Shown: piece by piece, positions 1 through 64,000 of the stretch
Layout of the letters: every line of letters starts with the position of its first letter
How positions within the stretch are numbered: the first letter of the stretch is position 1
Assembly (NCBI RefSeq): GCF_000718325.1
Contig: NZ_JOFV01000018.1
Span: 45,009-109,008, forward strand
DNA length: 64,000 bases
From: Oerskovia turbata
GTDB taxonomy: Bacteria > Actinomycetota > Actinomycetes > Actinomycetales > Cellulomonadaceae
Direction of reading: 5' to 3'
The notes under the pieces: model-generated
What the model was told of the DNA's origin: nothing
Databases searched by the model: none
The model's input: the letters and a program-made list of their open reading frames with translations, nothing else
Translations under genes and position numbers: made by a program

Positions 1-1
1 C

Positions 2-292
2 GCCGCGTACGCCCTGGGGATGGTGACGCTCGGAGCGGGCAGCGTGGTCCTGTGCGTGACCCTGCTCCGTGCGGCACTGCTGCCACGCGGCATCGCGCTC
101 TGGGGAGCGGTGGGCTACGCGCTCTTCGCGCTCGGCTCGGTGCTCGAGCTCCTCGGGGTCACGGGGGCGGGCCTCGTCCTCGCCGTCCCGGCAGGTCTGT
201 TCGAGGTGGTCCTCGCGATCTGGCTGATCACGGTCGGGCTCGGGCGGCGACCGGCGCGCGCCAGGGACGCCTCGGGCGTGCTCACGGTGTGA
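2..292 (+). CDS. DUF4386-like membrane protein, 5' truncated
   Basis: The reading frame is open through the left window edge, so only the C-terminal part is present; the in-frame ATG at 20 is internal. What remains is at least two hydrophobic helices, including LPRGIALWGAVGYALFALGS and GLFEVVLAIWLITVG, followed by an Arg-rich cytoplasmic tail. This pattern matches the C-terminal end of DUF4386 integral membrane proteins, whose function is unknown. The family call rests on recalled similarity and on helix pattern only, because the diagnostic N-terminal part is outside the window. Confidence 0.6.
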   Translation, partial: AAYALGMVTLGAGSVVLCVTLLRAALLPRGIALWGAVGYALFALGSVLELLGVTGAGLVLAVPAGLFEVVLAIWLITVGLGRRPARARDASGVLTV

Positions 293-379
293 GGCTGGCG
301 CCGCAGCGACCGATGAGTTCCGACCCTCCGCACGGTCCACCCCCTCGACCACCCGTCCTGCGCACTCCTGGAGGTTCCT

Positions 380-661
380 GTGACTGACACCCCGGCCGCC
401 TCCGCGACCTCCCCCGCGACCGCCCGGACGCTGCAGGGCCCGGGCGCCACGCTCCACCACGAGGTCAGGGGCCAGGGGCCGCTCGTGGTGCTCGTCGGGG
501 TCGGCGAGGACTCGACGGGTCAGCTCTGCGACCGGACGTCGACGGCGCTCGCGGCCCTGCTCGGCACCACGACCACGCTCTTCCCGGGCGACCACACGGG
601 CTTCGTCGACCACCCGGCCGCCTTCGCCCAGCGCTTGCGCAAGGTGCTCGGCACCGCTTGA
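380..661 (+). CDS. Alpha/beta-hydrolase remnant with internal deletion
   Basis: A 93-residue frame starting with GTG behind a GGAGG at about 370. Residues 22-39 look like the first strands of an alpha/beta hydrolase (GATLHHEVRGQGPLVVLVG). Residues 41-90 look like the end of such an enzyme, including the acid/histidine region FPGDHTGFVDHP with His72. The whole middle, including the G-x-S-x-G nucleophile elbow, is absent, and the protein is about one third of the usual 260-290 residues. The junction near residue 39-42 is in frame. I read it as an in-frame internal deletion of a hydrolase gene that still has its ribosome-binding site and stop. It is unlikely to be catalytic. A small fold-related protein is a less likely alternative. 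Confidence 0.65.
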   Translation: MTDTPAASATSPATARTLQGPGATLHHEVRGQGPLVVLVGVGEDSTGQLCDRTSTALAALLGTTTTLFPGDHTGFVDHPAAFAQRLRKVLGTA

Positions 662-719
662 GCCGCACCGGGCCAGCCACCACCCCGACCCGCCCCACCC
701 ACCCGACACGAGGAGCACC

Positions 720-1010
720 ATGTCATTTCAGGCCTACCTGGACGCCGTCGAGGACAAGACCGGCCTCACCCCGCGCCAGCTCGTGGCGATCGCGCACGAG
801 AAGGGCTACGACGACCCGGCCGTGAAGGCCGGCGTGATCGTCGAGTGGCTCAAGGAGGACTACGACCTCGGCCGCGGTCACGCGATGGCGATCGTCCACG
901 TCATCAAGAAGGGCCCGACGATCGACAGCAAGCACGTCGGCTCGACCGGCACGCACCGCGACGAGTCGGACACCCTGTGGTTGGACGGCAAGGCGACCAA
1001 GCCCGCCTGA
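720..1010 (+). CDS. DUF4287 domain protein
   Basis: A 96-residue protein whose first 65 residues match the DUF4287 pattern: MSFQAYLDAVEDKTGLTPRQ, then a VKAGVIVEWLKEDYDLGRGH segment and AIVHVIKKG. The family is small, soluble and alpha-helical, and its function is unknown; it is often found fused to or beside SRPBCC/AHSA1 proteins. Here it stands alone with a polar C-terminal tail. The ATG follows GAGGAGCACC, a good ribosome-binding site. A second protein with a related N-terminal region fused to an SRPBCC domain lies at 57742-58356. Confidence 0.85.
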   Translation: MSFQAYLDAVEDKTGLTPRQLVAIAHEKGYDDPAVKAGVIVEWLKEDYDLGRGHAMAIVHVIKKGPTIDSKHVGSTGTHRDESDTLWLDGKATKPA

Positions 1011-1127
1011 GCGTCGCCCGGCCCTGCTGCCCGACGACGGCTCGCACCCTCCGCGCACGGCGAGCGGGCAGGCGCTCGGCGGCGGGCACGCCGACTGCCG
1101 CAGGCGGGCTTCGATATCCTCCACGCC

Positions 1128-1430
1128 ATGCGTATCCCCAAGGTCGTGGCCGGGTGGACGGTCGCGGCCGTCGTCGTCACGACACCGGTCGTCGTCTGGG
1201 TCGCGAGCTGGACGACGACCGAGCAGACCTGCGTCGTCGAGAGCGACGTGGCCCCGCACGCGAACCGTTCCCGGACGTACTACGACGTGCGCACGTCGTG
1301 CGGCCTGCTCGGGGTCAACGAAACCCGCCAGAGCCGGTTGGACGACGCGATCGACCCGGGGCAGACGTACCGCATGACGATCGAGGACCGGACGATCGCG
1401 CAGTGGCTGATCGACGTCGAGGAGCTGTGA
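1128..1430 (+). CDS. Hypothetical single-pass membrane protein
   Basis: 100 residues. A short basic N-terminus (MRIPK) is followed by one hydrophobic helix (about residues 7-27) and a polar domain with two cysteines (TCVVES and TSCGLLG), probably outside the membrane and possibly disulphide-linked. I do not recognise the family. There is no ribosome-binding site; instead a TATCCT -10-like box lies seven bases before the ATG, fitting a leaderless transcript. Codon use is typical of the window. Confidence 0.55.
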   Translation: MRIPKVVAGWTVAAVVVTTPVVVWVASWTTTEQTCVVESDVAPHANRSRTYYDVRTSCGLLGVNETRQSRLDDAIDPGQTYRMTIEDRTIAQWLIDVEEL

Positions 1431-1488
1431 CGGCTTCGGCCGGTGGGGGACCGCGCAGACGCGGCCTGACCGGAGGCGGGGCGGAGAG

Positions 1489-1905
1489 TCAGCCCACGAA
1501 GAGGCAGAACGGATGACCTGACGGGTCCGCGTAGACGCGCAGGGGCTCCTCGGGGTCGTCCGACCGGTCGCGGAGCAGGCGGGCGCCGAGCGCCAGGGCG
1601 CGTTCGTGCTGGGCGTCGAGGGCCTCCCGGTCGGGGACCGTGCAGTCGAGGTGGAGCTGCTGAGGGACGGCCGGCTCGGGCCAGGTCGACGGCAGCAGGT
1701 GCTCGACCTGCTGGAACGCGAGCGGCACCCCGCCCGGCGAACGCAGGACCAGCCAGTCCGCGCCGGCAGGGTCCGGCCGGCCGGTCGCGGGCGGCTCGTC
1801 GCCCGCGCGGTACTCCAAGCCGAAGAGGGCGCGGTAGAACTCGGCGAGGCCGCGGGCGTCGGTCGTGTCGAGCACTACCTGCCGGATCCTCGGGAACGTG
1901 GTCAT
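1489..1905 (-). CDS. VOC-family (glyoxalase-like) protein
   Basis: 138 residues with the vicinal-oxygen-chelate pattern: an opening strand (IRQVVLDTTDARGLAEFYRA), a central HLDCTV segment carrying a likely metal-ligand His, and an ending YADPSGHPFCLFVG that supplies the closing glutamate-equivalent region. Members include glyoxalase I, dioxygenases and antibiotic-binding proteins; the substrate cannot be told from sequence. The start at 1905 was chosen because AGGAGG precedes it at ideal spacing; a longer in-frame extension to 2130 has no such site. The gene is divergent from the small gene at 1997. Confidence 0.85.
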   Translation of the reverse strand: MTTFPRIRQVVLDTTDARGLAEFYRALFGLEYRAGDEPPATGRPDPAGADWLVLRSPGGVPLAFQQVEHLLPSTWPEPAVPQQLHLDCTVPDREALDAQHERALALGARLLRDRSDDPEEPLRVYADPSGHPFCLFVG

Positions 1906-1984
1906 CGTGGACGCCTCCTGGTAGCGGTCGACAGGCTCCCACCGTGCTCCGGGTCCGGGCAGCCCGCACTCCGCGCTGCATTGG

Positions 1985-1996
1985 TACGTTCCTGCC
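1985..1996 (+). promoter_or_regulatory. Leaderless-type -10 box TACGTT
   Basis: TACGTT (1985-1990) is followed by exactly six bases and then the GTG start at 1997. With no Shine-Dalgarno sequence, transcription would begin at or one base from the start codon. This is one of about 16 such arrangements in the window. Confidence 0.45.
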
Positions 1997-2281
1997 GTGG
2001 ACACGCCGCCGACGACAGCGCTCGACCGTCTGGCCGGCCTCGCTGCGGACCTGCCCGAGGTACCCGGCCCGCAGGAGGTCGAACGCGTGGCCGCGGCGGT
2101 GCGGGCCGCGGCGCTGGACGGGGCGTCCACCGACCAGATCGCGACGGTCGGCCACCTGTCCGTCCGCTGGGTCGAGGAACTCCTCGGGGACGCGTCCGCG
2201 AACGGCTACGGCCCTCACGGCTCCCGCGCTCGCCCGCGTCCCCACCGTGCCCGCGGTCGAGTGACACCCGGGATGCGCTGA
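1997..2281 (+). CDS. Small hypothetical protein with HTH-like helix pair
   Basis: 94 residues from a GTG start with a TACGTT box six bases upstream. The segment TDQIATVGHLSVRWVEELL resembles a helix-turn-helix, and the C-terminal 25 residues are very basic (repeated RARPRPHRARGR), which would suit nucleic-acid binding. I do not recognise the family. It is divergently transcribed from the VOC protein and could act on that gene, but this is only an inference from position. The tail may be partly a by-product of GC-rich sequence. Confidence 0.5.
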   Translation: MDTPPTTALDRLAGLAADLPEVPGPQEVERVAAAVRAAALDGASTDQIATVGHLSVRWVEELLGDASANGYGPHGSRARPRPHRARGRVTPGMR

Positions 2282-2389
2282 GCACGACCGCAGGGCCGGC
2301 CGCCGGTCGGGCGTCCGGGATCCGTCCCGCGAGGTTCGGCCGGCGATCGGTCCCTCGTCGCGCGGAGGGCGCCGTGGCATCCTGGCCCG

Positions 2390-3034
2390 GTGCGTGTCGA
2401 GCCGGTCAGCCAGGAGGTCCTCGTCGCACGGGTCGCCGCGCTCGTCGTCGAGCGCTTGCGCGGCGACGGGCCGTCGACGAGGGTCCTCGTCGACGGCCAC
2501 CCCTCGACCCGCCCGGAGCGCCTCGCCGACGCGCTCGTCGAACCCCTGCGTGTCGCCGGCCGCCCGACGGCGCGCGTCAGCGTGCGGGACTTCCTGCGGC
2601 CCGCGTCGCTGCGGCTCGAGCACGGGCACGAGGACCCGGACTCGTTGCTCGACGAGTGGATCGACGTGGAGGCGCTGAACCGGGAGGTGCTGACCGCCGT
2701 CGGGCCGCAGGGGGAGGGACGCTACCTGCCCAGCCTGCGCGACCCCGTGACCTCGCGCTCGACGCGCGCCGGCTACGTCGAGGCGCCACCGGGGCTCGTC
2801 GTCCTGCTCGACGGGTCCCTGTCGCTGGGGCGCGGGCTCGACGTCGACCTGACCGTCCACCTGGCACTCCAGGACGCGACCCTCGCGCGGCGCACGCCCC
2901 CCGCGGACGCCTGGACGCTGCCCGCGTACGAGCGCTACCGGGCCGAGGTGGCGCCCGAGCGGACGGCCGACGTGGTCGTGCGCGTCGACGACGCGCGGCG
3001 CCCCGCCTGGGTCACGCGCCTCGCGAGACCGTGA
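2390..3034 (+). CDS. Uridine-kinase-like protein lacking a P-loop
   Basis: 214 residues resembling actinobacterial proteins usually labelled uridine kinase: an N-terminal VLVDG strand, SVRDFLRPASLRLEHGHEDP, a central LPSLRDPVTSRSTRAGYVE, LVVLLDGSLSLGRGLDVDLT, and VVVRVDD near the end. The position of the Walker A motif reads DGHPSTRPE, with no GxxxxGK[ST], so nucleotide binding and kinase activity are doubtful; the whole subfamily appears to share this loss. The GTG start has CATCCT six bases upstream (leaderless type). Its last 23 bases overlap the end of the convergent lipoprotein gene. Confidence 0.75.
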   Translation: MRVEPVSQEVLVARVAALVVERLRGDGPSTRVLVDGHPSTRPERLADALVEPLRVAGRPTARVSVRDFLRPASLRLEHGHEDPDSLLDEWIDVEALNREVLTAVGPQGEGRYLPSLRDPVTSRSTRAGYVEAPPGLVVLLDGSLSLGRGLDVDLTVHLALQDATLARRTPPADAWTLPAYERYRAEVAPERTADVVVRVDDARRPAWVTRLARP

Positions 3035-3749
3035 CCCGCCCGTTGGACGAGGACGCGTCGATCGAGAACTCGCCGTCGGGGTCGTCCGGGACGGTGACGT
3101 CGGTGCCGCCCAGGTCGGTCTCGGCGCGCACCCGGTAGCTGCCGTCGGGGACGGTGACCTCGACCCTGCCGTTGTCGGTCGTCGCCCGGACGTCCTGCGG
3201 GGTCGTGAGGGTCAGCTCGACCGCCCCGTTGGACGTCTCGGCGTCGACGCCCTCGGTGCCGCCGAGCCGCGTCCCCGTGACCTTGCCGTTCGAGGTCCGC
3301 GCGACGATCCCGTGGTCGATGTCGGCGAGGGTGATGGACCCGTTGGACGTCTCGACGTCCACCGCGCCGGTCGCGGTCAGGTCGATGCTGCCGTGGTCGG
3401 TACTGCCCGTGACGGGCAGCCCCGCGGGCAGGTCGACCGAGTAGCTCGCCGAGCAGTGCCGTCCGCACCCGGACAGGACCAGGACGCCGTCCTCGACGCG
3501 GTGCGTCTCCTGCTCGGGGTAGGCGCCCGCGTAGTCGACCGTGCGCTCGATGCCGACCTCGGTCGCCGCCGCGTCCCCGCGCAGCGCGACGGACCCGGCG
3601 CCGAGGTCGAGGCGCACGGACGTGATCTCGTCCGTGACCGTGTAGGTGTCGGTCGCGATCGATCGCGACCCGAACCCGCACGCCCCGAGCGCGAGCGCCG
3701 TGACGGCGACCAGGCCCGCCGTCACCAGTCGCCGGTTCGTGGTCCGCAT
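3012..3749 (-). CDS. DUF4097-type surface lipoprotein
   Basis: 245 residues. The N-terminus has a basic start, a hydrophobic stretch and a lipobox (LALGAC), so it is a predicted lipoprotein anchored outside the membrane. The rest is a repetitive beta-helix-like domain with recurrent TSNGxV/TDNGxV units (for example VETSNGSITLADI and AETSNGAVELTL), typical of DUF4097 putative adhesins. Function is unknown; the family is often linked to envelope regulation. The start at 3749 was chosen over a much longer in-frame extension because the signal peptide begins there and AGGGG lies upstream. It overlaps the convergent gene 2390-3034 by 23 bases. Confidence 0.85.
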   Translation of the reverse strand: MRTTNRRLVTAGLVAVTALALGACGFGSRSIATDTYTVTDEITSVRLDLGAGSVALRGDAAATEVGIERTVDYAGAYPEQETHRVEDGVLVLSGCGRHCSASYSVDLPAGLPVTGSTDHGSIDLTATGAVDVETSNGSITLADIDHGIVARTSNGKVTGTRLGGTEGVDAETSNGAVELTLTTPQDVRATTDNGRVEVTVPDGSYRVRAETDLGGTDVTVPDDPDGEFSIDASSSNGRVTVSRGA

Positions 3750-4049
3750 GTCGATCCCCTGTTCGTCGTGTCCGAGGTGTTCGTGAGGTGGTGGGGGCCC
3801 CACCCCCCGGCGGGGCCCACCACCATCGAGGCTAGGACGGAAGGGGCTCGGGGCGACATCGGGTGTTCCCCCCATTTCGCCCTCGGGGTCAACCCCGAGT
3901 CCGGCGCAGGCCCTGGTGGCGGGGGTGCGGGGTGAACCTTGCTCGTTCGCCGAGCGGTCCCGAACTTCTGCGGGGTACTCTCGCCCGGGTAGGGAGGTTT
4001 CCGACCTACCCATGTCCGGGGGAACGACCGTCGACGGAGAACGGTAGAC
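3750..4049. other. Intergenic region between divergent genes
   Basis: 300 bases between the lipoprotein and the ROK regulator. They must hold promoters for both directions, but I cannot assign -35/-10 pairs with confidence. The only clear structure is the inverted repeat at 3987-4011. No small coding frame stands out. Confidence 0.5.
3987..4011. promoter_or_regulatory. Inverted repeat upstream of ROK operon
   Basis: Perfect 7-bp arms GGGTAGG (3987-3993) and CCTACCC (4005-4011), 11 bases apart, ending 38 bases before the ROK start. It could be an operator for autoregulation by the ROK protein or an RNA hairpin in its leader. Confidence 0.4.
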
Positions 4050-5300
4050 ATGCTTCTTGCAGGAGATCAACGACTGCTCCGGGAGATCAACGCCCGCGCG
4101 GTCCTCGAGGTGCTCGACGCCCACGACACGCTCGGCAGGCCCGAGATCGTCGCGGCCACGGGCCTGTCCAAGACCACCGTGGCCCTCGCGCTGCGCACGT
4201 TCGTCGAGCAGGGGCTCGTCGAGGAGGCCGGCCTCGACCACGACCGACGCGGCCCCGCAGCCACGCTGTACCGCGTCGACCCCGAGCACGGCTACGCGCT
4301 CGCGGTCGACATCGGGCACGTGCGCGTCCGCGTCGCCCTCGTCGACCTCGTCGGCCGCGTCCGCGCCCGCGCCGAGCAGCCGCTGTCCGCGAAGGAGCCC
4401 GAGGCGCGCGCGAGCGCGGTCGAGAAGCTCGCAGCGCACTGCGTCGCCGCGGTGCGCCACGACACGGGCGCCGAGTCCGTCGCGATCCGGTGCGCCGTCG
4501 TCGGGCTCCCGGCGATCGTGGGCGCCGACCACGCCATGGTGCGCCGCGTCCCCGGCCTCGAGAAAGGCGGACCCACGCTCCACGCCGCCCTCGAAGAAGG
4601 CCTCGGATGCCCCGTCGTCCTCGAGAACGACGTCAACCTCGCGGCGATCGCCGAGCAGCGCGTGGGCGCGGGCAAGGGCCTCGACTCGTTCGTCCTGCTG
4701 CGCCTGGGCATCGGGCTGGGTGCAGGCATCGTCATCGACGGCAAGCTGCACCGCGGCGCGTCCGGCGGGGCCGGCGAGGTCGCGTTCCTCCCGCAGCCCG
4801 GCCGCGCGCTCGGTGCCGAGAGCGTCGGCGCCGCGTCGCTCCAGGCGTCGGCCAAGGAGGCGGGCCTGCCCGCGGGTCTCGCACCGCACGAGGTCCTCGA
4901 CCTCGCGACCGACGGCGACGAGCGCGCCGTCGCGGTCGTCGACGAGCTCGCCGGGCGCCTCGCCGTGCTGATCGCGTCCGTCGCGCTCCTGCTCGAACCG
5001 CAGAAGATCGTCCTCGCGGGCGTCGCGCGCGAGGACGCGGTCCTGGGCCGCGTCCAGACCTACCTCACCGAACGGGTCGGCATCCTGCCGATCGTGGTCG
5101 AACCCAGCGCCGTCGCGGACGACGCCGTGCTGCTCGGTGCGGCGGCCCTCGCCCGGGACACGCTGCGGGACCAGGCGTTCAGCGCCGCGGTCCGGCGCGC
5201 CGCCGAGTCGGAGGACCTGACCGACGACGACGCGCCCCTCGACGCGGACCTCGCCACCGGCCTCTCCTCCCGAGGGGTCGACGATGCGCGCACCCTCTGA
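4050..5300 (+). CDS. ROK-family transcriptional regulator
   Basis: 416 residues. Residues 1-75 form a winged helix-turn-helix (VLEVLDAHDTLGRPEIVAAT, then GLSKTTVALALRTFVEQGLV); the rest is a sugar-kinase-like ROK domain with ENDVNLAAIAEQ, LRLGIGLGAGIVIDG and GGAGEVAF. The cysteine zinc motif of ROK kinases (C-x-C-G-x2-G-C) is missing, being replaced by a LPQPGRALGAESV region, so a sugar-sensing repressor rather than a kinase is likely. It overlaps the deacetylase gene by 17 bases, so it probably controls the deacetylase and transporter in the same transcript. The inducer is likely a sugar or amino sugar (inference). Confidence 0.9.
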   Translation: MLLAGDQRLLREINARAVLEVLDAHDTLGRPEIVAATGLSKTTVALALRTFVEQGLVEEAGLDHDRRGPAATLYRVDPEHGYALAVDIGHVRVRVALVDLVGRVRARAEQPLSAKEPEARASAVEKLAAHCVAAVRHDTGAESVAIRCAVVGLPAIVGADHAMVRRVPGLEKGGPTLHAALEEGLGCPVVLENDVNLAAIAEQRVGAGKGLDSFVLLRLGIGLGAGIVIDGKLHRGASGGAGEVAFLPQPGRALGAESVGAASLQASAKEAGLPAGLAPHEVLDLATDGDERAVAVVDELAGRLAVLIASVALLLEPQKIVLAGVAREDAVLGRVQTYLTERVGILPIVVEPSAVADDAVLLGAAALARDTLRDQAFSAAVRRAAESEDLTDDDAPLDADLATGLSSRGVDDARTL

Positions 5301-6273
5301 CCTCGTGACCCGGCTCGGCCTCCCGCCGGACGCCCGGGCGCTGATCCTCAACGCCGACGACCTCGGCATGTGCCGCGCCGCCAACCGTGCGATCACCGAG
5401 CTGCTCGTCGCGGGTCACCTCGACTCCGCGACGCTCATGGTGCCGTGCCCCTGGGCGCCCGAGGCGCTCGCCTTCGCGGCCGACCGCATCGACCTCGACC
5501 TGGGCGTGCACCTCGTCCTCACGAGCGAGTGGACCCGGTACCGGTGGCGCCCCCTCACCGGGGTCGGGACGACCCTCGTCGACGACGCCGGATACTTCCC
5601 GGCCGACTGCCGCAGCGTCGAGCTCCGGGCGAGCGACGCGGACGTCGCGGCCGAGCTCGCCGCCCAGCTCGACGCGGCGCTCGCCGCAGGCATGGACGTC
5701 ACGCACCTCGACAACCACATGGGCTCGGTCTACGGGCTCGAGACAGGCCGCAGCTTCCTGCCGCAGGTCTTCGAGCTCGCGGCCCGTCACGGCCTGCCGT
5801 TCCGGCTGCCTCGCACGGTCGGCCTCGGACTGCCCGACACCTACCGCTCGTCGCTCGACCAGGCCGCGGCCGCGGCCGACGCGGCCGGCGTCGTGATCCT
5901 CGACCACCTCGCGACGCACCCGTTCGAGCTGCTCGGGGAGGGGACGCCCGACGAGGAGGACTACGCCTCGATGAAGGCGGGCTTCCTCGATCTGCTCCGC
6001 GCGACCGCACCGGGAGTCACCGAGGTCTTCCTGCACCCCATGCTCGACGACGACGAGCTCGGCGACGTCGCCGACCACGCAGTCGCCAAGCGCGGCTTCG
6101 AGCGCCGGCTGCTGGCCGACCCGGACGTCGCCGCGACCCTCGCCGAGGAGGGGATCGTGCGCGTCGGCTGGCGCGACCTCCGCGACGTCCAGCGCGGGCT
6201 CGCACCCCGGGCGCGCGACGCCTCGGGCACCCCGGTCGCCCGGGCGAGCGACGCCGTCGGGGGTGCTCGATGA
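5284..6273 (+). CDS. ChbG/YdjC-family carbohydrate deacetylase
   Basis: 329 residues. The metal-binding motifs of the YdjC/ChbG family are present: NADDLGMC (residues 23-30, Asp25/Asp26), THLDNHMGS with two histidines, and HPMLDDDELGD near the end. Known members remove acetyl groups from chitooligosaccharides or other N-acetylated glycans in the cytoplasm. It starts inside the ROK gene and ends in an ATGA overlap with the transporter, so translation of the three is coupled. The context suggests uptake and deacetylation of a glycan fragment; the exact substrate is not visible. The last 30 residues are Ala/Arg-rich and probably disordered. Confidence 0.88.
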   Translation: MRAPSDLVTRLGLPPDARALILNADDLGMCRAANRAITELLVAGHLDSATLMVPCPWAPEALAFAADRIDLDLGVHLVLTSEWTRYRWRPLTGVGTTLVDDAGYFPADCRSVELRASDADVAAELAAQLDAALAAGMDVTHLDNHMGSVYGLETGRSFLPQVFELAARHGLPFRLPRTVGLGLPDTYRSSLDQAAAAADAAGVVILDHLATHPFELLGEGTPDEEDYASMKAGFLDLLRATAPGVTEVFLHPMLDDDELGDVADHAVAKRGFERRLLADPDVAATLAEEGIVRVGWRDLRDVQRGLAPRARDASGTPVARASDAVGGAR

Positions 6274-7697
6274 GCGCGCTCACGGCCCTGCGCGACCGTC
6301 GCCTGACCGGCCTCCCCTCGCGCGCCCAGACCCTCGCCTACGGCGCCTCGGCGTTCCCCGCGAACCTCATGGCGCAGACGTTCTCCGCGTTCGTCGTGTT
6401 CTTCTACGTCGACCACCTCAAGGTCCCCGCGGGCTGGGTCGCGGGCGCGATGGTCGCGCACGGGATCCTCAACGCGCTCCTCAACCCGCTCGTCGGCGCC
6501 GCCTCCGACCGGCACCGCACCCGCTGGGGGCGGCGTGTCCCGTGGATCGGGCTGGGGATCGTGCCGCTCGTCGCGGCGTTCTCGCTGCTGTGGATGCCTC
6601 CCGAGGTCAGCCCCGCGGGTCTGCTCGTCTGGTTCCTCGTAGTCGTCGCGGTCTACGACGTCGCGTACGTCGCGGTCGTCCTCAACACCTCGGCGCTCTT
6701 CCCGGAGATCTTCCGCACGACGGCGGAGCGCGCCCGCGGCAACACGCCGCGCCAGATCTTCGGGCTGGTCGGGATGATCCTCGGCACGGCCGCGGCACCG
6801 TTGCTCTACGGGTCGCCGCTCGGGTGGGTCGGCATGGGGCTCGTGCTGGGCGCGCTGTGCCTCGCGTTCTTCGTGTGGTCCCTCACGGGCATGGTCGAGC
6901 GGCCCGTCGACGAGGTCGAGGTCAGGGCTCGCGAGGCCGCGCTGCCGCTGCGGGACCAGCTCCGGTACACGTTCGCGAACAAGGCCTTCGTGACGTACGT
7001 CCTGGGGTCCCTGCTGCTCCAGTCCACGACCGCGATCCTGCTCGCGTCGGTGCCGTTCTACGTGCGCTACGTGCTCGGCGGCGCCGAGGCCGACGCGACG
7101 CTCGTGCTCGCGCCGATCTTCGTCGTCGCGATCCCCTCGATCGTCGGCTGGTCCTGGGTGGTCCGCACGGTCGGCCCGCGCCGGGCGTTGCTGTGGTCCG
7201 TCGCGGCGTACGGCGTGGCCGTCGGGCTGTTCATGCTCCCCGGCTCGCTGCCGGGGGCCATGGCCGTGGCCGGGCTCGTGGGCATCGGCGTCGCGGGCAT
7301 GATGCAGCTCCTCGAGGTCGCGCTCGGGCAGGTGATCGACGACGACGAGCGGCGCACCGGTCTCCGCCGCGAGGGCATGTACTTCGGGGTCAACGGGTTC
7401 GTGGTGCGCGGCTCGGTGATCGTGCAGGCGGTCGTGATCGCCGTGGTCCTCGGCGCGACGGGCTACGACGCCGGGCTCACGGTGGCGGCCCAGCCGGAGA
7501 CCGTGTCGACCGGGATCCGGGTGCTCATGGGCGGCGTGCCGCTCGTGGTCGCCGGGCTCGCGTGGCTCTGCTTCTGGGCGTACCCGCTGCGCGGGCTCGA
7601 CGTGCCGACGGTGGGTGGCGCGGGGGACGCGGCCGGTGGTGTGCCGGGTGGTGCCGGTGACGACGAGCCGCAGGATGCCGAGGCGCTGAGCCGCTGA
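6270..7697 (+). CDS. GPH-type sugar/cation MFS symporter
   Basis: 475 residues with about 12 membrane segments. Features of the glycoside-pentoside-hexuronide family are present: SAFVVFFYVDHLK in the first helices, NPLVGAASDRHRTRWGRRVPW as the loop 2-3 signature, and a conserved cytoplasmic loop near FRTTAERARGNTPRQIFGLV. It should import a glycoside with H+ or Na+. Its ATG overlaps the stop of the deacetylase gene (ATGA). The cargo is probably the substrate of that deacetylase. The C-terminal 30 residues are Gly/Ala/Asp-rich. Confidence 0.88.
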   Translation: MSALTALRDRRLTGLPSRAQTLAYGASAFPANLMAQTFSAFVVFFYVDHLKVPAGWVAGAMVAHGILNALLNPLVGAASDRHRTRWGRRVPWIGLGIVPLVAAFSLLWMPPEVSPAGLLVWFLVVVAVYDVAYVAVVLNTSALFPEIFRTTAERARGNTPRQIFGLVGMILGTAAAPLLYGSPLGWVGMGLVLGALCLAFFVWSLTGMVERPVDEVEVRAREAALPLRDQLRYTFANKAFVTYVLGSLLLQSTTAILLASVPFYVRYVLGGAEADATLVLAPIFVVAIPSIVGWSWVVRTVGPRRALLWSVAAYGVAVGLFMLPGSLPGAMAVAGLVGIGVAGMMQLLEVALGQVIDDDERRTGLRREGMYFGVNGFVVRGSVIVQAVVIAVVLGATGYDAGLTVAAQPETVSTGIRVLMGGVPLVVAGLAWLCFWAYPLRGLDVPTVGGAGDAAGGVPGGAGDDEPQDAEALSR

Positions 7698-7742
7698 CGC
7701 GCCGGGCATGACAAGGGCTCGACGAGGGAGAGGACGACCCCG

Positions 7743-8558
7743 ATGACGTGGTGGATCTGCCGGACGTGCGCCGTCGAGCACGCGGACCGTCCCGAGGTGT
7801 GCGCGATCTGCGCCGACGAGCGCCAGTGGGTGCCCGCGGACGGTCAGGCGTGGACGACGCTCGACGAGCTCGCGGCCGAGGGGCACGAGGTGTCGGTGAC
7901 CGAGCTCGAACCGGACCTCTTCGCGCTCGCGGGGCACCCCGGGGTGGGGATCGGGCAGGAGTCCAAGATCGTGCGGACCCCGGCCGGGATGCTGCTGTGG
8001 GACCCGGTCGGGTACCTGGACGACGACGCCGTCCGCCGGGTGCGCGAGCTGGGCGAGGTCGTGGCCGTCGTCGCGAGCCACCCGCACATGTTCGGCGTCC
8101 AGGTCGAGTGGAGCCGTGCGCTCGGGGACGTCCCGGTGCTCGTCGCGGAGGCCGACGCCGGGTGGGTCGCCCGCCCCGACCCGGTGATCGAGACGTGGTC
8201 CGAGGACCGCGAGATCCTGCCCGGTGTGACGCTCTCCCAGCCGGGCGGGCACTTCCCGGGCAGCGCGGTCGTGCACTGGGCGGCCGGCGCCGAGGGCCGC
8301 GGTGTCCTGCTCAGCGGCGACACGATCTTCGCGAACCCCGACCGCACGTCGGTGAGCTTCATGCGCTCCTACCCGAACCGCATCCCGCTGTCGGGGGCCG
8401 TGGTGGACCGGGTCGCGACCCACGTCGAGCGGTTCGCGTTCGACCGGCTCTACAACAACTTCGAGGGTGTGATCCCGGTGGGTGCGCGGGGCGTCGTGCG
8501 CCGGTCCGCGGACCGGCACGCGGCGTGGGTGCGCGGGGACTTCGACCACCTCACGTGA
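7743..8558 (+). CDS. MBL-fold protein with N-terminal zinc ribbon
   Basis: 271 residues. Residues 1-30 carry Cys6-x2-Cys9 and Cys20-x2-Cys23, a rubredoxin-like or zinc-ribbon knuckle. The remainder looks like a metallo-beta-lactamase fold: LLWDPVGYLDDDAV, ASHPHMFGVQVEW, GGHFPGSAVVHW and LLSGDTIF. The usual H-x-H-x-D-H motif reads S-H-P-H-M-F-G, so part of the first metal site is altered while later ligands (His in GGHF, Asp in SGDT) remain. It may be a hydrolase with an unusual metal site, or a non-catalytic member. GAGGACGACCCCG provides the ribosome-binding site. Confidence 0.82.
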   Translation: MTWWICRTCAVEHADRPEVCAICADERQWVPADGQAWTTLDELAAEGHEVSVTELEPDLFALAGHPGVGIGQESKIVRTPAGMLLWDPVGYLDDDAVRRVRELGEVVAVVASHPHMFGVQVEWSRALGDVPVLVAEADAGWVARPDPVIETWSEDREILPGVTLSQPGGHFPGSAVVHWAAGAEGRGVLLSGDTIFANPDRTSVSFMRSYPNRIPLSGAVVDRVATHVERFAFDRLYNNFEGVIPVGARGVVRRSADRHAAWVRGDFDHLT

Positions 8559-8658
8559 GGACGGCGCGCGGTGGGGCGGCCCGACGCGATGCGACGCGAC
8601 CCGAGGGATCGTGGGGCCGGCCGTGGACACCTCGCCCAGACCCCGACAGGATGTCCGC

Positions 8659-9459
8659 GTGAGCACCGGACCCGCGCTGGACCCCGAGATCCTCGACTTC
8701 TACACGGACCGCTACCGCGAGGAGCGGCGTCTCCACGCGACCGCCCACGGTCGCCTCGAGCTGCTGCGTACGCGTGAGCTGCTGGACCGGTTCCTCCCGT
8801 CGCCACCGGGCCGGGTCGTGGACGTCGGCGGCGCGACCGGCGTGCACGCGGCGTGGCTCGCCGAGGTGGGGTTCGAGGTGGACCTGATCGACCCCGTGCC
8901 CTCGCACGTGGCCCAGGCGGGCGAGGTCCCGGGTGTCCGGGCGCAGGTCGGCGACGCGCGGACCCTGCCCTTCGGGGACGCGTCGGCCGACGTCGTGCTC
9001 CTCCTCGGACCGCTCTACCACCTCACGGCGCGCGCCGACCGTTTGCTCGCGCTGCGCGAGGCGGCCCGGGTAGGCCGCCGGGGCGGCGTCGTGGCGGTCG
9101 CGGCGATCAGTAGGTACGCGGGCCTGCTGGAGCTCGCGGCCGTGGGCGAGGTCAGCGACGTGACGGAGCCGTCGCTGCGGCGCGCGATCGAGACGGGTGT
9201 CAACGATCCGCGGTCCGGGTTCACGACCGCGTACTTCCACCGGCCGGACGAGCTCGCGCGGGAGATGGCGGAGGCCGGGCTCGCCGAGGTCGCGGTCTAC
9301 GGCGTCGAGGGGCCGAGCGCCCCGGCGCTCGACAACCTGCCGCTGGACGAGGCCGAACCCCTGCTGGGTTCCGCGATCCGGGCGGCGCGCCTGCTCGAGC
9401 AGGACCCGGCGCTGATCGCCGCGAGCCCGCACTTCCTGGCCTTCGGCCGGGTGGGCTGA
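8659..9459 (+). CDS. Class I SAM-dependent methyltransferase
   Basis: 266 residues. Motif I (VVDVGGATGVHAAWLAE, about residues 53-69), an acidic residue after strand 2 (VDLIDPV), and the later VLLLGPLYHLTAR segment identify a Rossmann-type methyltransferase. The substrate is not evident; LYHLT is common in actinobacterial small-molecule methyltransferases. The GTG at 8659 was preferred to the upstream in-frame start at 8482 because homology begins near here and a CAGGAT box lies six bases before it. A stem-loop terminator follows at 9471. Confidence 0.85.
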   Translation: MSTGPALDPEILDFYTDRYREERRLHATAHGRLELLRTRELLDRFLPSPPGRVVDVGGATGVHAAWLAEVGFEVDLIDPVPSHVAQAGEVPGVRAQVGDARTLPFGDASADVVLLLGPLYHLTARADRLLALREAARVGRRGGVVAVAAISRYAGLLELAAVGEVSDVTEPSLRRAIETGVNDPRSGFTTAYFHRPDELAREMAEAGLAEVAVYGVEGPSAPALDNLPLDEAEPLLGSAIRAARLLEQDPALIAASPHFLAFGRVG

Positions 9460-9470
9460 CTGTCCACGAC

Positions 9471-9496
9471 ACGCTTGTGCGATCCATCACAAGCGT
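9471..9496 (+). terminator. Stem-loop after methyltransferase gene
   Basis: Perfect 9-bp arms ACGCTTGTG and CACAAGCGT around an 8-base loop, starting 11 bases after the methyltransferase stop, followed by a pyrimidine-rich stretch (CGCCTCTTCT). Confidence 0.55.
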
Positions 9497-9563
9497 CGCC
9501 TCTTCTGTGCCCGGAGATGCGACGATCGAGACAGCCCGAGGTCCCACGACGGAGGAGACTGCC

Positions 9564-10202
9564 ATGAGACCGCTCGTACGACGGACCGCCACCGCGGCGT
9601 TCCTGGTCGGGGCGCTGCTCCTGACCCGACGCATGACCATGACCTGGGGGACGCGCGACGGCGAACCGTCCGAGCCGCTCGCAGGTGACGAGATCGTCCC
9701 GTGCGCCGACACGGTCGCGACCCGCGCCGTCACGATCGACGCCCTGCCGCGCGAGGTGTGGAAGTGGGTCCTGCAGCTCGGCCAGGGGCGAGGCGGCTTC
9801 TACAGCTACGAGTGGCTCGAGAACCTCGTGGGCTGCGACATCGAGAACGCGGACCGCATCGATCCGCGGTGGCAGCGCCTCGCGGTCGGGGACGACGTGC
9901 GCCTCCACCCTGACGTCGCGCTGCGCGTCGCCGCGATCGTCCCCGAACGTCACCTCGTGCTGCGGGGAGCCGTCCCGGTCGGTGCGTCGGCACCGCCGTA
10001 CGACTTCTCCTGGTCGTTCGTGCTCCGCCCCGCCGCCGACGGCGCGACACGCCTGCTCGTGCGTGAGCGCTACGGCTACGCGCGGTGGTGGTCCGGGGCG
10101 ATCGTCGAACCGGTCCAGCCCGTCAGCTTCCTCATGAGCGCGCGCATGCTGCGCGGAATCCGCGACCGCGCCGAGGGACGCGCGGGTGAGAGGGCCGCCT
10201 GA
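9564..10202 (+). CDS. SRPBCC-family protein
   Basis: 212 residues. A basic N-terminus with a short hydrophobic helix (FLVGALLL, about residues 11-20) is followed by a START/polyketide-cyclase-like domain: AVTIDALPREVWKWVLQLGQ, then GGFYSYEWLENLVGCDI and YDFSWSFVLRP. Such proteins bind hydrophobic ligands in a helix-grip cavity; no specific role is known for this group. The ATG at 9564 follows GGAGGAG at good spacing, so the longer frame from 9477 was not used. Confidence 0.82.
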   Translation: MRPLVRRTATAAFLVGALLLTRRMTMTWGTRDGEPSEPLAGDEIVPCADTVATRAVTIDALPREVWKWVLQLGQGRGGFYSYEWLENLVGCDIENADRIDPRWQRLAVGDDVRLHPDVALRVAAIVPERHLVLRGAVPVGASAPPYDFSWSFVLRPAADGATRLLVRERYGYARWWSGAIVEPVQPVSFLMSARMLRGIRDRAEGRAGERAA

Positions 10203-10261
10203 GGCGAGCGGCGCCGTCGAACCGGCCGCCGACCCGGCTGTCGACGCGGGATGATGGACGG

Positions 10262-10699
10262 ATGCCCACCACCCCGCACCGAGGTCTCCCGGTGAGCGCG
10301 GCCCTGACGGTCCCGGAGGCCGAGCTCACCTGGCGGTTCTCGCGCGCCTCGGGGCCCGGCGGGCAGGGGGTCAACACGACGGACTCGCGTGTCGAGCTGT
10401 CGTGGGACGTCGAGGCGTCGGCCGTCCTGACCGATGCGCAGCGGGCTCGCCTCGTGGAGCGCCTCACCAAGCGGATGGTCGGGGGAGTGCTCACCGTGAC
10501 GGCCTCGGAGCTCCGCGAGCAGCTCCGCAACCGGGCCGCCGCGCGGACGCGGCTCGCGGCGCTCGTCGCCGAGGGCCTCACCCCGCCCGCGCGGCAACGG
10601 CGTGCGACGCGCCCGACGCGCGGCTCGCAGGAACGTCGCCTCGCGGCGAAGAAGCAGCGGACCACGACCAAGCAGATGCGCCGCCGCCCCACGGACTGA
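10262..10699 (+). CDS. arfB: ArfB-type peptidyl-tRNA hydrolase (ribosome rescue)
   Basis: 145 residues. The peptide-release-factor catalytic motif GGQ lies in FSRASGPGGQGVNTTDSRVEL, and the C-terminus is very basic (QERRLAAKKQRTTTKQMRRR). This is the ArfB/YaeJ layout: the GGQ domain hydrolyses peptidyl-tRNA on stalled ribosomes while the basic tail enters the empty mRNA channel. Length fits the family (about 140). The start has GATGAT six bases upstream and no clear ribosome-binding site. Confidence 0.93.
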   Translation: MPTTPHRGLPVSAALTVPEAELTWRFSRASGPGGQGVNTTDSRVELSWDVEASAVLTDAQRARLVERLTKRMVGGVLTVTASELREQLRNRAAARTRLAALVAEGLTPPARQRRATRPTRGSQERRLAAKKQRTTTKQMRRRPTD

Positions 10700-10844
10700 C
10701 GGTGCCCGACGGCGGCGCACCGGTCCGTCCTGCTCGGCATCGAGCTCGTGAGCCTCGTGTGCGCCGTGGAGGGCCGGATCGGGGCAGGATACGCAGTGAC
10801 CCGGTACCGACCGGTGCCGGGAGCCCGACGGAGAGGACGAGGAC

Positions 10845-11024
10845 ATGAGCGAGTCGAAGGGTGGCGCCCTGGGCGGCCTGGGCGGGTTCGTCGAGAAGGC
10901 CAAGGAGGCCCTGACGGACGAGCGCATCGACCAGGTCGCGGAGCTGGTCAAGGGCCGCACGTCGGACTCGGTCGACCAGCACGTCGACACGGTCGCTGAG
11001 CAGGCCAAGAAGCTCAACGGCTGA
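10845..11024 (+). CDS. Small antitoxin-like helical protein
   Basis: A 59-residue frame (ATG at 10845, behind GAGAGGACGAGG) that begins MSESKGGALGGLGGFVEKAK and continues with charged amphipathic helix KEALTDERIDQVAELVKGR and a short second helix. It resembles the small MT0933-like actinobacterial proteins named antitoxins, and also CsbD-like stress proteins. No toxin gene is adjacent. A good terminator follows 16 bases after the stop, supporting a real gene. Function unknown. Confidence 0.65.
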   Translation: MSESKGGALGGLGGFVEKAKEALTDERIDQVAELVKGRTSDSVDQHVDTVAEQAKKLNG

Positions 11025-11039
11025 GCCGAGCGTCATCAG

Positions 11040-11064
11040 GGGGCGGTCCCGCCGGGGCCGCCCC
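11040..11064 (+). terminator. GC-rich terminator hairpin
   Basis: An 11-bp stem (GGGGCGGTCCC paired with GGGGCCGCCCC, one G-U pair) around GCC, followed by TTCGTG. It lies between the convergent small gene and the pentapeptide gene and may serve both. Confidence 0.65.
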
Positions 11065-11092
11065 TTCGTGCGTCACGGGCGGGTCCGGGTGC

Positions 11093-12085
11093 TCAGCCTG
11101 CCCGACGGCGCCGCTCACCGCCGCGGTCGGGTGGCTCTGCGCGGGTGGTCGCCGCGGGGGCGCGGGCCGCGCGGGCGTGCTCCGGGGCCGCGTCCGTCGG
11201 GGTGGTCCAGTGCACGGGGTGCTCGAGCCCGTCGGGCAGGCGGGTGGTCGTGTCGCCCCGGGCCGCGTCGACCTGGGCCTGGGTGAGGAACAGCGCGTCG
11301 GTGAGGTCGGTGCCGCGCAGGTCGGCTCCCCGCAGGTCGGCCCCGACGAGGTCTGCGCTGCGCAGGTCCGCACCGCGCAGGTCGGCCCCGACGAGCAGGG
11401 CGCCGCGCAGGCTCGCTCCCCGCAGGTCTGCGCGGGCCAGCTGCCTCCCGACCAGGTCGGCGCCGCGGTGGTCGGCGCGTCGGCCCCGGGGCTGGTGCGG
11501 CGAGCGTGCACGCGCGCCGTCGCTCGCCCGGAGCAGGAGCGGGTTGACGCTGCTGCGCAGGGCGCCGAGATCCTGTGCGAGCAGGTCCTGCGGGGTGCCG
11601 AGCGAGAGGTGCTCGACCCGGTCCACGGCGGCGCGCAGGTCGGCGGTCAGCGCCGGGTCGTGGCCCGCGGAGCGGTCGAGGGCGGTGCTGTCCTGGCCCG
11701 CTGCCAGCGCCAGTGCCTCGGTGAGGTACCAGAGCAGCTCGTGGACGTGCCGCAGCACGGGCAGCAGCGCGAACATCGACGACCGCACCTCGGGGTGCTC
11801 GCGCCAGTCCTGCCCGGCGAACGTGACGCGGGAGATCTTCTGCCCCGCGCCGAAGCAGTCGTAGACGGTGCAGCCCACGAACCCGCGATCGCGGAGCTCG
11901 GTGTGGATGCCGCACCGGTGATCGGGCCGCAGGTTGCGGCAGGGCTCGCCCGCGTCCTTGTCGATCGGGAAGTCGGCGGAGCGTGTGAAGGCCAGCGCCA
12001 CGCAGCACAGTCCGAAGCAGCTCGCGCAGTCGGCGTGCAGGCCGAGGCGGTCACGTTCGGGGGTGGGGCTCGGGGACGACGACAT
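11093..12085 (-). CDS. Pentapeptide-repeat protein with Cys-rich N-terminus
   Basis: 330 residues. The first 80 residues hold a cysteine-rich domain (CASCFGLCC at about 20-28, then four more Cys) that could bind metal. Residues 85-200 are helical. Residues about 205-275 contain tandem A(D/S)LxG pentapeptide repeats (GADLRGADLRSADLVGADLR), which fold as a right-handed beta-helix. The last 45 residues are Pro/Ala/Arg-rich. Related actinobacterial proteins are annotated only as pentapeptide-repeat proteins; a DNA-mimic role like that of gyrase protectors is possible but unproven. AGGAG precedes the start. Confidence 0.85.
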   Translation of the reverse strand: MSSSPSPTPERDRLGLHADCASCFGLCCVALAFTRSADFPIDKDAGEPCRNLRPDHRCGIHTELRDRGFVGCTVYDCFGAGQKISRVTFAGQDWREHPEVRSSMFALLPVLRHVHELLWYLTEALALAAGQDSTALDRSAGHDPALTADLRAAVDRVEHLSLGTPQDLLAQDLGALRSSVNPLLLRASDGARARSPHQPRGRRADHRGADLVGRQLARADLRGASLRGALLVGADLRGADLRSADLVGADLRGADLRGTDLTDALFLTQAQVDAARGDTTTRLPDGLEHPVHWTTPTDAAPEHARAARAPAATTRAEPPDRGGERRRRAG

Positions 12086-12318
12086 GGGACTCCTGGCAGG
12101 GCGGGGGCGGCTCGTCCCCAGTACACCGCGCTGCCGCCCGGGAGTCGAGCAAGTTCCGGGCGATCAGCGCCTCACCAGACGCGCTCGCCGTAGCCATTGC
12201 CCGGCGTACCTCGTCGTGCAGGCCGCGTTCCTCGACGCATGGATCAAGCATCGTCGCGGATCCACGTCTCACGTCGGGTAGCGCCGATGTCACTGCCGAC
12301 ACTGGAATACCTAGAACA

Positions 12319-12331
12319 GATACTCTAGAGT
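12319..12331. promoter_or_regulatory. Candidate AbiEi operator 1
   Basis: Contains the perfect 10-bp palindrome ACTCTAGAGT (12322-12331) within GATACTCTAGAG. The same pattern, 10 of 12 bases, recurs 64 bases downstream at 12383. Known AbiEi antitoxins bind inverted repeats upstream of their own operon. Confidence 0.5.
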
Positions 12332-12382
12332 GATCGAGGGCAGTCGTTCTCTGTCGTTCACACAGTGCATATATCTGATTTG

Positions 12383-12394
12383 GATACTCCGGAG
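12383..12394. promoter_or_regulatory. Candidate AbiEi operator 2
   Basis: GATACTCCGGAG, containing the 8-bp palindrome CTCCGGAG, matches operator 1 at 10 of 12 bases. It overlaps the GGAGG ribosome-binding site used by the antitoxin gene, so a bound repressor or the site itself could affect expression at that point. Confidence 0.5.
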
Positions 12395-12400
12395 GGCATC

Positions 12401-13201
12401 GTGGCAGCGCGCAGACTGAGCCCCACCCTCGCAGCTGTCGTCGAGGAGCTCGAGTTGGAGCAGCCCACGGTCGTCACCAGTCCCACGATCCGCGCCATCG
12501 CAGAGCGACGGGGACTGGGCACCTCACCCCCCGTCATCGCGGCGCGCCTACGGCAAGCGGGTTGGCTCCTGCCGACCGGACGGCGTGGCGTCTGGGAGTT
12601 CGCCCCTGGTGCGCACGCCGGCCCCATCGGCCACGGCGACCCGACCCTGCCTCTGAGAGGGCTCCTGGCGACGCACCCGGAACTCACGCCAGCCCTGTCG
12701 CTGTCTAGCGCCGCGTGGGCGCTCGGGCACGCCAACCGGGTTCCGAACACCATCGACATCGCGGTACCCGTGGGTTCCCGCGTCACGGCCTCGATGCGCA
12801 AGGACGCCTCATTCTCGACCTTCACCAGCAACATCGCCTATCGAACAGCCAAGGGCGTGCCCTGTCACCGGCCGGAGTCCATCCTCACGCACCTCGCCAC
12901 CACGCCAAGCGCACCTCGCTCGTGGCCTGCAGTTCTCGAGTGGCTCCCCGAGATCGCAGCCGATCTCGACGCAGACACTCTCCTCGCCGAACTTCGCGGT
13001 CGCCCCCGCTCCGTCATCACGCGTGCGGGCTACCTCCTGATCGGCATGCGGCCCGACCTCGCGGCGCCCCTACGCCCGACCGCCCCCGAAGTGGTGCGCT
13101 TCGGACCTCGGACCAACGCCGCCCGTCGATTCGTCGGATCGTGGGGCGTCGTCGACCATCTCCTACCGAGCGACCCAGCAACGTGGGAATCAGTCCTGTG
13201 A
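12401..13201 (+). CDS. abiEi: AbiEi-family antitoxin (type IV TA)
   Basis: 266 residues. The N-terminal 80 residues form a winged helix-turn-helix (AIAERRGLGTSPPVIAARLRQAG, then GVWEFAPG); the rest is the AbiEi C-terminal region with SLSSAAWALGHANRVP and a basic stretch. In characterised systems it represses the operon and counteracts the AbiEii toxin without direct binding. The GTG at 12401 follows GGAGGGCATC and is a better start than the GTG at 12365. The stop overlaps the toxin start (GTGA). Base composition is less GC-rich than neighbours, consistent with horizontal transfer. Confidence 0.85.
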   Translation: MAARRLSPTLAAVVEELELEQPTVVTSPTIRAIAERRGLGTSPPVIAARLRQAGWLLPTGRRGVWEFAPGAHAGPIGHGDPTLPLRGLLATHPELTPALSLSSAAWALGHANRVPNTIDIAVPVGSRVTASMRKDASFSTFTSNIAYRTAKGVPCHRPESILTHLATTPSAPRSWPAVLEWLPEIAADLDADTLLAELRGRPRSVITRAGYLLIGMRPDLAAPLRPTAPEVVRFGPRTNAARRFVGSWGVVDHLLPSDPATWESVL

Positions 13202-14166
13202 CCGGCTACACCGTCGCCCTCACCAGAGCCCACCTGCTCCGCCACGCCCCCTCCGCCAGGCAGGGAGCCGAAGCTGCGGCAGTCGACATCGCACAGGATC
13301 TCCTCCTGCGGCACCTGCACGACATCGGCCTCCTTGAACAACTCGCCTTCAAGGGTGGTACCGCGCTGCGCAAGCTCTACGCAGGCTCAGCCGGTCGATT
13401 CTCGCTCGACCTGGACTTCTCAGTCCGCGACCTCGACGGCGACGCAGACGCCACCTTCGAACTGCTCACTGAGAGCGTCGCAGAACTCGAGCTCGGCCCG
13501 TTCCGCTACGGCACGAAGGAACGCCGCGGCAAGACTCTCTTGCTGATCTCCACTGACCTGACCACCACAAACGAGCTTTCCTCCAAACTCGACGTCAACC
13601 CGCCATCGTGGCTTGAGCCGATCCACCGGCCTTGGGTGCCAATGCCCGTCCACAGCCAGTACGGCGGGCCGCTGCCACCCTTGACGGTCGTACGCCTCGA
13701 AGAGAACGTCGCGGAGAAGATCGCCCGCCTGAACCGCACGACGACTGCCCGCGATGTCTACGATCTCGTCTGGCTCTGGAAGAACTACCGCGACGGCGGC
13801 GGGATGGACTTCGCGCTCATCCGGCGCCTAGCGGTGCTGAAGATCTGGGTCGACGCGTACGGCCTCACTGGGCCAAGCCCTCTGCACTGGAAGCCCGGCC
13901 ACGAGTCGTATCCGTTCGACCCCGAGCACTGGCTCCGCTCCCGACCAGAGGAAGAGTTCGACAGCGAAGACATCGGCCAACTGTCTGTTCCCGCACCCAA
14001 GCTGGACGAGCTCGCCGCAGACCTCGTCAAGGGTTACGGCTCCCTGCGTGACCTCGACGCCGACGAAATGGTCATCGCCCAGCTCGACGCGACCGAGCGC
14101 CCGCGCGTACTACGGATGCTTGCCGACCTCCCGGGCACCCGCCTGTCCCGCAGCTCCGTTTGGTAG
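13198..14166 (+). CDS. abiEii: AbiEii-family nucleotidyltransferase toxin (type IV TA)
   Basis: 322 residues from a GTG overlapping the antitoxin stop. The nucleotidyltransferase signature is intact: FKGGTALRKLY (Gly53-Gly54-Thr55) followed by SLDLDFSV (Asp71 and Asp73), and later a conserved ENVAEKIARLNRTTTARDVYDL segment. AbiEii/MenT toxins transfer nucleotides to targets such as tRNA acceptor ends and cause growth arrest or phage abortive infection. Length and motifs suggest an active enzyme. Low-GC codons are frequent, for example many AAG and ACT relative to neighbours. Confidence 0.88.
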   Translation: MTGYTVALTRAHLLRHAPSARQGAEAAAVDIAQDLLLRHLHDIGLLEQLAFKGGTALRKLYAGSAGRFSLDLDFSVRDLDGDADATFELLTESVAELELGPFRYGTKERRGKTLLLISTDLTTTNELSSKLDVNPPSWLEPIHRPWVPMPVHSQYGGPLPPLTVVRLEENVAEKIARLNRTTTARDVYDLVWLWKNYRDGGGMDFALIRRLAVLKIWVDAYGLTGPSPLHWKPGHESYPFDPEHWLRSRPEEEFDSEDIGQLSVPAPKLDELAADLVKGYGSLRDLDADEMVIAQLDATERPRVLRMLADLPGTRLSRSSVW

Positions 14167-14298
14167 AGGTCCGTCGGAGGTGCTCCACGGGCGGGAGGCA
14201 CCCGGAGCCGTGGTCGTCCTACCGACGATTGTCCGAGATGTGAAAGAGTTGCGCCGCGCACGTCGATCGGCGTGCACATCGTTCGCCGAGAGGTCGTC

Positions 14299-15036
14299 AT
14301 GGGTTTGCTGAGCTGGTTCAAGGGTCGTCGGAAGAAGGCGGAGGCCGCACCGGTGGTGAGCGTCGCGTCCCTGTTCGACGTCACCCAGAAGACCGCTGCC
14401 GACACCACCCCTGTGCAGGCACCGGGCCGCACGACGGCGCCGGCGGCTCCCGCCGCAGCGGCTGAGCGTGCGACGGCGCCCGTCGCGATCGCCGTCCTGG
14501 AGCCGGAGACCGCGCCGAAGGTCGAGGCGCCGGTCGTCGAGCGGCAGCCGGTCGCGGCGACCGACGTCGCCGAGGCCAGCGAGGTCGTCGAGGTCGTCGA
14601 GGTCGCCGAGGTCGCCGAGACGACGTCGGAGCCCGAGCCCGTCGCCGAGCCCGTGGTGCCCGAGCCCGTCACCGGGAGCACGCAGGCTCCTGAGGAGGTC
14701 GAGGTCGAGGTCGAGGTCGTCGAGACCGGGGCCGTCACGGTCGAGGTCGTCGAGTCGGTCGTCGTCGAGGAGGCCCCCGAGGCAGCGGCCGAGCCCGAGC
14801 CCGTCGCCCCCACCGCAGCCCCCGCCGCAGCCGCCCCCGCGGCGAAGACGTCCGCCACCCCCGAGGCCCCCGCGGCGCCGAAGAGCACCGGCTACCTCCT
14901 GCCGGGCGAGACGACCGCCGAGATCCGCACCTGGGCGCTCGCGAACGGTCACACCGTGAGCCCCAAGGGCCGCCTGCCCAAGGCCGTCCTCACCGCCTAC
15001 CGTGCGGCGAACGGTGAGGCCCCGGCAGCGGACTGA
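14299..15036 (+). CDS. Lsr2-C-domain protein with acidic repeat linker
   Basis: 245 residues. A short amphipathic basic start (MGLLSWFKGRRKK) is followed by about 165 residues rich in Glu, Val, Ala and Pro, with runs such as EVVEVVEVAEVAE and EEVEVEVEVVE. The last 45 residues (AEIRTWALANGHTVSPKGRL, then PKAVLTAYRAANG) match the C-terminal DNA-binding domain of Lsr2, which reads AT-rich minor grooves through an R-G-R/K-G-R loop. The Lsr2 dimerisation domain is absent. A role in binding AT-rich DNA, perhaps the adjacent AbiE locus, is inference. AGAGG precedes the ATG at 14299. Confidence 0.72.
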   Translation: MGLLSWFKGRRKKAEAAPVVSVASLFDVTQKTAADTTPVQAPGRTTAPAAPAAAAERATAPVAIAVLEPETAPKVEAPVVERQPVAATDVAEASEVVEVVEVAEVAETTSEPEPVAEPVVPEPVTGSTQAPEEVEVEVEVVETGAVTVEVVESVVVEEAPEAAAEPEPVAPTAAPAAAAPAAKTSATPEAPAAPKSTGYLLPGETTAEIRTWALANGHTVSPKGRLPKAVLTAYRAANGEAPAAD

Positions 15037-15072
15037 GCCCAGGATCACCCGCCGGTCCATCGACCGGCGTGC

Positions 15073-15114
15073 GACGGCGGCGTTCCCGGACCTGGCTCCG
15101 GGGGCGCCGCCGTC
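15073..15114 (+). terminator. Long stem-loop terminator
   Basis: Arms GACGGCGGCG (15073-15082) and CGCCGCCGTC (15105-15114) enclose an inner paired region CCCGGA/TCCGGG. It begins 37 bases after the Lsr2-like gene. Confidence 0.6.
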
Positions 15115-15215
15115 GTCGTGCCCGGGAAGGACACCCTGATGGCGAAGGTGGCCTGATCCTTTGGGGTGACCCCAGGTCGTCCCGACTGGCGATGTGCGCC
15201 GCCCGCCCGCGCGCT

Positions 15216-15227
15216 TAGTCTCACCGC
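15216..15227 (+). promoter_or_regulatory. Leaderless-type -10 box TAGTCT
   Basis: TAGTCT (15216-15221) lies six bases before the ATG of the sensor kinase, and no Shine-Dalgarno sequence is present. Confidence 0.45.
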
Positions 15228-16472
15228 ATGCCTCCTGCTCCGCCGATCCGCTACGTGCCCTACTCGGCCTTCGACCTGTCCTGGCGGCTGGGGGCCGCGT
15301 TCGGGTCCGGGGCCCTGCTCTTCCTCGTCTCCGCGGTCCTGACGGCGGAGGACCCTCAGGGGGCGACCTTCGAGCAGTGGGGGGTTGTCTTCCTGCTCGA
15401 CCTCCTGCTCGGCGTCGTGGCGCTGGTCCTCCTCCCCGCGGTGCGTGCGGCACCGCTCACCGTGGCGCTCCTCATGGCGGTGATCGGGGGCTTCACGAGC
15501 TTCGGTGCCGGGGCCGTCGTGATCGCGCTGATCTCGCTCGCGACCCGTCGGCGGTGGCGGGAGATCGCGGGCGTCGGGGTCGTCTACATGGCGTCCAGCC
15601 TGGGGAACGAGGCACTCTTCCGGTCGATGATCCCCGAGTGGGCGCACACGCCGTGGTGGGTGTGGCTCGTCGTCGGGGCGCTCATGTACGGCCTGGTCGT
15701 CGCGATCGGCGTCTCGATCGGGCACCGCCGCGACCTCGCGGAGTCCTGGCGCGTGCGGGCCGTGACCGCCGAGCGTGAGCAGGCCGCGCGCGTCGACCAG
15801 GCACGGTCGACCGAGCGCACCCGGATCGCACGTGAGATGCACGACGTCCTGGCGCACCGCATCTCGCTCGTCGCGATGCACTCGGGGGCGCTCGCGTACC
15901 GCACGGACCTCACGCCCGAGGAGACCGCGGCGGCAGCGGGCGTGATCCGCGACAACGCGCACCTCGCGATGACCGAGCTGCGCGAGGTCCTCGGCGTCCT
16001 GCGCGAGACCGACGTCCCGGGCGCGGCCCCCGAGCGCCCGCAGCCGACGCTCGCCGCCCTGCCCGACCTGCTGGCCGAGGTGCAGGGTCCGGACGGTGCC
16101 GACCCGGTCACGTGCGAGGTCTCCCCGGGCACCGCCGAGCACCTCGCCGGGCTGGGTGACCAGGTGAGCCGGAGCGCGTACCGCATCCTGCAGGAGTCGC
16201 TCACGAACGCCCGCAAGCACGCGCCGGGCGAGCCCGTCCGGGTCGAGATCGACGGCGCCCCGGGGGAGGGGCTCACGGTGCGGGTCGCCAACCCGCTCGT
16301 CGCGGTCCTCGTGCCCGACGACGGCGGCGGTCCGCGCCCGTCCGGTGCGCCGCCGTCGGGCCTGGGGCTGACGGGGCTCGCGGAGCGTGCGCGGCTCACG
16401 GGCGGCGAGCTGACCGCCGGGCCGGACGGGGCAGGCCGCTTCGTCGTGAGAGCGTGGCTCCCGTGGACCTGA
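15228..16472 (+). CDS. Sensor histidine kinase (HisKA_3 / NarL type)
   Basis: 414 residues. About five membrane helices (residues 20-165) are followed by a HisKA_3 dimerisation helix with the phospho-acceptor His205 in RTRIAREMHDVLAHRISLV, and a HATPase_c domain with the N box (ILQESLTNARKHAP) and the G box (GLGLTGLAERARLTGGELTA). There is no large extracytoplasmic domain, so the signal may be sensed in or near the membrane. It overlaps the response regulator gene, and both probably form one transcript from a leaderless promoter. Confidence 0.92.
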   Translation: MPPAPPIRYVPYSAFDLSWRLGAAFGSGALLFLVSAVLTAEDPQGATFEQWGVVFLLDLLLGVVALVLLPAVRAAPLTVALLMAVIGGFTSFGAGAVVIALISLATRRRWREIAGVGVVYMASSLGNEALFRSMIPEWAHTPWWVWLVVGALMYGLVVAIGVSIGHRRDLAESWRVRAVTAEREQAARVDQARSTERTRIAREMHDVLAHRISLVAMHSGALAYRTDLTPEETAAAAGVIRDNAHLAMTELREVLGVLRETDVPGAAPERPQPTLAALPDLLAEVQGPDGADPVTCEVSPGTAEHLAGLGDQVSRSAYRILQESLTNARKHAPGEPVRVEIDGAPGEGLTVRVANPLVAVLVPDDGGGPRPSGAPPSGLGLTGLAERARLTGGELTAGPDGAGRFVVRAWLPWT

Positions 16473-17167
16473 CCCCTCTGACCCCCGCCGCGCCCGAGGC
16501 CGCCCCCGAGGCCGCGCCCCTGCGTGTCGTCCTGGTCGACGACGACACGCTCGTCCGTGCGGGGCTGCGCCTCATCCTGGGCGGCGACCGGGCGATCGAG
16601 ATCGTGGGCGAGGCCTCCGACGGGATCGCCGCGGTCTCGGAGATCGTCCGGACCCGGCCCGACGTCGTCCTCATGGACATCCGCATGCCGCGCCGTGACG
16701 GGCTCGCGGCTCTGGAGATCGCGCGGGCTGCCGACCCGGCGCTCAAGGTCATCGTCCTGACCACGTTCGACGCCGACGACATGGTGCTGACCGCGCTGCG
16801 GCTGGGTGCGGCGGGCTTCCTGCTCAAGGACACGCCGCCCGCCGAGCTCGTGGCGGCGGTCCGGCTCGTCGCGCAGGGGCGGTCGATGCTGTCGCCGTCG
16901 GTCACGCAGCAGCTCATCACGGCGGTCGCGCGTCAGCCCGTCGACGACCGCGAGGCCGCTGCGAAGGCACGTCTCGCGCGGCTGACCGAGCGTGAGCTCG
17001 AGGTCGCGGTAGCGATCGGGACGGGGCTGTCCAACGCGGACATCGCGGCGAGCCTGTTCCTGAGCATCGCGACGGTCAAGACCCACGTGGGGCGGGTGCT
17101 CGACAAGCTCGGGGCCGACAACCGCGTGCAGGTCGCGATCTGCGTGCACGACGCGGGGCTCGCGTAG
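16463..17167 (+). CDS. LuxR/NarL-type response regulator
   Basis: 234 residues. A receiver domain with acidic pocket Asp26-Asp27-Asp28 and phosphorylation site Asp72 (VVLMDIRMPRRDG) is followed by a LuxR helix-turn-helix (LTERELEVAVAIGTGLSNAD, then ATVKTHVGRVLDKLG). It is the partner of the kinase at 15228. Start: GTG at 16463 is chosen because GAGAG lies about ten bases before it; the in-frame GTG at 16454 is too close to that site. The gene converges on the phosphatase gene with only four bases between. Confidence 0.92.
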   Translation: MDLTPLTPAAPEAAPEAAPLRVVLVDDDTLVRAGLRLILGGDRAIEIVGEASDGIAAVSEIVRTRPDVVLMDIRMPRRDGLAALEIARAADPALKVIVLTTFDADDMVLTALRLGAAGFLLKDTPPAELVAAVRLVAQGRSMLSPSVTQQLITAVARQPVDDREAAAKARLARLTERELEVAVAIGTGLSNADIAASLFLSIATVKTHVGRVLDKLGADNRVQVAICVHDAGLA

Positions 17168-17171
17168 CGGG

Positions 17172-18779
17172 TCAGGGCACCTCGTAGAGCAGCAGCGCGA
17201 CGTCGTCCCGGGCGCCGTCGGCGAGGAGCTCGGCGAGCAGCGCGTCGGGCAGGTCGGAGGCGGGGCGTTCCTCGCGGATCGTGAGGGCTGCGTCGGCGAG
17301 CCGGCGCAGGCCCTCGGAGAGGTGCTCGCCGCGGCGTTCGACGAGCCCGTCGGTGTACAGCACGACGGCGTCTCCGCTCTCGAGCGGTGCGGTCGCCTCG
17401 GGGCGCGGCGCGGTGCTGAGGGCCAGGGGTGTGCCGCGCCCCTCGTTGAGCCAGCGCGTCTCGGCCTTGTTGACCACGAGCGGCGGCAGGTGGCCTGCGG
17501 CCGAGTAGGTGAGGGTGCGGGCGTCCTCGTCGACGATCGCGCACAGGACCGTCGCGAGCTCGGCGCCGGGCAGCGTCCGCGCGAAGCGGTCGAGGCCTTC
17601 GAGCGTGGCCGCGGGCCCCAGGTTCTCCAGGAGCAGGGCCCGGCTCGCGCTGCGGAGCTGTCCCATGACGGCCGCGGCGCGCAGGCCCTTGCCCACGCAG
17701 TCGCCCACGACCAGGCCGAAGCGTCCATCGGACAGGTCGACGACGTCGTACCAGTCGCCACCGATGAGGAGGCTGTCGTCGGCCGGGCGGTAGCGGGTGT
17801 GCCACCCCGGGGCCGTCGGGTCGTCGGGCAGCATCGCGTCCTGGAGGGCGTTCGCGACGTCGCGCAGCTCGCCGACCTGCCGGATCTGGGCGAGCGTGCT
17901 GCTCAGCGCGGTGCCGACCGCTGAGGCCACGAGCTGGAGGAACGAGCGCTGCTCGTCGTCGTCGGGGCGGCGCGGGTTTCCTTCGAGCACGATCACGCCC
18001 GCGACGGAGCGGTCGCGGCTCGTGGCGAGGGGGGCGACGAGCGCGGGGCCGACCTGCTCGAGCCGACGCTCGTCCGCGACCTCGCGCAGGACCTGCGACG
18101 GGACGGACTCGTCGTGGCGCTCGTGGGTCGAGGCGAACGGCACCAGCCCGGCCGACGTGTCGAGGTAGAGGTCCGCGCGGGTGACGTCGACGCTGCGCCC
18201 GAGCACCCCGACGGTCGCTGCCGCGAGCTCGTCGACGTCGCCCTGGAGTCGCTGGAGCGTCGCCGTGAGGGTGCCGAGGGTCTGGAGGCGGCGCGCGTCG
18301 ACGACGTGGTCGGTGGTCTCGGTCGCGACGTCGAGGACGCCGCGGATGACGCCCTCGTCGTCACGCAGGGGGCTGTAGGAGAACGTGAAGGCGGTCTCCT
18401 CGTCGAAGCCCGACCGGTTCATGATCAGGGTCTGGTCCTGCGACCATGTGGGTTCGCCGGTCTTCAGGACCGAGTCGAACAGCGGTTCGATGTCCGGCCA
18501 GATCTCGGCCCACACCTCGCCCGCAGGGGCACCCATCGCGCCGGGGTGCTTGTCGGCGCCGAGCATGGGTCGGTAGCCGTCGTTGTAGAGCATCACGAGG
18601 TCCGGTCCCCAGGCGATGAAGATGGGGAAGCGGGTGCTGAAGCACAGGCGCACGGCGGCGCGCAGCGTCTTGGGCCAGGTGTCGGGGGAGCCGATCGAGG
18701 TGGCGGACCAGTCGATCGACCGTGCCAGCTCACCGCTCTCGGTGCCCTGGGTGGCCAGGTCGAACCAGTCGGAACTCAC
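17172..18779 (-). CDS. PAS-GAF-SpoIIE protein phosphatase
   Basis: 535 residues. The order is a PAS-like sensor (about residues 20-155; FIAWGPDLVMLYNDGYRPML), a GAF-like domain (about 165-300), and a PP2C/SpoIIE phosphatase domain (about 325-535) with LIGGDWYDVVDL, GLVVGDCVGKGLRAA and DAVVLYTDGLVERRG. Such proteins dephosphorylate anti-sigma-factor antagonists in response to small ligands, redox or light. No anti-sigma or antagonist gene is nearby. Start GTG at 18779 has no clear ribosome-binding site; a palindrome lies about 40 bases upstream. Confidence 0.9.
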   Translation of the reverse strand: MSSDWFDLATQGTESGELARSIDWSATSIGSPDTWPKTLRAAVRLCFSTRFPIFIAWGPDLVMLYNDGYRPMLGADKHPGAMGAPAGEVWAEIWPDIEPLFDSVLKTGEPTWSQDQTLIMNRSGFDEETAFTFSYSPLRDDEGVIRGVLDVATETTDHVVDARRLQTLGTLTATLQRLQGDVDELAAATVGVLGRSVDVTRADLYLDTSAGLVPFASTHERHDESVPSQVLREVADERRLEQVGPALVAPLATSRDRSVAGVIVLEGNPRRPDDDEQRSFLQLVASAVGTALSSTLAQIRQVGELRDVANALQDAMLPDDPTAPGWHTRYRPADDSLLIGGDWYDVVDLSDGRFGLVVGDCVGKGLRAAAVMGQLRSASRALLLENLGPAATLEGLDRFARTLPGAELATVLCAIVDEDARTLTYSAAGHLPPLVVNKAETRWLNEGRGTPLALSTAPRPEATAPLESGDAVVLYTDGLVERRGEHLSEGLRRLADAALTIREERPASDLPDALLAELLADGARDDVALLLYEVP

Positions 18780-18817
18780 GACTCATGATAGGAGGTTTCG
18801 GCAGTGCGCCGTGCATC

Positions 18818-18832
18818 GTGTGCAGTGCACAC
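18818..18832. promoter_or_regulatory. 15-bp palindrome upstream of phosphatase gene
   Basis: GTGTGCAGTGCACAC has 7-bp arms around one base and lies about 40 bases upstream of the phosphatase start. It could be a regulator-binding site. It shares GTGCAGT with the hairpin at 18865. Confidence 0.35.
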
Positions 18833-18864
18833 TGGGCCCGTCGAGCGTCCTGGCCGCACCGAGC

Positions 18865-18912
18865 GTGCAGTTCGGGTGGTCCGGGTAGGGGTGCGGACGA
18901 CCTGAACTGCAC
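18865..18912 (-). terminator. Long hairpin after response-regulator gene
   Basis: Two 19-base arms (18865-18883 and 18894-18912) pair at 17 of 19 positions around a 10-base loop. It starts 16 bases past the stop of the minus-strand response regulator at 18928, where a terminator is expected. There is no T-run. Confidence 0.6.
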
Positions 18913-18927
18913 ACTTGGCGACCGGGT

Positions 18928-19581
18928 TCACCCGCGCTCCGGCAGCCCGACGAGCCCCGACTCGTACGCCGCGATCACGAGCTGCACGCGGTCGCGGCAC
19001 CCGAGCTTGCGGAGCACTTCCGACACGTGGGACTTCACGGTCTGCTCGGTGATGAACAGCTCGGCCCCGATCTCGGCGTTCGACAGCCCGCGGGCGACCG
19101 TGAGCAGCACCTCGCGCTCGCGGCCCGTGAGGTTCTCGATCCCGGGCGCGGCCCGGGTCGTGCGCTGCGCGAAGTCGCCGACCAGGCGGCGCGTCACGGT
19201 GGGCCCCAGCAGCATCGAGCCGTCCGCGACGAGCCGCACACCCTCGACCAGGCGAGGGGCCGGCGTGTCCTTCAGCAGGAAGCCCGACGCCCCGGCCTGG
19301 AGCGCGTCGAACACGTACTCGTCGAGGTCGAACGTCGTGAGGATGAGGACGCTCGTGCCGGGGTGGTGCGCGCAGATCGCGGCGGTCGCGGCGATCCCGT
19401 CCATGACGGGCATGCGCACGTCGACGACGGCGACGTCGGGTCGGTGGGTCGCGACGACGTCGAGCAGCTCGGCCCCGTCGCCTGCCGAGCCGACCACCTC
19501 GAGGTCCTCGGCCGCGTCGAGGATCGCGGCGAAGCCGTACCGGACCACGGGCTGGTCGTCCGCGACCACGACGCGGGTCAC
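18928..19581 (-). CDS. LuxR/NarL-type response regulator
   Basis: 217 residues. Receiver domain with acidic residues VVVADDQ, phospho-acceptor Asp54 (VAVVDVRMPVMDG) and Lys in FLLKDTP, then a LuxR helix-turn-helix (LTGREREVLLTVARGLSNAE, then QTVKSHVSEVLRKLG). It overlaps the kinase gene by four bases and is its partner. Targets are unknown; kinase/regulator pairs of this type commonly control adjacent exporters or themselves. Confidence 0.92.
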   Translation of the reverse strand: MTRVVVADDQPVVRYGFAAILDAAEDLEVVGSAGDGAELLDVVATHRPDVAVVDVRMPVMDGIAATAAICAHHPGTSVLILTTFDLDEYVFDALQAGASGFLLKDTPAPRLVEGVRLVADGSMLLGPTVTRRLVGDFAQRTTRAAPGIENLTGREREVLLTVARGLSNAEIGAELFITEQTVKSHVSEVLRKLGCRDRVQLVIAAYESGLVGLPERG

Positions 19582-20975
19582 GCGTCGGTCCCGTCCGGGA
19601 CGTCGAGGAGGTGGACGTCCAGGGGATCGCCTGCGGAGTAGAGCAGGTGGGTCTCCGCGCGCTCCGGGGCCGTTGCCGGCGCGGGCTCCGGCCCGGTGAG
19701 GGGGAGCGTGAGCGCGACGACGAACGAGCCGTCCTCCTCGCCCGCCGTGAGCGAGCCGCCGATCGACTCGACCCGCTCGCGCATCCCGAGCAGCCCGCGC
19801 CCGGGGGCGGCGGGGGACGTGCGCGGGACCAGCGGGTTGGAGACGCGGGCGGTCACGACCGTGCCCGACGGCGTCGCGCCCGTCCCGAGGGTGATCGTCA
19901 CCGGCTGCCCCGGGGCATGGCGACGCGCGTTCGTGAGCGACTCCTGGACCGCGCGGTAGAGCACGAGCCCCTGGGCCGACGGGAGGTCGGGCACGTCCTC
20001 GACGACGGTCACGTGCTGCCCGGCCGAGCGGGCCGCGTCCACGAGCGCCAGGACGTCACCGGCCCCGGGTTGCGGTGCCCGGTCGGCGCCCTCGGTGCGC
20101 TGCAGCACCGCGAGCACCTGACGCAGCTCGCCCAGCGCGTGCCGGGCGTCGTCGGCGATGTCTGCGAGCACGACCTTGGCCCCGGCATCCATCGAGGGGT
20201 GCACGTACGGTGCCGACTCCGCGCGGACGGCGACGAGCGAGATGTGGTGCGCGACGACGTCGTGCAGGTCGTGCGCGATCCTGGCCCTCTCGACGGCGAT
20301 GGTCTCGACCGCGAAGGCCTGGTCGGCGGCGAGGGCGGCGGCGGCCGTGCGCAGACGGGCGCGCTGCCCCGCCCCGACAGCGGCACTGGTGGCCACCACG
20401 GCGAACGACATGACGACGTAGAGGACGAACGTCACGTCGCTCTCACTGCCGGACGTCACGGGGCCGATCGGCAGCATGGCGGGGACGCCCGAGGTGCAGT
20501 AGATCGCGACGACACCGGTGGCCAGTGCGAACGGGAGCAGCGCGCGGTGCCACCTGTCGTACGCCGCGACGACCGCAACGGCCAGAAGTGCGAGCCACCA
20601 GGCCCAGACAAAGGTGCCGATCAGGGGGAGGAGGAGGAAGGGCCAGCCGGCGAGCACGCAGGCCAGCAGGGTGGACCGACGCGTGACGAGCACCGCCGCC
20701 ACGGCACTGAAGCTGCCGAGTGCGATCACGGGCAGGACGAGCGTGGGTTCAGCGATCATGGTGGTCCAGAGCCCGCCGTCAGGGGGCAGCTGGATCGGGG
20801 TCACGAGGGTGAACAGCCCGACGAGCAGCGCGAGCACGCCGGGGAACACCCAGGTGCGCCACGCCTCGCGCTCGATCGCGGCGGCTCCGGTCGTTCGCGA
20901 CCGGTCGGGTGAGCCGTCGGGCGTGGGTGGCGGCGGCGAGGCGATAGGCCCGGGGGAAGGGGCGGCGGTGACCAT
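19578..20975 (-). CDS. Sensor histidine kinase (HisKA_3 type)
   Basis: 465 residues. A Pro/Ser-rich cytoplasmic N-terminus (1-40), about five membrane helices (45-200), a HisKA_3 segment with His238 (ERARIAHDLHDVVAHHISLV) and a HATPase_c domain (VQESLTNARRHAPG; GRGLLGMRERVESIGGSLTA). Another 30 residues trail the ATPase domain. The ATG at 20975 was chosen because the frame upstream (to 21590) has no kinase features and lies opposite the CPBP gene. It overlaps the regulator gene at its 3' end. Confidence 0.9.
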   Translation of the reverse strand: MVTAAPSPGPIASPPPPTPDGSPDRSRTTGAAAIEREAWRTWVFPGVLALLVGLFTLVTPIQLPPDGGLWTTMIAEPTLVLPVIALGSFSAVAAVLVTRRSTLLACVLAGWPFLLLPLIGTFVWAWWLALLAVAVVAAYDRWHRALLPFALATGVVAIYCTSGVPAMLPIGPVTSGSESDVTFVLYVVMSFAVVATSAAVGAGQRARLRTAAAALAADQAFAVETIAVERARIAHDLHDVVAHHISLVAVRAESAPYVHPSMDAGAKVVLADIADDARHALGELRQVLAVLQRTEGADRAPQPGAGDVLALVDAARSAGQHVTVVEDVPDLPSAQGLVLYRAVQESLTNARRHAPGQPVTITLGTGATPSGTVVTARVSNPLVPRTSPAAPGRGLLGMRERVESIGGSLTAGEEDGSFVVALTLPLTGPEPAPATAPERAETHLLYSAGDPLDVHLLDVPDGTDA

Positions 20976-21120
20976 GCCGACGATTCTCGCGGGTCCGGTG
21001 CCCGGCACGGCACCTGCGCGCGACGGACCCCTTCTCCCTCCTGCGGGGGAGAGGGCGCGCAACGCTGGGAGTGCGGCTCGGGCCTGGCGTGGCGCACCGG
21101 CCCGACGGCAGGATGGGCCG

Positions 21121-22119
21121 ATGGTCCCCGACGACGCGGTTCCCGCACTGCCCAGCCCGAGGCCCTCCGAGGCGTCCGCTTCGCGCACAGTCTCGACCGC
21201 TCGTGCAGAACCTCCCCTCCCGTACGCGCTCGTCCGCGCCGCGCTCGGCGCTGCGGTCATGGGGGTGGGGCTCGGTGCCTCGGTCGCGCTCGGTGTCGCG
21301 GCGGCTGAGGCCTGGGGACTCGACGGGTTCCTCGCCCGCCTCGTCCCCGCGCTGCTCGTGACGTTGCTGGTCGTCCCGACGATCCTGTTCCTCCGCCGCC
21401 GGGTCGACGGCCGTCCGCTGCGCGGCATCGGGTTGGTCGGGCCGCTCACCGCGGTCCGGACGGCGGTGCTGGGGTTCGGCGTCGTCCTGGCTGCGGCCGT
21501 GGTCGTCCTGGGCGGAGCGACCGCCGTGGGGTGGCTGTCCTGGGGAGCGGTCGAGCCGGGCGACCTGCTCCTCTTCCTTCTGACCAACACGCTGATCGCC
21601 CTGCTCTACGAGGCAGTTCCCGAGGAGGTCTCGCTGCGAGGCTACGTGCTCACGACGCTCCGGTCCCGGTATGCGCGCTGGGTCGCGATCGCCGTCACGA
21701 CGGCCCTGTTCCTGGCGGCGGCGTCGACGTCGGTGGTCGTGGGTGCAGGGCTCACGAGGCTGCTGGGCGTCGAGCCGTTCCCGTGGGGCGTCGCGCCTGC
21801 GGGGGAGGACCCGGTCTCGTACTTCATGCTGCTCGCGGCGTTCGGGCTCATGCTCGCCTACGCGCGCGAGGCGGACCCGACGGCGAGCGTGTGGACGTGC
21901 GTCGGCGCGCACCTGGCCTTCCTCACGGTCAACCGGGTCGTGCTGTCGGCGACCGGGACGGGGGTCGAGGTCGACCTGGCGAGCCCTGACGTCCTGCTGC
22001 TCGTGCCGCTCTACGTGGGCCTCGCGATCGTGGCCTTCGCGTTCCTGGGCGAGCGCGTGCCCCGTCCCAGCCCGCGCGAGCCCGCGCGAACGACCCCTTC
22101 GACGCCGAGAAGTGAGTAG
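21121..22119 (+). CDS. CPBP-family intramembrane protein
   Basis: 332 residues with about eight membrane helices. The CPBP (CAAX protease/bacteriocin-processing) motif 1 is present as PEEVSLRGY (Glu168, Glu169, Arg173). Motif 2 keeps Phe but lacks its histidine, and in motif 3 the His264 region reads HLAFLTVNR rather than HxxxN, so protease activity is uncertain. The ATG has CAGGAT six bases upstream. The final codons and stop lie inside the left arm of the 62-bp palindrome at 22104. Confidence 0.8.
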   Translation: MVPDDAVPALPSPRPSEASASRTVSTARAEPPLPYALVRAALGAAVMGVGLGASVALGVAAAEAWGLDGFLARLVPALLVTLLVVPTILFLRRRVDGRPLRGIGLVGPLTAVRTAVLGFGVVLAAAVVVLGGATAVGWLSWGAVEPGDLLLFLLTNTLIALLYEAVPEEVSLRGYVLTTLRSRYARWVAIAVTTALFLAAASTSVVVGAGLTRLLGVEPFPWGVAPAGEDPVSYFMLLAAFGLMLAYAREADPTASVWTCVGAHLAFLTVNRVVLSATGTGVEVDLASPDVLLLVPLYVGLAIVAFAFLGERVPRPSPREPARTTPSTPRSE

Positions 22120-22165
22120 ATGCCCCTGGATCCGGCGATCCAGGGGCATCTACTCACTTCTCGGC
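22104..22165. terminator. 62-bp perfect palindrome, bidirectional terminator (copy 1)
   Basis: Two 29-base arms (22104-22132 and 22137-22165) are exact reverse complements around a 4-base loop CGGC. It spans the 3' end of the CPBP gene and precedes the convergent oxidoreductase gene, so it probably terminates both. A related 62-base element lies at 33923-33984 (49 of 62 bases identical by eye). Confidence 0.75.
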
Positions 22166-22167
22166 CA

Positions 22168-22191
22168 CGTTCAGCCGCGCTCGGCCGAACG
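22168..22191 (-). terminator. Second hairpin at oxidoreductase 3' end
   Basis: CGTTCAGCCG and CGGCCGAACG pair at 9 of 10 positions around CGCT, ending directly at the oxidoreductase stop codon. Confidence 0.45.
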
Positions 22192-23196
22192 TCAGACGCG
22201 CACGACCATCTTGCCGGTGTTCGCGCCGCGCATGAGGTCGAGGAACGCGTCGACCGAGTTCTCGACCCCGTCGACCACGGTCTCGTCGAACACGACGTCT
22301 CCGGCCTGGAGCCAGGCGCTCATGTCGCGCGAGAACGCGGGGAAGTGCTCGAGGTGGTGGCCGATCGTGAAGCCGCGGAGCGTGAGGCTGCGCGTCACCA
22401 TGTTGCTCATGTTGCGGGGGCCGGGCGCGGGCTCGGTCGCGTTGTACTGCGAGATCGCGCCGCACAGCGCCGCGCGGCCGAAGTCGTTGAACGCGCCGAG
22501 CGCTGCTTCGAGGTGGTCGCCGCCGACGTTGTCGAAGTACAGGTCGATCCCGTCGGGGGCGGCCACGGCGAGCTGGTCGGTGACGGGCCCGTCCTTGTAG
22601 CTGAAGGCCGCGTCGTAGCCGTAGCGCTCGGTGAGGAGCGCGACCTTCTCGGGTGTTCCGGCCGAGCCGACGACGCGTCCCGCGCCCTTGAGGCGGGCGA
22701 TCTGGCCCGCGGCGGTGCCCACGGCCCCGGCCGCGCCGGAGACGAACACGGTGTCACCGTCGCGCAGCCCTGCGATCTCGAGCAGCCCGACGTACGCGGT
22801 GAGCCCGGTCATGCCCAGGATCCCCAGGTAGGCGGACAGCGGCACGCCGGGGATCTCGGGGACCACGCGGAACGCGGCGGCGTCGCCCTGGGCGACGTCG
22901 CGCCACCCGAGCTGGTGGAGCACGACGTCGCCGATCGCGATGCCTTGGGCGGTCGAGGCCTCGACGCGTCCGACGGCGCCGCCCGTCATGGTCTCGCCGA
23001 GCGCGAACGGCGGCGTGTAGGACTTCACGTCGTTCATGCGCCCGCGCATGTACGGGTCGACGGACACGAACTCGTTCCGGACGCGCACCTGGCCGGGTGC
23101 GAGGTCGGGGAGGTCGACGTGGACGGTGCGGAAGTCGTCGTGCGTGGGCCAGCCGGTGGGGCGGGCGACGAGCTGGATCTGCGTGGAGGAGGTCAT
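22192..23196 (-). CDS. NADP-dependent MDR-family oxidoreductase
   Basis: 334 residues of the medium-chain dehydrogenase/reductase family, leukotriene-B4-dehydrogenase-like branch: VSVDPYMRGRMND near residue 48, a Rossmann motif in VFVSGAAGAVGTAAGQIARL, YFDNVGGDHLEAAL and RGFTIGHH. No zinc-binding cysteines are present, as expected for this branch, which reduces enone or alkenal double bonds with NADPH. It shares a strand with the DUF1304 gene upstream and may respond to the TetR protein at 23854. Confidence 0.9.
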   Translation of the reverse strand: MTSSTQIQLVARPTGWPTHDDFRTVHVDLPDLAPGQVRVRNEFVSVDPYMRGRMNDVKSYTPPFALGETMTGGAVGRVEASTAQGIAIGDVVLHQLGWRDVAQGDAAAFRVVPEIPGVPLSAYLGILGMTGLTAYVGLLEIAGLRDGDTVFVSGAAGAVGTAAGQIARLKGAGRVVGSAGTPEKVALLTERYGYDAAFSYKDGPVTDQLAVAAPDGIDLYFDNVGGDHLEAALGAFNDFGRAALCGAISQYNATEPAPGPRNMSNMVTRSLTLRGFTIGHHLEHFPAFSRDMSAWLQAGDVVFDETVVDGVENSVDAFLDLMRGANTGKMVVRV

Positions 23197-23322
23197 GCGT
23201 CGGGGATTCCTTCGGTTGCGGTTCTGCGGGTGCGTGCCCGACGCCGCAGCCTCGGCCAGGTGGGCCGGTGCGGCGGGGGCGGTGGCTCGGGCGGCGGGTG
23301 GTCGGTGTGCAGGGCCTGGTGG

Positions 23323-23709
23323 TCAGGACACCAGGGCGATCACGAGCAGCACGATCGCGATCGCGGGTGGGACGGCCTGGACGAGCGCGGCGCGGGCCTT
23401 GGCGGGTGAGGAGACGATCAGCACGAGCCCGGCGAGGACCATCGAGCCGGTCGCGCTCAGGACGAGCGCCGCGCCGACGTCGGTGTGACCGCTCGTGACG
23501 AGCACGATGCCGATCGCGGTGACGGCCGCCAGGAACAGGTTGTAGAAGCCCTGGTTGAAGGCGAGCTCCTTGGTCGCGCGGGCCTCCTGCTCGGTGGTCC
23601 CGAACGTGGCACGGGTCCGCGGGGAGGTCCAGGACACGGACTCGAGCACGAAGATGTAGACGTGGATCAGTGCGGCGAGGCCGGCGAGGACCAGTGCTGT
23701 CGCGGTCAT
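23323..23709 (-). CDS. DUF1304 membrane protein
   Basis: 128 residues, four membrane helices, with the family pattern HVYIFVLESVSW near the start and KELAFNQGFYNLFLA in the second helix. Function is unknown. GGAGG precedes the ATG at 23709. It is divergent from a TetR regulator with a palindromic site between, so TetR repression of DUF1304 and the downstream oxidoreductase gene is plausible. Confidence 0.88.
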   Translation of the reverse strand: MTATALVLAGLAALIHVYIFVLESVSWTSPRTRATFGTTEQEARATKELAFNQGFYNLFLAAVTAIGIVLVTSGHTDVGAALVLSATGSMVLAGLVLIVSSPAKARAALVQAVPPAIAIVLLVIALVS

Positions 23710-23797
23710 GGTGGTGTCCTCCAGGTGAGGGGCGGGCTCTGGTGCCGGCCGCTGCCGACGGGAACGGCGTTCTGAACTGATCGGTCTACTAATCGAC

Positions 23798-23813
23798 GGT
23801 ACAGTTGTGTACC
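23798..23813. promoter_or_regulatory. Candidate TetR operator
   Basis: GGTACA and TGTACC (6-bp arms, 4-base spacer) lie in the divergent region between DUF1304 and the TetR gene, 40 bases before the TetR start, in a locally AT-rich stretch. Confidence 0.5.
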
Positions 23814-23853
23814 GGTCGGTGCAATTCGAGGAGCGGAAGGTGAGGCGGTCCCC

Positions 23854-24471
23854 ATGGGCAGGTCGCAGTCGTTCGACACCACCACGGTGGTCCAGGCGGC
23901 CCGGGACGTGTTCTGGGACCAGGGTCTGGACGGAGCATCCCTCCCGGACCTCGAGCGCGCCACCGGGCTCAACCGGTCGAGCCTCTACCACGCGTTCGGC
24001 TCCAAGCGCGGGCTGTTCGACGCCGCCGTCGACGACTACCTCGACGCCGTGATCCGGCCCCGCCTGCGCCCGCTCGTCGCCGCAGGCCAGGGCGGCACCA
24101 CCCCGCCCGAGGCCGGACGCGCGGTGGTCACGTACTTCGACCGGTTGGCCTCCGCCGTCGGGCAGCTTCCCGCCGGCTCCCCGCGGCTCGGGTGCCTCCT
24201 CGTGGGGTGCGCGACCGGCGCCGCCGGGCACGACGAGGCGCTGCGCGCCGCGGTCGACGCCTACCGGGCCGAGCTGACCGACGCGCTCGCCGGGGCGCTG
24301 CACGCCGCGGACCCGGCGCTCGCGGACGACGCGGTCGAGCAGCGTGCACGCCTGCTGCTCTCGCTCCAGCTCGGCGCGCTCGCGCTCGCGCGCGTCAACC
24401 AGGACGAGGCCGTCGCGATGCTGCGCACCGCGCGCGACCAGGCGGCAGAGTGGGTCCCGCGCGACGCGTAG
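23854..24471 (+). CDS. TetR-family transcriptional regulator
   Basis: 205 residues. The N-terminal helix-turn-helix is clear (AARDVFWDQGLDGASLPDLE, then RATGLNRSSLYHAFGSKRGLF). The C-terminal ligand domain is Ala-rich with GCLLVGCATGAAGHDE, typical of TetR_C regulators next to small oxidoreductases. Most likely an autorepressor that also controls the divergent DUF1304/oxidoreductase pair; the ligand is unknown. Confidence 0.9.
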   Translation: MGRSQSFDTTTVVQAARDVFWDQGLDGASLPDLERATGLNRSSLYHAFGSKRGLFDAAVDDYLDAVIRPRLRPLVAAGQGGTTPPEAGRAVVTYFDRLASAVGQLPAGSPRLGCLLVGCATGAAGHDEALRAAVDAYRAELTDALAGALHAADPALADDAVEQRARLLLSLQLGALALARVNQDEAVAMLRTARDQAAEWVPRDA

Positions 24472-24483
24472 CGGCCCGGCGCG

Positions 24484-24918
24484 CTACGCCGTCTGCTCCC
24501 GGGCGATCCGCACGAGGTGCAGCAGCGCGTCGAGGTCGATGTCGGCGAGCGACTTGAAGCTCACGCTCGAGCTGCCGATCTTGGCGCGCCCCAGCGTGTG
24601 CGCGTACTTCTGCGCGACGTACTGGTCGTCCTCGGCGGCGTTGACGTACACGCTGAGGTAGTTCTGCTGGACGGCGAGGCCGACGACGAACCACTCGACG
24701 CTCCCGCCGCGGGGGCGCGGCTGGAGCAGGTCGCCGTACCCGACGATCCGCTGGTCGGTCCCTCCCCAGAAGACGCCTTCCCACAGGACCCGGGAGCGGC
24801 CCGACATCACCTCCGAGATCGCGGCGTCGAGGCGCAGGGCGTCGTCGCGGAACCGTTCGGGAACGGTCGTCAGGTACTCGTCGGGGTCGGTGTCGGTCTT
24901 CTGCACGAAACGCTCCAT
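24484..24918 (-). CDS. DUF1801 domain protein
   Basis: 144 residues. The pattern PDEYLTTVPERFRDDALRLD, GYGDLLQPRP and a C-terminal SFKSLADIDLDALLHLVR fits the small alpha/beta DUF1801 (YdhG-like) family, of unknown function and often encoded near regulators. It converges on the TetR gene with 12 bases between. Confidence 0.85.
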   Translation of the reverse strand: MERFVQKTDTDPDEYLTTVPERFRDDALRLDAAISEVMSGRSRVLWEGVFWGGTDQRIVGYGDLLQPRPRGGSVEWFVVGLAVQQNYLSVYVNAAEDDQYVAQKYAHTLGRAKIGSSSVSFKSLADIDLDALLHLVRIAREQTA

Positions 24919-25039
24919 CCGGTCGGGTCGGCTGGTCGAACGAGGCTATGCGTGCTGCCCGTGGGCAGGCGACCGGGCGCGCCAGACCGTGACCGGAACG
25001 TAGCCGGAGCACCCGGGTGCCCCCTTGCATCTAAGGTGC

Positions 25040-25051
25040 TATGGTCGCAAG
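25040..25051 (+). promoter_or_regulatory. Leaderless-type -10 box TATGGT
   Basis: TATGGT (25040-25045) lies six bases before the ATG at 25052, and no Shine-Dalgarno sequence is seen. No good -35 box is evident. Confidence 0.45.
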
Positions 25052-25702
25052 ATGTCGCCTCGCAGGAAGTCCGACGACCAGGCACCCAGCGCGGTCGAGC
25101 GCGCTTTCGCCGCGGTGTCCGCCGCGATCATCACGGGCGAGACGGCTCCCGGGGCGCTCATCACCGAGGGAGAGGTCGCCGACGAGCTCGGCATCAGCCG
25201 CACCCCCGTCCGTGAGGCGTTCCTCCAGCTCCAGACGTGCCGCCTGCTCACGCTGTTCCCCAAGCGGGGAGCGATCGTCGCGACGGTCGCGGACAAGGAG
25301 GTCGCGGACCTCCTCGCGGTCAGGATCATGCTCGAGTCGTCCGCGATCCGCGCCCTCGACGGAAACCCCCTGCCCGACGACGTCGCGCACGACCTCGACG
25401 ACCTCGTCGCCCAGCAGGTGGTCGCCGAGCACGACGGCGACCTGCTCGCCTTCTCGCGGGCCGACTTCGCGTTCCACTCCCGGGTCATCCGCGCCGGGGA
25501 CAACGACGTGATCGAAGACCTCTTCACGCACCTCGGCCCGCGCCTCGAGCTCCTGACCCACCGCGCCGTCCGGCGCGACGCGACCTCGCCCGCCCGCCTT
25601 CTCGCCGACCACCGCGTGCTCGCCACGCTGGCCCGCGCCGGGGACGCACAGGCCTACGAGGCCGCGCTGCGCGCGCACGTCCAGCGAGGCAACTACGGCT
25701 GA
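25052..25702 (+). CDS. GntR-family regulator (FCD type)
   Basis: 216 residues. A GntR winged helix (ALITEGEVADELGISRTPVR, then EAFLQLQTCRLLTLFPKRG) is followed by an FCD-like effector domain with helices RIMLESSAIRAL and FSRADFAFHSRVI; the family's metal-site positions Asp and His are present (ADFAFH). It probably responds to a small carboxylate or amino acid and controls the MFS transporter 45 bases downstream. The ATG at 25052 is preferred over the TTG at 25025 because of the TATGGT box. Confidence 0.88.
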   Translation: MSPRRKSDDQAPSAVERAFAAVSAAIITGETAPGALITEGEVADELGISRTPVREAFLQLQTCRLLTLFPKRGAIVATVADKEVADLLAVRIMLESSAIRALDGNPLPDDVAHDLDDLVAQQVVAEHDGDLLAFSRADFAFHSRVIRAGDNDVIEDLFTHLGPRLELLTHRAVRRDATSPARLLADHRVLATLARAGDAQAYEAALRAHVQRGNYG

Positions 25703-25747
25703 CGGGCGCCCCACCCGCCGCGACCGCCCCCGCCACCGAGAAAGACC

Positions 25748-26944
25748 ATGAACCGCCAACGCCCCTTCCCCGGCTGGCTGCGCGTCGCCCCGGCCCTCGT
25801 CGTCATGGCCTGGGGCGGGAACCACTTCACGCCGCTCCTGCACATGTACCAGGACCTCGGGCACTACTCCGTCGTCATGGTCGACCTGTTCCTCGGGATG
25901 TACGTCCTGGGCCTCGTGCCCGGCCTGCTCGTGGCCGGTCCGCTGTCCGACAGGTACGGGCGCAAGCCGCTCGCCGTCGTCGGGGTCCTGGGCGGGATCG
26001 GAGCCAGCGTGCTGATCGCGCTGGGGTTCGGCAGCGAGGTCGTCATCTGCCTGGGGCGGCTGCTCGCCGGGCTGAGCGTGGGCGTCGCGATGTCGGTGGG
26101 CACCAGCTGGGTCAAGGAGCTGTCGGGCGCGCCGTTCGACCTGGGGACCGACCAGACCGCGGGTGCGCGCCGCCCGTCGCTGTCCCTGACCCTCGGGTTC
26201 GGTGTCGGTGCCGGGATCTCGGGCGTGCTCGCCCAGTGGGGCCCGTGGCCGACGGTGACGCCCTACGCGGTCCACGTCGCCCTCAGCGTGGTCGCGCTCG
26301 TCCTGCTCGTGACCGCGACCGAGACCATCGACGGACACCGGTCGACGACGTCGCTCCTCGCCGACCTGCGGGTCCCTGCCGCCTCGCACCGCCGGTTCGT
26401 GCGCGTCGTCGTGCCCGCCGCCCCCTGGATCTTCGGGGCCGCCGGGATCGCCTACGCCGTCATGCCGCAGCTCGTGACCGAGCGGACCGGCGACCTGTCG
26501 CTGGCCTACGCGACGCTGCTCACGGTCCTCACGCTCGGCACGGGCGCGGTGGTCCAGTCGTTCGTCGCGGCGATCGACCGGGTCACGGGCGGACGGGCGC
26601 TCGTCGTCGGGATGGGGCTGATGCTGCTCGGCACGGGACTCGCCGCGACCAACGCGACCGTCCTGTCGCCCGTGCTCGGCGGGCTCGCCGCGCTCACGCT
26701 GGGCGCCGCGTACGGGATCTGCGTGGTCGCAGGCCTGATCGAGGTGCAGGCCATCGCGACGCCCACCGACCTCGCAGGACTCACGGGCGTCTACTACAGC
26801 CTGTCCTACGTGGGCTTCCTGCTGCCCGTGGCCCTCGCCGGGGCGACGGCGCTCGCGGGCTACACCGTGCTCCTCGCCGTGGTCGCGGCGGCCTGCGCGT
26901 GCTGCCTGGTGGCGGTCGCCCGAGGGCTGCGGGCGACGTCGTGA
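25748..26944 (+). CDS. MFS transporter
   Basis: 398 residues, about 12 membrane helices. The loop 2-3 signature is present as GPLSDRYGRKPLAVVG, with a related but weaker repeat in the second half. Substrate unknown; PGWLRVAPALVVMAWGGNHF at the N-terminus is seen in uncharacterised actinobacterial exporters or importers next to FCD regulators. It probably forms an operon with the GntR gene. Confidence 0.85.
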   Translation: MNRQRPFPGWLRVAPALVVMAWGGNHFTPLLHMYQDLGHYSVVMVDLFLGMYVLGLVPGLLVAGPLSDRYGRKPLAVVGVLGGIGASVLIALGFGSEVVICLGRLLAGLSVGVAMSVGTSWVKELSGAPFDLGTDQTAGARRPSLSLTLGFGVGAGISGVLAQWGPWPTVTPYAVHVALSVVALVLLVTATETIDGHRSTTSLLADLRVPAASHRRFVRVVVPAAPWIFGAAGIAYAVMPQLVTERTGDLSLAYATLLTVLTLGTGAVVQSFVAAIDRVTGGRALVVGMGLMLLGTGLAATNATVLSPVLGGLAALTLGAAYGICVVAGLIEVQAIATPTDLAGLTGVYYSLSYVGFLLPVALAGATALAGYTVLLAVVAAACACCLVAVARGLRATS

Positions 26945-27129
26945 CGCACCGCCGCTGCCGCTGAGGCGACGCATCCACCCGGTCGTGCCACGGACGACCC
27001 GTTCGACCCGGCGCAGGCCACCCGCGAACTCGCGTCATGGATCCGTTTCCACCCGGTCTCATCTACAGGAGTCAGAAGAGACCGGATCACAAACGTGGGC
27101 GACGTGCGGCGGCCACTGACGGAGGAACC

Positions 27130-27378
27130 ATGTCCATCACGGAGCGAACATCCCAGTCCCCACCTCCTGACGAGGTGCAGGAGGAGGTCGTGCTGTCCCG
27201 CCGTGAGCTCGTGGTGCTCACGCACCTCACCGAGGACATGACCCTGGAGCAGCTCGCGGCGATCCTGTTCGTCACGCGGAACACGGTCAAGTCCCAGCTG
27301 CGCAGCATCTACCGTAAGGTCGGCGTCTCGAACCGGGCCGACATCCTGCGCTGGGCGCGGGACCGCGGGATCTCCTAG
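27130..27378 (+). CDS. Orphan LuxR-type helix-turn-helix protein
   Basis: 82 residues consisting almost only of a LuxR DNA-binding domain: LSRRELVVLTHLTEDMTLEQ, then FVTRNTVKSQLRSIYRKVGV and SNRADILRWARDRG. There is no receiver or sensor domain. The ATG at 27130 follows GGAGGAACC; a longer frame from 27037 lacks support. It may bind DNA as a dimer on its own or compete with full-length LuxR regulators. A hairpin follows at 27447. Confidence 0.8.
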   Translation: MSITERTSQSPPPDEVQEEVVLSRRELVVLTHLTEDMTLEQLAAILFVTRNTVKSQLRSIYRKVGVSNRADILRWARDRGIS

Positions 27379-27446
27379 GCCCGGCACCGGGTTCGCCGTC
27401 TGACGGCGTCCGCGACCTTCGTCGCGCCCGAGGAAGCCGCTCTCCT

Positions 27447-27470
27447 CCCACGCCCAGGGACGAGCGTGGG
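27447..27470 (+). terminator. Hairpin after orphan LuxR gene
   Basis: CCCACGC and GCGTGGG pair perfectly around a 10-base loop, 69 bases after the LuxR stop. Confidence 0.4.
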
Positions 27471-27515
27471 GCGGGCGAGCTCAGGGCCTCTTCTCGACCC
27501 GTCGCCCCGGCGGGG

Positions 27516-27671
27516 TCAGTGGAACTCGTGACCCGCGTCGTCTGTGCCGACTGCTTCCATCGTGGCGTCCTCGCCCGGGGCGGAGGGTAGCGCGACGAAG
27601 CGCATCTCGACCAGGACGACGTCCTGGCACAGCGGACACAGGCGCTGTTCTTTCCATCGGCGGTGCGGCAT
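27516..27671 (-). CDS. Small CxxC protein, function unknown
   Basis: A 51-residue frame beginning MPHRRWKEQRLCPLCQDVVL and ending GTDDAGHEFH. CPLC with a trailing His could bind zinc. GAGGA sits six bases before the ATG, and the region between 27480 and 27680 is less GC-extreme than its surroundings. I do not recognise a family. Longer overlapping minus-strand frames here are Arg-rich and look spurious. It lies downstream of the terminator that closes the polyketide operon, so it needs its own promoter. Confidence 0.5.
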   Translation of the reverse strand: MPHRRWKEQRLCPLCQDVVLVEMRFVALPSAPGEDATMEAVGTDDAGHEFH

Positions 27672-27712
27672 CGCGATCCTCGGTTCTTGCGGTAGAGCAC
27701 GGACGTCGCAAA

Positions 27713-27745
27713 CGCCCCCGACCGGCCGCCGGCCGGTCGGGGGCG
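27713..27745 (-). terminator. Terminator of the phenolic-lipid operon
   Basis: Perfect 15-bp arms CGCCCCCGACCGGCC and GGCCGGTCGGGGGCG around GCC. It lies about 120 bases past the stop of the last gene of the minus-strand polyketide operon; the minus strand reads a pyrimidine-poor tail, so it is not a classic T-run terminator. Confidence 0.6.
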
Positions 27746-27758
27746 CTGTCTCGCTGAG

Positions 27759-27788
27759 CGGCGACGCGGGCAGGGGCTCGCGTCGCCG
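27759..27788 (-). terminator. Second hairpin downstream of polyketide operon
   Basis: Perfect 10-bp arms CGGCGACGCG and CGCGTCGCCG around a 10-base loop, just upstream (on the minus strand) of the 15-bp hairpin; the two may act in tandem. Confidence 0.45.
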
Positions 27789-27861
27789 TCGCTGATCGTA
27801 GCCCCTGGCGACGGTCCGTGGGTACGGGGGCGCACGACGTCTGCGAGGGGCGTGATCACGG

Positions 27862-29031
27862 TCAGCGCGCGAGCCGTTCCACGACCTTCCCGTAGAGCCA
27901 GGGCGCGTGCGCCGCGAGCGGCACGATCGCCCGCCGCCCGGGTGAGGTCGCCCACGCGACGAGCCCCGAGGTCAGCACGCGGTAGTCGCGCGTCACGCGC
28001 GACCAGTCGCGCTCGTACGCGTCCGGGTCGTCCAGGTGCCCGACGGCGGCGCTCGCCTGCGCGAGACCCACGCGCAGCCCTTCGCCCGTCAGGGCGTCCA
28101 CGTACCCCGACGCGTCCCCGACGAGGCGCACCCGACCGGTGCTGCGCCGTCGGGAGCGTTGACGCAGGGGGCCCGCGCCGCGGACCGGGCCCGACGGCTC
28201 GGCGTCCTGGAGGCGTTCGGCCAGCTCGGCGAAGCCCGCGAGAGCCTCGTCGAAGTGCGTCCCGGTGGGGCCGAGCATCGCGATCCCGACGACGTCGCGC
28301 GCCACGGGCGTCACGTACGCCTCGACGCGGTCGCCCCAGTGGACCTCGACCAGGTCCGTCCACGCGGGCACGCGGAAGTGGCGGCGCAGGCCGAAACGGC
28401 GCCGTGGGTCCGGGCCGGGACGGACGGGCGGCGCGGTGCCGCCCAGCTCGGTGGGGATGCGCGCGGCGTGCGGCACCGCTTCGTCGTCCGAGCGCACCGC
28501 TCCGTCGGGGTGCTCGCCGCCGCGGCGGCTCCGCGCCAGGAGCGACTCGTGCGCGGGCGCGTCCGCCCCGACGTCCAGGCCCGCGAGGCGTCGCACGGTC
28601 GAGTGCAGCCCGTCGCAGCCGAGCAGCCAGCGAGCACTGACGCCGGCGGCCGAGACGTCGTGGTCGGTCTGGTCGACGCTCTCGACCCGGCCGGTCACCG
28701 TCACGGCCCCGAGCGCTGCGGCGCGGTCGGCGAGCGCGGCGTGCAGCGTGGTCCGCCGCACGCCCCGGCCCTGCCCGGCCGTGAAGAGGTGGTCGGCGTG
28801 CCGGTGCGCGTCGCGGTAGCTGATGCCGCGCAGGACGTGACCGTCGGGGTCGACGTCGAGGGCGTGGAGCGCCCGCAGCGCGCCCGGCATGAGGCCCTCG
28901 CCGCACGCCTTGTCCACAGGCCCTGTGCGCGGTTCGACCACGACGACGTCGTAGCCCGCGAGCCGCGCCTCGATCGCGGCAGCGAGCCCGACCGGCCCGC
29001 CGCCCACGACCAGGACGTCGGTGTCGGTCAC
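27862..29031 (-). CDS. FAD-dependent hydroxylase/reductase (SrsC-like)
   Basis: 389 residues. The FAD motif is VVGGGPVGLAAAIEARLAG (residues 7-25), with ACGEGLMPGALRAL, a central LLGCDGLHSTVRRLAGL (the DG motif of flavin hydroxylases), and VRLVGDASGYVDALTGEGL for the second FAD contact. It resembles both geranylgeranyl-reductase-like oxidoreductases and the flavoprotein hydroxylase SrsC, which oxidises alkylresorcinols to quinones in Streptomyces griseus. The GTG start at 29031 overlaps the methyltransferase stop by four bases. Operon context makes a phenolic-lipid hydroxylase the best inference. Confidence 0.8.
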   Translation of the reverse strand: MTDTDVLVVGGGPVGLAAAIEARLAGYDVVVVEPRTGPVDKACGEGLMPGALRALHALDVDPDGHVLRGISYRDAHRHADHLFTAGQGRGVRRTTLHAALADRAAALGAVTVTGRVESVDQTDHDVSAAGVSARWLLGCDGLHSTVRRLAGLDVGADAPAHESLLARSRRGGEHPDGAVRSDDEAVPHAARIPTELGGTAPPVRPGPDPRRRFGLRRHFRVPAWTDLVEVHWGDRVEAYVTPVARDVVGIAMLGPTGTHFDEALAGFAELAERLQDAEPSGPVRGAGPLRQRSRRRSTGRVRLVGDASGYVDALTGEGLRVGLAQASAAVGHLDDPDAYERDWSRVTRDYRVLTSGLVAWATSPGRRAIVPLAAHAPWLYGKVVERLAR

Positions 29032-29576
29032 GTGCGCGGGAGCGCGTCGAGCGCGCGCTCCTCGGCCGGGAGGCGGAACCGCAGCAGCAGCACCGCGTTG
29101 AGCACCGTGAAGACGAGCGCGGTCGTCCAGCACGAGTGCACGAGCGGCAGCGCGAAGCCCTCGACGACCACCGCGACGTAGTTGGGATGCCGGAACCAGC
29201 GCTGCCCGGGATGCTGCGCGATCCAGCGGTACGGGCCACGGTCGACCCACGGCAGCCCGGGGACGACGATCACGCGCGTGTTCCACCGCGGCCCGAGCGA
29301 GGTGATGCACCACCAGCGCAGCGCCTGGCTCGCGACCACGAGCACGAACGCGGGCCACCCGACCCAGGGGACGAACGGTCGGTCGGCGACGTTGACCTCG
29401 ACCACGCACGCGACGAGCAGGCCCGTGTGCAGGGCGACCATCGCGGGGAAGTGCCCGCGCCCGGTCTCGACGCCGCCGCGCGCGAACGACCACCGCGCGT
29501 TGCGTGCCGAGACCACGAGCTCGGCGAGCCGTTCGAGCGCGGTCGCCCCGACCACGACGTAGAAGAAGACGAGCAT
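29028..29576 (-). CDS. ICMT-like membrane methyltransferase (SrsB-like)
   Basis: 182 residues with about five membrane helices and the isoprenylcysteine-methyltransferase-like C-terminal motif GPYRWIAQHPGQRWFRHPNYVA, followed by LRFRLPAEERAL. The His-Pro-x-Y motif binds SAM in this family. In the srs operon of S. griseus the equivalent protein O-methylates alkylresorcinols. Its ATG overlaps the polyketide synthase stop by one base (TGATG), and its stop overlaps the next gene, so three proteins are translationally coupled. Confidence 0.85.
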   Translation of the reverse strand: MLVFFYVVVGATALERLAELVVSARNARWSFARGGVETGRGHFPAMVALHTGLLVACVVEVNVADRPFVPWVGWPAFVLVVASQALRWWCITSLGPRWNTRVIVVPGLPWVDRGPYRWIAQHPGQRWFRHPNYVAVVVEGFALPLVHSCWTTALVFTVLNAVLLLRFRLPAEERALDALPRT

Positions 29577-30775
29577 CAGCCCTCCAGCGGCGACGCGGGC
29601 AGGCGGAGCAGCACGAGCTCGGCGCTCACCCCGGGGCCGAAGGCCATGAGGACGCCGTGCCGGCCGCGGGTCGTGCGCGGCGTCGCGAGGCGTCGCGCGG
29701 GGGGCGTCTCGCGTGCCGCGAGCGTCGCGGCGAGCACGTGCAGCACCGACGACGACGACAGGTTCCCGACGGCGGCGAGCGACTCCCGGCTGAACCGCAG
29801 GTCAGCCTCGTCGAGCCCCAGCGAGTCGCGCACCACGTCGAGGATGCGCGGCCCGCCCGCGTGCACGACCCACGTCCCGACGTCCTCGGCCGCGAGGTCG
29901 TGCTCGGCGAGCAGCGACTTCACGTCCCCCGCGAGGTGCGCCGCGATGACCTCGGGCAGGCCCGCGGACAGCACGATCCCGAACCCGCTGTCACGGATCG
30001 TCCAGCCGAGGTGGTCGGCCGTCTCGGGGTACAGGCGGCTGCGCGTGTCGACGACGTCGACGCCCAGCGGTGTCGCACCCGCTCCCGCGGCACGCCCCGC
30101 CCGGGTGCCACGCGCCCCCGGATCTCGCGTGGCGCCGTCGGGCAGCAGGGGCGGGCGGCCCGCCGGGTGCGCGTCCCCGACCATGACCACGGCCGCCGCG
30201 CCGTCGCCGAACAGCCCGGTCGAGACCAGGTTCGCCATCGAGTCGTCGCCGTGCTGGAGCGTGAGCGAGCACAGCTCGACCGACACCAGCAGGGCCACGT
30301 CCTGCGGGTGCCCGACGAGGTAGTCGTGCACGCGCGCGATCCCCGCGGCGCCCGCGACGCAGCCCAGACCGAAAGACGGCAGCCGCTTGATGTCGGTCCG
30401 CAGACCCAGGCGCGTCACGAGCTGCGCGTCGATCGAGGGCGCCGCGATCCCGGTCACCGAGGTGAAGAGGAGGAAGTCGACCTCCTCCGGCGCGAGCCCC
30501 GCAGCGTCGAGCGCGGTCCGGCACGCCTCCTCGGCGAGGTCCGTGCCGACGCGGATGAAGTGGTCGTTCGCGACCCCGAACGACGTGAGCCCCGCGTACT
30601 CGTCGAGAGCCAGAGCCGTGTGGCGGGTCCGCACGCCGCTCGCCTCGTGCAGCCGTCGGAGGACGGCGTGCTTGGCGGGCGACGGGGTCAGCAGGGGCCC
30701 GATCGTGTCCGTGATCTCGCTCTGAGGGTGCGCGACGCCCGGCAGAGCCGGACCGACCGCGAGCAATCGCGACAT
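29576..30775 (-). CDS. Type III polyketide synthase (alkylresorcinol/pyrone synthase-like)
   Basis: 399 residues. The chalcone-synthase-like catalytic triad is complete: Cys139 in SFGLGCVAGAAGI, His305 in WVVHAGGPRIL, Asn338 in AAVGNLSSSSVL. The C-terminal GVLMAFGPGVSAELVLLR loop is also conserved. The enzyme extends a fatty acyl starter with malonyl-CoA to an alkylresorcinol or alkylpyrone. A Pro/Gly/Arg-rich insertion (about residues 203-238) lies between strands and contains the window's dispersed 12-mer core. CACGAT lies six bases before the ATG. It is divergent from the UbiA gene. Confidence 0.93.
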   Translation of the reverse strand: MSRLLAVGPALPGVAHPQSEITDTIGPLLTPSPAKHAVLRRLHEASGVRTRHTALALDEYAGLTSFGVANDHFIRVGTDLAEEACRTALDAAGLAPEEVDFLLFTSVTGIAAPSIDAQLVTRLGLRTDIKRLPSFGLGCVAGAAGIARVHDYLVGHPQDVALLVSVELCSLTLQHGDDSMANLVSTGLFGDGAAAVVMVGDAHPAGRPPLLPDGATRDPGARGTRAGRAAGAGATPLGVDVVDTRSRLYPETADHLGWTIRDSGFGIVLSAGLPEVIAAHLAGDVKSLLAEHDLAAEDVGTWVVHAGGPRILDVVRDSLGLDEADLRFSRESLAAVGNLSSSSVLHVLAATLAARETPPARRLATPRTTRGRHGVLMAFGPGVSAELVLLRLPASPLEG

Positions 30776-30850
30776 TCCCGCATCGTGTCACGGCGACGCG
30801 CGGCCCGCGCGTTGCTAGCGTCGGGCGGGTGGAGGCCGGGGGATGACGAG

Positions 30851-31711
30851 ATGACGCCGCGAGCGACGGCGACGTCGACGACGGTGCGCGGGCTCGCACT
30901 GGCGAGCCATGCGGGGCCCACGGTCGTGGTCACCGTCCTGGCCGGCTTCTTCGCCGCGGGCGTGGGCTCGGGCCCAGGGACGACGGCGCTCGTGGTCGCC
31001 GCGGTCCTCACCGGACAGCTCTCGGTCGGCTGGTCCAACGACTGGCTCGACGCCCGCCGCGACGTCGTCGTGCAGCGCACGGACAAGCCCGTCGTCGCGG
31101 GGCTCGTGACGACCCGGCAGGTGCACGCCGCCGCACTCGTCGCAGCGGCCCTGTGCGTGGTGTTGTCGCTCGCGACCGGGCTCGTGGCCGGTCTGGTCCA
31201 CCTCGTCGCCGTCGCGAGCGCCTGGACCTACAACGCCTGGCTCAAGTCGACCGTGTGGTCCTGGGCGCCCTACGCGGTGTCGTTCGGGCTGCTGCCGCTG
31301 TTCGTGGTGCTCGCCGCTCCCGGCGACCGGGTCGCAGCGCCCTGGGCCATGGCCGGGACCGCGCTCCTCGGCGTGGGCGCGCACGTCGCCAACACCCTGC
31401 CCGACCTCGAGGACGACCGCGCCACCGGGATCCTGGGGCTGCCGCACCGGCTCGGTCGGACGCGGGCGAGCGTGCTGGCCCCGGCCGTGCTCGTCCTGGC
31501 CGTCGGTGTCGTGGTGCTCGGGCCGCCCGGACCGCCGACCGCCGCGGGCTGGGTCGGCGGAACGGTCGCGGTGGTGCTCGCGGTCTCGGCAGGTGTCGTC
31601 GCCGTGCGGCGCACCACGAGCCGGCTGCCCTTCGCGCTCAGCATGGCCGTCGCGGCCATGTGCGCGGTCCTGCTGGTGCTCGCCGGACCGGACGTCGCGC
31701 TGCCCAGGTGA
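30851..31711 (+). CDS. UbiA-family prenyltransferase
   Basis: 286 residues, about eight membrane helices. Both Asp-rich motifs are present: SNDWLDARRDVVVQRTDKP (Asn63, Asp64, Asp67, Asp71) and NTLPDLEDDRATG (Asp185, Asp188, Asp189), which bind prenyl diphosphate through magnesium. Members attach an isoprenoid chain to an aromatic acceptor in the membrane. Being divergent from the type III polyketide operon, it may prenylate the phenolic product; this link is inference. The frame open since 29504 belongs to shadow sequence; homology starts at the ATG at 30851. Confidence 0.88.
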   Translation: MTPRATATSTTVRGLALASHAGPTVVVTVLAGFFAAGVGSGPGTTALVVAAVLTGQLSVGWSNDWLDARRDVVVQRTDKPVVAGLVTTRQVHAAALVAAALCVVLSLATGLVAGLVHLVAVASAWTYNAWLKSTVWSWAPYAVSFGLLPLFVVLAAPGDRVAAPWAMAGTALLGVGAHVANTLPDLEDDRATGILGLPHRLGRTRASVLAPAVLVLAVGVVVLGPPGPPTAAGWVGGTVAVVLAVSAGVVAVRRTTSRLPFALSMAVAAMCAVLLVLAGPDVALPR

Positions 31712-31736
31712 GCGGCGCCGTCGGGCCTGCGGCAGG

Positions 31737-32717
31737 TCAGGCCGGGGCGCGCGTGCGCGACACGAGGACGCGGTGACCCAGCGCGAGCACCGCGACCGCG
31801 ACCGCCGCCGCGCCGACCGTGAAGACGACGCGATCGAGGTCGGCCGCAAGCACCAACTCCTCGCTGCCTGACGTCTGCAGGATCACCGCCGGGGTCAGGA
31901 ACAGCGTGAAGACCCAGTACGGCCGCCGGAGATACGCCCACCCCGCGGCCCCCGTCAGGACGAGCGTCACGACCGACAGCACGACAGGGAACCCGCTCAC
32001 GGAGTGCGCCACGGCCCCCGCGAGCACCGCGCCGGCGAGCGTGCCGCCCACCCTGGCCGCGGTCCGCGAGAGCGTCGCCGCGAAGTACGGCTGGACGACC
32101 ACGAACAGCGTGAGCAGCAGCCACCACGCGTTGGGAGAGTCGGCCCAGCCCATCGCGACGTAGGTCCCACCCCCAGCCAGGACCGCGAGCGCCAGCCCGA
32201 AGTAGGTCGCGGCCCGCTCGGGCACGGGACGGGGACCCGGCAGCCGCATGCCGCGCGTGAGCGCCCCGCCGACCAGCGCCGTCCACAGCCCGCCGAAAGC
32301 GACCCACCCGGCCATGGCCGCCAAGGCGCCCAGCGACGTCGAAGGGCTCACGGTGCCCGTGGGGAGCGTGACGAGCGGACCACCGACGAGCGCGAACGCC
32401 GTCTGCGGACCCACGAACCCGCCGACCCCGTGCCAGCCCCGGACCGCGGAGAAGCCGACGCACGCTCCCAGCACCGCCATGAGGACGGCCCCCGCGAGGG
32501 GCCGGTCGCTCAGCGAGACGCCGACCGCCATGCAGAGGGCCGTGAGCGGCCCTGCGACGAGCGCGGCGCCCCGCCCCACGAGCAGGCCCACACCTGCCGG
32601 GAGCATGCCGAGGTAGACGAGGGTCCCGTCGTTCCTCCACGGCGAGGCCATGAGCGCGACCAGGGGCGCGACGAGCAGCAGGACGAGGACGACCGTGCGA
32701 GGGCTCACGCGCCTCAC
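31737..32717 (-). CDS. FUSC-like integral membrane protein
   Basis: 326 residues with ten or so membrane helices in two groups and a pattern (YFAATLSRTAARVGGTLAGA and VFTLFLTPAVIL) typical of FUSC/aromatic-acid-exporter-like proteins. These are half-size relatives of AaeB and YccS, thought to move hydrophobic acids. Length (about 330) fits single-domain actinobacterial members. GTG start. It converges on the UbiA gene, with 25 bases between, and could serve export of the phenolic product (weak inference). Confidence 0.75.
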   Translation of the reverse strand: MRRVSPRTVVLVLLLVAPLVALMASPWRNDGTLVYLGMLPAGVGLLVGRGAALVAGPLTALCMAVGVSLSDRPLAGAVLMAVLGACVGFSAVRGWHGVGGFVGPQTAFALVGGPLVTLPTGTVSPSTSLGALAAMAGWVAFGGLWTALVGGALTRGMRLPGPRPVPERAATYFGLALAVLAGGGTYVAMGWADSPNAWWLLLTLFVVVQPYFAATLSRTAARVGGTLAGAVLAGAVAHSVSGFPVVLSVVTLVLTGAAGWAYLRRPYWVFTLFLTPAVILQTSGSEELVLAADLDRVVFTVGAAAVAVAVLALGHRVLVSRTRAPA

Positions 32718-32756
32718 GCTAGGTCGGTCCGGGGGATCCGGCTCGACGGGACCGGC

Positions 32757-33860
32757 TCAGTGAGGGACGTCGCCGCCGCAGGCCGGGGTCGCGACCCCGT
32801 CGACGCGCAGCTGGGCGGTCCAGGACCACCCGGCCCCGACGTCTCGGAGGTCGTCCGCGAAGAGCGTGATCGTGCCCGGGCTCGTGGGGGCGGCGCCGAA
32901 CCCGTCGCCGGCCGTGCCGTCCGTGCCGTCCGTGCCGGCCGTGCCGAGCGGCGTCGAGTACTCCAGCCGGGCGTCGTCCGGGCCCGTGAGGACCGCCTCG
33001 AGCGAGACCTCGGAGCCCGCCGGGAGGTCGCCGTCCCAGACGAGCGTGATCTCCGACGGCTCCGCGCCGTCGGTCGGGTAGGGGTGGGTCACCCCGAGAC
33101 GGCTGATCGTGCCCGGCACCGTGGTGCCGAAGGACGCCTCGCTGAGCCGGGCCGGGTCGGGGCGGTCCTCGTGCTCCCACGTCGTGCAGGCCACCGATGA
33201 CACGTAGTTCCCGCCCGTGGTCGTGGTGGGGCCGTAGGCGTACAACAGCCCGGCCACGCACAGGACGGTCGCCGCCGCGGTGACGACCTTCGAACCGCGT
33301 CGTTCCTGCCGGACGAACGGCGCGAGCAACGCGTGGGGCGCGGGCGCGACGGACCTCACGACGACCGTCGACAGGAGGCTGTCCGCGAACGTGCGGTGCT
33401 GCTCGTCCCACAGCGGTCGCAGGTACCCGACGAAGCACAGCGCGTCGAGGAAGTGCGCGAGCCAGCGCAGGACCGTGGTGAGGAACCCGACCGGTCGGCC
33501 CGAGTCCCGGTTGACGACGACGATCCCCGCAGCCCGCTTGCCGGGCGTCGCGCCCGTGTACGCCTGGAGCAGGACCATCGTGAGCACCGCGCCGATCATC
33601 CACGCGCTCTCGGACCAGGTCACTCCCTCGAACGCCGTGCCCGTGCTGCCGTTGTTGTCCAGACCCGGGAGCGCGCTCGGCGCCACACCCGGACCGACGA
33701 CCACGAACATGAGCGCGGCCAGGATCGAGTTGTCGAGCACGAACGCCCCGGCGCGGCGTAGCCAGCTCGCGTAGGGGCCGAGCAGCGGGGGGTCGTCGAG
33801 AGCCGGCAGGGTGTACGAGTCGTGGTGCGGCACGTTCGGCGCCGTCGCGGTGTCCCCCAT
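32757..33860 (-). CDS. RDD-family membrane protein
   Basis: 367 residues. Residues 25-165 form an RDD domain with Arg-Ala-Gly-Ala-Phe (WLRRAGAFVLDNSILAALMF), three to four membrane helices and GATPGKRAAGIVVVNRDSGR. A further helix near residue 200 is followed by an exported-looking domain of about 150 residues containing a Thr/Asp/Gly tandem (TDGTDGTAGDG) and two cysteines. Function of RDD proteins is mostly unknown, with some acting in ion exchange. GTG-free start: ATG at 33860. It follows the 717-residue gene on the same strand. Confidence 0.78.
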   Translation of the reverse strand: MGDTATAPNVPHHDSYTLPALDDPPLLGPYASWLRRAGAFVLDNSILAALMFVVVGPGVAPSALPGLDNNGSTGTAFEGVTWSESAWMIGAVLTMVLLQAYTGATPGKRAAGIVVVNRDSGRPVGFLTTVLRWLAHFLDALCFVGYLRPLWDEQHRTFADSLLSTVVVRSVAPAPHALLAPFVRQERRGSKVVTAAATVLCVAGLLYAYGPTTTTGGNYVSSVACTTWEHEDRPDPARLSEASFGTTVPGTISRLGVTHPYPTDGAEPSEITLVWDGDLPAGSEVSLEAVLTGPDDARLEYSTPLGTAGTDGTDGTAGDGFGAAPTSPGTITLFADDLRDVGAGWSWTAQLRVDGVATPACGGDVPH

Positions 33861-33877
33861 GGGACGAGGGTCCCAGA

Positions 33878-36031
33878 TCACCGGACGGATGTCACCGGCC
33901 TGCCGCCGCACCTGCTGAGCCTGCCGAGAAGTGAGCTGGCGCCCCTGATCCGGGCGATCCAGGGGCGCCTGCTCGCTGCTCGGCGGGCGCGGACCGGCCG
34001 ACACGTCGACGGGTCGGTCGGCGCGGAGAGCAGCCGGGCGAAGAACGGGTCGTGGCGTGCGGCCTGGGTGTAGGCCTTCGGTGCCTTGGCGAACGCACGG
34101 TCGAGCCACTCCTGCACCTGGTCGACCACCTCTTGCATCGTGGGATCCGGGCAGGGTGCGCCGACGTCCGGCGCACGGGTGGACGCGATGCAGGCGATGC
34201 CGTAGTCGACCCACACCGGCAGGACGTCCGGGAAGGCCGACGCCCACTCCTGGTCGATCTCGACGAGGTTCTTCTTGAGCTCGTCGAGGAACGCGGTCGG
34301 ACCCGGGTCGAGGTGGCCCCGCTCCATGAGGTCCACATGGCGCCGCACGTCGTGCGCGGTGTCGCGGATCGCGGTCCATCGCCCGCGCGACGGGGTGGTG
34401 CTCAGGAGGTCCTCGGTGGCGGCCCGCGTGGACTTCAACGCCTTGCGCAACCGCTTCCTGACCTCGACCGGCTCCCCGAGCGTGCTCGTGCTGTCGACGG
34501 CGCCCCAGTTGAGCAGACTGATCACCCGGTTGTAGCGGGCCCGCATGATCGTGGCGCGGCACCGGACGGCCTCGCGTCGCCAGCGGTCCCGCGCTGCGGG
34601 AAGGACGTGTGACTCCAGGGTCCCGTTCGTCGTGAGCCGTCGTACCGCCGCCTCCTCGACGGCGCGGAGCGTCGAGAGACGCTGCCTCCAGTCCACCGGC
34701 ACGACGGCGGGCGCGTCGTCGGGGCGGGACAGGTCGAGGACCGCGAGGTTGAGCCACGCCGCGAGCATCTCGGGGTCGGCCGAACGGGACCGGAGCAGCG
34801 CCCGACGAGCTGCGCCCCGGTCGCCCGCGGCGTGGTGCACCCCGGAGTCGGCGAAGCGCAGGACGGCGTCCTCCGACGCCGTGCCGAGGACGGCCGCGCG
34901 GTCGCGCTCCTTGGTCGTCTGGAAGGCGATCCAGGCGGCCGCCTGGGGCAACAGGTCCAGGTAGGTCTTCCGGTCCACAGGGGCCGCATCGTCCAAGGGA
35001 CGGAGCGTGCGGATCTTCAGGGGCCTGCCGGACCGCTTCCTGATCGACACCGTGACACCGACCTTCCCGCCCTCGTCGTGCAGGAGGGTCGAGACGTGCC
35101 GCACCCGCAGACGGCGGAACCACGTCCAGAACTTCACGACGGCTGTGAACCCCGACGGCATCCCGTCGATGTCCGGCAGCGCGAGATCGGTGTCCGGCCC
35201 CGTCGACAGCCGCATGCCCGGTGTCGAGTCGACGAGGTCGTCGAGTCGACGGGGGAGCAGCTCGGCCCACGCGTCGGCGACTCCGTCGGCCTTGCCCGCG
35301 GTCACGGCCTGGGCGGGGGGCACGAGCTGGTAGGGCGGGCGCCGGAGCCAGGTCCAGAGCACGAGGTAGACGACGGCGGCCGCGGCGGCGAACCAGGCTC
35401 CGACCGTGAGCCACGTCTTGCCCTCCTCGTCCCACCAGTCCACGACGGTCTCCGGAGGGCTCGGGGCCAGCAGGTCCTGCAGGGCCTGGTCGAGCTGCTC
35501 CGGGTCCACCTCGCCGTCCGTGACCGCCGTGACGAGCAGCTCCTGAGCCGCGGCGCGGTACCCCAGGGCGACCAGCCGGGCGGCGACCTCGGCGGCGTCG
35601 GCCTGCGGGGCCTCGGATCCCGGGTCCGACGACAACCCGTCGAACGCTGCGGTCAGCCCCAGGTCGAGCGCGAGCGCCTGGGCATAGGCGGTGTCGGCCG
35701 CACCGCGGAGCTCGGAGGCCGCGTCGGTGCCGGCACCGACGCGTGCCGCCTCGGCATCCAGGCCCTGCGCCCGACGCAGGTGCACCGCAGCCTCGGCCAC
35801 CGATTCCTCGGCTTCACCCAGGACGGTGGCGTCGCACGGGGCCTCACCCGCGGCCTCGACCTGGGCCGCGGCGACCAGTGCTGCGCTCGGGCGGTGGGAG
35901 ACAGCGAGCTCGATCACGTCCTCGCACGAGGGCGGTGGCTCGTCGACGGTCGCCTGGGCGCTCGCGGCGAGCGGGAGCATGGCGCCCAGGGCAAGGGCGC
36001 CGAGGAGCGGGAGAGCTGATCGAGCACGCAT
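33878..36031 (-). CDS. Large membrane-anchored protein of unknown function
   Basis: 717 residues. A signal peptide (LLGALALGAMLPLAASAQA) begins an external Ala/Glu-rich helical domain of about 175 residues; one membrane helix follows (residues 207-229); the remaining 480 residues are cytoplasmic, with helical repeats that resemble tetratricopeptide units (DRGAARRALLRSRSADPEML, then AAWLNLAVLDLSRPDDAP). I do not recognise a family. The natural end is probably near DPFFARLLSAP; the last about 35 residues are encoded largely by the palindromic repeat at 33923-33984. GAGG precedes the ATG at 36031. Confidence 0.7.
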   Translation of the reverse strand: MRARSALPLLGALALGAMLPLAASAQATVDEPPPSCEDVIELAVSHRPSAALVAAAQVEAAGEAPCDATVLGEAEESVAEAAVHLRRAQGLDAEAARVGAGTDAASELRGAADTAYAQALALDLGLTAAFDGLSSDPGSEAPQADAAEVAARLVALGYRAAAQELLVTAVTDGEVDPEQLDQALQDLLAPSPPETVVDWWDEEGKTWLTVGAWFAAAAAVVYLVLWTWLRRPPYQLVPPAQAVTAGKADGVADAWAELLPRRLDDLVDSTPGMRLSTGPDTDLALPDIDGMPSGFTAVVKFWTWFRRLRVRHVSTLLHDEGGKVGVTVSIRKRSGRPLKIRTLRPLDDAAPVDRKTYLDLLPQAAAWIAFQTTKERDRAAVLGTASEDAVLRFADSGVHHAAGDRGAARRALLRSRSADPEMLAAWLNLAVLDLSRPDDAPAVVPVDWRQRLSTLRAVEEAAVRRLTTNGTLESHVLPAARDRWRREAVRCRATIMRARYNRVISLLNWGAVDSTSTLGEPVEVRKRLRKALKSTRAATEDLLSTTPSRGRWTAIRDTAHDVRRHVDLMERGHLDPGPTAFLDELKKNLVEIDQEWASAFPDVLPVWVDYGIACIASTRAPDVGAPCPDPTMQEVVDQVQEWLDRAFAKAPKAYTQAARHDPFFARLLSAPTDPSTCRPVRARRAASRRPWIARIRGASSLLGRLSRCGGRPVTSVR
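33923..33984. repeat. 62-bp palindromic element, copy 2
   Basis: Same length as the element at 22104-22165 and aligned without gaps, with about 49 of 62 bases identical. The arms differ by paired changes (GATG/CATC in copy 1, GGCG/CGCC in copy 2), so the hairpin is conserved more than the sequence. Here it lies within the 3' end of a coding frame on the minus strand. Confidence 0.7.
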
Positions 36032-36179
36032 GTCGGCCACCTCGTCGTGGTTGCGCCGCGCCGTCGCCCGGCGGACCTGCTGAACCTGCCCCTGCACGGA
36101 GAGAGGTCGGCCAGGTGGTGGACGTGGCAGCACGGCGGCGCACGAGCGGGTGAATTCTGCGGCTGCTGCTCGGTGGCGG

Positions 36180-37517
36180 TCACCGCAGCGGGTCGAACCC
36201 CCGGATCTCCGGCGGCACCGTCCCGGTCACGATCTGCTCGGCGAGCAGCCGCCCGGTCGCGGGGCCGAGCACGATGCCCCACATCCCGTGCCCGCCCGCG
36301 ACGTAGACGCCGGGTGCCCGGGTCGCCCCGACGAGCGGCAGCCCGTCGGGGGTCACGGGCCGGGAACCGACCCACTCGTCGTGCCGGTCGTCGAGGTCGA
36401 CGCCCTGGAACAGGTCGCGCACCGACGCGAGGATCGCCTCGATGCGCCGCGGCTGGAACGGCTCGTCGGGGCCGCGGAACTCCATGGTCCCCGCGATGCG
36501 GAACCGTCCTTGGTAGGGCGTGCACGCGACGCGGCGCGAGGGCAGGTAGATCGGCTGCTCGACGGGCAGGTCGGTCTTCACGGTGAACGAGTAGCCGCGC
36601 CCGGCCTGGACGAGGGTGCGCACGCCGAGCGGCCTGGCCAGCCCGGGGAGCCACGCGCCGGTCGCGAGGACCGCGACGTCGGCGACCACGGGGGCCTGCC
36701 CGGCGACGAGCACCTGCACGCCGCGTCCTTCCTGTGCGCGCAGGCCCGTGACGGTCGCGCCGGTCACGATGCTCCCGCCGCGCGCACGGACCGCGTCGCC
36801 GAGCGCGCCGACGAACGGTCCCGGCTCGATGAACCGTTGGCCCTCGAGCGCGTAGACGGCGCGCACGCGGTCGGTGAGCTGGGGAGGCCGCCCGACGGTG
36901 TCGCGCGGTGCGGGAGCCATGCCCGCGCCCGGGTGCGACGAGGCAGAGGGGTGAGCGGCGCCGTCGGGCCGGTCGATGCGGTGCAGCGGGACCACCTGCC
37001 CCGCGGCCTCGACCTGGGCGATCTCGTGGAGGAACGGGGCCGCCTGCTTCTCGTCCTCGAAGCCGATGACGAACGGGCCGGGGGTCGAGCGGGCAGCGAC
37101 GCCGTGCGCGGCGAGCTCGTCGAACGCGTCGTGCGCGAGCCGGTCGATCGGGGTGAGCGCCGCCATGGCGCGGTCCCACGCACGCCGGGTCGCGTGCGTC
37201 GCGAACCGGGCGAGGAAGGACCACAGGCGCGGGTCGAGCCGCGCGGGGACGTGCAGGGGCGCGGCCGGGTCGAGCAGCGCTTTGGGGGCGTAGGTCCAGA
37301 GCGTGGGGTCGGCGAGGGGCATGGCCATGCCGGGCGTGAGCCAGCCGGCGTTGCCCCACGAGGATCCTGCGGCGACGCCCTCGCGGTCGAGGACCGTGAC
37401 CTCGACGCCGCGGCGCTGCAGGTGCCAGGCGGTCGCGAGACCCACCATTCCTGCGCCGACGACGACCGCCGTGCGGGGGGCGGGGGAACCAGGGGTGGTG
37501 CGTGACGGGGTGGTCAT
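36180..37517 (-). CDS. dadA: D-amino-acid dehydrogenase-like FAD oxidoreductase
   Basis: 445 residues of the DadA/DAO branch. FAD motif AVVVGAGMVGLATAWHLQRRG near residue 18, SSWGNAGWLTPG, a substrate domain with SRRVACTPYQGRFRIAGTME, and the C-terminal GGHGMWGIVLGPATGRLLAE. DadA oxidises D-amino acids at the membrane and passes electrons to quinones. A Pro/Ser/Ala insertion (RPDGAAHPSASSHPGAG) contains the dispersed 16-mer. AAAGGAG precedes the ATG at 37517. It is divergent from an Lrp regulator, the usual dad arrangement. Confidence 0.85.
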   Translation of the reverse strand: MTTPSRTTPGSPAPRTAVVVGAGMVGLATAWHLQRRGVEVTVLDREGVAAGSSWGNAGWLTPGMAMPLADPTLWTYAPKALLDPAAPLHVPARLDPRLWSFLARFATHATRRAWDRAMAALTPIDRLAHDAFDELAAHGVAARSTPGPFVIGFEDEKQAAPFLHEIAQVEAAGQVVPLHRIDRPDGAAHPSASSHPGAGMAPAPRDTVGRPPQLTDRVRAVYALEGQRFIEPGPFVGALGDAVRARGGSIVTGATVTGLRAQEGRGVQVLVAGQAPVVADVAVLATGAWLPGLARPLGVRTLVQAGRGYSFTVKTDLPVEQPIYLPSRRVACTPYQGRFRIAGTMEFRGPDEPFQPRRIEAILASVRDLFQGVDLDDRHDEWVGSRPVTPDGLPLVGATRAPGVYVAGGHGMWGIVLGPATGRLLAEQIVTGTVPPEIRGFDPLR

Positions 37518-37707
37518 CGGGGGCTCCTTTGCCCTGAGACGTTGTCGACCCGGCCTCGAGGATGCTGAGGCCGGGTCGTGGGAGACGGGTTGCGCCTCAG
37601 CACAATGGTGGAGGGATCTTCGGTAGGGTTCAAGCAGGCTGGCCGGTTCTTCGGTGGATGCGTGCCTGACCGAACGATCTTCTTCCGGGTGATGAGAGTG
37701 GGGGACC

Positions 37708-38190
37708 ATGCCGAACGATCTTCGGGCCGGTTCGACGCAGGTCCAGGTGGCCGTGCTCGACGAGACCGACCGCCGCATCCTCGCCGTCCTCGACGCGGAC
37801 GCGCGGGCCACCAACAAGGCCGTCGCGGACGCCGTCGGGATCGCACCCTCGACGTGCCACACGCGCATCCGCTCGCTCCAGGAACGCGGAGTCATCCAAG
37901 GCTTCCGCACCGAGATCGACCCGGCGGCCATGGGGCGCAGCCTCCAGGCGCTCATCGCGGTCCGGCTGCACTCGCACGCCCGGTCGGGCCTCACGGCGTT
38001 CCGCGACTACCTCGCGGGGCTGCCCAACGTCGAGGGCATCTACTTCGTGACGGGCGACCGGGACTTCATGGTGCACGTCGCGGTGCGCGACTCGACCGTG
38101 CTGCGGGACCTGGTCGCGAGCACGCTCAGCGTCCGCCCCGAGGTCGCGGGCACGAGCACGACGCTGATCTTCGACTACCTGCGGCCGTGA
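37708..38190 (+). CDS. Lrp/AsnC-family regulator
   Basis: 160 residues. The helix-turn-helix (RRILAVLDADARATNKAVAD, then AVGIAPSTCHTRIRSLQERG) is followed by a RAM (AsnC ligand-binding) domain with GIYFVTGDRDFMVHVAVRD. It is divergent from the dadA-like gene with about 190 bases between, so amino-acid-dependent control of that gene is likely. A long hairpin follows the stop. Confidence 0.92.
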   Translation: MPNDLRAGSTQVQVAVLDETDRRILAVLDADARATNKAVADAVGIAPSTCHTRIRSLQERGVIQGFRTEIDPAAMGRSLQALIAVRLHSHARSGLTAFRDYLAGLPNVEGIYFVTGDRDFMVHVAVRDSTVLRDLVASTLSVRPEVAGTSTTLIFDYLRP

Positions 38191-38206
38191 GCGAGCCCGC
38201 CCACCG

Positions 38207-38254
38207 GGTTGTCAGAACGAGCGTGGTCTCCAGGTCACGCTCGTTCTGACAACC
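38207..38254. terminator. Long palindrome between convergent genes
   Basis: Perfect 19-bp arms (38207-38225 GGTTGTCAGAACGAGCGTG and 38236-38254) around a 10-base loop, placed 16 bases after the Lrp stop and 19 bases before the convergent epimerase stop. Confidence 0.7.
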
Positions 38255-38273
38255 GGCCCGGGCCGAGCGAGAC

Positions 38274-39275
38274 TCACCCCGCGAGCGCCCGCGCCTCCTT
38301 GGCCGGGTCGAGACCCACCCGGGGGCGGTCGTCGCGCTGGGGAGCGGCGCCGTCGGGCAGGGTGCCCAGCCAGGCCCACGTGTCCGCGACCGTCTCCTCG
38401 ACGGGCCGGTTGCGCAGGCCCGCCTCGACCGCGCGCGACACGTCGCCGCGGTGCAGGGTGTCGTGCAGCTCGCCCGGGGGGAGCCACACGGGCAGCTCGG
38501 TCCATGGCGCGATGCCCGCGGCCTCGATCACGTCGGGCGCGGTCCAGCGCAGCTCGGCGTCGGAGCCGGTCGCGGCCACGCACGCGTCGAGCAGCTCGCC
38601 CATGGTCGCGTGGCCGCTCGGGCTGACGACGTTGAACGGCCCGCTCAGGCCCTGCTCGGTCGCGTCGAGCACGAACGCGGCGAGGTCGCGCGCGTCGACG
38701 TACTGCAGGGGCAGCTCGCGCGGCCCCGGGGCGAGGACGGTGCCGCCGCGGGCGATCCGCCGCAACCACCAGGGCAGGCGCCCGACGTTCTCCCGCGGCC
38801 CCAGGATCAGTCCCGCCCGGGCGAGGATCGCGCGGTGCCCGAAAGCGTCCTCGACGGCCAGCTCGCCGCCGCGCTTGGCGCGCGCGTAGTCGACGTCGGC
38901 GCCGTCGTCGGGCGACGCCTCCACGAGGGGAGCGCCCGCGCCCGCGCCCGCCTCGGTCGGGTAGGTGTACACCGACCGGCTCGACACGTACACGTACCGG
39001 CCCACTCGGTCGTCGAGCAGGCGCGTGGCGTCGCGCACCGCGCTCGGGGCCCCCGACCACGTGTCGACCGCGACGTCCCACTCGCCGTCCGCGAGGGCGT
39101 CCAGACCCCCGACGGCGGTGCGGTCGCCGTGCCGGACGCGCACCCCGTGCGGGGCCTCGCGCGTGCCCCGGTGGAAGATGGTGACGTCCCAGCCACGGGC
39201 CAGGGCGTCGTCGACGACCGCCCGACCCACGAACTCCGTCCCGCCCAGCACCAGCAACCGCGTCCCGTCCGTCAT
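38274..39275 (-). CDS. NAD-dependent epimerase/dehydratase-like protein
   Basis: 333 residues of the extended SDR class. [19 protein letters not shown] is the N-terminal dinucleotide site with G-x-x-[16 protein letters not shown] and a YARAKRGGE segment carry the Tyr-x3-Lys catalytic pair; [15 protein letters not shown] is the typical later motif. Reductase or isomerase of unknown substrate. A PDGAAPQ stretch near the end is encoded by the dispersed 16-mer. CACAGT lies seven bases before the ATG. Confidence 0.85.
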
Positions 39276-39419
39276 ACCCACGACTGTGCCCGCTGGGGAG
39301 GATTTGCGACAGCGGGCCGGCGATCCTTCAGGGCTGCGGTCCCAGGTCTCGCCCGTGCGCCGGCGAGGGGGCCGTGCGCGAGGATGGGCCGGTCCGTGCA
39401 CCGTCCCGAGGAGACCACC

Positions 39420-39755
39420 GTGACCGTCCTGCGCTCGATCCTGCTCTTCGGGGCCGCGGCCCTCTTCGAGATCGGTGGTGCGTGGCTGATCTGGCAGGGG
39501 GTGCGCGAGCACAAGGGGTGGGTGTGGATCGGGGCGGGGGTCGTGGCGCTCGGGCTGTACGGCTTCTTCGCGACGCTCCAGCCCGACGCGAGCTTCGGGC
39601 GGATCCTGGCGGCGTACGGGGGAGTGTTCGTCGCGGGCTCGCTCGTGTGGGGCATGGCCGTCGACGGCTTCCGGCCGGACCGTTGGGACGTGCTCGGCGC
39701 GCTGCTGTGCCTCGTGGGCGTCGCGGTCATCATGTACGCCCCGCGTCCGCAGTGA
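39420..39755 (+). CDS. YnfA-family small membrane protein
   Basis: 111 residues with four membrane helices and the UPF0060/YnfA pattern: [57 protein letters not shown] and [20 protein letters not shown]. The fold is like small multidrug resistance proteins, but the function is unclear. GTG start with GAGGAG at good distance. Confidence 0.93.
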
Positions 39756-39802
39756 GCGAAATGTCCTCGACGTCCAGGTCGTCCTTCGACAGGATGTCGG
39801 CC

Positions 39803-40354
39803 ATGACCACGAGCACCGCGCGTCCTTCGTCCACCAGCGCCGACGGTTCCACCGGCGCCGACGGGGGCGAGGCGGGCGCGCTCGCCGTCCGCCCCTTCGC
39901 GGCCGAGGACTACTCCTGGCTGCAGGTCTGGTACGAGGACCCGGTCCTCGACGAGGAGCTCGGCCCGCTCGACGACGAGTGGCTCGCGTACGTCCTCGCG
40001 GACGAGACGGGGGAGCAGCTCGTCGTCCTCGCCGACGGTGCGCCCGTCGCGGTGGTCGGGATCGTGTGGGCGAACGGGGAGAACACGGCGCACGCCGTCA
40101 CCGACATCGCCGTCGACCCGGCGCGCCGCGGGTCGGGCCTCGGGCGTACGGCGGTGGACCAGGTCGTGGCTCACGTCGAGCGCGAGGCCCCCGACGGCTG
40201 GGTCGCGTTCGTCGACCGGGAGAATCTCGCCGCGTTCGCGTTCTTCTCGGCCCTGGGCTGGGAGCACACGGCCGAGCCGGATCCCGAGGACGAGGACGGC
40301 ATGCACACGTTCGCGCGGCGCCCCTGGTCGGAGGTGCGGGGAGGTGTGGCGTGA
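39803..40354 (+). CDS. GNAT-family acetyltransferase
   Basis: 183 residues. A Ser/Thr-rich head of about 28 residues is followed by a GNAT fold with motif A (VTDIAVDPARRGSGLGRTAV, the acetyl-CoA pyrophosphate loop) and motif B (AAFAFFSALGWEHTAEPDP). The substrate is unknown. Three ATGs lie close together (39794 and 39803 in frame); the third is chosen for spacing, with low certainty. Confidence 0.82.
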   Translation: MTTSTARPSSTSADGSTGADGGEAGALAVRPFAAEDYSWLQVWYEDPVLDEELGPLDDEWLAYVLADETGEQLVVLADGAPVAVVGIVWANGENTAHAVTDIAVDPARRGSGLGRTAVDQVVAHVEREAPDGWVAFVDRENLAAFAFFSALGWEHTAEPDPEDEDGMHTFARRPWSEVRGGVA

Positions 40355-40408
40355 CCCACGCCACCCCCAGGTCCGGGGAATAACCCCGGGGCCCTCCCGG
40401 TTCTCCTC

Positions 40409-40434
40409 CAAGTACATGCAAATGCATCAACTTG
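40409..40434. promoter_or_regulatory. MarR-type operator upstream of luciferase-like gene
   Basis: A 26-bp palindrome CAAGT-N2-ATGCA-N2-TGCAT-N2-ACTTG, with all ten outer and inner arm pairs matched. It lies 22 bases before the LLM monooxygenase ATG in a locally AT-rich stretch. The form suits a MarR- or similar winged-helix repressor, which is not encoded nearby. Confidence 0.6.
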
Positions 40435-40455
40435 TAGGACGAGGGAGCAACCCCC

Positions 40456-41679
40456 ATGCAGTTCGGCATCTTCACCGTCGGCGACGTCACCACCGACCCC
40501 GTCACCGGTCGCACGCCCGATGACACCGAGCGCGTGCGGTCCATGCTCACCATCGCGAAGCACGCGGACGAGGCAGGCCTCGACGTCTTCGCCACGGGTG
40601 AGCACCACAACCCCCCGTTCGTCCCGTCGTCCCCCACGACGATGCTCGGCTACCTCGCCGGACAGACGAAGAACATCATCCTGTCGACCTCCACGACGCT
40701 CATCACCACGAACGACCCGGTGAAGATCGCCGAGGACTACGCGATGCTCCAGGTCATCTCGGACGGTCGCATGGACCTCATGATGGGCCGCGGCAACACC
40801 GGTCCCGTCTACCCGTGGTTCGGCAAGGACATCCGCGAGGGCGTCAACCTCGCGATCGAGAACTACGCGCTGCTGCGCCGCCTCTGGGAGGAGGAGGTCG
40901 TGGACTGGCAGGGCAAGTACCGCACGCCGCTCCAGGGCTTCACGGCCACACCGCGCCCGCTCGACGGCGTCGCGCCCTTCGTCTGGCACGGCTCCATCCG
41001 CACCCCGGAGATCGCCGAGCAGGCCGCGTACTACGGTGACGGCTTCTTCCACAACAACATCTTCTGGCCCATGAGCCACACCCAGCAGATGGTCCGGTAC
41101 TACCGCCAGCGCTTCGAGCACTACGGCCACGGCCAGGCCGACCAGGCGATCGTCGGGCTCGGCGGCCAGGTCTTCATGCGCAAGAACTCCCAGGACGCCG
41201 TGCGCGAGTTCCGGCCCTACTTCGACAACGCGCCCGTGTACGGGCACGGCCCGTCGCTCGAGGACTTCTCCGCGCAGACCCCGCTGACCGTGGGCAGCCC
41301 GCAGGAGGTCATCGACCGCTACGGCGCCATGCGCGAGCACGTCGGCGACTACCAGCGTCAGCTCTTCCTCATGGACCACGCGGGCCTGCCGCTCAAGACG
41401 GTCCTCGAGCAGATCGACCTGCTGGCCGGGGAGGTCGTCCCCGTGCTCCGCAAGGAGATGGAGGCCAAGCGTCCCGCCCACGTCCCGTCCGACCCGCCGA
41501 GCCACGCCCAGCGCGTCGCCAAGGCCCGCGCCGAGGGCAGGATCGCGGAGCAGGTCGTCGCGGCCGCCGACCACTGGACGGGCAGGACCGCAGAAGACGA
41601 CGTCCAGGCGGCCGAGGCGGCCGAGGCGGCCGAGGCCGCCGCGACCACCGCCCGCAAGGGCTCCGCGTTCGGTCTCTGA
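40456..41679 (+). CDS. Luciferase-like FMN-dependent monooxygenase (LLM class)
   Basis: 407 residues. It begins MQFGIFTVGDV and has the bacterial-luciferase-like barrel pattern: FATGEHHNPPFVPSSPTTML, LSTSTTLITTNDPVKIAEDY, DLMMGRGNTGPVYPWFGKD and a later LGGQVFMRKNSQDAVREF. Members oxidise substrates with reduced FMN supplied by a partner reductase; the next gene is an FMN reductase. GAGGGAG provides the ribosome-binding site. The C-terminal 30 residues hold an EAAEAAEAAEAA repeat and look disordered. Confidence 0.9.
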   Translation: MQFGIFTVGDVTTDPVTGRTPDDTERVRSMLTIAKHADEAGLDVFATGEHHNPPFVPSSPTTMLGYLAGQTKNIILSTSTTLITTNDPVKIAEDYAMLQVISDGRMDLMMGRGNTGPVYPWFGKDIREGVNLAIENYALLRRLWEEEVVDWQGKYRTPLQGFTATPRPLDGVAPFVWHGSIRTPEIAEQAAYYGDGFFHNNIFWPMSHTQQMVRYYRQRFEHYGHGQADQAIVGLGGQVFMRKNSQDAVREFRPYFDNAPVYGHGPSLEDFSAQTPLTVGSPQEVIDRYGAMREHVGDYQRQLFLMDHAGLPLKTVLEQIDLLAGEVVPVLRKEMEAKRPAHVPSDPPSHAQRVAKARAEGRIAEQVVAAADHWTGRTAEDDVQAAEAAEAAEAAATTARKGSAFGL

Positions 41680-41782
41680 CCGGCCGTCCGCCCGGGGGCG
41701 TCCTCCACGCCGGGCGCCCCCGTACGGCACGCCCGCCACGCAGCACGCTCGAAGAACCCTCACGAACCAGGAGCACCACCTC

Positions 41783-42406
41783 ATGACCGCTCGCAAGATC
41801 GTCGCGATCTCCGCCGGCCTCGGCCAGCCGTCCTCGACCCGCCTCCTCGCCGACCGTCTCTCCGCCGCCACCGTGGCCGAGCTCGGCGACCTGGGCGTCG
41901 CCGCCGAGGTCACGACGGTCGAGCTGCGCGACGTCGCCCACGCCATCACCGACGCGATGCTCACGGGCTTCGCGAGCGGCGACCTCGCCGAGGTGATCGA
42001 GAAGGTCACGGGCGCCGACGCGCTCGTCCTGGTCACCCCGCTGTTCACGACCACGTACTCGGGGCTCTTCAAGTCGTTCGTCGACATCCTCGACAAGGAC
42101 TCGCTCCAGGGCGTGCCCGTGCTGCTGGGTGCGACGGGCGGCACGTCGCGCCACTCGTTGGCCGTCGAGTACTCGATGCGCCCGCTGTTCACGTACCTGC
42201 ACGCCGACGTCGCGACGACGTCGGTCTTCGCGGCCACCGACGACTGGGCGGCCGAGGGCGACAGCACGCACGACGCGGGCCCGCTCCCGGCCCGCATCCG
42301 CCGTGCGGCCAAGGAGCTCGCGACCACGGTCGCGGCGCGCGAGCCGCGCACGCCGACGGGCATGTTCGACGGTGTGCCGTCGTTCGCGCAGATGTTCGGC
42401 TCGTAG
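41783..42406 (+). CDS. NADPH-dependent FMN reductase (CE1759 type)
   Basis: 207 residues. The flavodoxin-like fold is shown by the phosphate loop IVAISAGLGQPSSTRLLAD, LVLVTPLFTTTYSGLFKSF and VLLGATGGTSRHSLAV. CE1759-type reductases supply reduced FMN to adjacent luciferase-like monooxygenases, as here (103 bases downstream). Together with the DoxX gene it probably forms one unit induced through the palindrome at 40409. Confidence 0.9.
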   Translation: MTARKIVAISAGLGQPSSTRLLADRLSAATVAELGDLGVAAEVTTVELRDVAHAITDAMLTGFASGDLAEVIEKVTGADALVLVTPLFTTTYSGLFKSFVDILDKDSLQGVPVLLGATGGTSRHSLAVEYSMRPLFTYLHADVATTSVFAATDDWAAEGDSTHDAGPLPARIRRAAKELATTVAAREPRTPTGMFDGVPSFAQMFGS

Positions 42407-42542
42407 GGGGCTGTGCGGCGGGGACGGTCGGACGGGTGAATCGTCGGGTGACCCGCATCACCTCTCGCCCGGGAGGGCTCCTTCTGGATGTGCGCCCGAC
42501 GACGCGGCGCCGACAACCCACCACCTCCCGAAAGGCACGTCC

Positions 42543-43049
42543 ATGTCCACCCTCTCCGTCAGCGGTCCGGCGATCTCCCGCCGAGGCTCCGTCTCGACCC
42601 ACGTGAGCGACGCCGTCGACGCCCTCGCACGCTTCCTGACCCGCTGGTCCGTCCCGGCCCTGCGGGTCGCGCTCGGCCTCGTCTTCCTCGGGTTCGGGGT
42701 CCTGAAGTTCTTCCCCGGCGCCAGCCCGGCCGAGGTCGTCGCCGAGCGCACGATCGACACCCTGACCCTGGGGCTGGTGCACGGCACGGTCGCCGTGGTC
42801 GTGACCGCGGTCGTCGAGTGCTTCATCGGCCTCACACTCGTCAGCGGGTACTGGCTGCGGGCGGGGCTCGTGGTCATGGCCGGTGCGTTCGTCGGGATCC
42901 TCGCCCCGACCGTGCTGTTCTTCGACGAGCTGTTCGGCTCGGGCATGACGCTGCTCGGGCAGTACGTCCTCAAGGACGTGGTGCTGGTCGCTGCGGCGAC
43001 CGTCGTCGGGGCCTACGCGCTGGGCGCCCGGCTGCGCCGCACGGCCTGA
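42543..43049 (+). CDS. DoxX/YkgB-like membrane protein
   Basis: 168 residues, four membrane helices. LRVALGLVFLGFGVLKFFPG near the start and FIGLTLVSGYWLRAGLVVMA in the middle match DoxX-like proteins (also DUF417), commonly linked to thiol or sulphur-oxide stress and to flavin reductases. It is 136 bases downstream of the FMN reductase. Start ATG at 42543 behind AAAGG. Confidence 0.82.
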   Translation: MSTLSVSGPAISRRGSVSTHVSDAVDALARFLTRWSVPALRVALGLVFLGFGVLKFFPGASPAEVVAERTIDTLTLGLVHGTVAVVVTAVVECFIGLTLVSGYWLRAGLVVMAGAFVGILAPTVLFFDELFGSGMTLLGQYVLKDVVLVAAATVVGAYALGARLRRTA

Positions 43050-43057
43050 GCGCGACG

Positions 43058-43114
43058 CGAGTTGCGGCGAAGTGGGGTCATGGGCGGACCGTGGCCCCAC
43101 TTCGCCGCATCTCG
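43058..43114. terminator. Long palindrome between convergent genes
   Basis: Arms of 23 bases (43058-43080 and 43092-43114) pair at all but two positions around an 11-base loop. It begins 9 bases after the DoxX stop and covers the last 12 codons of the convergent HTTM gene, so those residues (EMRRSGATVRP) are encoded by the hairpin. Confidence 0.7.
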
Positions 43115-43992
43115 ACGACGACTCCCGCAGCGGGGCGCGCACCGGGCCACCGCCCCATCGGCACCGCGACGGCCACGGCCGTCAGGACCCACGCCGAGTA
43201 GTCCAGCCCCAGGAACGCCCAGATGCTGCCGTGCATCGCTGCGACCGCGAGCACGAACGGGATGCGCGTGACCCGGATCGCGAGCCACACCGGCGCGGTC
43301 AGCTCGAGCGCGAGCGCCCCACCCGCGAGCGCCTGCGTGAGCCACGTCTGGTCGGCGACGGCGTGGACCCAGGCGTCCCCGAACGGGGACCCGCTCGCAC
43401 CCTGCCGCAGGACCCACGCCATGTTGTCGCTGAGGACCCACCCGGTGCCGCTGTGCCGCAGCTTCTGCGCGCCGGTGAGGAAGTACACCGTGGCGAGCAC
43501 AGCGAGCGCGGCGCGCGGTGGCCACCCCCAGCGCGGGCTCCGGTCCGTGGCGGGCAGCGCTCGCGGTGGGTCGGCGGCCAGGAGCAGCACGAACCCGACC
43601 GTGACGGTCAGGACGTCGGGGTGCAGGACCTTGCCCGAGCTGCCCCACAGGGCGGCGAGCGCGGTGTACGTGCACCAGGCGAGCACGAACCCCGCGCGGC
43701 CGGAGCGGCGCGTCACGGCGAGCACCACGCCGACGAGCCCGGCGCACTGCACCGCGACCAGCAGCCACGTGGGCGGGGTGAGGAGCAGCCAGCCCATGAC
43801 GTTGCCGTGGTCGGTGAGCGCGGGTGGCCGGTCGGCGATCGCGGTCCAGTCGCGGGTGGCCAGGCGTAGCCCGATCACGAGCGCGAGGAGCGTGCGCACC
43901 TCGAGCAGCCGGTGGGCGGGCCCGGGGGCCACGAGGGCACGGTCGACGGCGCGCGCCGCCCGGCGCAGCGACGACCCGGCGGGCCCGCTCAC
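43078..43992 (-). CDS. HTTM-domain membrane protein
   Basis: 304 residues, about seven membrane helices, with the pattern RLATRDWTAIADRPPALTDH, LTGAQKLRHSGTGWVL and FLGLDYSAWVLTAV. HTTM is the membrane domain shared with vitamin-K-dependent gamma-glutamyl carboxylase; bacterial members are mostly uncharacterised. The GTG start overlaps the stop of the upstream partner gene by four bases, so both act together. The C-terminal residues lie in a palindrome. Confidence 0.8.
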   Translation of the reverse strand: MSGPAGSSLRRAARAVDRALVAPGPAHRLLEVRTLLALVIGLRLATRDWTAIADRPPALTDHGNVMGWLLLTPPTWLLVAVQCAGLVGVVLAVTRRSGRAGFVLAWCTYTALAALWGSSGKVLHPDVLTVTVGFVLLLAADPPRALPATDRSPRWGWPPRAALAVLATVYFLTGAQKLRHSGTGWVLSDNMAWVLRQGASGSPFGDAWVHAVADQTWLTQALAGGALALELTAPVWLAIRVTRIPFVLAVAAMHGSIWAFLGLDYSAWVLTAVAVAVPMGRWPGARPAAGVVVEMRRSGATVRP

Positions 43993-44501
43993 GGCACGAC
44001 CTCCAGGACCGTCTCGCGCGACCGCTCGACCCAGGTGCTGGTCCCGTCGGGCAGCGTCCGCACCGAGCGTTCGAGCCGGACCGTGGTCACGGCCGCAGGG
44101 TCGATCCGGGCCAGGGCGAGCCACGCGGTCACCATCTCGCGGCGCCGCTCGGGCGTGGCCGCGACGAGGTCCGGGTACTGGCGGGTCGTCGTCGCGAGGG
44201 GCTCGGCGTGGTCGGCCGGGCGGACGAGGACGTCGCCGTCGTCGGTCTCGGCCACGAGCTCGAGGCTCACGGTCGTGCCGGTCCGCACGGTGCTGAAGAG
44301 CCGGTACGCGGTGAGCGGCCAGACCTCGGCCTCGACGGCCGCTGTCACCAGCAGCGTGAGCACGAGCCCGTAGGTCACGACGCGGGCTCGGCGCAGGTCG
44401 TGGCGTGTCGTCTGCGCGGCGCGGGTGGCGGCGTCGGGCCAGGGCGCGGCCCAGGCGGGGCGGCGGCCGCGCTCGGTGCGGGCGTCGTTGCGGGGGGTCA
44501 C
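43989..44501 (-). CDS. Hypothetical membrane partner of HTTM protein
   Basis: 170 residues. A basic N-terminal region of about 38 residues precedes one membrane helix (VVTYGLVLTLLVTAAVEAEV) and an external domain of about 110 residues with VSLELVAETDDGDVLVRPAD. I know no function. The pair with an HTTM protein is recurrent in actinobacteria (recalled, not searched). GGGAGGG precedes the GTG start. Confidence 0.7.
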   Translation of the reverse strand: MTPRNDARTERGRRPAWAAPWPDAATRAAQTTRHDLRRARVVTYGLVLTLLVTAAVEAEVWPLTAYRLFSTVRTGTTVSLELVAETDDGDVLVRPADHAEPLATTTRQYPDLVAATPERRREMVTAWLALARIDPAAVTTVRLERSVRTLPDGTSTWVERSRETVLEVVP

Positions 44502-44677
44502 CCGTCGACCCTCCCAAGGCTTCGTGCAGGGAACATCGGCCCGACGGCGGCACGCACCCTCGCCTCAGGGTGCGGACCCCGCGGGGTGGGCTCAGCCCTG
44601 GGGCTGATGCGGCGCCGTCGGGCGTCCGGCGCCGGTCCCGGGGCGCGCACGGACCTCGTGCGTGCCACGCTGGGCGC

Positions 44678-46063
44678 ATGCCCGCGCGGGACGACGACGC
44701 GACCCCCGACCCGGTGCCCGCCGTGTCGGGCCCGCTGGACGCCCCTGCGCTGCGCACGCTGCTGAAGCTATGCGTCCCGGCGGTGCTCGTCGGGATCGTC
44801 TCGGCGCTCGTCCTGCGCGCGCTCGACTGGCTGTCCGCGGAGGCCGAGGACCTCCTGTGGACGGACCTGCCGGGGTCGTTGGGCGTGGACCCGGACTCGC
44901 GCTGGTGGATCTTCGCGACGCTGACCGGTGCGGGCCTGCTCGTGGGGCTCGTGGTGCGGCTCGTCCCGGGGCACGGGGGCCGTGACTCCGCGACGACCGA
45001 GCTCATCGCGCCCCCGCTGCCGTTGCGCGTGCTGCCGAGCCTCGCGGTCGTCACGGTCCTGGGCCTCGCCGGGGGAGTGAGCCTGGGACCCGAGAACCCG
45101 ATCATCGCGATCAACACGGCGCTGCTCGTGGCGCTGGTCGCCCGGCTGTGGCCCCAGGTGCCCACGAACCTCGTCGTGATGCTCGCTGCGGCCGCGACGA
45201 TCGGCGCGCTGTTCGGCACGCCCGTCGCGGCCGCGCTCGTGTTCACCGGCGTCGTCGCGGGCTTCGCCCGCGGTGGCCCGCTGTTCGACCGGCTGTTCCT
45301 CCCGCTCGTCGCGGCCGGTACGGGGGCCATGACGATGGACGCGTTCGGTCGGCCGTTCGCGTCGATGGACCTGCCCGACCTCGGGGTGCCGGACATCGGC
45401 GACGTCGGGATCTCGCTCGCGGTCGCGACGCTCGCCGCAGGTGCCGCCCTGCTGGGCGTGCTCGCGTTCCCGCACGTGCACCGGTTCTTCCACCGCATGC
45501 ACAACCCGGTCCTGTACGTGACGCTCGGCGGCATGGTCCTGGGCGTCCTGGGCGCGATCGGGGGACCGCTCACGCTCTTCAAGGGATCGCAGCAGTCGTT
45601 CGAGCTCGTCCAGCAGCGCGGCGACCTCTCGACGTGGAACCTGGTCCTCATCGTCGCGGTCAAGCTCGTGGCGCTCGTGATCGCCGCCGCGGCAGGGTTC
45701 CGGGGCGGGCGCATCTTCCCCGCAGCGTTCATCGGGGTCGCGGTCGGGGTCACCGTCAACGCGGCCTTCCCGGGGGCGCCGCTCGGCCTCGCGGTCGCGA
45801 GCGGAGTCCTGGGCGTGGTCCTGGCCGTGGGACGCGACGGGTGGATCGCGCTGTTCGTCGCGGTCGCGGTCGTCGGGGACGTCGGGGTCCTGCCCGTGCT
45901 GTGCCTCGCGATCCTGCCCGCGTGGCTCCTCGTGCGGGGTGCCCCGGAGATGCTCGTGGCACCCGAGGTGACCGACCAGGTCGTGCCGCGGCGCGAGCCC
46001 GGCGGTGCGCAGAGCCGTCCGTCCCCGGCCGACCCGCCCGGGCGACCTCCCTCCCAGGACTGA
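44678..46063 (+). CDS. ClC-family ion channel/transporter (YfeO-like)
   Basis: 461 residues with 10-12 membrane segments. Conserved ClC-type motifs are seen as GGVSLGPENPIIAINTAL (in place of GKxGPxxH), LFGTPVAAALVFTGVVAG, and AAAAGFRGGRIFPAAFIGVA (matching the GxFxP region). The GPEN form is typical of the YfeO branch, annotated ion channel protein. CACGCT lies six bases before the ATG. Codirectional with the following kinase gene, 67 bases apart. Confidence 0.85.
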   Translation: MPARDDDATPDPVPAVSGPLDAPALRTLLKLCVPAVLVGIVSALVLRALDWLSAEAEDLLWTDLPGSLGVDPDSRWWIFATLTGAGLLVGLVVRLVPGHGGRDSATTELIAPPLPLRVLPSLAVVTVLGLAGGVSLGPENPIIAINTALLVALVARLWPQVPTNLVVMLAAAATIGALFGTPVAAALVFTGVVAGFARGGPLFDRLFLPLVAAGTGAMTMDAFGRPFASMDLPDLGVPDIGDVGISLAVATLAAGAALLGVLAFPHVHRFFHRMHNPVLYVTLGGMVLGVLGAIGGPLTLFKGSQQSFELVQQRGDLSTWNLVLIVAVKLVALVIAAAAGFRGGRIFPAAFIGVAVGVTVNAAFPGAPLGLAVASGVLGVVLAVGRDGWIALFVAVAVVGDVGVLPVLCLAILPAWLLVRGAPEMLVAPEVTDQVVPRREPGGAQSRPSPADPPGRPPSQD

Positions 46064-46118
46064 CGCGACGCCGTCGGGCCCCCGCCCCAGGGCGGTGCCG
46101 CAGCGGAGCCCGCCTCGC

Positions 46119-46130
46119 TACGGTGGGCCC
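46119..46130 (+). promoter_or_regulatory. Leaderless-type -10 box TACGGT
   Basis: TACGGT (46119-46124) lies six bases before the GTG start of the sensor kinase, and no Shine-Dalgarno sequence is present. Confidence 0.45.
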
Positions 46131-47318
46131 GTGCACCCCGCCCTCCGCCGCGCGCCCGTCTGGGCGCAGGACCTCCCCGTGGCCCTCGCGGTCGGTGCGG
46201 TGTGGTTCGGGTTCGTCGGGTACATGTACCGGGGCGACTACTGGATGCCGCACTTCATCGAGCCGTACTGGTGGACGGGCGCGTGGCTCGTGGGGGTGCT
46301 CGCCCTGCGGCGGGTCGCGCCCGCATGGACCTTCTGGGTCGCCGTCCTGTTCTACCCCCTGTGCCAGCAGGGGGCGTACACGAGCCAGTTCCACCTCGCA
46401 CCGCTCCTCGTCGCGGGCTTCGGGGCGACCCGGGAGGGAGCGGTGCCGCCGCCGCTCGCGGTGCTCGCCGGCACGCTCTCCGGGTGGGCGCTGCACATGA
46501 GGCTCGTCAGATGGGGCGACCGCTGGGAGGTCGTCCCGTGGTCGTCGCCCTCGGCCGTCCTGACGACCGTCGCCCTGGCGCTCGCGGCCGTCGCGCTCGG
46601 GTGGATGGTCCGGCGCATCGCCGTGACGGGCGAGGAGCTGCGCGCGCGCAACGAGGAGCTCACGGCGCTGCAAGGGGTGCTGGCGCAGCAGGCGGTCCTC
46701 GCGGAACGCACACGCATCGCCCGCGAGCTGCACGACGTCGTCGCGCACCACATGTCCGCGATCGTCGTCCGGGCGCAGGCCGCGGACCGCGTCGCACCCA
46801 ACCAGCCCCAGGCCCCGGCCGAGGCGGTCACGTGGATCGCGGAGGAGGGCAAGAAGGCGCTGACCTCGATGCGCTCGGTCGTGCACGTCCTGCGTCGCGA
46901 GACCGGGGACACGCCCGAGCTCGCGCCCGCCCCCGCGCTCGTCGACGTCCGGGCCGCCGCCGCGCGCCTGACCGAGTCCGGGCGGGTCGTCGAGCTCGAC
47001 CTGCCCGACGACCTGGGCGACCTGCGCCCCGAGGTGAGCCTCGCCGTCGTGCGCATCGCCCAGGAAGGCCTGACCAACGTGCTGCTGCACTCGCTCGCCC
47101 CGCGCCTGAGCCTCGAGGTCGTCGCGACGCCCGGGTACGTGCGTGTCGCCGTGCGCGACCCCGGCCCGCCCCTGCCCGACAACCCCGACCTGCACGGCGG
47201 CAACGGGCTCCTGAACATGCGCGAACGCGCCCTGTCGTGCGGCGGCACCCTGTCCGCCGGACCCGACCAGAACGGCGGCTGGCGCGTCCAGGCCGTCCTG
47301 CCCCGAGAGGCCTCATGA
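46131..47318 (+). CDS. Sensor histidine kinase (HisKA_3 type)
   Basis: 395 residues. Four to five short membrane helices (20-160), a short coiled coil (EELRARNEELTALQGVLAQQ), the HisKA_3 box with His201 (RTRIARELHDVVAHHMSAIV), and HATPase_c (IAQEGLTNVLLHSLAP; GNGLLNMRERALSCGGTLSA). The N box reads TNVLLH instead of TNARKH, a small change. GTG start chosen from the leaderless -10 box. Stop overlaps the regulator start (ATGA). Confidence 0.9.
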   Translation: MHPALRRAPVWAQDLPVALAVGAVWFGFVGYMYRGDYWMPHFIEPYWWTGAWLVGVLALRRVAPAWTFWVAVLFYPLCQQGAYTSQFHLAPLLVAGFGATREGAVPPPLAVLAGTLSGWALHMRLVRWGDRWEVVPWSSPSAVLTTVALALAAVALGWMVRRIAVTGEELRARNEELTALQGVLAQQAVLAERTRIARELHDVVAHHMSAIVVRAQAADRVAPNQPQAPAEAVTWIAEEGKKALTSMRSVVHVLRRETGDTPELAPAPALVDVRAAAARLTESGRVVELDLPDDLGDLRPEVSLAVVRIAQEGLTNVLLHSLAPRLSLEVVATPGYVRVAVRDPGPPLPDNPDLHGGNGLLNMRERALSCGGTLSAGPDQNGGWRVQAVLPREAS

Positions 47319-48100
47319 CCCACGCCCCCGTCCCGCCTCCCCCTCCGGAACCCGGTACCCGGCCCGGGACCGTCCTCGGCCACGTCGTCGCCGAGAGCCG
47401 AGCCTTCAGCGAGCCCGTGCGCGTCGTCGTGGTCGACGACCAGGCGACGATCCGCCTGGGCCTGCGCATGATCCTCGACAACGAGCCCGACATCACGGTC
47501 GTCGGTGAGGCCGCCGACGGCGCCCAGGGCGTCCGCATGGCCCACGCCCTGCGACCCGACGTCGTCCTCATGGACGTGCGCATGCCCCACCTCAACGGGA
47601 TCGACGCCGCCGCACAGATCTCCGGGGACCCGGCGCTCGCAGGCGTGCGCACGCTCGTCCTGACGACGTTCGACGACGACGAGTACGTCTACGGCGCCCT
47701 GCGGGCAGGAGCCGCGGGGTTCCTGCTCAAGGACGCCGACCCCGAGGCCCTCGTCACCGCGGTCCACCGCGTCCGGGCGGGCGACAGCCTGCTCGACCCC
47801 GGCGTCACGCGACGGATCATCGAGCGGTACGTCGAGCTCTCGGACTGGCACGCGGGCTCGGGCGTCGCGGCCGCCCCTCGTGCAGGGGCCGGGCTCGAGC
47901 TCGCGACGCCGCGCGAGCGCGAGGTGCTGCTCGCCGTCGCGCGCGGCCTGTCCAACAAGGAGATCGGCGACGAGCTGTTCCTCTCGGAGGCGACCGTCAA
48001 GAGCCACGTCCGCTCCCTCCTGACGAAGGTGGGGCTCACGAACCGCGTCCAGCTCGTGATCCTCGCGTACGAGGCGGAGCTGGTGCGGCCGGGGCGGTGA
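47315..48100 (+). CDS. LuxR/NarL-type response regulator
   Basis: 261 residues. An extra Pro-rich leader of about 35 residues precedes the receiver domain (VVVVDDQ; phospho-acceptor Asp87 in VVLMDVRMPHLNG; FLLKDAD). A LuxR helix-turn-helix closes the protein (ATPREREVLLAVARGLSNKE, then ATVKSHVRSLLTKVG). Cognate to the kinase at 46131. Confidence 0.92.
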   Translation: MTHAPVPPPPPEPGTRPGTVLGHVVAESRAFSEPVRVVVVDDQATIRLGLRMILDNEPDITVVGEAADGAQGVRMAHALRPDVVLMDVRMPHLNGIDAAAQISGDPALAGVRTLVLTTFDDDEYVYGALRAGAAGFLLKDADPEALVTAVHRVRAGDSLLDPGVTRRIIERYVELSDWHAGSGVAAAPRAGAGLELATPREREVLLAVARGLSNKEIGDELFLSEATVKSHVRSLLTKVGLTNRVQLVILAYEAELVRPGR

Positions 48101-48237
48101 CGGTGACGCGCCCACCGCCCACCGCCGACCGGGGCCGCGACGGCGACCGCCCACCGCCGCACCGGCGGCGCGGCGTACGCTTTCCCGGGGGCCAGGCCCG
48201 GTCCCACCACTCTTCCTCGAAGGACACAGGCAGCACC

Positions 48238-49038
48238 ATGGTCAACCTCGCGTACGTCATCGCCGGATCGGAAGCCACCGGGGGAGCCGGCATCCAGGCC
48301 GACCTCAAGACGTTCCAGGAGCTGGGCGTCTACGGCGTCGGGACCCTGACGTGCATCGTGTCGTTCGACCCGAGGAACGACTGGGGCCACCGGTTCGTCC
48401 CGGTCGAGCCGCAGGTCGTCGCGGACCAGTTCGAGGCCGCGAACGCCACGTACGACCTCGACGTCGTGAAGATCGGCATGCTGGGCACGCCCGCGACGAT
48501 CGACGTGGTCGCCCAGTCCCTCGCGAGCAAGCGCTGGCACCACGTGGTCCTCGACCCGGTCCTGATCTGCAAGGGCCAGGAGCCGGGCGCGGCCCTCGAC
48601 ACCGACACCGCGCTGCGCGAGAAGATCCTGCCGTTCGCGACCGTCATCACCCCCAACGTGTTCGAGGCCAAGATCCTGTCCGGCATGGAGAGGATCGAGT
48701 CGGTCGACGACCTGGTCGAGGCCGCCGAGCGCATCCACGCCCTGGGCCCGGACTTCGTGGTCGTCAAGGGCGGCGTCGAGCTGCCCGGCCCGGACGCGGT
48801 CGACGTCCTGTTCGACGGCCAGGAGATCACGGTCTTCTCCGTGCCCAAGGTCGGCGAGGAGCGCGTGAGCGGAGCGGGCTGCACGTTCGCGGCGGCGATC
48901 ACGGCCGAGCTCGCCAAGGGCAACGACGTCGAGCGCGCCGTGGGTGTCGCGAAGCAGATGGTCACCGAGGCCATCGAGGCGCGCGTGAGCTCGAACGCAC
49001 CGTTCGACACGGTGTGGCAGGGCGCCTTCACGCACTGA
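48238..49038 (+). CDS. pdxK: Pyridoxine/HMP kinase (PdxK/ThiD family)
   Basis: 266 residues of the ribokinase fold. GSEATGGAGIQADLKTFQEL is the substrate/ATP N-terminal motif; VVLDPVLICKGQEPG carries the CKG variant typical of the Bacillus PdxK (YwdB) branch; VITPNVFEAKILSG and VSGAGCTFAAAITAEL (anion-hole GxGC) complete the active site. The cysteine of GAGC is characteristic. The enzyme phosphorylates pyridoxine and/or hydroxymethylpyrimidine. The ThiD label is equally possible; no thiamine or B6 genes are adjacent. Confidence 0.85.
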   Translation: MVNLAYVIAGSEATGGAGIQADLKTFQELGVYGVGTLTCIVSFDPRNDWGHRFVPVEPQVVADQFEAANATYDLDVVKIGMLGTPATIDVVAQSLASKRWHHVVLDPVLICKGQEPGAALDTDTALREKILPFATVITPNVFEAKILSGMERIESVDDLVEAAERIHALGPDFVVVKGGVELPGPDAVDVLFDGQEITVFSVPKVGEERVSGAGCTFAAAITAELAKGNDVERAVGVAKQMVTEAIEARVSSNAPFDTVWQGAFTH

Positions 49039-49248
49039 CCCGGCAGGCGGGAGGGGAGTCGCGGCAGGGCCGCCGTGCCCCGCCCCGACGACGTCACGCG
49101 CTCTAGAATCCAGGCTGCGTGGTAGGTATTTCGGGCGATTTGTCAGAGCGTGTTATCTCTGCTTTGCTACATCCGTCCTGGGGGTGGATGAATGCTCCCG
49201 GGCGTGAGCCAGGGGGCTGTTGCTCCCCTCGACGAAGAGGGAAACACG

Positions 49249-49683
49249 ATGAAACTCCGATCCCTCGCTGCAGTGCTGCTTGCGGCAGTCTTCGGACTTG
49301 GCGGCGTCGCTGCCGCGCAGGCAGCGACGCCCTGCTACTCAGGAACCGCCTGTTTGTGGCAGCACAGTGGCTACGGCGGCACTAAGTACTCGGTCTCCGC
49401 GAACTGGGGCAGCTACTACAACACCGTCATGCTCAATGCCGCGTCATCAGCCGCCGCCAATGGCGCGGGGTGCAAGAAGACTCGTTTCTACGAGGACGTC
49501 AACGCGGGCGAGGACGTCACCCGCCCTTGGTACTTCCAGCTCTACAGCCAGCAGCGTCTGGGATACAACTATCAGGACCCCGATCTGAAGAACGGCGCAG
49601 GAATCGGTGGATGGCCCTCGGGGCCCGGGGGTAACGGCTGGAACGACACCGTCGAGGGCTGGCGATTCGTCGAGTGCGGCTAG
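49249..49683 (+). CDS. Secreted I36-type inhibitor/crystallin-like protein
   Basis: 144 residues. A signal peptide (1-26, cleaving after AAAQA) precedes a mature protein of about 118 residues with four cysteines (29, 35, 75, 143) and a CLWQHSGYGGTKYSV motif, as in the beta/gamma-crystallin-like peptidase inhibitor family I36 (Streptomyces metalloproteinase inhibitor). It is rich in Tyr, Gly and Asn and less GC-rich than its neighbours. AGAGGG precedes the ATG. A secreted protease inhibitor or antimicrobial protein served by the exporter downstream is possible. Confidence 0.78.
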   Translation: MKLRSLAAVLLAAVFGLGGVAAAQAATPCYSGTACLWQHSGYGGTKYSVSANWGSYYNTVMLNAASSAAANGAGCKKTRFYEDVNAGEDVTRPWYFQLYSQQRLGYNYQDPDLKNGAGIGGWPSGPGGNGWNDTVEGWRFVECG

Positions 49684-49760
49684 GGCGACTCGCAACGTCG
49701 ACGTCGCAGCGAGGGGCGCCTCCTGCGTGTTCCGGACCCGTCCGTGGGGATGAGAAGCTG

Positions 49761-50654
49761 ATGAAGAAGAACCTGTCATGGGCAGTGGGAACGGTTGCCG
49801 TCCTCGTCCTCTCGGGATGTGGGGAGACGATCGACCCCGCTGCCGAAGGACTGAAGGTCGACGCCGTCCTCGATGAGAAGACCGGTGCGGTGATCCTGCC
49901 GTACGAGCAGTTCACGCTCGATCCTGTCGAGGAGTCCCTGCTGACGACGGCACGGTCCGTGGCCGCGACGGTCTGTGCGCGGGAGAAGGGCGTGGCCTTC
50001 GTCGCCCCGACCTACGTCGAGCAACCGATCTACCTGGCGGAGACGTTCTTCGGTCCGTGGACCCTGTGGGAGGCGGAGAAGTACGGGTTCGTCACGCCGC
50101 TGCCGGACGCCGACCTTCGCGCCAACGGTCTGGTCCCCGAGGGCTACGGCGAGCCCTCGAAACTCAACGCGGCGCAGCAGGCGGGCAACGCCGAGCTCTC
50201 CGAAGCCGACTTCCGGGTCATGGACGAGTGCTCCCGCAGTGAACAGGCCCAGAAGTTCTCACCGTCCACGTCAGGGCCCTGGGTCGACGACATCGACTCC
50301 GTCCAGATGAGCATCCTGGAGGACGAGGAGATCGGAGCGGTGCTCGAGGAGCTGGCTACCTGCTACCGCCGATCGGGGATGGGGGCTCACGACGAGGTGC
50401 CGGGTTGGCCGGCCGGGGCGGACGCAGGAGTGATCGACGAGCAGCAGATCACCCTGGCGGTCAAGACCGTCCAGTGCAAGAACGAGCTCGGGAGCACCCA
50501 GAAGCTCGCCGACGCATGGGCCGAGGAGCAGGCGCCGATCCTGCGCAGGTACGCCTCGGAGCTGGTCGCCCAGCGCGCCGCGATCGACTCGGCCGTCGCG
50601 GAGGCCACGACCTACCTCGCCGAGCACCCCGAAGTGTTCGAGCCCCCTGCATGA
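49761..50654 (+). CDS. Lipoprotein of unknown function
   Basis: 297 residues. A lipobox (AVLVLSGCGE, lipid Cys20) marks it as an outer-leaflet lipoprotein. The mature part is polar and helical, with motifs VCAREKGVAFVAP, YGEPSKLNAAQQAGN and ELATCYRRSGM; several paired Cys suggest disulphides. I do not recognise a family. The stop overlaps the next start (ATGA), so it is part of the exporter operon. GAGAAGCTG gives a weak ribosome-binding site; a longer in-frame start at 49674 would destroy the signal peptide. Confidence 0.78.
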   Translation: MKKNLSWAVGTVAVLVLSGCGETIDPAAEGLKVDAVLDEKTGAVILPYEQFTLDPVEESLLTTARSVAATVCAREKGVAFVAPTYVEQPIYLAETFFGPWTLWEAEKYGFVTPLPDADLRANGLVPEGYGEPSKLNAAQQAGNAELSEADFRVMDECSRSEQAQKFSPSTSGPWVDDIDSVQMSILEDEEIGAVLEELATCYRRSGMGAHDEVPGWPAGADAGVIDEQQITLAVKTVQCKNELGSTQKLADAWAEEQAPILRRYASELVAQRAAIDSAVAEATTYLAEHPEVFEPPA

Positions 50655-51958
50655 GCAGGTCACGCCTACCCGCGGGAACGCGGTGGGTCTGGGCCGTGGC
50701 AGGCGGCTCGGCCCTCGTGATCATGCTGTCCTTCGCGGCAGGCACTCTGGTCCGCTCTCCCTGGGAGGAGGCGGTGGACAACTCGCAGCGGCGCCCGGTC
50801 GTCACGGCCGAGGTCGAGCGACGGATTCTCCTTCCCGAGGCCGCCCCGGCCCAAGGGACGTTCTCCGCGGGGGCGACCGTCGACGTCACCCTGCCGGAGC
50901 AGGACAAGCGCATCGTCACCAGGCAGCTCAAGCAGGCTGGTGACGTCCTGCGCTCCGGCGAGGCGTTGGCGGAGGTCTCGGGGCGCCCCGTCATCGCGCT
51001 GACCCTGCCGTTCGAGCTGTACCGGGACATCCTGCCAGGGAGCACCGGGTCGGACGTCCGGGCCGTCCAGGACGCCCTGCGCGAACTCGGTATGTACACC
51101 GGGGCGAGCGACGGCACGTACGGCGCCGCGACCGCCGCAGCGGTCGAGGCGCTGTACGCCGGGGCGGGCTTCCCGTCCCCGGTGGCGGCCCCCGAGCTGC
51201 TCGAGGCCGTCGAGGCCGCGCGTGAGGCCGTCTCGGGCGGAGGAACCACCGAGGGCGTCGGGCGCCCCGAGACCGAGAACGCCGAGGGCACCAGCGGCTC
51301 GCCGGAACCAGCGGCACCCGACGCTCGCAAGAGATCAGCACAGGCCCTCGCGGACGCGAAGGCTGCGGCCATGACCCCCTTGCCCGCGACGGATGTCGTC
51401 GCGCTCCCGCAGGCCGAGACGACGATCGTCGCCACCGCTCCCGTCGGGGCCGACCTGGGAGACGAGGGCGTCGTCGTGGCCCGACTCAGGACAGGAGTCC
51501 CGACCGTCCTGACCCGGGTCGGCGCCTCGCAGGTGTCCGCCTTCACGACGGGCACGTCGGTCATGGTGACGTCGGTGACGGATGCGCAGGTGTCGGCCGA
51601 GGCGGTCGTCACCGCCGTGAGCGACTTCCGTCCGCCCGACGGCACCACGGCCCTTCCGGGGTACGACGTCACGGTGACGTTCGCAGACGCAGATCTCGCA
51701 TTCACCGACGCGACGACCGTGACGGTGGTCAGCGGGTCGGATCCAGCACCGGTCGCCGAGGGACTGGCCGTCCCGATCCTCGCGATCAGGGAAGGACCGG
51801 ACGGGACGTACGTGACCTCGCAGGACGGAGCCGTGATCGCGGTGGAGATCGTCGGGACCGGCGACGGACTTGCCGTCGTCGCAGCTGATGGGCTTGCCGA
51901 GGGGGATCGGGTGATCGTCTCGGGCGAGCCGGATCATCTGGCCGGGCAGCGCTCGTGA
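50651..51958 (+). CDS. Peptidoglycan-binding membrane-fusion (adaptor) protein
   Basis: 435 residues. One N-terminal helix (12-33) anchors an external protein. Residues 129-174 form a PG_binding_1 domain (GSTGSDVRAVQDALRELG, then SDGTYGAATAAAVEALY). The flanking regions resemble HlyD/MacA adaptors, with a lipoyl-like DVLRSGEALAEVSGRPVI and C-terminal beta-barrel VAEGLAVPILAIREGPDGTY. It likely links the ABC exporter to the wall. A coiled-coil-like Ala-rich stretch sits around 175-240. It overlaps both neighbours by four bases. Confidence 0.85.
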   Translation: MSRSRLPAGTRWVWAVAGGSALVIMLSFAAGTLVRSPWEEAVDNSQRRPVVTAEVERRILLPEAAPAQGTFSAGATVDVTLPEQDKRIVTRQLKQAGDVLRSGEALAEVSGRPVIALTLPFELYRDILPGSTGSDVRAVQDALRELGMYTGASDGTYGAATAAAVEALYAGAGFPSPVAAPELLEAVEAAREAVSGGGTTEGVGRPETENAEGTSGSPEPAAPDARKRSAQALADAKAAAMTPLPATDVVALPQAETTIVATAPVGADLGDEGVVVARLRTGVPTVLTRVGASQVSAFTTGTSVMVTSVTDAQVSAEAVVTAVSDFRPPDGTTALPGYDVTVTFADADLAFTDATTVTVVSGSDPAPVAEGLAVPILAIREGPDGTYVTSQDGAVIAVEIVGTGDGLAVVAADGLAEGDRVIVSGEPDHLAGQRS

Positions 51959-52674
51959 CGCTCCTCGAGCTCGCCCGCGTGACGCGCACCTACCCGACCG
52001 ACCCACCGGTCGAAGCCCTTCGCGGCGTCGATCTCGAGGTCGAGGCCGGATCGAGGGTCGCGATCCTCGGGCGGTCCGGGTCGGGAAAGTCGACGCTGCT
52101 CAACGTCCTGGGACTCCTCGACGAACCCACCGGCGGCACGTATCGGCTCCTCGGCAAGGACACCGCCGGGTACGACGGTTCCGCTCGCGACGCGCTGCGT
52201 GCGCAGATGCTCGGCTTCGTCTTCCAGGAGAGCCACGTCCTGGGCAACCGCAGCGCACGGCAGAACGTCTGGTTGAAGCTAGCGGCCAGCGGGGTGCGAC
52301 GGCCCGACCGGGCAGTGCTCGTCGAGGAGGTGCTGACGAGCGTCGGGCTGGCGCACCGGATCGACGCGCCCGGCCGGCTGCTCTCGGGTGGTGAGAAGCA
52401 GCGGCTGGCCGTGGCCCGGGCGGTCGTGACCACGCCCCGGATACTGCTCGCCGACGAGCCGACCGGGAACCTCGACGACGACAACGCCGAGATCGTCCTG
52501 GGGCTCTTCGACGAGCAGGCGCGAACCGGTGTTGCCGTCGTCGTGATCACGCACGACCCTCGGACCGCGGCGTGGGCGGACCGCGTACTGCACCTGGTCG
52601 ACGGACGCATCACCCCTGGCGCCTGCCGAGCGGGCGAGACGTTCCGGCGCGCAGCGCCCGCAGGTTCTTCGTGA
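51955..52674 (+). CDS. ABC transporter ATPase (MacB/LolD type)
   Basis: 239 residues. Walker A GRSGSGKST, Q-loop VFQESHVLGN, signature LLSGGEKQRLAVARA, Walker B RILLADEPTGNLD and switch His (VITHDPR) are all intact. The LolD/MacB-like architecture pairs with the permease downstream and the adaptor upstream. GTG start overlapping the previous stop. Confidence 0.93.
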   Translation: MTLLELARVTRTYPTDPPVEALRGVDLEVEAGSRVAILGRSGSGKSTLLNVLGLLDEPTGGTYRLLGKDTAGYDGSARDALRAQMLGFVFQESHVLGNRSARQNVWLKLAASGVRRPDRAVLVEEVLTSVGLAHRIDAPGRLLSGGEKQRLAVARAVVTTPRILLADEPTGNLDDDNAEIVLGLFDEQARTGVAVVVITHDPRTAAWADRVLHLVDGRITPGACRAGETFRRAAPAGSS

Positions 52675-53933
52675 GCAGGAGACACCCCGCGCTCGGGCGT
52701 GACCGGTTGTTCGACCTGGTCGACGACGTCGTCGTCGAGCTCGGCTCGCGAACGGCACGGGCACTGCTGATGGTCGTAGCGGTCGGGCTCAGCAGCGGCT
52801 CGCTCCTGGCCTCGGTGGGCATCTCCATGTCGGCCGGCCAGCAGATCGAGGCGGACATCGCGGCGTCGACCCTCGACGTCGTCACGGCACAGGTGGTTCC
52901 CCCGACGACAGCAGCGGCCGCCGTGGTGGCCGACGACACCGGACCTGGCCGGATCGTGACGATCCTGCCCGAGGACACGGACGAGAGGGTCGCCCGCCAC
53001 GACCTCGTCGATGCGGCAGGGCGGCGCCTCGACGTGTCAGGGTCGGCGACGGCCGAGGTGACGCGTACCGCGGTCCGCCCAGACCCGGCCACGGCCGGTG
53101 CGAGAGCCGCCGTCACCCCGGTGGTGGGCGTCAGCGCGGGGTATCTCGATGCGGCGCGTGCGCAGGTGTCGACGGACATGCAGTGGCTGCTCGACACCGA
53201 CGAGGACGTCGTGCTGCTCGGCCGGGGTGCCGCCCGGGCCCTCGACGTCCCGCTCACGGGGAACCTCACCGGGGTCCAGGTCTGGCTCAACGGCGAACCG
53301 CAGGACGTCGTCGGCCTGGTGTCCGGGGGAACGGGCGGCCTCGAAGATGCTGTCCTCCTCCCGTACCGGCGTGGGCTCGAGCTCGTCGGCAACGACCGCG
53401 AGGCGGCGGTCCTGGTCCGTACGCTGCCAGGGGCCGGTGCCCCGGTCGCCGACGTGCTCGCCGTGACCCTCCGCCCGGACGCCCCGGAGCGGCTGGACAT
53501 CTCCCGCGTCGCATCGGTCGACACCCTGCGGACGGGGGTCGCGACCCAGCTCGACCGCCTCGCGGCCTGGATGGGGACCGTGCTGACCGCGCTGACGATC
53601 CTCCTCATCGCGAACTCGATGGTGGTCGCGGTCACCGCGAGGACCGCCGAGATCGGGCTCCGTCGAGCGTTGGGCTTCTCCCGTGGACGCGTCGCCCAGG
53701 TGTTCCTCGCCGAAGGCAGCCTGATCGGCCTCCTCGGCGGTCTCGTCGGGAGCGCTTTCGCCGCCGGCAGCGTGGTGCTGATCTGCCTGGCCAACGGGTG
53801 GTCGGTGCTGCTGAGCCCGTGGCTGGTCGTCCTCGGGCCGGTCGTCGGAGCCGGCGTCGGGCTCGCCGCGTCGATGTACCCGGCATCGCGTGCCGCGAGG
53901 ATCAGCCCGGCGCTCGCCGTCCGGTCCGACTGA
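52671..53933 (+). CDS. ABC transporter permease (MacB/FtsX type)
   Basis: 420 residues. One N-terminal helix (ALLMVVAVGLSSGSLLASVG), an external MacB-like periplasmic domain of about 230 residues, and three C-terminal helices with the FtsX signature VAVTARTAEIGLRRALGFSR and ASMYPASRAARISPALAVRS. This is the mechanotransmission-type exporter fold. Start GTG overlaps the ATPase stop. It completes the unit with the adaptor and lipoprotein. Confidence 0.9.
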   Translation: MSRRHPALGRDRLFDLVDDVVVELGSRTARALLMVVAVGLSSGSLLASVGISMSAGQQIEADIAASTLDVVTAQVVPPTTAAAAVVADDTGPGRIVTILPEDTDERVARHDLVDAAGRRLDVSGSATAEVTRTAVRPDPATAGARAAVTPVVGVSAGYLDAARAQVSTDMQWLLDTDEDVVLLGRGAARALDVPLTGNLTGVQVWLNGEPQDVVGLVSGGTGGLEDAVLLPYRRGLELVGNDREAAVLVRTLPGAGAPVADVLAVTLRPDAPERLDISRVASVDTLRTGVATQLDRLAAWMGTVLTALTILLIANSMVVAVTARTAEIGLRRALGFSRGRVAQVFLAEGSLIGLLGGLVGSAFAAGSVVLICLANGWSVLLSPWLVVLGPVVGAGVGLAASMYPASRAARISPALAVRSD

Positions 53934-53979
53934 CCGACCACCAGGCAGACGCACTCGACAAGCCGAGCCGCCGAGCGCC

Positions 53980-53993
53980 TAGGCTACGGACCC
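53980..53993 (+). promoter_or_regulatory. Candidate -10 box TAGGCT before ppc
   Basis: TAGGCT (53980-53985) lies eight bases before the GTG start of ppc, and no Shine-Dalgarno sequence is seen; a near-leaderless transcript is likely. Confidence 0.4.
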
Positions 53994-56672
<2,679 letters not shown>

Positions 56673-56684
56673 TCCGCCCGGTGC

Positions 56685-56764
56685 CGAACATGCGGTTGGC
56701 GTCCCTTTCTCCTCCGAATGCGACGCCAACCGCATGTTCGATCCACGCCAACCGCATGTTCGGC
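56685..56764. terminator. Three-part inverted repeat after ppc
   Basis: The left arm 56685-56703 (CGAACATGCGGTTGGCGTC) pairs perfectly with 56722-56740, and an overlapping left arm (56683-56701) pairs equally with a second right arm at 56746-56764. Two mutually exclusive 19-bp hairpins are possible. It lies between convergent ppc and the endonuclease gene. Confidence 0.65.
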
Positions 56765-56770
56765 GAGGAT

Positions 56771-56824
56771 CCGGTCCAGTCCGGTCCAGTCCGGTCCAGT
56801 CCGGTCCGGTCCGGTCCGGTCCGG
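56771..56824. repeat. Tandem CCGGT/CCAGT repeat
   Basis: Three copies of CCGGTCCAGT are followed by four copies of CCGGT and a final CCGG, a 5-base repeat with a 10-base higher period. It is noncoding, between ppc and the endonuclease gene. Confidence 0.85.
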
Positions 56825-56898
56825 CCACCGTGCCCCCCGACGATCGCGCCGACCGACCCGCACCCGCCCACCCCGGGCGAGCGGCGCCGTCGGGCCGC

Positions 56899-57681
56899 TC
56901 AGCCCAGGCGTGCGCGCAACCAGGCGATGTCCGGGCCCATGTCGCCGTGCGTCTCGCAGATCACGGGCGCCCCGGCCGAGGCGATGACCGCGACCAGCTC
57001 GTCGGGCGGGACGAGCCCGTCGCCGAAGTGCGCGTGCCGGTCCGCGCCCGAGCCGAACGTGTCCCGGCTGTCGTTCGCGTGCACCAGGTCGATGCGGCCC
57101 GTCACGGCGCGGACCTGGTCAGCGGCGGTGCTCAGGTCGATCCCGCCCGCCCAGGCGTGGCACGTGTCGAGCGTGAAGCCGACCCGGTCGCCGCCCTCCG
57201 CGGCCCCGATCGCGTCCCACAGCCGCCCGATGCTCTCGATCGTGCGGGCCATCGACTTCGCGCCGCCCGCGGTGTTCTCGATCAGCACGGGGACCTTGGC
57301 GTCGAGCGCGTCGATCGCCTTGCGCCAGTTGTCGTAGCCGACCGCGACGTCGTCGGTCGCGGTCACGTGGCCGCCGTGCACGATCACACCCTTGGCACCG
57401 ATCTCGGCCGCGCCGTCGACGATCTTCTGGAGCGCCTTGCGGCTCGGGATCCGGATGCGGTTGTTGGTGCTCGCGACGTTGATGACGTACGGCGCGTGCA
57501 CGTACAGGTCGAGGTCGGCGGCCGCCGCGTCCGCGCGCAGGGCCTCGGCCCCGCCGGGGTACGTGAACTCGGCGCCCTTCCAGCCCTGGGGGTCGCCCAG
57601 GAAGACCTGGGCCTGGTCGGCACCGATCGCTCGTGCCTGGTTGACGGCGTCGGCCTGGTCGACGTGTGCTCCGATACGCAT
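56899..57681 (-). CDS. nfo: Endonuclease IV-like AP endonuclease
   Basis: 260 residues of the xylose-isomerase-like barrel. Zinc ligands of endonuclease IV are visible: His in YVHAPYVINVAS, His in VIVHGGHV, Glu in VLIENTAGG, Asp/His in GFTLDTCHAWAGG, Asp in LVHANDSRD, the H-A-H motif in DRHAHFGDG and Glu in VICETHGD. It cleaves DNA at abasic sites. The ATG at 57681 is preferred; TAGCGT lies seven bases upstream. An in-frame GTG lies at 57690. Confidence 0.9.
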   Translation of the reverse strand: MRIGAHVDQADAVNQARAIGADQAQVFLGDPQGWKGAEFTYPGGAEALRADAAAADLDLYVHAPYVINVASTNNRIRIPSRKALQKIVDGAAEIGAKGVIVHGGHVTATDDVAVGYDNWRKAIDALDAKVPVLIENTAGGAKSMARTIESIGRLWDAIGAAEGGDRVGFTLDTCHAWAGGIDLSTAADQVRAVTGRIDLVHANDSRDTFGSGADRHAHFGDGLVPPDELVAVIASAGAPVICETHGDMGPDIAWLRARLG

Positions 57682-57741
57682 GAGGCCCACGCTACGTGCC
57701 GCGGGGGACGCCCGGCTTGGCGGGGGATGCGAACGAGACCG

Positions 57742-58356
57742 TCAGAGCAGCGTCGCCAGGGCGTCGAGCCGCCCCTTCCAGAAGGTCTTGAGCGGTGCGA
57801 CCTCCTCGGCCGTCGGCACCCCGGAGTAGCTCACCGCGACCCGGGTCCGGTGACCGTCGGCCACGCCCGACGGCGCGGCGTCGAACGCCAGGAGCACGCG
57901 GCGTGCCCGCCCCGCGGCCCCGCCCACGGCGTCGGTGGGCCAGCGCAGCCGCACGGACCGGTCGATCGTCTGCCCGACGACGTCCAGGTCGCCCGTGACC
58001 CCGACCTCCGCGAGCGCCGGACCCAGCCATGCGGAGCGAGCCTCGTCGTCGGACACGACGGCGTAGACCGCGGCGGGCGTCGCCGCGACGGTCTTGGTGA
58101 CGGAGACGTCGAACGTGCCGTCGGCGCGCTGGCCCGGCAGGCGCAGGCCGCGCTCCTGCTCGTACGCCACGGTGAGGGACTGGGCCCACCACCCGTCGAC
58201 GCCCTGGTTCTCGACGAGCCACGACGCGATGCGGGTGTGGTCCCACCCTGTCGCGCCGTGGGCGTCGAGGAGCTCGAACCACGCGGCCCGGGGCTGGCCT
58301 GTCGCGGCCACGACCGCGTCGTCGCCGACGGTCTGGGTGCTGCGCCTGGTGACCAT
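57742..58356 (-). CDS. DUF4287-like/SRPBCC two-domain protein
   Basis: 204 residues. The first half (WDHTRIASWLVENQGVDGWW, then AQSLTVAYEQERG) resembles the DUF4287 domain; the second half is an AHSA1/SRPBCC-type ligand-binding fold (FDVSVTKTVAATPAAVYAVV, ending LKTFWKGRLDAL). AHSA1-type domains bind small hydrophobic ligands; function here is unknown. TAGCGT lies six bases before the ATG. It parallels the stand-alone DUF4287 protein at 720-1010. Confidence 0.78.
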   Translation of the reverse strand: MVTRRSTQTVGDDAVVAATGQPRAAWFELLDAHGATGWDHTRIASWLVENQGVDGWWAQSLTVAYEQERGLRLPGQRADGTFDVSVTKTVAATPAAVYAVVSDDEARSAWLGPALAEVGVTGDLDVVGQTIDRSVRLRWPTDAVGGAAGRARRVLLAFDAAPSGVADGHRTRVAVSYSGVPTAEEVAPLKTFWKGRLDALATLL

Positions 58357-58362
58357 GCGCCC

Positions 58363-58368
58363 ACGCTA
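58363..58368 (-). promoter_or_regulatory. Leaderless-type -10 box TAGCGT
   Basis: On the minus strand TAGCGT lies six bases before the ATG of the DUF4287-like/SRPBCC gene (start 58356), and no Shine-Dalgarno sequence is seen. Confidence 0.45.
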
Positions 58369-58412
58369 CGGCCAGCCCGACGTGGCGGCACGGGGGGCGG
58401 CATGATGGCCTC

Positions 58413-58712
58413 ATGGCCATCTTCGCATTCTCCGTCGCCCCGCTCGGTGCCGGCGAGTCCGTCACGGACGCCGTCGCCGAGGCCGTCCGCATCGTCCGCG
58501 CCTCGGGGCTGCCGAACCGGACCACGTCGATGTTCACCGAGATCGAGGGGGAGTGGGACGAGGTCATGGACGTCGTCAAGCGCGCGACCGAGGCGGTGGG
58601 GGCCGGTGGGCACCGCGTCTCTCTCGTGCTCAAGGCGGACATCCGCCCAGGTCGGACGGGGGAGCTGACCGGCAAGGTCGAGCGTGTCGAGGAGCGCCTG
58701 GCCCAGGACTGA
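58413..58712 (+). CDS. Thiamine-binding protein (MTH1187/YkoF-like)
   Basis: 99 residues of the DUF77/MTH1187 family: FSVAPLGAGESVTDAVAEAV, SMFTEIEGEWDEVMDVVKRA and VSLVLKADIRPGRTGELTGK. Family members bind thiamine or related ligands. It stands alone; no thiamine gene is adjacent. CATGAT lies six bases before the ATG. Divergent from the SRPBCC gene. Confidence 0.9.
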   Translation: MAIFAFSVAPLGAGESVTDAVAEAVRIVRASGLPNRTTSMFTEIEGEWDEVMDVVKRATEAVGAGGHRVSLVLKADIRPGRTGELTGKVERVEERLAQD

Positions 58713-58847
58713 GACCGGCCGGGGCGGCCTCGTCCCAGCGGGTGAAACGGACTCGTTCGAGTCGCTCGCACGGGCGTCGTAGGCTATGCGGCAACGCCGC
58801 CGTCCCGGGTGGCGTTCGAGGTCGCTACCCGAGCCGCAGGAGACCCC

Positions 58848-60341
58848 ATGCCCCTCTTCGAGGTGGACGCCGAGCGTCCAGTTCTCGTCCGCCCGTCGCA
58901 GCCGGCGGGTGGGGGCTTCGGCACGGTCGCGCAGCGCGTGGTCGACGGCCACCTGGACGGCCTGCTCGGCGAGCAGATCTTCCCCGTCCGGCAGGGGGCG
59001 TCGACGGACGAGCCGCACCTGCTGGCGCTCGACGCCGCGGGGTTGCCCGTCGTGATCGAGGTCGTCTCGGAGCTGACCGAGGAGACCTTGACGCGGGCCA
59101 TGAACCACGCCGGCCGTGCGGGGCAGCTCACGCGGGCCGAGCTCGCGAGCCGCTACGCCGGGGGCGCGGCACGGTTCCAGCAGGACGTCACGACCTTCTA
59201 CGACAACGTGCCGCTCACGCGTTCGCAGGCGACGTCGCGGGCCACGGGGGCCCGCCTGATCGTCATCTGCTCGAGCGCGGAGGACGGCATCGTCGACGCG
59301 CTCGACTTCCTGCGCCAGCCCGGTTCGTCGGTGTCGGTCCTCAAGCTCGGTGTGATGCACGGGGCGGACGGTCGCCGGTTCGTCGACGTCTCGCCCCTGG
59401 TGCCGGAGCGGTCGGCGCGTCCGGCGGTCCCGGCTGCTCCGCCCCGGGCGGCGGTCGAGCCCACGCGGTCGGCGCAGCGCACCGCGGACTTCGCCGAGGG
59501 CGTCGCGGTGGGGCGCGCGCTCACGGGCAAGCTGCCGATCGTGACGCAGCGTTCGCGGGCCGACCGTCGTCGGGGCTCGGAGCTCGAGGCCGCCGCGACG
59601 GTCTACGGCAGCGCTGCGGGTTCGGCGGACGTGACGGGGCCGCTCGAACCGGTCCACGAGCCGCTGCTCGGCGCGGACCGGGGCCTGTCCGCCGAGCTCT
59701 CGGTGCCGCCTGTCCCGCAGGGGCCGCCGGTGCCGCCCGTGCCCCTGCTCGCGTCGCCGCCCGCGGACGGGGCGGCGGAGTTCGGTCGGTCCTCGTCGAC
59801 GCAGGCGGCGGAGGATGCCCTGTCGTCGCGCATGCCGAGCCGTGCCTCGATCCTGACGCGTGAGTCGATCCGGACCCGTGAGTCCATCCGAACGCGCGAG
59901 TCGGTGCTGACGCGTGAGTCGTACGAGGCCGAGGTGCCCGCGTACGACCCGTTGTCGTACCAGCCGCCCGTGAACGTCCCGGTGGTCGACGCCTTGAGCA
60001 CGATCGACCCCTTGGGGCAGGACCTCGTGCCGGCGCCGCCTGCCCCGCCCGCTTCCGTGCTGGACGACGATCCCGACGACGACCCGGACCTGCACGCGCT
60101 CGCCCGCTCGTTCGGTACGCCTGTGTCGCTCGTGTGGTCGCGTCCGCGTCGCGGTCAGCGTTTCGAGGCGGTCCTGTACCCGGACGGTTTCATCGAGCTG
60201 ACCGACGGCGCGCGCTTCCGTCACCCGGACGCGGCGGCGATCGCGGCGTCGGGCACGGCGACGGCCGACGGGTGGAGCGTGTGGCGCCTGGGCGACGGCG
60301 GGCCGACGCTCACGGACGCGTTCCGCGAGCAGTACGCCTGA
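58848..60341 (+). CDS. Nuclease-like/RAMA-domain fusion protein
   Basis: 497 residues. Residues 1-170 look like a degenerate PD-(D/E)xK nuclease (LLALDAAGLPVVIEV, with a second Lys position not clearly kept). A long Pro/Ala-rich linker follows, containing a tandem (R/L)TRES repeat encoded at about 59848-59922 (ILTRESIRTRESIRTRESVL). The last about 76 residues (RGQRFEAVLYPDGFIELTDG, then DGWSVWRL) match the RAMA domain, found with DNA methylases and other modified-DNA readers. A DNA-modification sensor or defence protein is inference. AGGAG precedes the ATG. Confidence 0.7.
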   Translation: MPLFEVDAERPVLVRPSQPAGGGFGTVAQRVVDGHLDGLLGEQIFPVRQGASTDEPHLLALDAAGLPVVIEVVSELTEETLTRAMNHAGRAGQLTRAELASRYAGGAARFQQDVTTFYDNVPLTRSQATSRATGARLIVICSSAEDGIVDALDFLRQPGSSVSVLKLGVMHGADGRRFVDVSPLVPERSARPAVPAAPPRAAVEPTRSAQRTADFAEGVAVGRALTGKLPIVTQRSRADRRRGSELEAAATVYGSAAGSADVTGPLEPVHEPLLGADRGLSAELSVPPVPQGPPVPPVPLLASPPADGAAEFGRSSSTQAAEDALSSRMPSRASILTRESIRTRESIRTRESVLTRESYEAEVPAYDPLSYQPPVNVPVVDALSTIDPLGQDLVPAPPAPPASVLDDDPDDDPDLHALARSFGTPVSLVWSRPRRGQRFEAVLYPDGFIELTDGARFRHPDAAAIAASGTATADGWSVWRLGDGGPTLTDAFREQYA

Positions 60342-60357
60342 CCGCACCGTCGCCGGC

Positions 60358-60399
60358 GCGCACGACGCGGGGGTGGCGTGCCGCCCCCGCGTCGTGCGC
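60358..60399. terminator. 19-bp hairpin between convergent genes
   Basis: Arms 60358-60376 and 60381-60399 pair at all 19 positions (one G-U) around CGTG, between the convergent RAMA fusion gene and ABC permease gene. Confidence 0.7.
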
Positions 60400-60405
60400 G
60401 TGGCG

Positions 60406-61296
60406 TCAGTCCGTGCTGCGCACCATGGTCCGGATCCCCACGGCCAGCCCGACGGCGGCGGTCACCAGCGCGGCGACCCAGCCCCAGGCGGCGGCCGACG
60501 AGGTCAGGTCGCCCGCGAAGAGGGATCGCTCGGCGTCGACCAGGTAGGTCAGGGGGTTGAGGCGGGCTGCGGTCTGCATCCATGCGGGGCCGGTCTCGAG
60601 GGGCAGGAGCATGCCGGACAGGATCATGAGCGGGAAGAGCAGCGTCTGCTGGACCAGCCAGAACATCCATTCCTGCTTGCGGACCGCGAGGGCCAGGGCG
60701 TAGCTGAGCGACCCGACGCCGACGCCGAAGAGGGCGAGCATGAGCAGCCCGAGCACCGCACCGACGGGGTAGAGGTCGAACCCGAACGGCAGCATCACGA
60801 GCACGACCACGACGGACTGCGCCGCGATCGGCACCATCTCCTTGAGCGCGCGCCCCACGAGCAGCGACGGCCGGGACAGGGGCGAGACGAGCATGCGTTC
60901 GTGGGCCCCGGTGTTGAGCTCCTGCTGAAGGTTCGCGCCCGTGGTCGAGGTGCCGAACAGCGTCGTCATGACGAGGATCGACGGCACGAACCACTGCCAG
61001 ACGCTGCCTCCGAGCGTCCCGGCCGCGCCGCCGTCCTGCCCGCTGAGCGTGCCGACGAGCAGGGGCCCGAACAGCGCGAGGAACACGAGCGGCTGGACCA
61101 GGCCGAACACGACCGAGAACGGGTCGTGGAGCAGCGGGCGCAGCTCGCGGACCAGGACGATCGAGGTGTCGCGCGAGAGGTGCGCGAGCCGCCCGCGGGG
61201 GCGGGTGCCGGGGCGTCCTGCCGTCGGCCTGGAGCCGCGCTGCGTGCGGGCGGGAGCAGGGCCGTGGCCCGTGGTCGTGGTGTCGACGGTGCTCAT
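60406..61296 (-). CDS. DrrB-type ABC transporter permease
   Basis: 296 residues, six membrane helices after an N-terminal polar region of about 45 residues. The ABC-2 (DrrB/NodJ-like) pattern is clear: TSIVLVRELRPLLHDPFSVV, FGTSTTGANLQQELNTGAHE, RMLVSPLSRPSLLVGRALKE and LSGMLLPLETGPAWM. It exports a drug-like or lipid substrate with the ATPase gene upstream, which it overlaps by four bases. Confidence 0.9.
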   Translation of the reverse strand: MSTVDTTTTGHGPAPARTQRGSRPTAGRPGTRPRGRLAHLSRDTSIVLVRELRPLLHDPFSVVFGLVQPLVFLALFGPLLVGTLSGQDGGAAGTLGGSVWQWFVPSILVMTTLFGTSTTGANLQQELNTGAHERMLVSPLSRPSLLVGRALKEMVPIAAQSVVVVLVMLPFGFDLYPVGAVLGLLMLALFGVGVGSLSYALALAVRKQEWMFWLVQQTLLFPLMILSGMLLPLETGPAWMQTAARLNPLTYLVDAERSLFAGDLTSSAAAWGWVAALVTAAVGLAVGIRTMVRSTD

Positions 61297-62342
61297 GCTG
61301 CGTCCTTCCCGGAGAGCGTCGTGCTCTCGGTGGTCGGTGCGGAGGTCGAGGTGGTGGGGTCGTCCGGCGTCGCGGTCTCGCGCAGGCTGCGCCCGGTCAG
61401 CGCGAGGAACACGTCGTCGAGCGTGGGGCGGTGGACCTGGGCCGCAGCGACGGGGACGCCCCCGTGGTCGGCCGCGCGCAGGAGCGTCGGGAGGAGCGCG
61501 GGTCCGTCCGCGGCGCGGGCCGTGACCTGGGTGCCGGCCGTCTCGACCTCCCGGACCCCGTCGGCGCGGGAGACGAGCCGCGCGAGGCGGGCGCCGTCGT
61601 CGGGCGTCGTCGCGTCGAGGACCACGCGGTCCCCGGCGAGGTTCGTCTTGAGCGCCTCCGCGGTGTCGTCCGCGATGACCTCGCCGTGGTCGACGACGAC
61701 GACGCGCTCGGCCATGGTGTCGGCCTCGTCGAGGTAGTGCGTGGTCAGGACGATCGTCATGGGGTCGCACGTGGTGGCGAGCGCGTCGGCCCGCATGCGC
61801 AGGACGTGCTCCCACAGGTTGGCGCGGTTGTGCGGGTCGAGGCCGGTCGAGGGCTCGTCGAGGAACAGCAGCGACGGCGAGTGGACGAGGCCCATCGCGA
61901 CGTCGAGGCGGCGACGCTGCCCGCCCGAGAGGTCCGCGACCTTGCGCGTGCGCAGCGCGGTCAGGTCGAGCGCCTCGAACAGCTCGTCGGCCCGACGGCG
62001 CGCGGCCCGGCGGTCGAGGCCGTACACGACGCCCTGCGTCACGAGCTCGTCGACGGCCCGCTGGTTGTGGCCCGCGGCGTTGCCCTGCCCGACGTACCCG
62101 ATGTGGTGCCGGACCTGCGCGGGGTGCGCGACGACGTCGTACCCCGCGACGGTCGCGCTGCCCGAGGTGGGCGCGATGAGCGTCGTGAGCATGCGCAGGG
62201 TCGTGGTCTTGCCGGCCCCGTTGGGGCCCAGGACGGCGACGAGCTCGCCCGGCGCGATGTCGAGCGAGATGCCGCGCACGGCGTGCACGGTCTCGTGGCG
62301 GCTCACGACGAAGTCCTTCGTGAGGGAGCGGGTGTGGATCAC
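61293..62342 (-). CDS. DrrA-type ABC transporter ATPase
   Basis: 349 residues. Walker A GPNGAGKTT, Q-loop and LSGGQRRRLDVAMGL signature, Walker B LLFLDEPSTGLD, and His switch (TTHYLDEAD) are intact. The C-terminal about 90 residues are the DrrA-type regulatory extension ending DDVFLALTGRSL. A GTG at 62342 with GGAGGACACC is a better start than the ATG 30 bases upstream. The WYL regulator gene is divergent. Confidence 0.93.
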   Translation of the reverse strand: MIHTRSLTKDFVVSRHETVHAVRGISLDIAPGELVAVLGPNGAGKTTTLRMLTTLIAPTSGSATVAGYDVVAHPAQVRHHIGYVGQGNAAGHNQRAVDELVTQGVVYGLDRRAARRRADELFEALDLTALRTRKVADLSGGQRRRLDVAMGLVHSPSLLFLDEPSTGLDPHNRANLWEHVLRMRADALATTCDPMTIVLTTHYLDEADTMAERVVVVDHGEVIADDTAEALKTNLAGDRVVLDATTPDDGARLARLVSRADGVREVETAGTQVTARAADGPALLPTLLRAADHGGVPVAAAQVHRPTLDDVFLALTGRSLRETATPDDPTTSTSAPTTESTTLSGKDAA

Positions 62343-62426
62343 GGTGTCCTCCAGGAGTGGGTGTGGTTCCACCCTGGCGGAGGTAGAGGTCAGGTTCTGT
62401 CCGCTACCTCGTGCGACGCTGGGGGC

Positions 62427-63596
62427 ATGCTCGAGACCTCGGCCCGGCTCCTCGCCCTGCTCTCCCTGCTCCAGGCCCGCCGCGACTGGCCGGGGGAGGC
62501 GCTCGCGGAGCGCCTGCGCGTCAGCCCGCGCACGGTGCGTCGCGACGTCGACCGCCTGCGCGAGCTCGGCTACCCCGTGCGCGCGACCAAGGGGCCCGAC
62601 GGCGGGTACCGCCTCGACGCCGGTGCCGACCTCCCGCCCCTGCTGTTCGACGACGAGCAGGCCGTCGCGGTCGCGGTCGCCCTCCAGACCTCGCCGGTGG
62701 GCGGACTGGAGGAACCGGCGCAGCGGGCGCTCGCGACGATCCGTCAGGTCATGCCCGCGCGGCTGCGCGGGCGGATCGACGCGCTCGAGGTGACCGTGGT
62801 GCGGTCGTCCGCGCAGGCCGCGCGGCCCGACGTCGACCCGGCCGTGCTGGTCGCCGTGGGCAGCGCCGTGCGGGCGCGCGAGGTGCTGCGCTTCGACTAC
62901 GACGGCGGGTCCTCAGCGCTGCTCGGCTCGGGCGACGCGGCGTTCCGGCCGCCGCGCCGCGCCGAGCCGCACCACCTCGTGACGTGGGGCGGGCGCTGGT
63001 ACCTCGTCGCGTGGGACCTCGAGCGTCAGGACTGGCGCACGTTCCGCGTCGACCGGATGACACCGCGGATGCCCACGGGGCCGCGGTTCGCGCCGCGCGA
63101 CCTGCCCGAGGTCCCGGCTGCCCGGGGGGCCGTAGCCCGGTCGCGTGGGGACGTGGCACCGGGTGCCCAACCGGCCGGGGGCGCTGCTGCCGGGCGAGAG
63201 GGGGCTGCGGGGAGGGCGCGGCGCACCCGCGGGCAGGGCACCGTGCCCGACGTCGCCGCGTACGTCGCGCACCAGCTCTCCCGTCCGCGGTGGCCCGCCG
63301 AGGGCGAGTTCGTCCTGCACGCCCGGGCGGACGACCTCGCGCCGTGGGTGGGGGACCAGGGACTCGTCGAGGCCCTGGGGCCGGACCGGTCGCGGCTCGT
63401 CGCCGGGTCGTGGTCGTGGCGTGGGTTGGCCGCGTGGGTCGGCATGTTCGACGTCCCGTTCGAGGTCGTCGGGCCGGCCGAGCTGCGGGCCGCGGTCCGC
63501 GAGATGGGCGAGCGGTACCGGGGGGCCGTCGGTGACGCGGGCGGTGGTGCTGGCGGTGGTGCTGGCGGTGACGCGGGACCGACGGCGCGGGGGTGA
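62427..63596 (+). CDS. WYL-domain transcriptional regulator
   Basis: 389 residues. An N-terminal HTH_11 helix-turn-helix (RRDWPGEALAERLRVSPRTV, RRDVDRLRELGYPV) is followed by a WYL domain (PHHLVTWGGRWYLVAWDLER, then WRTFRVDRM) and a C-terminal WCX extension. An Ala/Gly/Arg-rich insertion lies near residues 230-270 and the end is a GGGAGGGAGG tail. WYL proteins often sense nucleic-acid or stress ligands. It is divergent from the DrrAB exporter and probably represses it. GACGCT lies six bases before the ATG. Confidence 0.88.
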   Translation: MLETSARLLALLSLLQARRDWPGEALAERLRVSPRTVRRDVDRLRELGYPVRATKGPDGGYRLDAGADLPPLLFDDEQAVAVAVALQTSPVGGLEEPAQRALATIRQVMPARLRGRIDALEVTVVRSSAQAARPDVDPAVLVAVGSAVRAREVLRFDYDGGSSALLGSGDAAFRPPRRAEPHHLVTWGGRWYLVAWDLERQDWRTFRVDRMTPRMPTGPRFAPRDLPEVPAARGAVARSRGDVAPGAQPAGGAAAGREGAAGRARRTRGQGTVPDVAAYVAHQLSRPRWPAEGEFVLHARADDLAPWVGDQGLVEALGPDRSRLVAGSWSWRGLAAWVGMFDVPFEVVGPAELRAAVREMGERYRGAVGDAGGGAGGGAGGDAGPTARG

Positions 63597-63641
63597 CGGG
63601 GAGGTGACCGGGCTCGGTGACGGGGGTCACGCGGGACCGGG

Positions 63642-63671
63642 TTGACCGGACCGTTCACCTCCCCGTAATGT
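63642..63671 (+). promoter_or_regulatory. rRNA operon promoter P1
   Basis: TTGACC (-35) and TAATGT (-10) are separated by 18 bases, close to the actinobacterial sigma-A consensus, upstream of the rRNA leader. Strength is inferred. Confidence 0.55.
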
Positions 63672-63825
63672 TCTCGAAGTCAGCCCGGCAGGGAGAGACG
63701 GACACCACTGCGAAGCTCCTCGGAGCCGCCGCGAAGTGGCCGTTGCCCCGGACTGAAATCCGACATCTTGAACTGGATGCCTCGCGCCTCCAGGGCCTGA
63801 CGTCGGGGATCGACCTCCACGTGTG

Positions 63826-63841
63826 ACCCGGTTTGCCGGGT
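63826..63841. other. Small hairpin overlapping rRNA promoter P2
   Basis: ACCCGG and CCGGGT (6 bp) around TTTG, ending one base before the -35 box of P2. It could form in transcripts started at P1. Confidence 0.35.
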
Positions 63842-63870
63842 TTGAAACGAAGAGGCCGGTCTGGTAGGTT
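63842..63870 (+). promoter_or_regulatory. rRNA operon promoter P2
   Basis: TTGAAA (-35, 63842-63847) and TAGGTT (-10, 63865-63870) are separated by 17 bases. The expected start is near 63877. A strong promoter is expected for rRNA. Confidence 0.65.
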
Positions 63871-64000
63871 AGAGAAGTTGCCCCGAGTGAAGGCCTGGAA
63901 ACGGGTTGGAGTCGGTGCGTGTCGGTTGCTTGAGAACTCAACAGTGTGCTTGATAGTTAATGCCAATTGTCCTGCGTGGGCGTGTGGCGCGCATCGTTTG
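63871..64000 (+). other. Leader of the 16S rRNA precursor
   Basis: Contains TTGAGAACTCAACAGTGTGC, a sequence typical of actinobacterial rrn leaders in the boxA/processing region upstream of 16S rRNA. The 16S gene itself is not inside the window. No coding frame is supported here. Confidence 0.65.

Follow-up and report, generated by a model that had tools for sequence, protein, structure and literature searches.

What is the role of an operon that joins a small secreted protein to a lipoprotein and a MacAB-type transporter, and does the transporter export the secreted protein or protect its producer? The question is raised by five genes on the forward strand of the window, as we call the whole 64,000-nucleotide stretch of DNA that was analysed, which an earlier note had read as one run; its coordinates, the lipobox of the lipoprotein and the three four-base overlaps were all confirmed. 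Gene 1 (49249..49683) encodes a secreted I36/βγ-crystallin-like protein of 144 aa and is separated by 77 bp from gene 2 (49761..50654), which encodes a lipoprotein of 297 aa with the lipobox LSGC. There follow gene 3 (50651..51958) for a membrane-anchored adaptor of 435 aa with a PG_binding_1 segment, gene 4 (51955..52674) for an ABC ATPase of the MacB/LolD/lactococcin-972 type (239 aa) and gene 5 (52671..53933) for an FtsX/MacB-type permease (420 aa), the overlap being exactly four bases at each of the three junctions from gene 2 to gene 5. A search of 49030-54000 gave no promoter of the sigma-70 type, and the gap that separates gene 1 from gene 2 folds into no stable hairpin (z 1.2); both results are uninformative in a high-GC actinobacterium.

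The identity proposed for gene 1, a crystallin-like secreted protein, was borne out by profile searches. A Sec-type signal peptide, read by eye from its motif, ends near AQAA, and the four cysteines (positions 29, 35, 75 and 143) all lie beyond it. The protein matches PF03995, the peptidase inhibitor I36 family, at 27 bits, above the curated cut-off of 21.1; in two sets of relatives searched at E 0.01, 31 of 35 and 24 of 25 match it as well. Its best PDB profile matches, none stronger than E 0.006, are to spherulin 3a and gamma-crystallins; the AlphaFold model, with a mean pLDDT of 36, is too poor for the fold to be read. The lactococcin 972 families PF09683 and TIGR01653 gave no match to gene 1 in Pfam or NCBIfam, nor did a scan of G000 with PF09683. 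The lower GC pointed out before for this gene (63.4%) stands within the window, where its GC3 is 0.78 against 0.87-0.90, but not over 22 operons, in which gene-1 GC3 falls below that of gene 2 in 8 and below that of gene 5 in 14 (p 0.35); low GC is therefore no sign of a separate origin of gene 1, and that idea was rejected. In the partner lipoprotein, Cys20 is the lipobox cysteine, and four further cysteines (72, 157, 201 and 239) are near-invariant in an ectodomain predicted to be helical. Gene 2 occurs as five tandem copies in G159.

The transporter genes also kept the identities first given to them. Genes 4 and 5 match ABC_tran and FtsX above the Pfam cut-offs, and for both the best NCBIfam match is MacB, far below the equivalog cut-off, gene 4 also matching L_ocin_972_ABC at 3e-51, below the cut-off of that family. 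PF12704, the MacB periplasmic core, has no match in gene 5, whereas fused homologues (L244 and L219) do match it. The peptidoglycan-binding character of the adaptor was upheld, since PG_binding_1 is present in 24 of 24 adaptors scanned; in gene 3 it scores 30.2 bits over residues 132-167, covering only positions 1-36 of the 57 in the domain. Tested against the HlyD/MacA-family adaptors, the Pfam matches of gene 3 are limited to PG_binding families. Such an adaptor may stand in for the outer-membrane part of MacAB-TolC.

Whether the secreted gene belongs with the remainder was a check set beforehand, and the link recurs at two taxonomic levels. At the class level, where the sample comprises the best-scoring 40 regions chosen by gene 2 alone, gene 1 lies directly upstream of gene 2 in 34 regions from 11 genera, one genus supplying 11 of the 34; gene 1 was called there with an iterated profile (inclusion 1e-3), and Pfam confirmed 31 of 35 calls. 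Chance adjacency of genes 1 and 2 was rejected, as the pair recurs across many genera. Genes matching genes 3-5 of the window, however, follow gene 2 in only 4 of the 40 regions, so the core is the secreted-protein/lipoprotein pair, and the transporter is dispensable for its persistence because most class-level pairs lack one of this kind. Within the bacterial family of the source, the transporter is a common addition to the pair. Among 33 lipoprotein-MacAB loci of this family, counted by hand with an open frame as the sole criterion of intactness and with heuristic gene starts outside the window, 22 carry an intact gene 1 upstream; G212 and G109 among these were found via gene 1, so that gene 2 alone gives 20 of 31. 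In the other 11, gene 1 is intact but convergent in one, lies at the edge of a contig in one, is broken or has lost a part in five and is absent in four. One such loss is seen between G078 and G079, in which 289 bp are missing inside gene 1 with ~99% DNA identity elsewhere; the changes between these two are too few for a judgement by dN/dS. For genes 2-4 of G098 and G052 this ratio is 0.24-0.28, a comparison that spans time both before and after the loss of gene 1. Over 22 operons, one of them class-level and with frames taken from the first start codon, the partial rank correlation between genes 1 and 2 is 0.42 given gene 5, against -0.03 between genes 1 and 5 given gene 2.

The cluster is accessory and mobile. 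In none of the six genomes compared from the same genus does it occupy this site, although one retains a scrap of gene 5, and their empty sites span 101-230 bp compared with 4,958 in the window. The longest flank alignments stop at 49101 and most resume at 53922-53932, so that the inserted module would extend over 49102..53931, between a kinase gene (48238-49038) and a PEP-carboxylase-like gene (53994-56672). Its left join coincides with the place where five of the six relatives keep a terminator-like hairpin, the stem letters being present in those five; in L238, the sole relative folded, the hairpin has a z of -4.6. Moreover, a relative of the cluster is borne by a Leifsonia plasmid, and in one genome a relative is found three times within a transposase-bearing element, in 8.79-kb copies that are 99.97-99.99% identical.

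Comparison with known systems offers several partial parallels. Lactococcin 972-type loci are recognised by a gene for a small Sec-secreted protein with those of an ABC ATPase and a permease after it, an arrangement also found in the window. In the lcn972 operon, orf2-orf3 are called immunity genes (PMC4055356), and strains without a functional bacteriocin peptide occur in the lactococcin 972 and streptococcin B systems (PMC4055356, PMC11796350). What lcn972-orf2-orf3 and scbABC share with the window is a small, beta-rich secreted protein whose gene precedes a putative immunity/ABC set, together with a carriage that is plasmid-borne or variable; they differ in that gene 1 is I36/crystallin-like and not of PF09683, and in that the window adds a lipoprotein and a peptidoglycan-binding adaptor. 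A closer arrangement was found in three genomes of the bacterial family of the source (G027 L279, G009 L281 and G029 L283), which show the window's order of secreted protein, lipoprotein, gene-3-like adaptor, ATPase and permease, although slot 1 is occupied by a gene matching PF09683 above its cut-off instead of an I36-like one. The gene-3 profile finds all three adaptors, at E values of 1e-25 to 1e-29, PG_binding_1 falling just below cut-off in G027 and not being found in G009. The lipoproteins belong to a different family and, where their start can be placed with confidence, measure 203-209 aa; only one of the three matches the gene-2 profile, and weakly, and the permeases have no gene-5 profile match. 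These loci are not clearly homologous to the window in bacteriocin, lipoprotein or permease. YknWXYZ of Bacillus, which protects against the self-made toxin SDP (PMC4887032), likewise has a Gram-positive MacAB-like adaptor, ATPase and permease, but its partner YknW is a Yip1-family membrane protein and not a lipoprotein, and none of our five proteins matched Yip1 at E 1; wall binding by its adaptor is not mentioned in the available text of PMC4887032, whereas the adaptor of the window has PG_binding_1.

The explanation that we hold to be probable, by a modest measure, is that the operon is a mobile module of interbacterial competition, with a bacteriocin-like gene 1, a lipoprotein partner and a protective MacAB-type complex; by analogy, it would best be read as a variant of the lactococcin 972/SDP type with a new makeup. 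Gene 1 would leave the cell by Sec and act outside as a bacteriocin-like protein of the I36/βγ-crystallin type, while gene 2, on the membrane of the producer itself, would be its dedicated partner and most likely confer immunity. Genes 3-5 would form a wall-reaching, ATP-driven complex of the MacAB/YknXYZ type that keeps gene 1, or a bound form of it, off the producer's membrane or wall precursors, its role thus being protection and not secretion. What the data show is the gene content, the signal peptides as judged by motif, the conserved pairing of genes 1 and 2 and their covariation, the mobility of the cluster, the recurrent disruption of gene 1 where the remaining frames stay open, and the occupation of slot 1 by a lactococcin 972 relative in a matching gene order; toxicity, immunity, physical contact of gene 1 with gene 2 and the direction of transport are what we infer. 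Several observations point the other way: the name of the I36 family denotes peptidase inhibitors; gene 1 may have been lost because selection was relaxed on a secreted protein that the cell can spare, whatever its function; most class-level pairs are without a transporter of this kind, and gene-1 profile matches distant from any gene-2 match are common by eye; a shortened gene 2 adjoins an intact gene 1 in G175, where a full gene 2 lies further downstream, and in G079b the frame of gene 1 stays open despite its shortening; and the lactococcin-type loci lack clear homology in the three components named above.

The earlier note had instead supposed an export or resistance module in which genes 3-5 carry gene 1, or something made alongside it, out through the wall. 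The five-gene order of the 22 intact loci speaks for export, and so do the class-level pair of L155, which has the gene of another ABC ATPase behind it, and the NCBIfam name of the related ATPase family, 'putative bacteriocin export', which gene 4 matches below cut-off. Export of gene 1 by this transporter is nevertheless improbable, because gene 1 carries a Sec-type signal peptide of its own, most class-level pairs occur without these MacAB genes (34 of 40 regions with the pair against 4 with the transporter) and the MacAB genes persist where gene 1 is broken or absent (9 of 33 loci); as the main function, dedicated export was rejected on the last two grounds, and of the former description only resistance, in the sense of self-protection, fits better. 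A different possibility, unlikely in our view though less so than export, is that gene 1, once secreted, inhibits peptidases and is kept close to the cell by the gene-2 lipoprotein, so that proteases would not reach surface proteins or the wall; the MacAB part would maintain the envelope. The PF03995 matches and the conserved pairing agree with it, but membership of I36 is a family name and silent on inhibition in gene 1, and the tandem gene-2 arrays, the selective loss of gene 1, the carriage on transposon and plasmid and the bacteriocin relative in slot 1 are not readily explained. Genes 1 and 2 might also be a ligand and its receptor lipoprotein, given that the gene-2 ectodomain, with all four cysteines, occurs in related genomes in 20 membrane proteins encoded directly after ECF sigma-factor genes (18 of the 20 genes overlapping the sigma gene by 1 or 4 bp), where it would be the sensory part of an ECF sigma/anti-sigma pair, and that the G212 transposon also bears a sigma gene. 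Signalling by the pair is quite doubtful all the same: nothing of the lipoprotein lies in the cytoplasm from which it could signal, the five genes of the window include no sigma gene, and gene 1 was not found in the ECF regions that carry the gene-2 domain.

If the bacteriocin-like reading is true, it would give a testable function to the widespread secreted 'peptidase inhibitor I36' proteins of actinobacteria and to their unnamed lipoprotein partners, link Gram-positive wall-binding MacAB-type complexes with protection of a producer from its own secreted protein, and suggest that slot 1 of such operons accepts different effectors, I36-like or lactococcin-972-like. A far bolder and only tentative extension, which we think unlikely to hold in full, is that there is a bacteriocin class on the βγ-crystallin/I36 fold across Actinomycetes, each member with a cognate four-cysteine lipoprotein, and that the lipoprotein domain was re-used within the family as an outer ECF sensor of rivals' crystallin toxins. 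The fold family with which gene 1 is aligned (SMPI, SKLP, WmKT) includes killer and inhibitor members, and we know of no lipoprotein/transporter operon for these three. The Ca-binding motif of βγ-crystallins is [ND][ND]xx[ST]S; the window protein reads LNAASS at its position, departing from the motif, which is present in 22 of 60 proteins as against ~3 expected in shuffles.

All five genes of the module lie in the window where the earlier note had placed them, with exact 4-base overlaps at the junctions of genes 2 and 3, 3 and 4, and 4 and 5, and a spacer of 77 bp between gene 1 (49249-49683) and gene 2 (49761-50654). The product of gene 1 has 144 residues, with a Sec-type signal peptide, judged by eye from its positive start, hydrophobic stretch and AQA, and four cysteines downstream of the signal. 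It matches the peptidase inhibitor family I36 (PF03995) above the curated cut-off and, because betagamma-crystallins are the best solved structures for a 25-member gene-1 profile (spherulin 3a on top, E 0.006), the term "crystallin-like" chosen in that note is a fair one, as far as a weak profile match allows. The lipoprotein encoded by gene 2 gave no Pfam family above cut-off, and carries four near-invariant cysteines in an ectodomain predicted to be helical. In the adaptor encoded by gene 3, the peptidoglycan-binding domain is incomplete, covering 36 of the 57 profile positions; PG_binding_1 is present in all 24 gene-3 homologues scanned. Gene 4 encodes an ATPase of the MacB type and gene 5 a permease of the FtsX type.

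Judging from the relatives that a protein search named (Antribacter, Promicromonospora and Oerskovia), the window probably belongs to the Cellulomonadaceae in the wide sense. A survey of 221 genomes of this family revealed relatives of gene 2 in 44 and of gene 1 in 23, and 60 regions were mapped, comprising the gene-2 places and four gene-1 places. A lipoprotein-type gene 2 followed by MacAB genes occurs at 33 loci, two of which (in genomes G025 and G098) are truncated by contig ends. At 22 of these 33 loci an intact gene 1 immediately precedes gene 2; the count is 20 of 31 when only loci reached through gene 2 are included, as those of G212 and G109 came in via gene 1. Elsewhere, gene 1 is intact yet convergent at the far end of the locus (one case, G016), lies on a contig edge (one, G200), is broken or partly deleted (five: G195, G098, G078, G079b and G097) or shows no trace (four: G174c, G206a, G158a and G159). 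By heuristic starts, and leaving out a negative gap in region L166 that is an artefact of start choice, the frames of genes 1 and 2 have 1-10 bases in common in nine of the 22 operons compared, which argues for a single transcript of both genes there. Other lipoproteins also adjoin an I36 gene: one stands instead of gene 2 in G185 (L098:7400-8300), and a second one follows the gene-2-like lipoprotein beside the I36 gene of G025 (L057:1480-3249).

The wider sample of Actinomycetes was picked by gene 2 only, which matches in 65 of 394 genomes, and the best 40 regions by score were fetched. In 34 of these best 40 regions (11 genera, one of them supplying 11 of the 34 pairs), gene 2 is preceded by a gene-1-like secreted gene of the same orientation at a distance of -10 to 302 bp; among the six regions without it, L178 is truncated by a contig end. 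In only four of the 40, two of them without gene 1, is gene 2 followed by genes matching genes 3-5, and one further region (L177) has a separate copy of such genes. A different ABC ATPase gene, matching gene 4 at 1e-16 with phmmer, starts 76 bp past the gene 1-gene 2 pair in region L155 of genome G445. The earlier note had proposed a search for the same five-gene order in other actinobacteria; the link between genes 1 and 2 recurs across the class, but the transporter mostly does not. These proportions argue that what is conserved is the pair of genes 1 and 2, the transporter being an addition usual in Cellulomonadaceae.

The same layout also exists with a lactococcin 972 gene in the first slot. 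A profile search of 220 family genomes found this family (PF09683) in 20 of them, with no match in the window's own genome, and 20 of 28 places were fetched. A gene-4-type ATPase at E 1e-25 is present in 16 of these 20, counted anywhere in the region, and in three (genomes G027, G009 and G029; loci L279:837-4547, L281:3502-7193 and L283:773-4527) genes for a lipoprotein, whose start position is ambiguous in G029, an adaptor, an ATPase and a permease come after the bacteriocin gene. All three bacteriocin genes pass the cut-off of PF09683 and one that of TIGR01653, the adaptors score E 1e-25 to 1e-29 against the gene-3 profile, and the permeases match one another. Pfam scans of G027 and G009 placed MacB_PCD of the permease above the cut-off in G009 and below it in G027; PG_binding_1 fell slightly under the cut-off in the adaptor of G027 (22.5 vs 23 bits) and was not found in that of G009. 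In Brevibacterium (PMC5719810), lactococcin-972-like genes are described as sharing an operon with genes for an ABC ATPase and two transmembrane proteins, which in two strains is on a genomic island. Of the single arguments for a putative bacteriocin role of gene 1, this exchange at slot 1 is the strongest.

A related argument comes from the loss of gene 1. Outside a 289-bp deletion within gene 1 of G078, the loci of G078 and G079 share about 99% identity, and G098, compared with G052, retains just a 44-base end piece of gene 1 with genes 2-4 open. Gene 2 alone is whole in G029, where gene 1 is a scrap and genes 3-5 are decayed, and in G159 five tandem copies of the gene-2 lipoprotein stand ahead of the transporter genes, without gene 1 (L109:7831-12888). 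Gene 1 of G079b is about 34 residues short and could still function, since its frame is maintained. A partner kept while the effector is lost is the pattern expected of toxin and immunity genes; the loss of gene 1 could equally follow from relaxed selection, whatever the function of the secreted protein, if it is dispensable. G175 offers a counter-case to the toxin-immunity pattern: there gene 1 is intact and the gene 2 next to it is shortened, although a complete gene 2 lies further along. As for the covariation of the parts, pairwise similarities in 22 operons (21 family operons plus one of the class sample) gave partial rank correlations between genes 1 and 2 of 0.42 given gene 5 and 0.39 given gene 3. 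Given gene 2, gene 1 correlated at -0.03 with gene 5 and at 0.12 with gene 3, and genes 2 and 5 correlated strongly given gene 1 (0.79). This pattern, a correlation among related sequences and not proof, is the one expected if gene 2 contacts both gene 1 and the transporter.

The gene-2 ectodomain is also common to twenty membrane proteins of the family (L080-L094, L105, L113, L114, L116 and L118), all of which have G98, W100 and K240 as well as the four cysteines, and none a lipobox cysteine. An ECF-type sigma-factor gene precedes each one (region 4 in 20/20, region 2 in 19/20), overlapping it by 1 or 4 bases in 18 cases, the other two having doubtful starts. These proteins are probably anti-sigma sensors, and, given its presence in membrane proteins encoded after sigma genes, the ectodomain probably recognises something outside the cell, which may be a gene-1-like protein, as a candidate only. 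The product of gene 1, as predicted from its signal peptide, leaves the cell through the Sec pathway. In Bacillus, the MacAB-like YknWXYZ guards the cell against its own SDP toxin (PMC4887032). By analogy with this system, we think that genes 3-5 would shield the producer and that the gene-2 lipoprotein would bind gene 1 at the membrane.

Several observations bear on the mobility of the module. Its flanking genes, which by their motifs we take to encode a kinase of ThiD/pyridoxal type and a PEP carboxylase, adjoin in all 7 same-genus genomes, with a spacing of 101-230 bp in the six relatives vs 4,958 bp in the window. At the empty site of G172, a stretch of 29 bases, 27 of them identical, still aligns with the gene 5 end, and because of this remnant G172 probably once carried the module and later lost it. 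A weaker, gappy match at the empty site of G168 (33/43 across a 7-block alignment) was left uncounted, and the remaining four sites match the gene 5 end over 0-10 bases. The hairpin sequence at the left join, kept in five of six relatives as judged by stem letters and folded in G172 only, is likely the terminator of the kinase gene. Moreover, a plasmid of Leifsonia shinshuensis (NZ_CP043643.1, 22633-35406, our region L219), annotated there just as hypothetical, I36 and ABC proteins, encodes an I36 protein, a gene-2-like protein (27% identity), a protein in the adaptor position that matches no Pfam family, and a fused MacB. In G212, an 8.79-kb element (L244:6717-15506, also in L245 and L246) occurs in three copies, 99.97-99.99% identical and with different flanks at each. 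The element combines a relative of the operon, whose MacB is fused, with genes for a sigma factor and a DDE transposase, and ends in imperfect inverted repeats (15/18 positions, by eye). Within the window, genes recognised by eye as those of a sensor kinase and of a response regulator of the LuxR type lie one gene upstream of the module (46131-48100) and may regulate it, and the spacer past the PEP-carboxylase-like gene contains short repeated motifs, RTGPD-like when translated (56690-56830).
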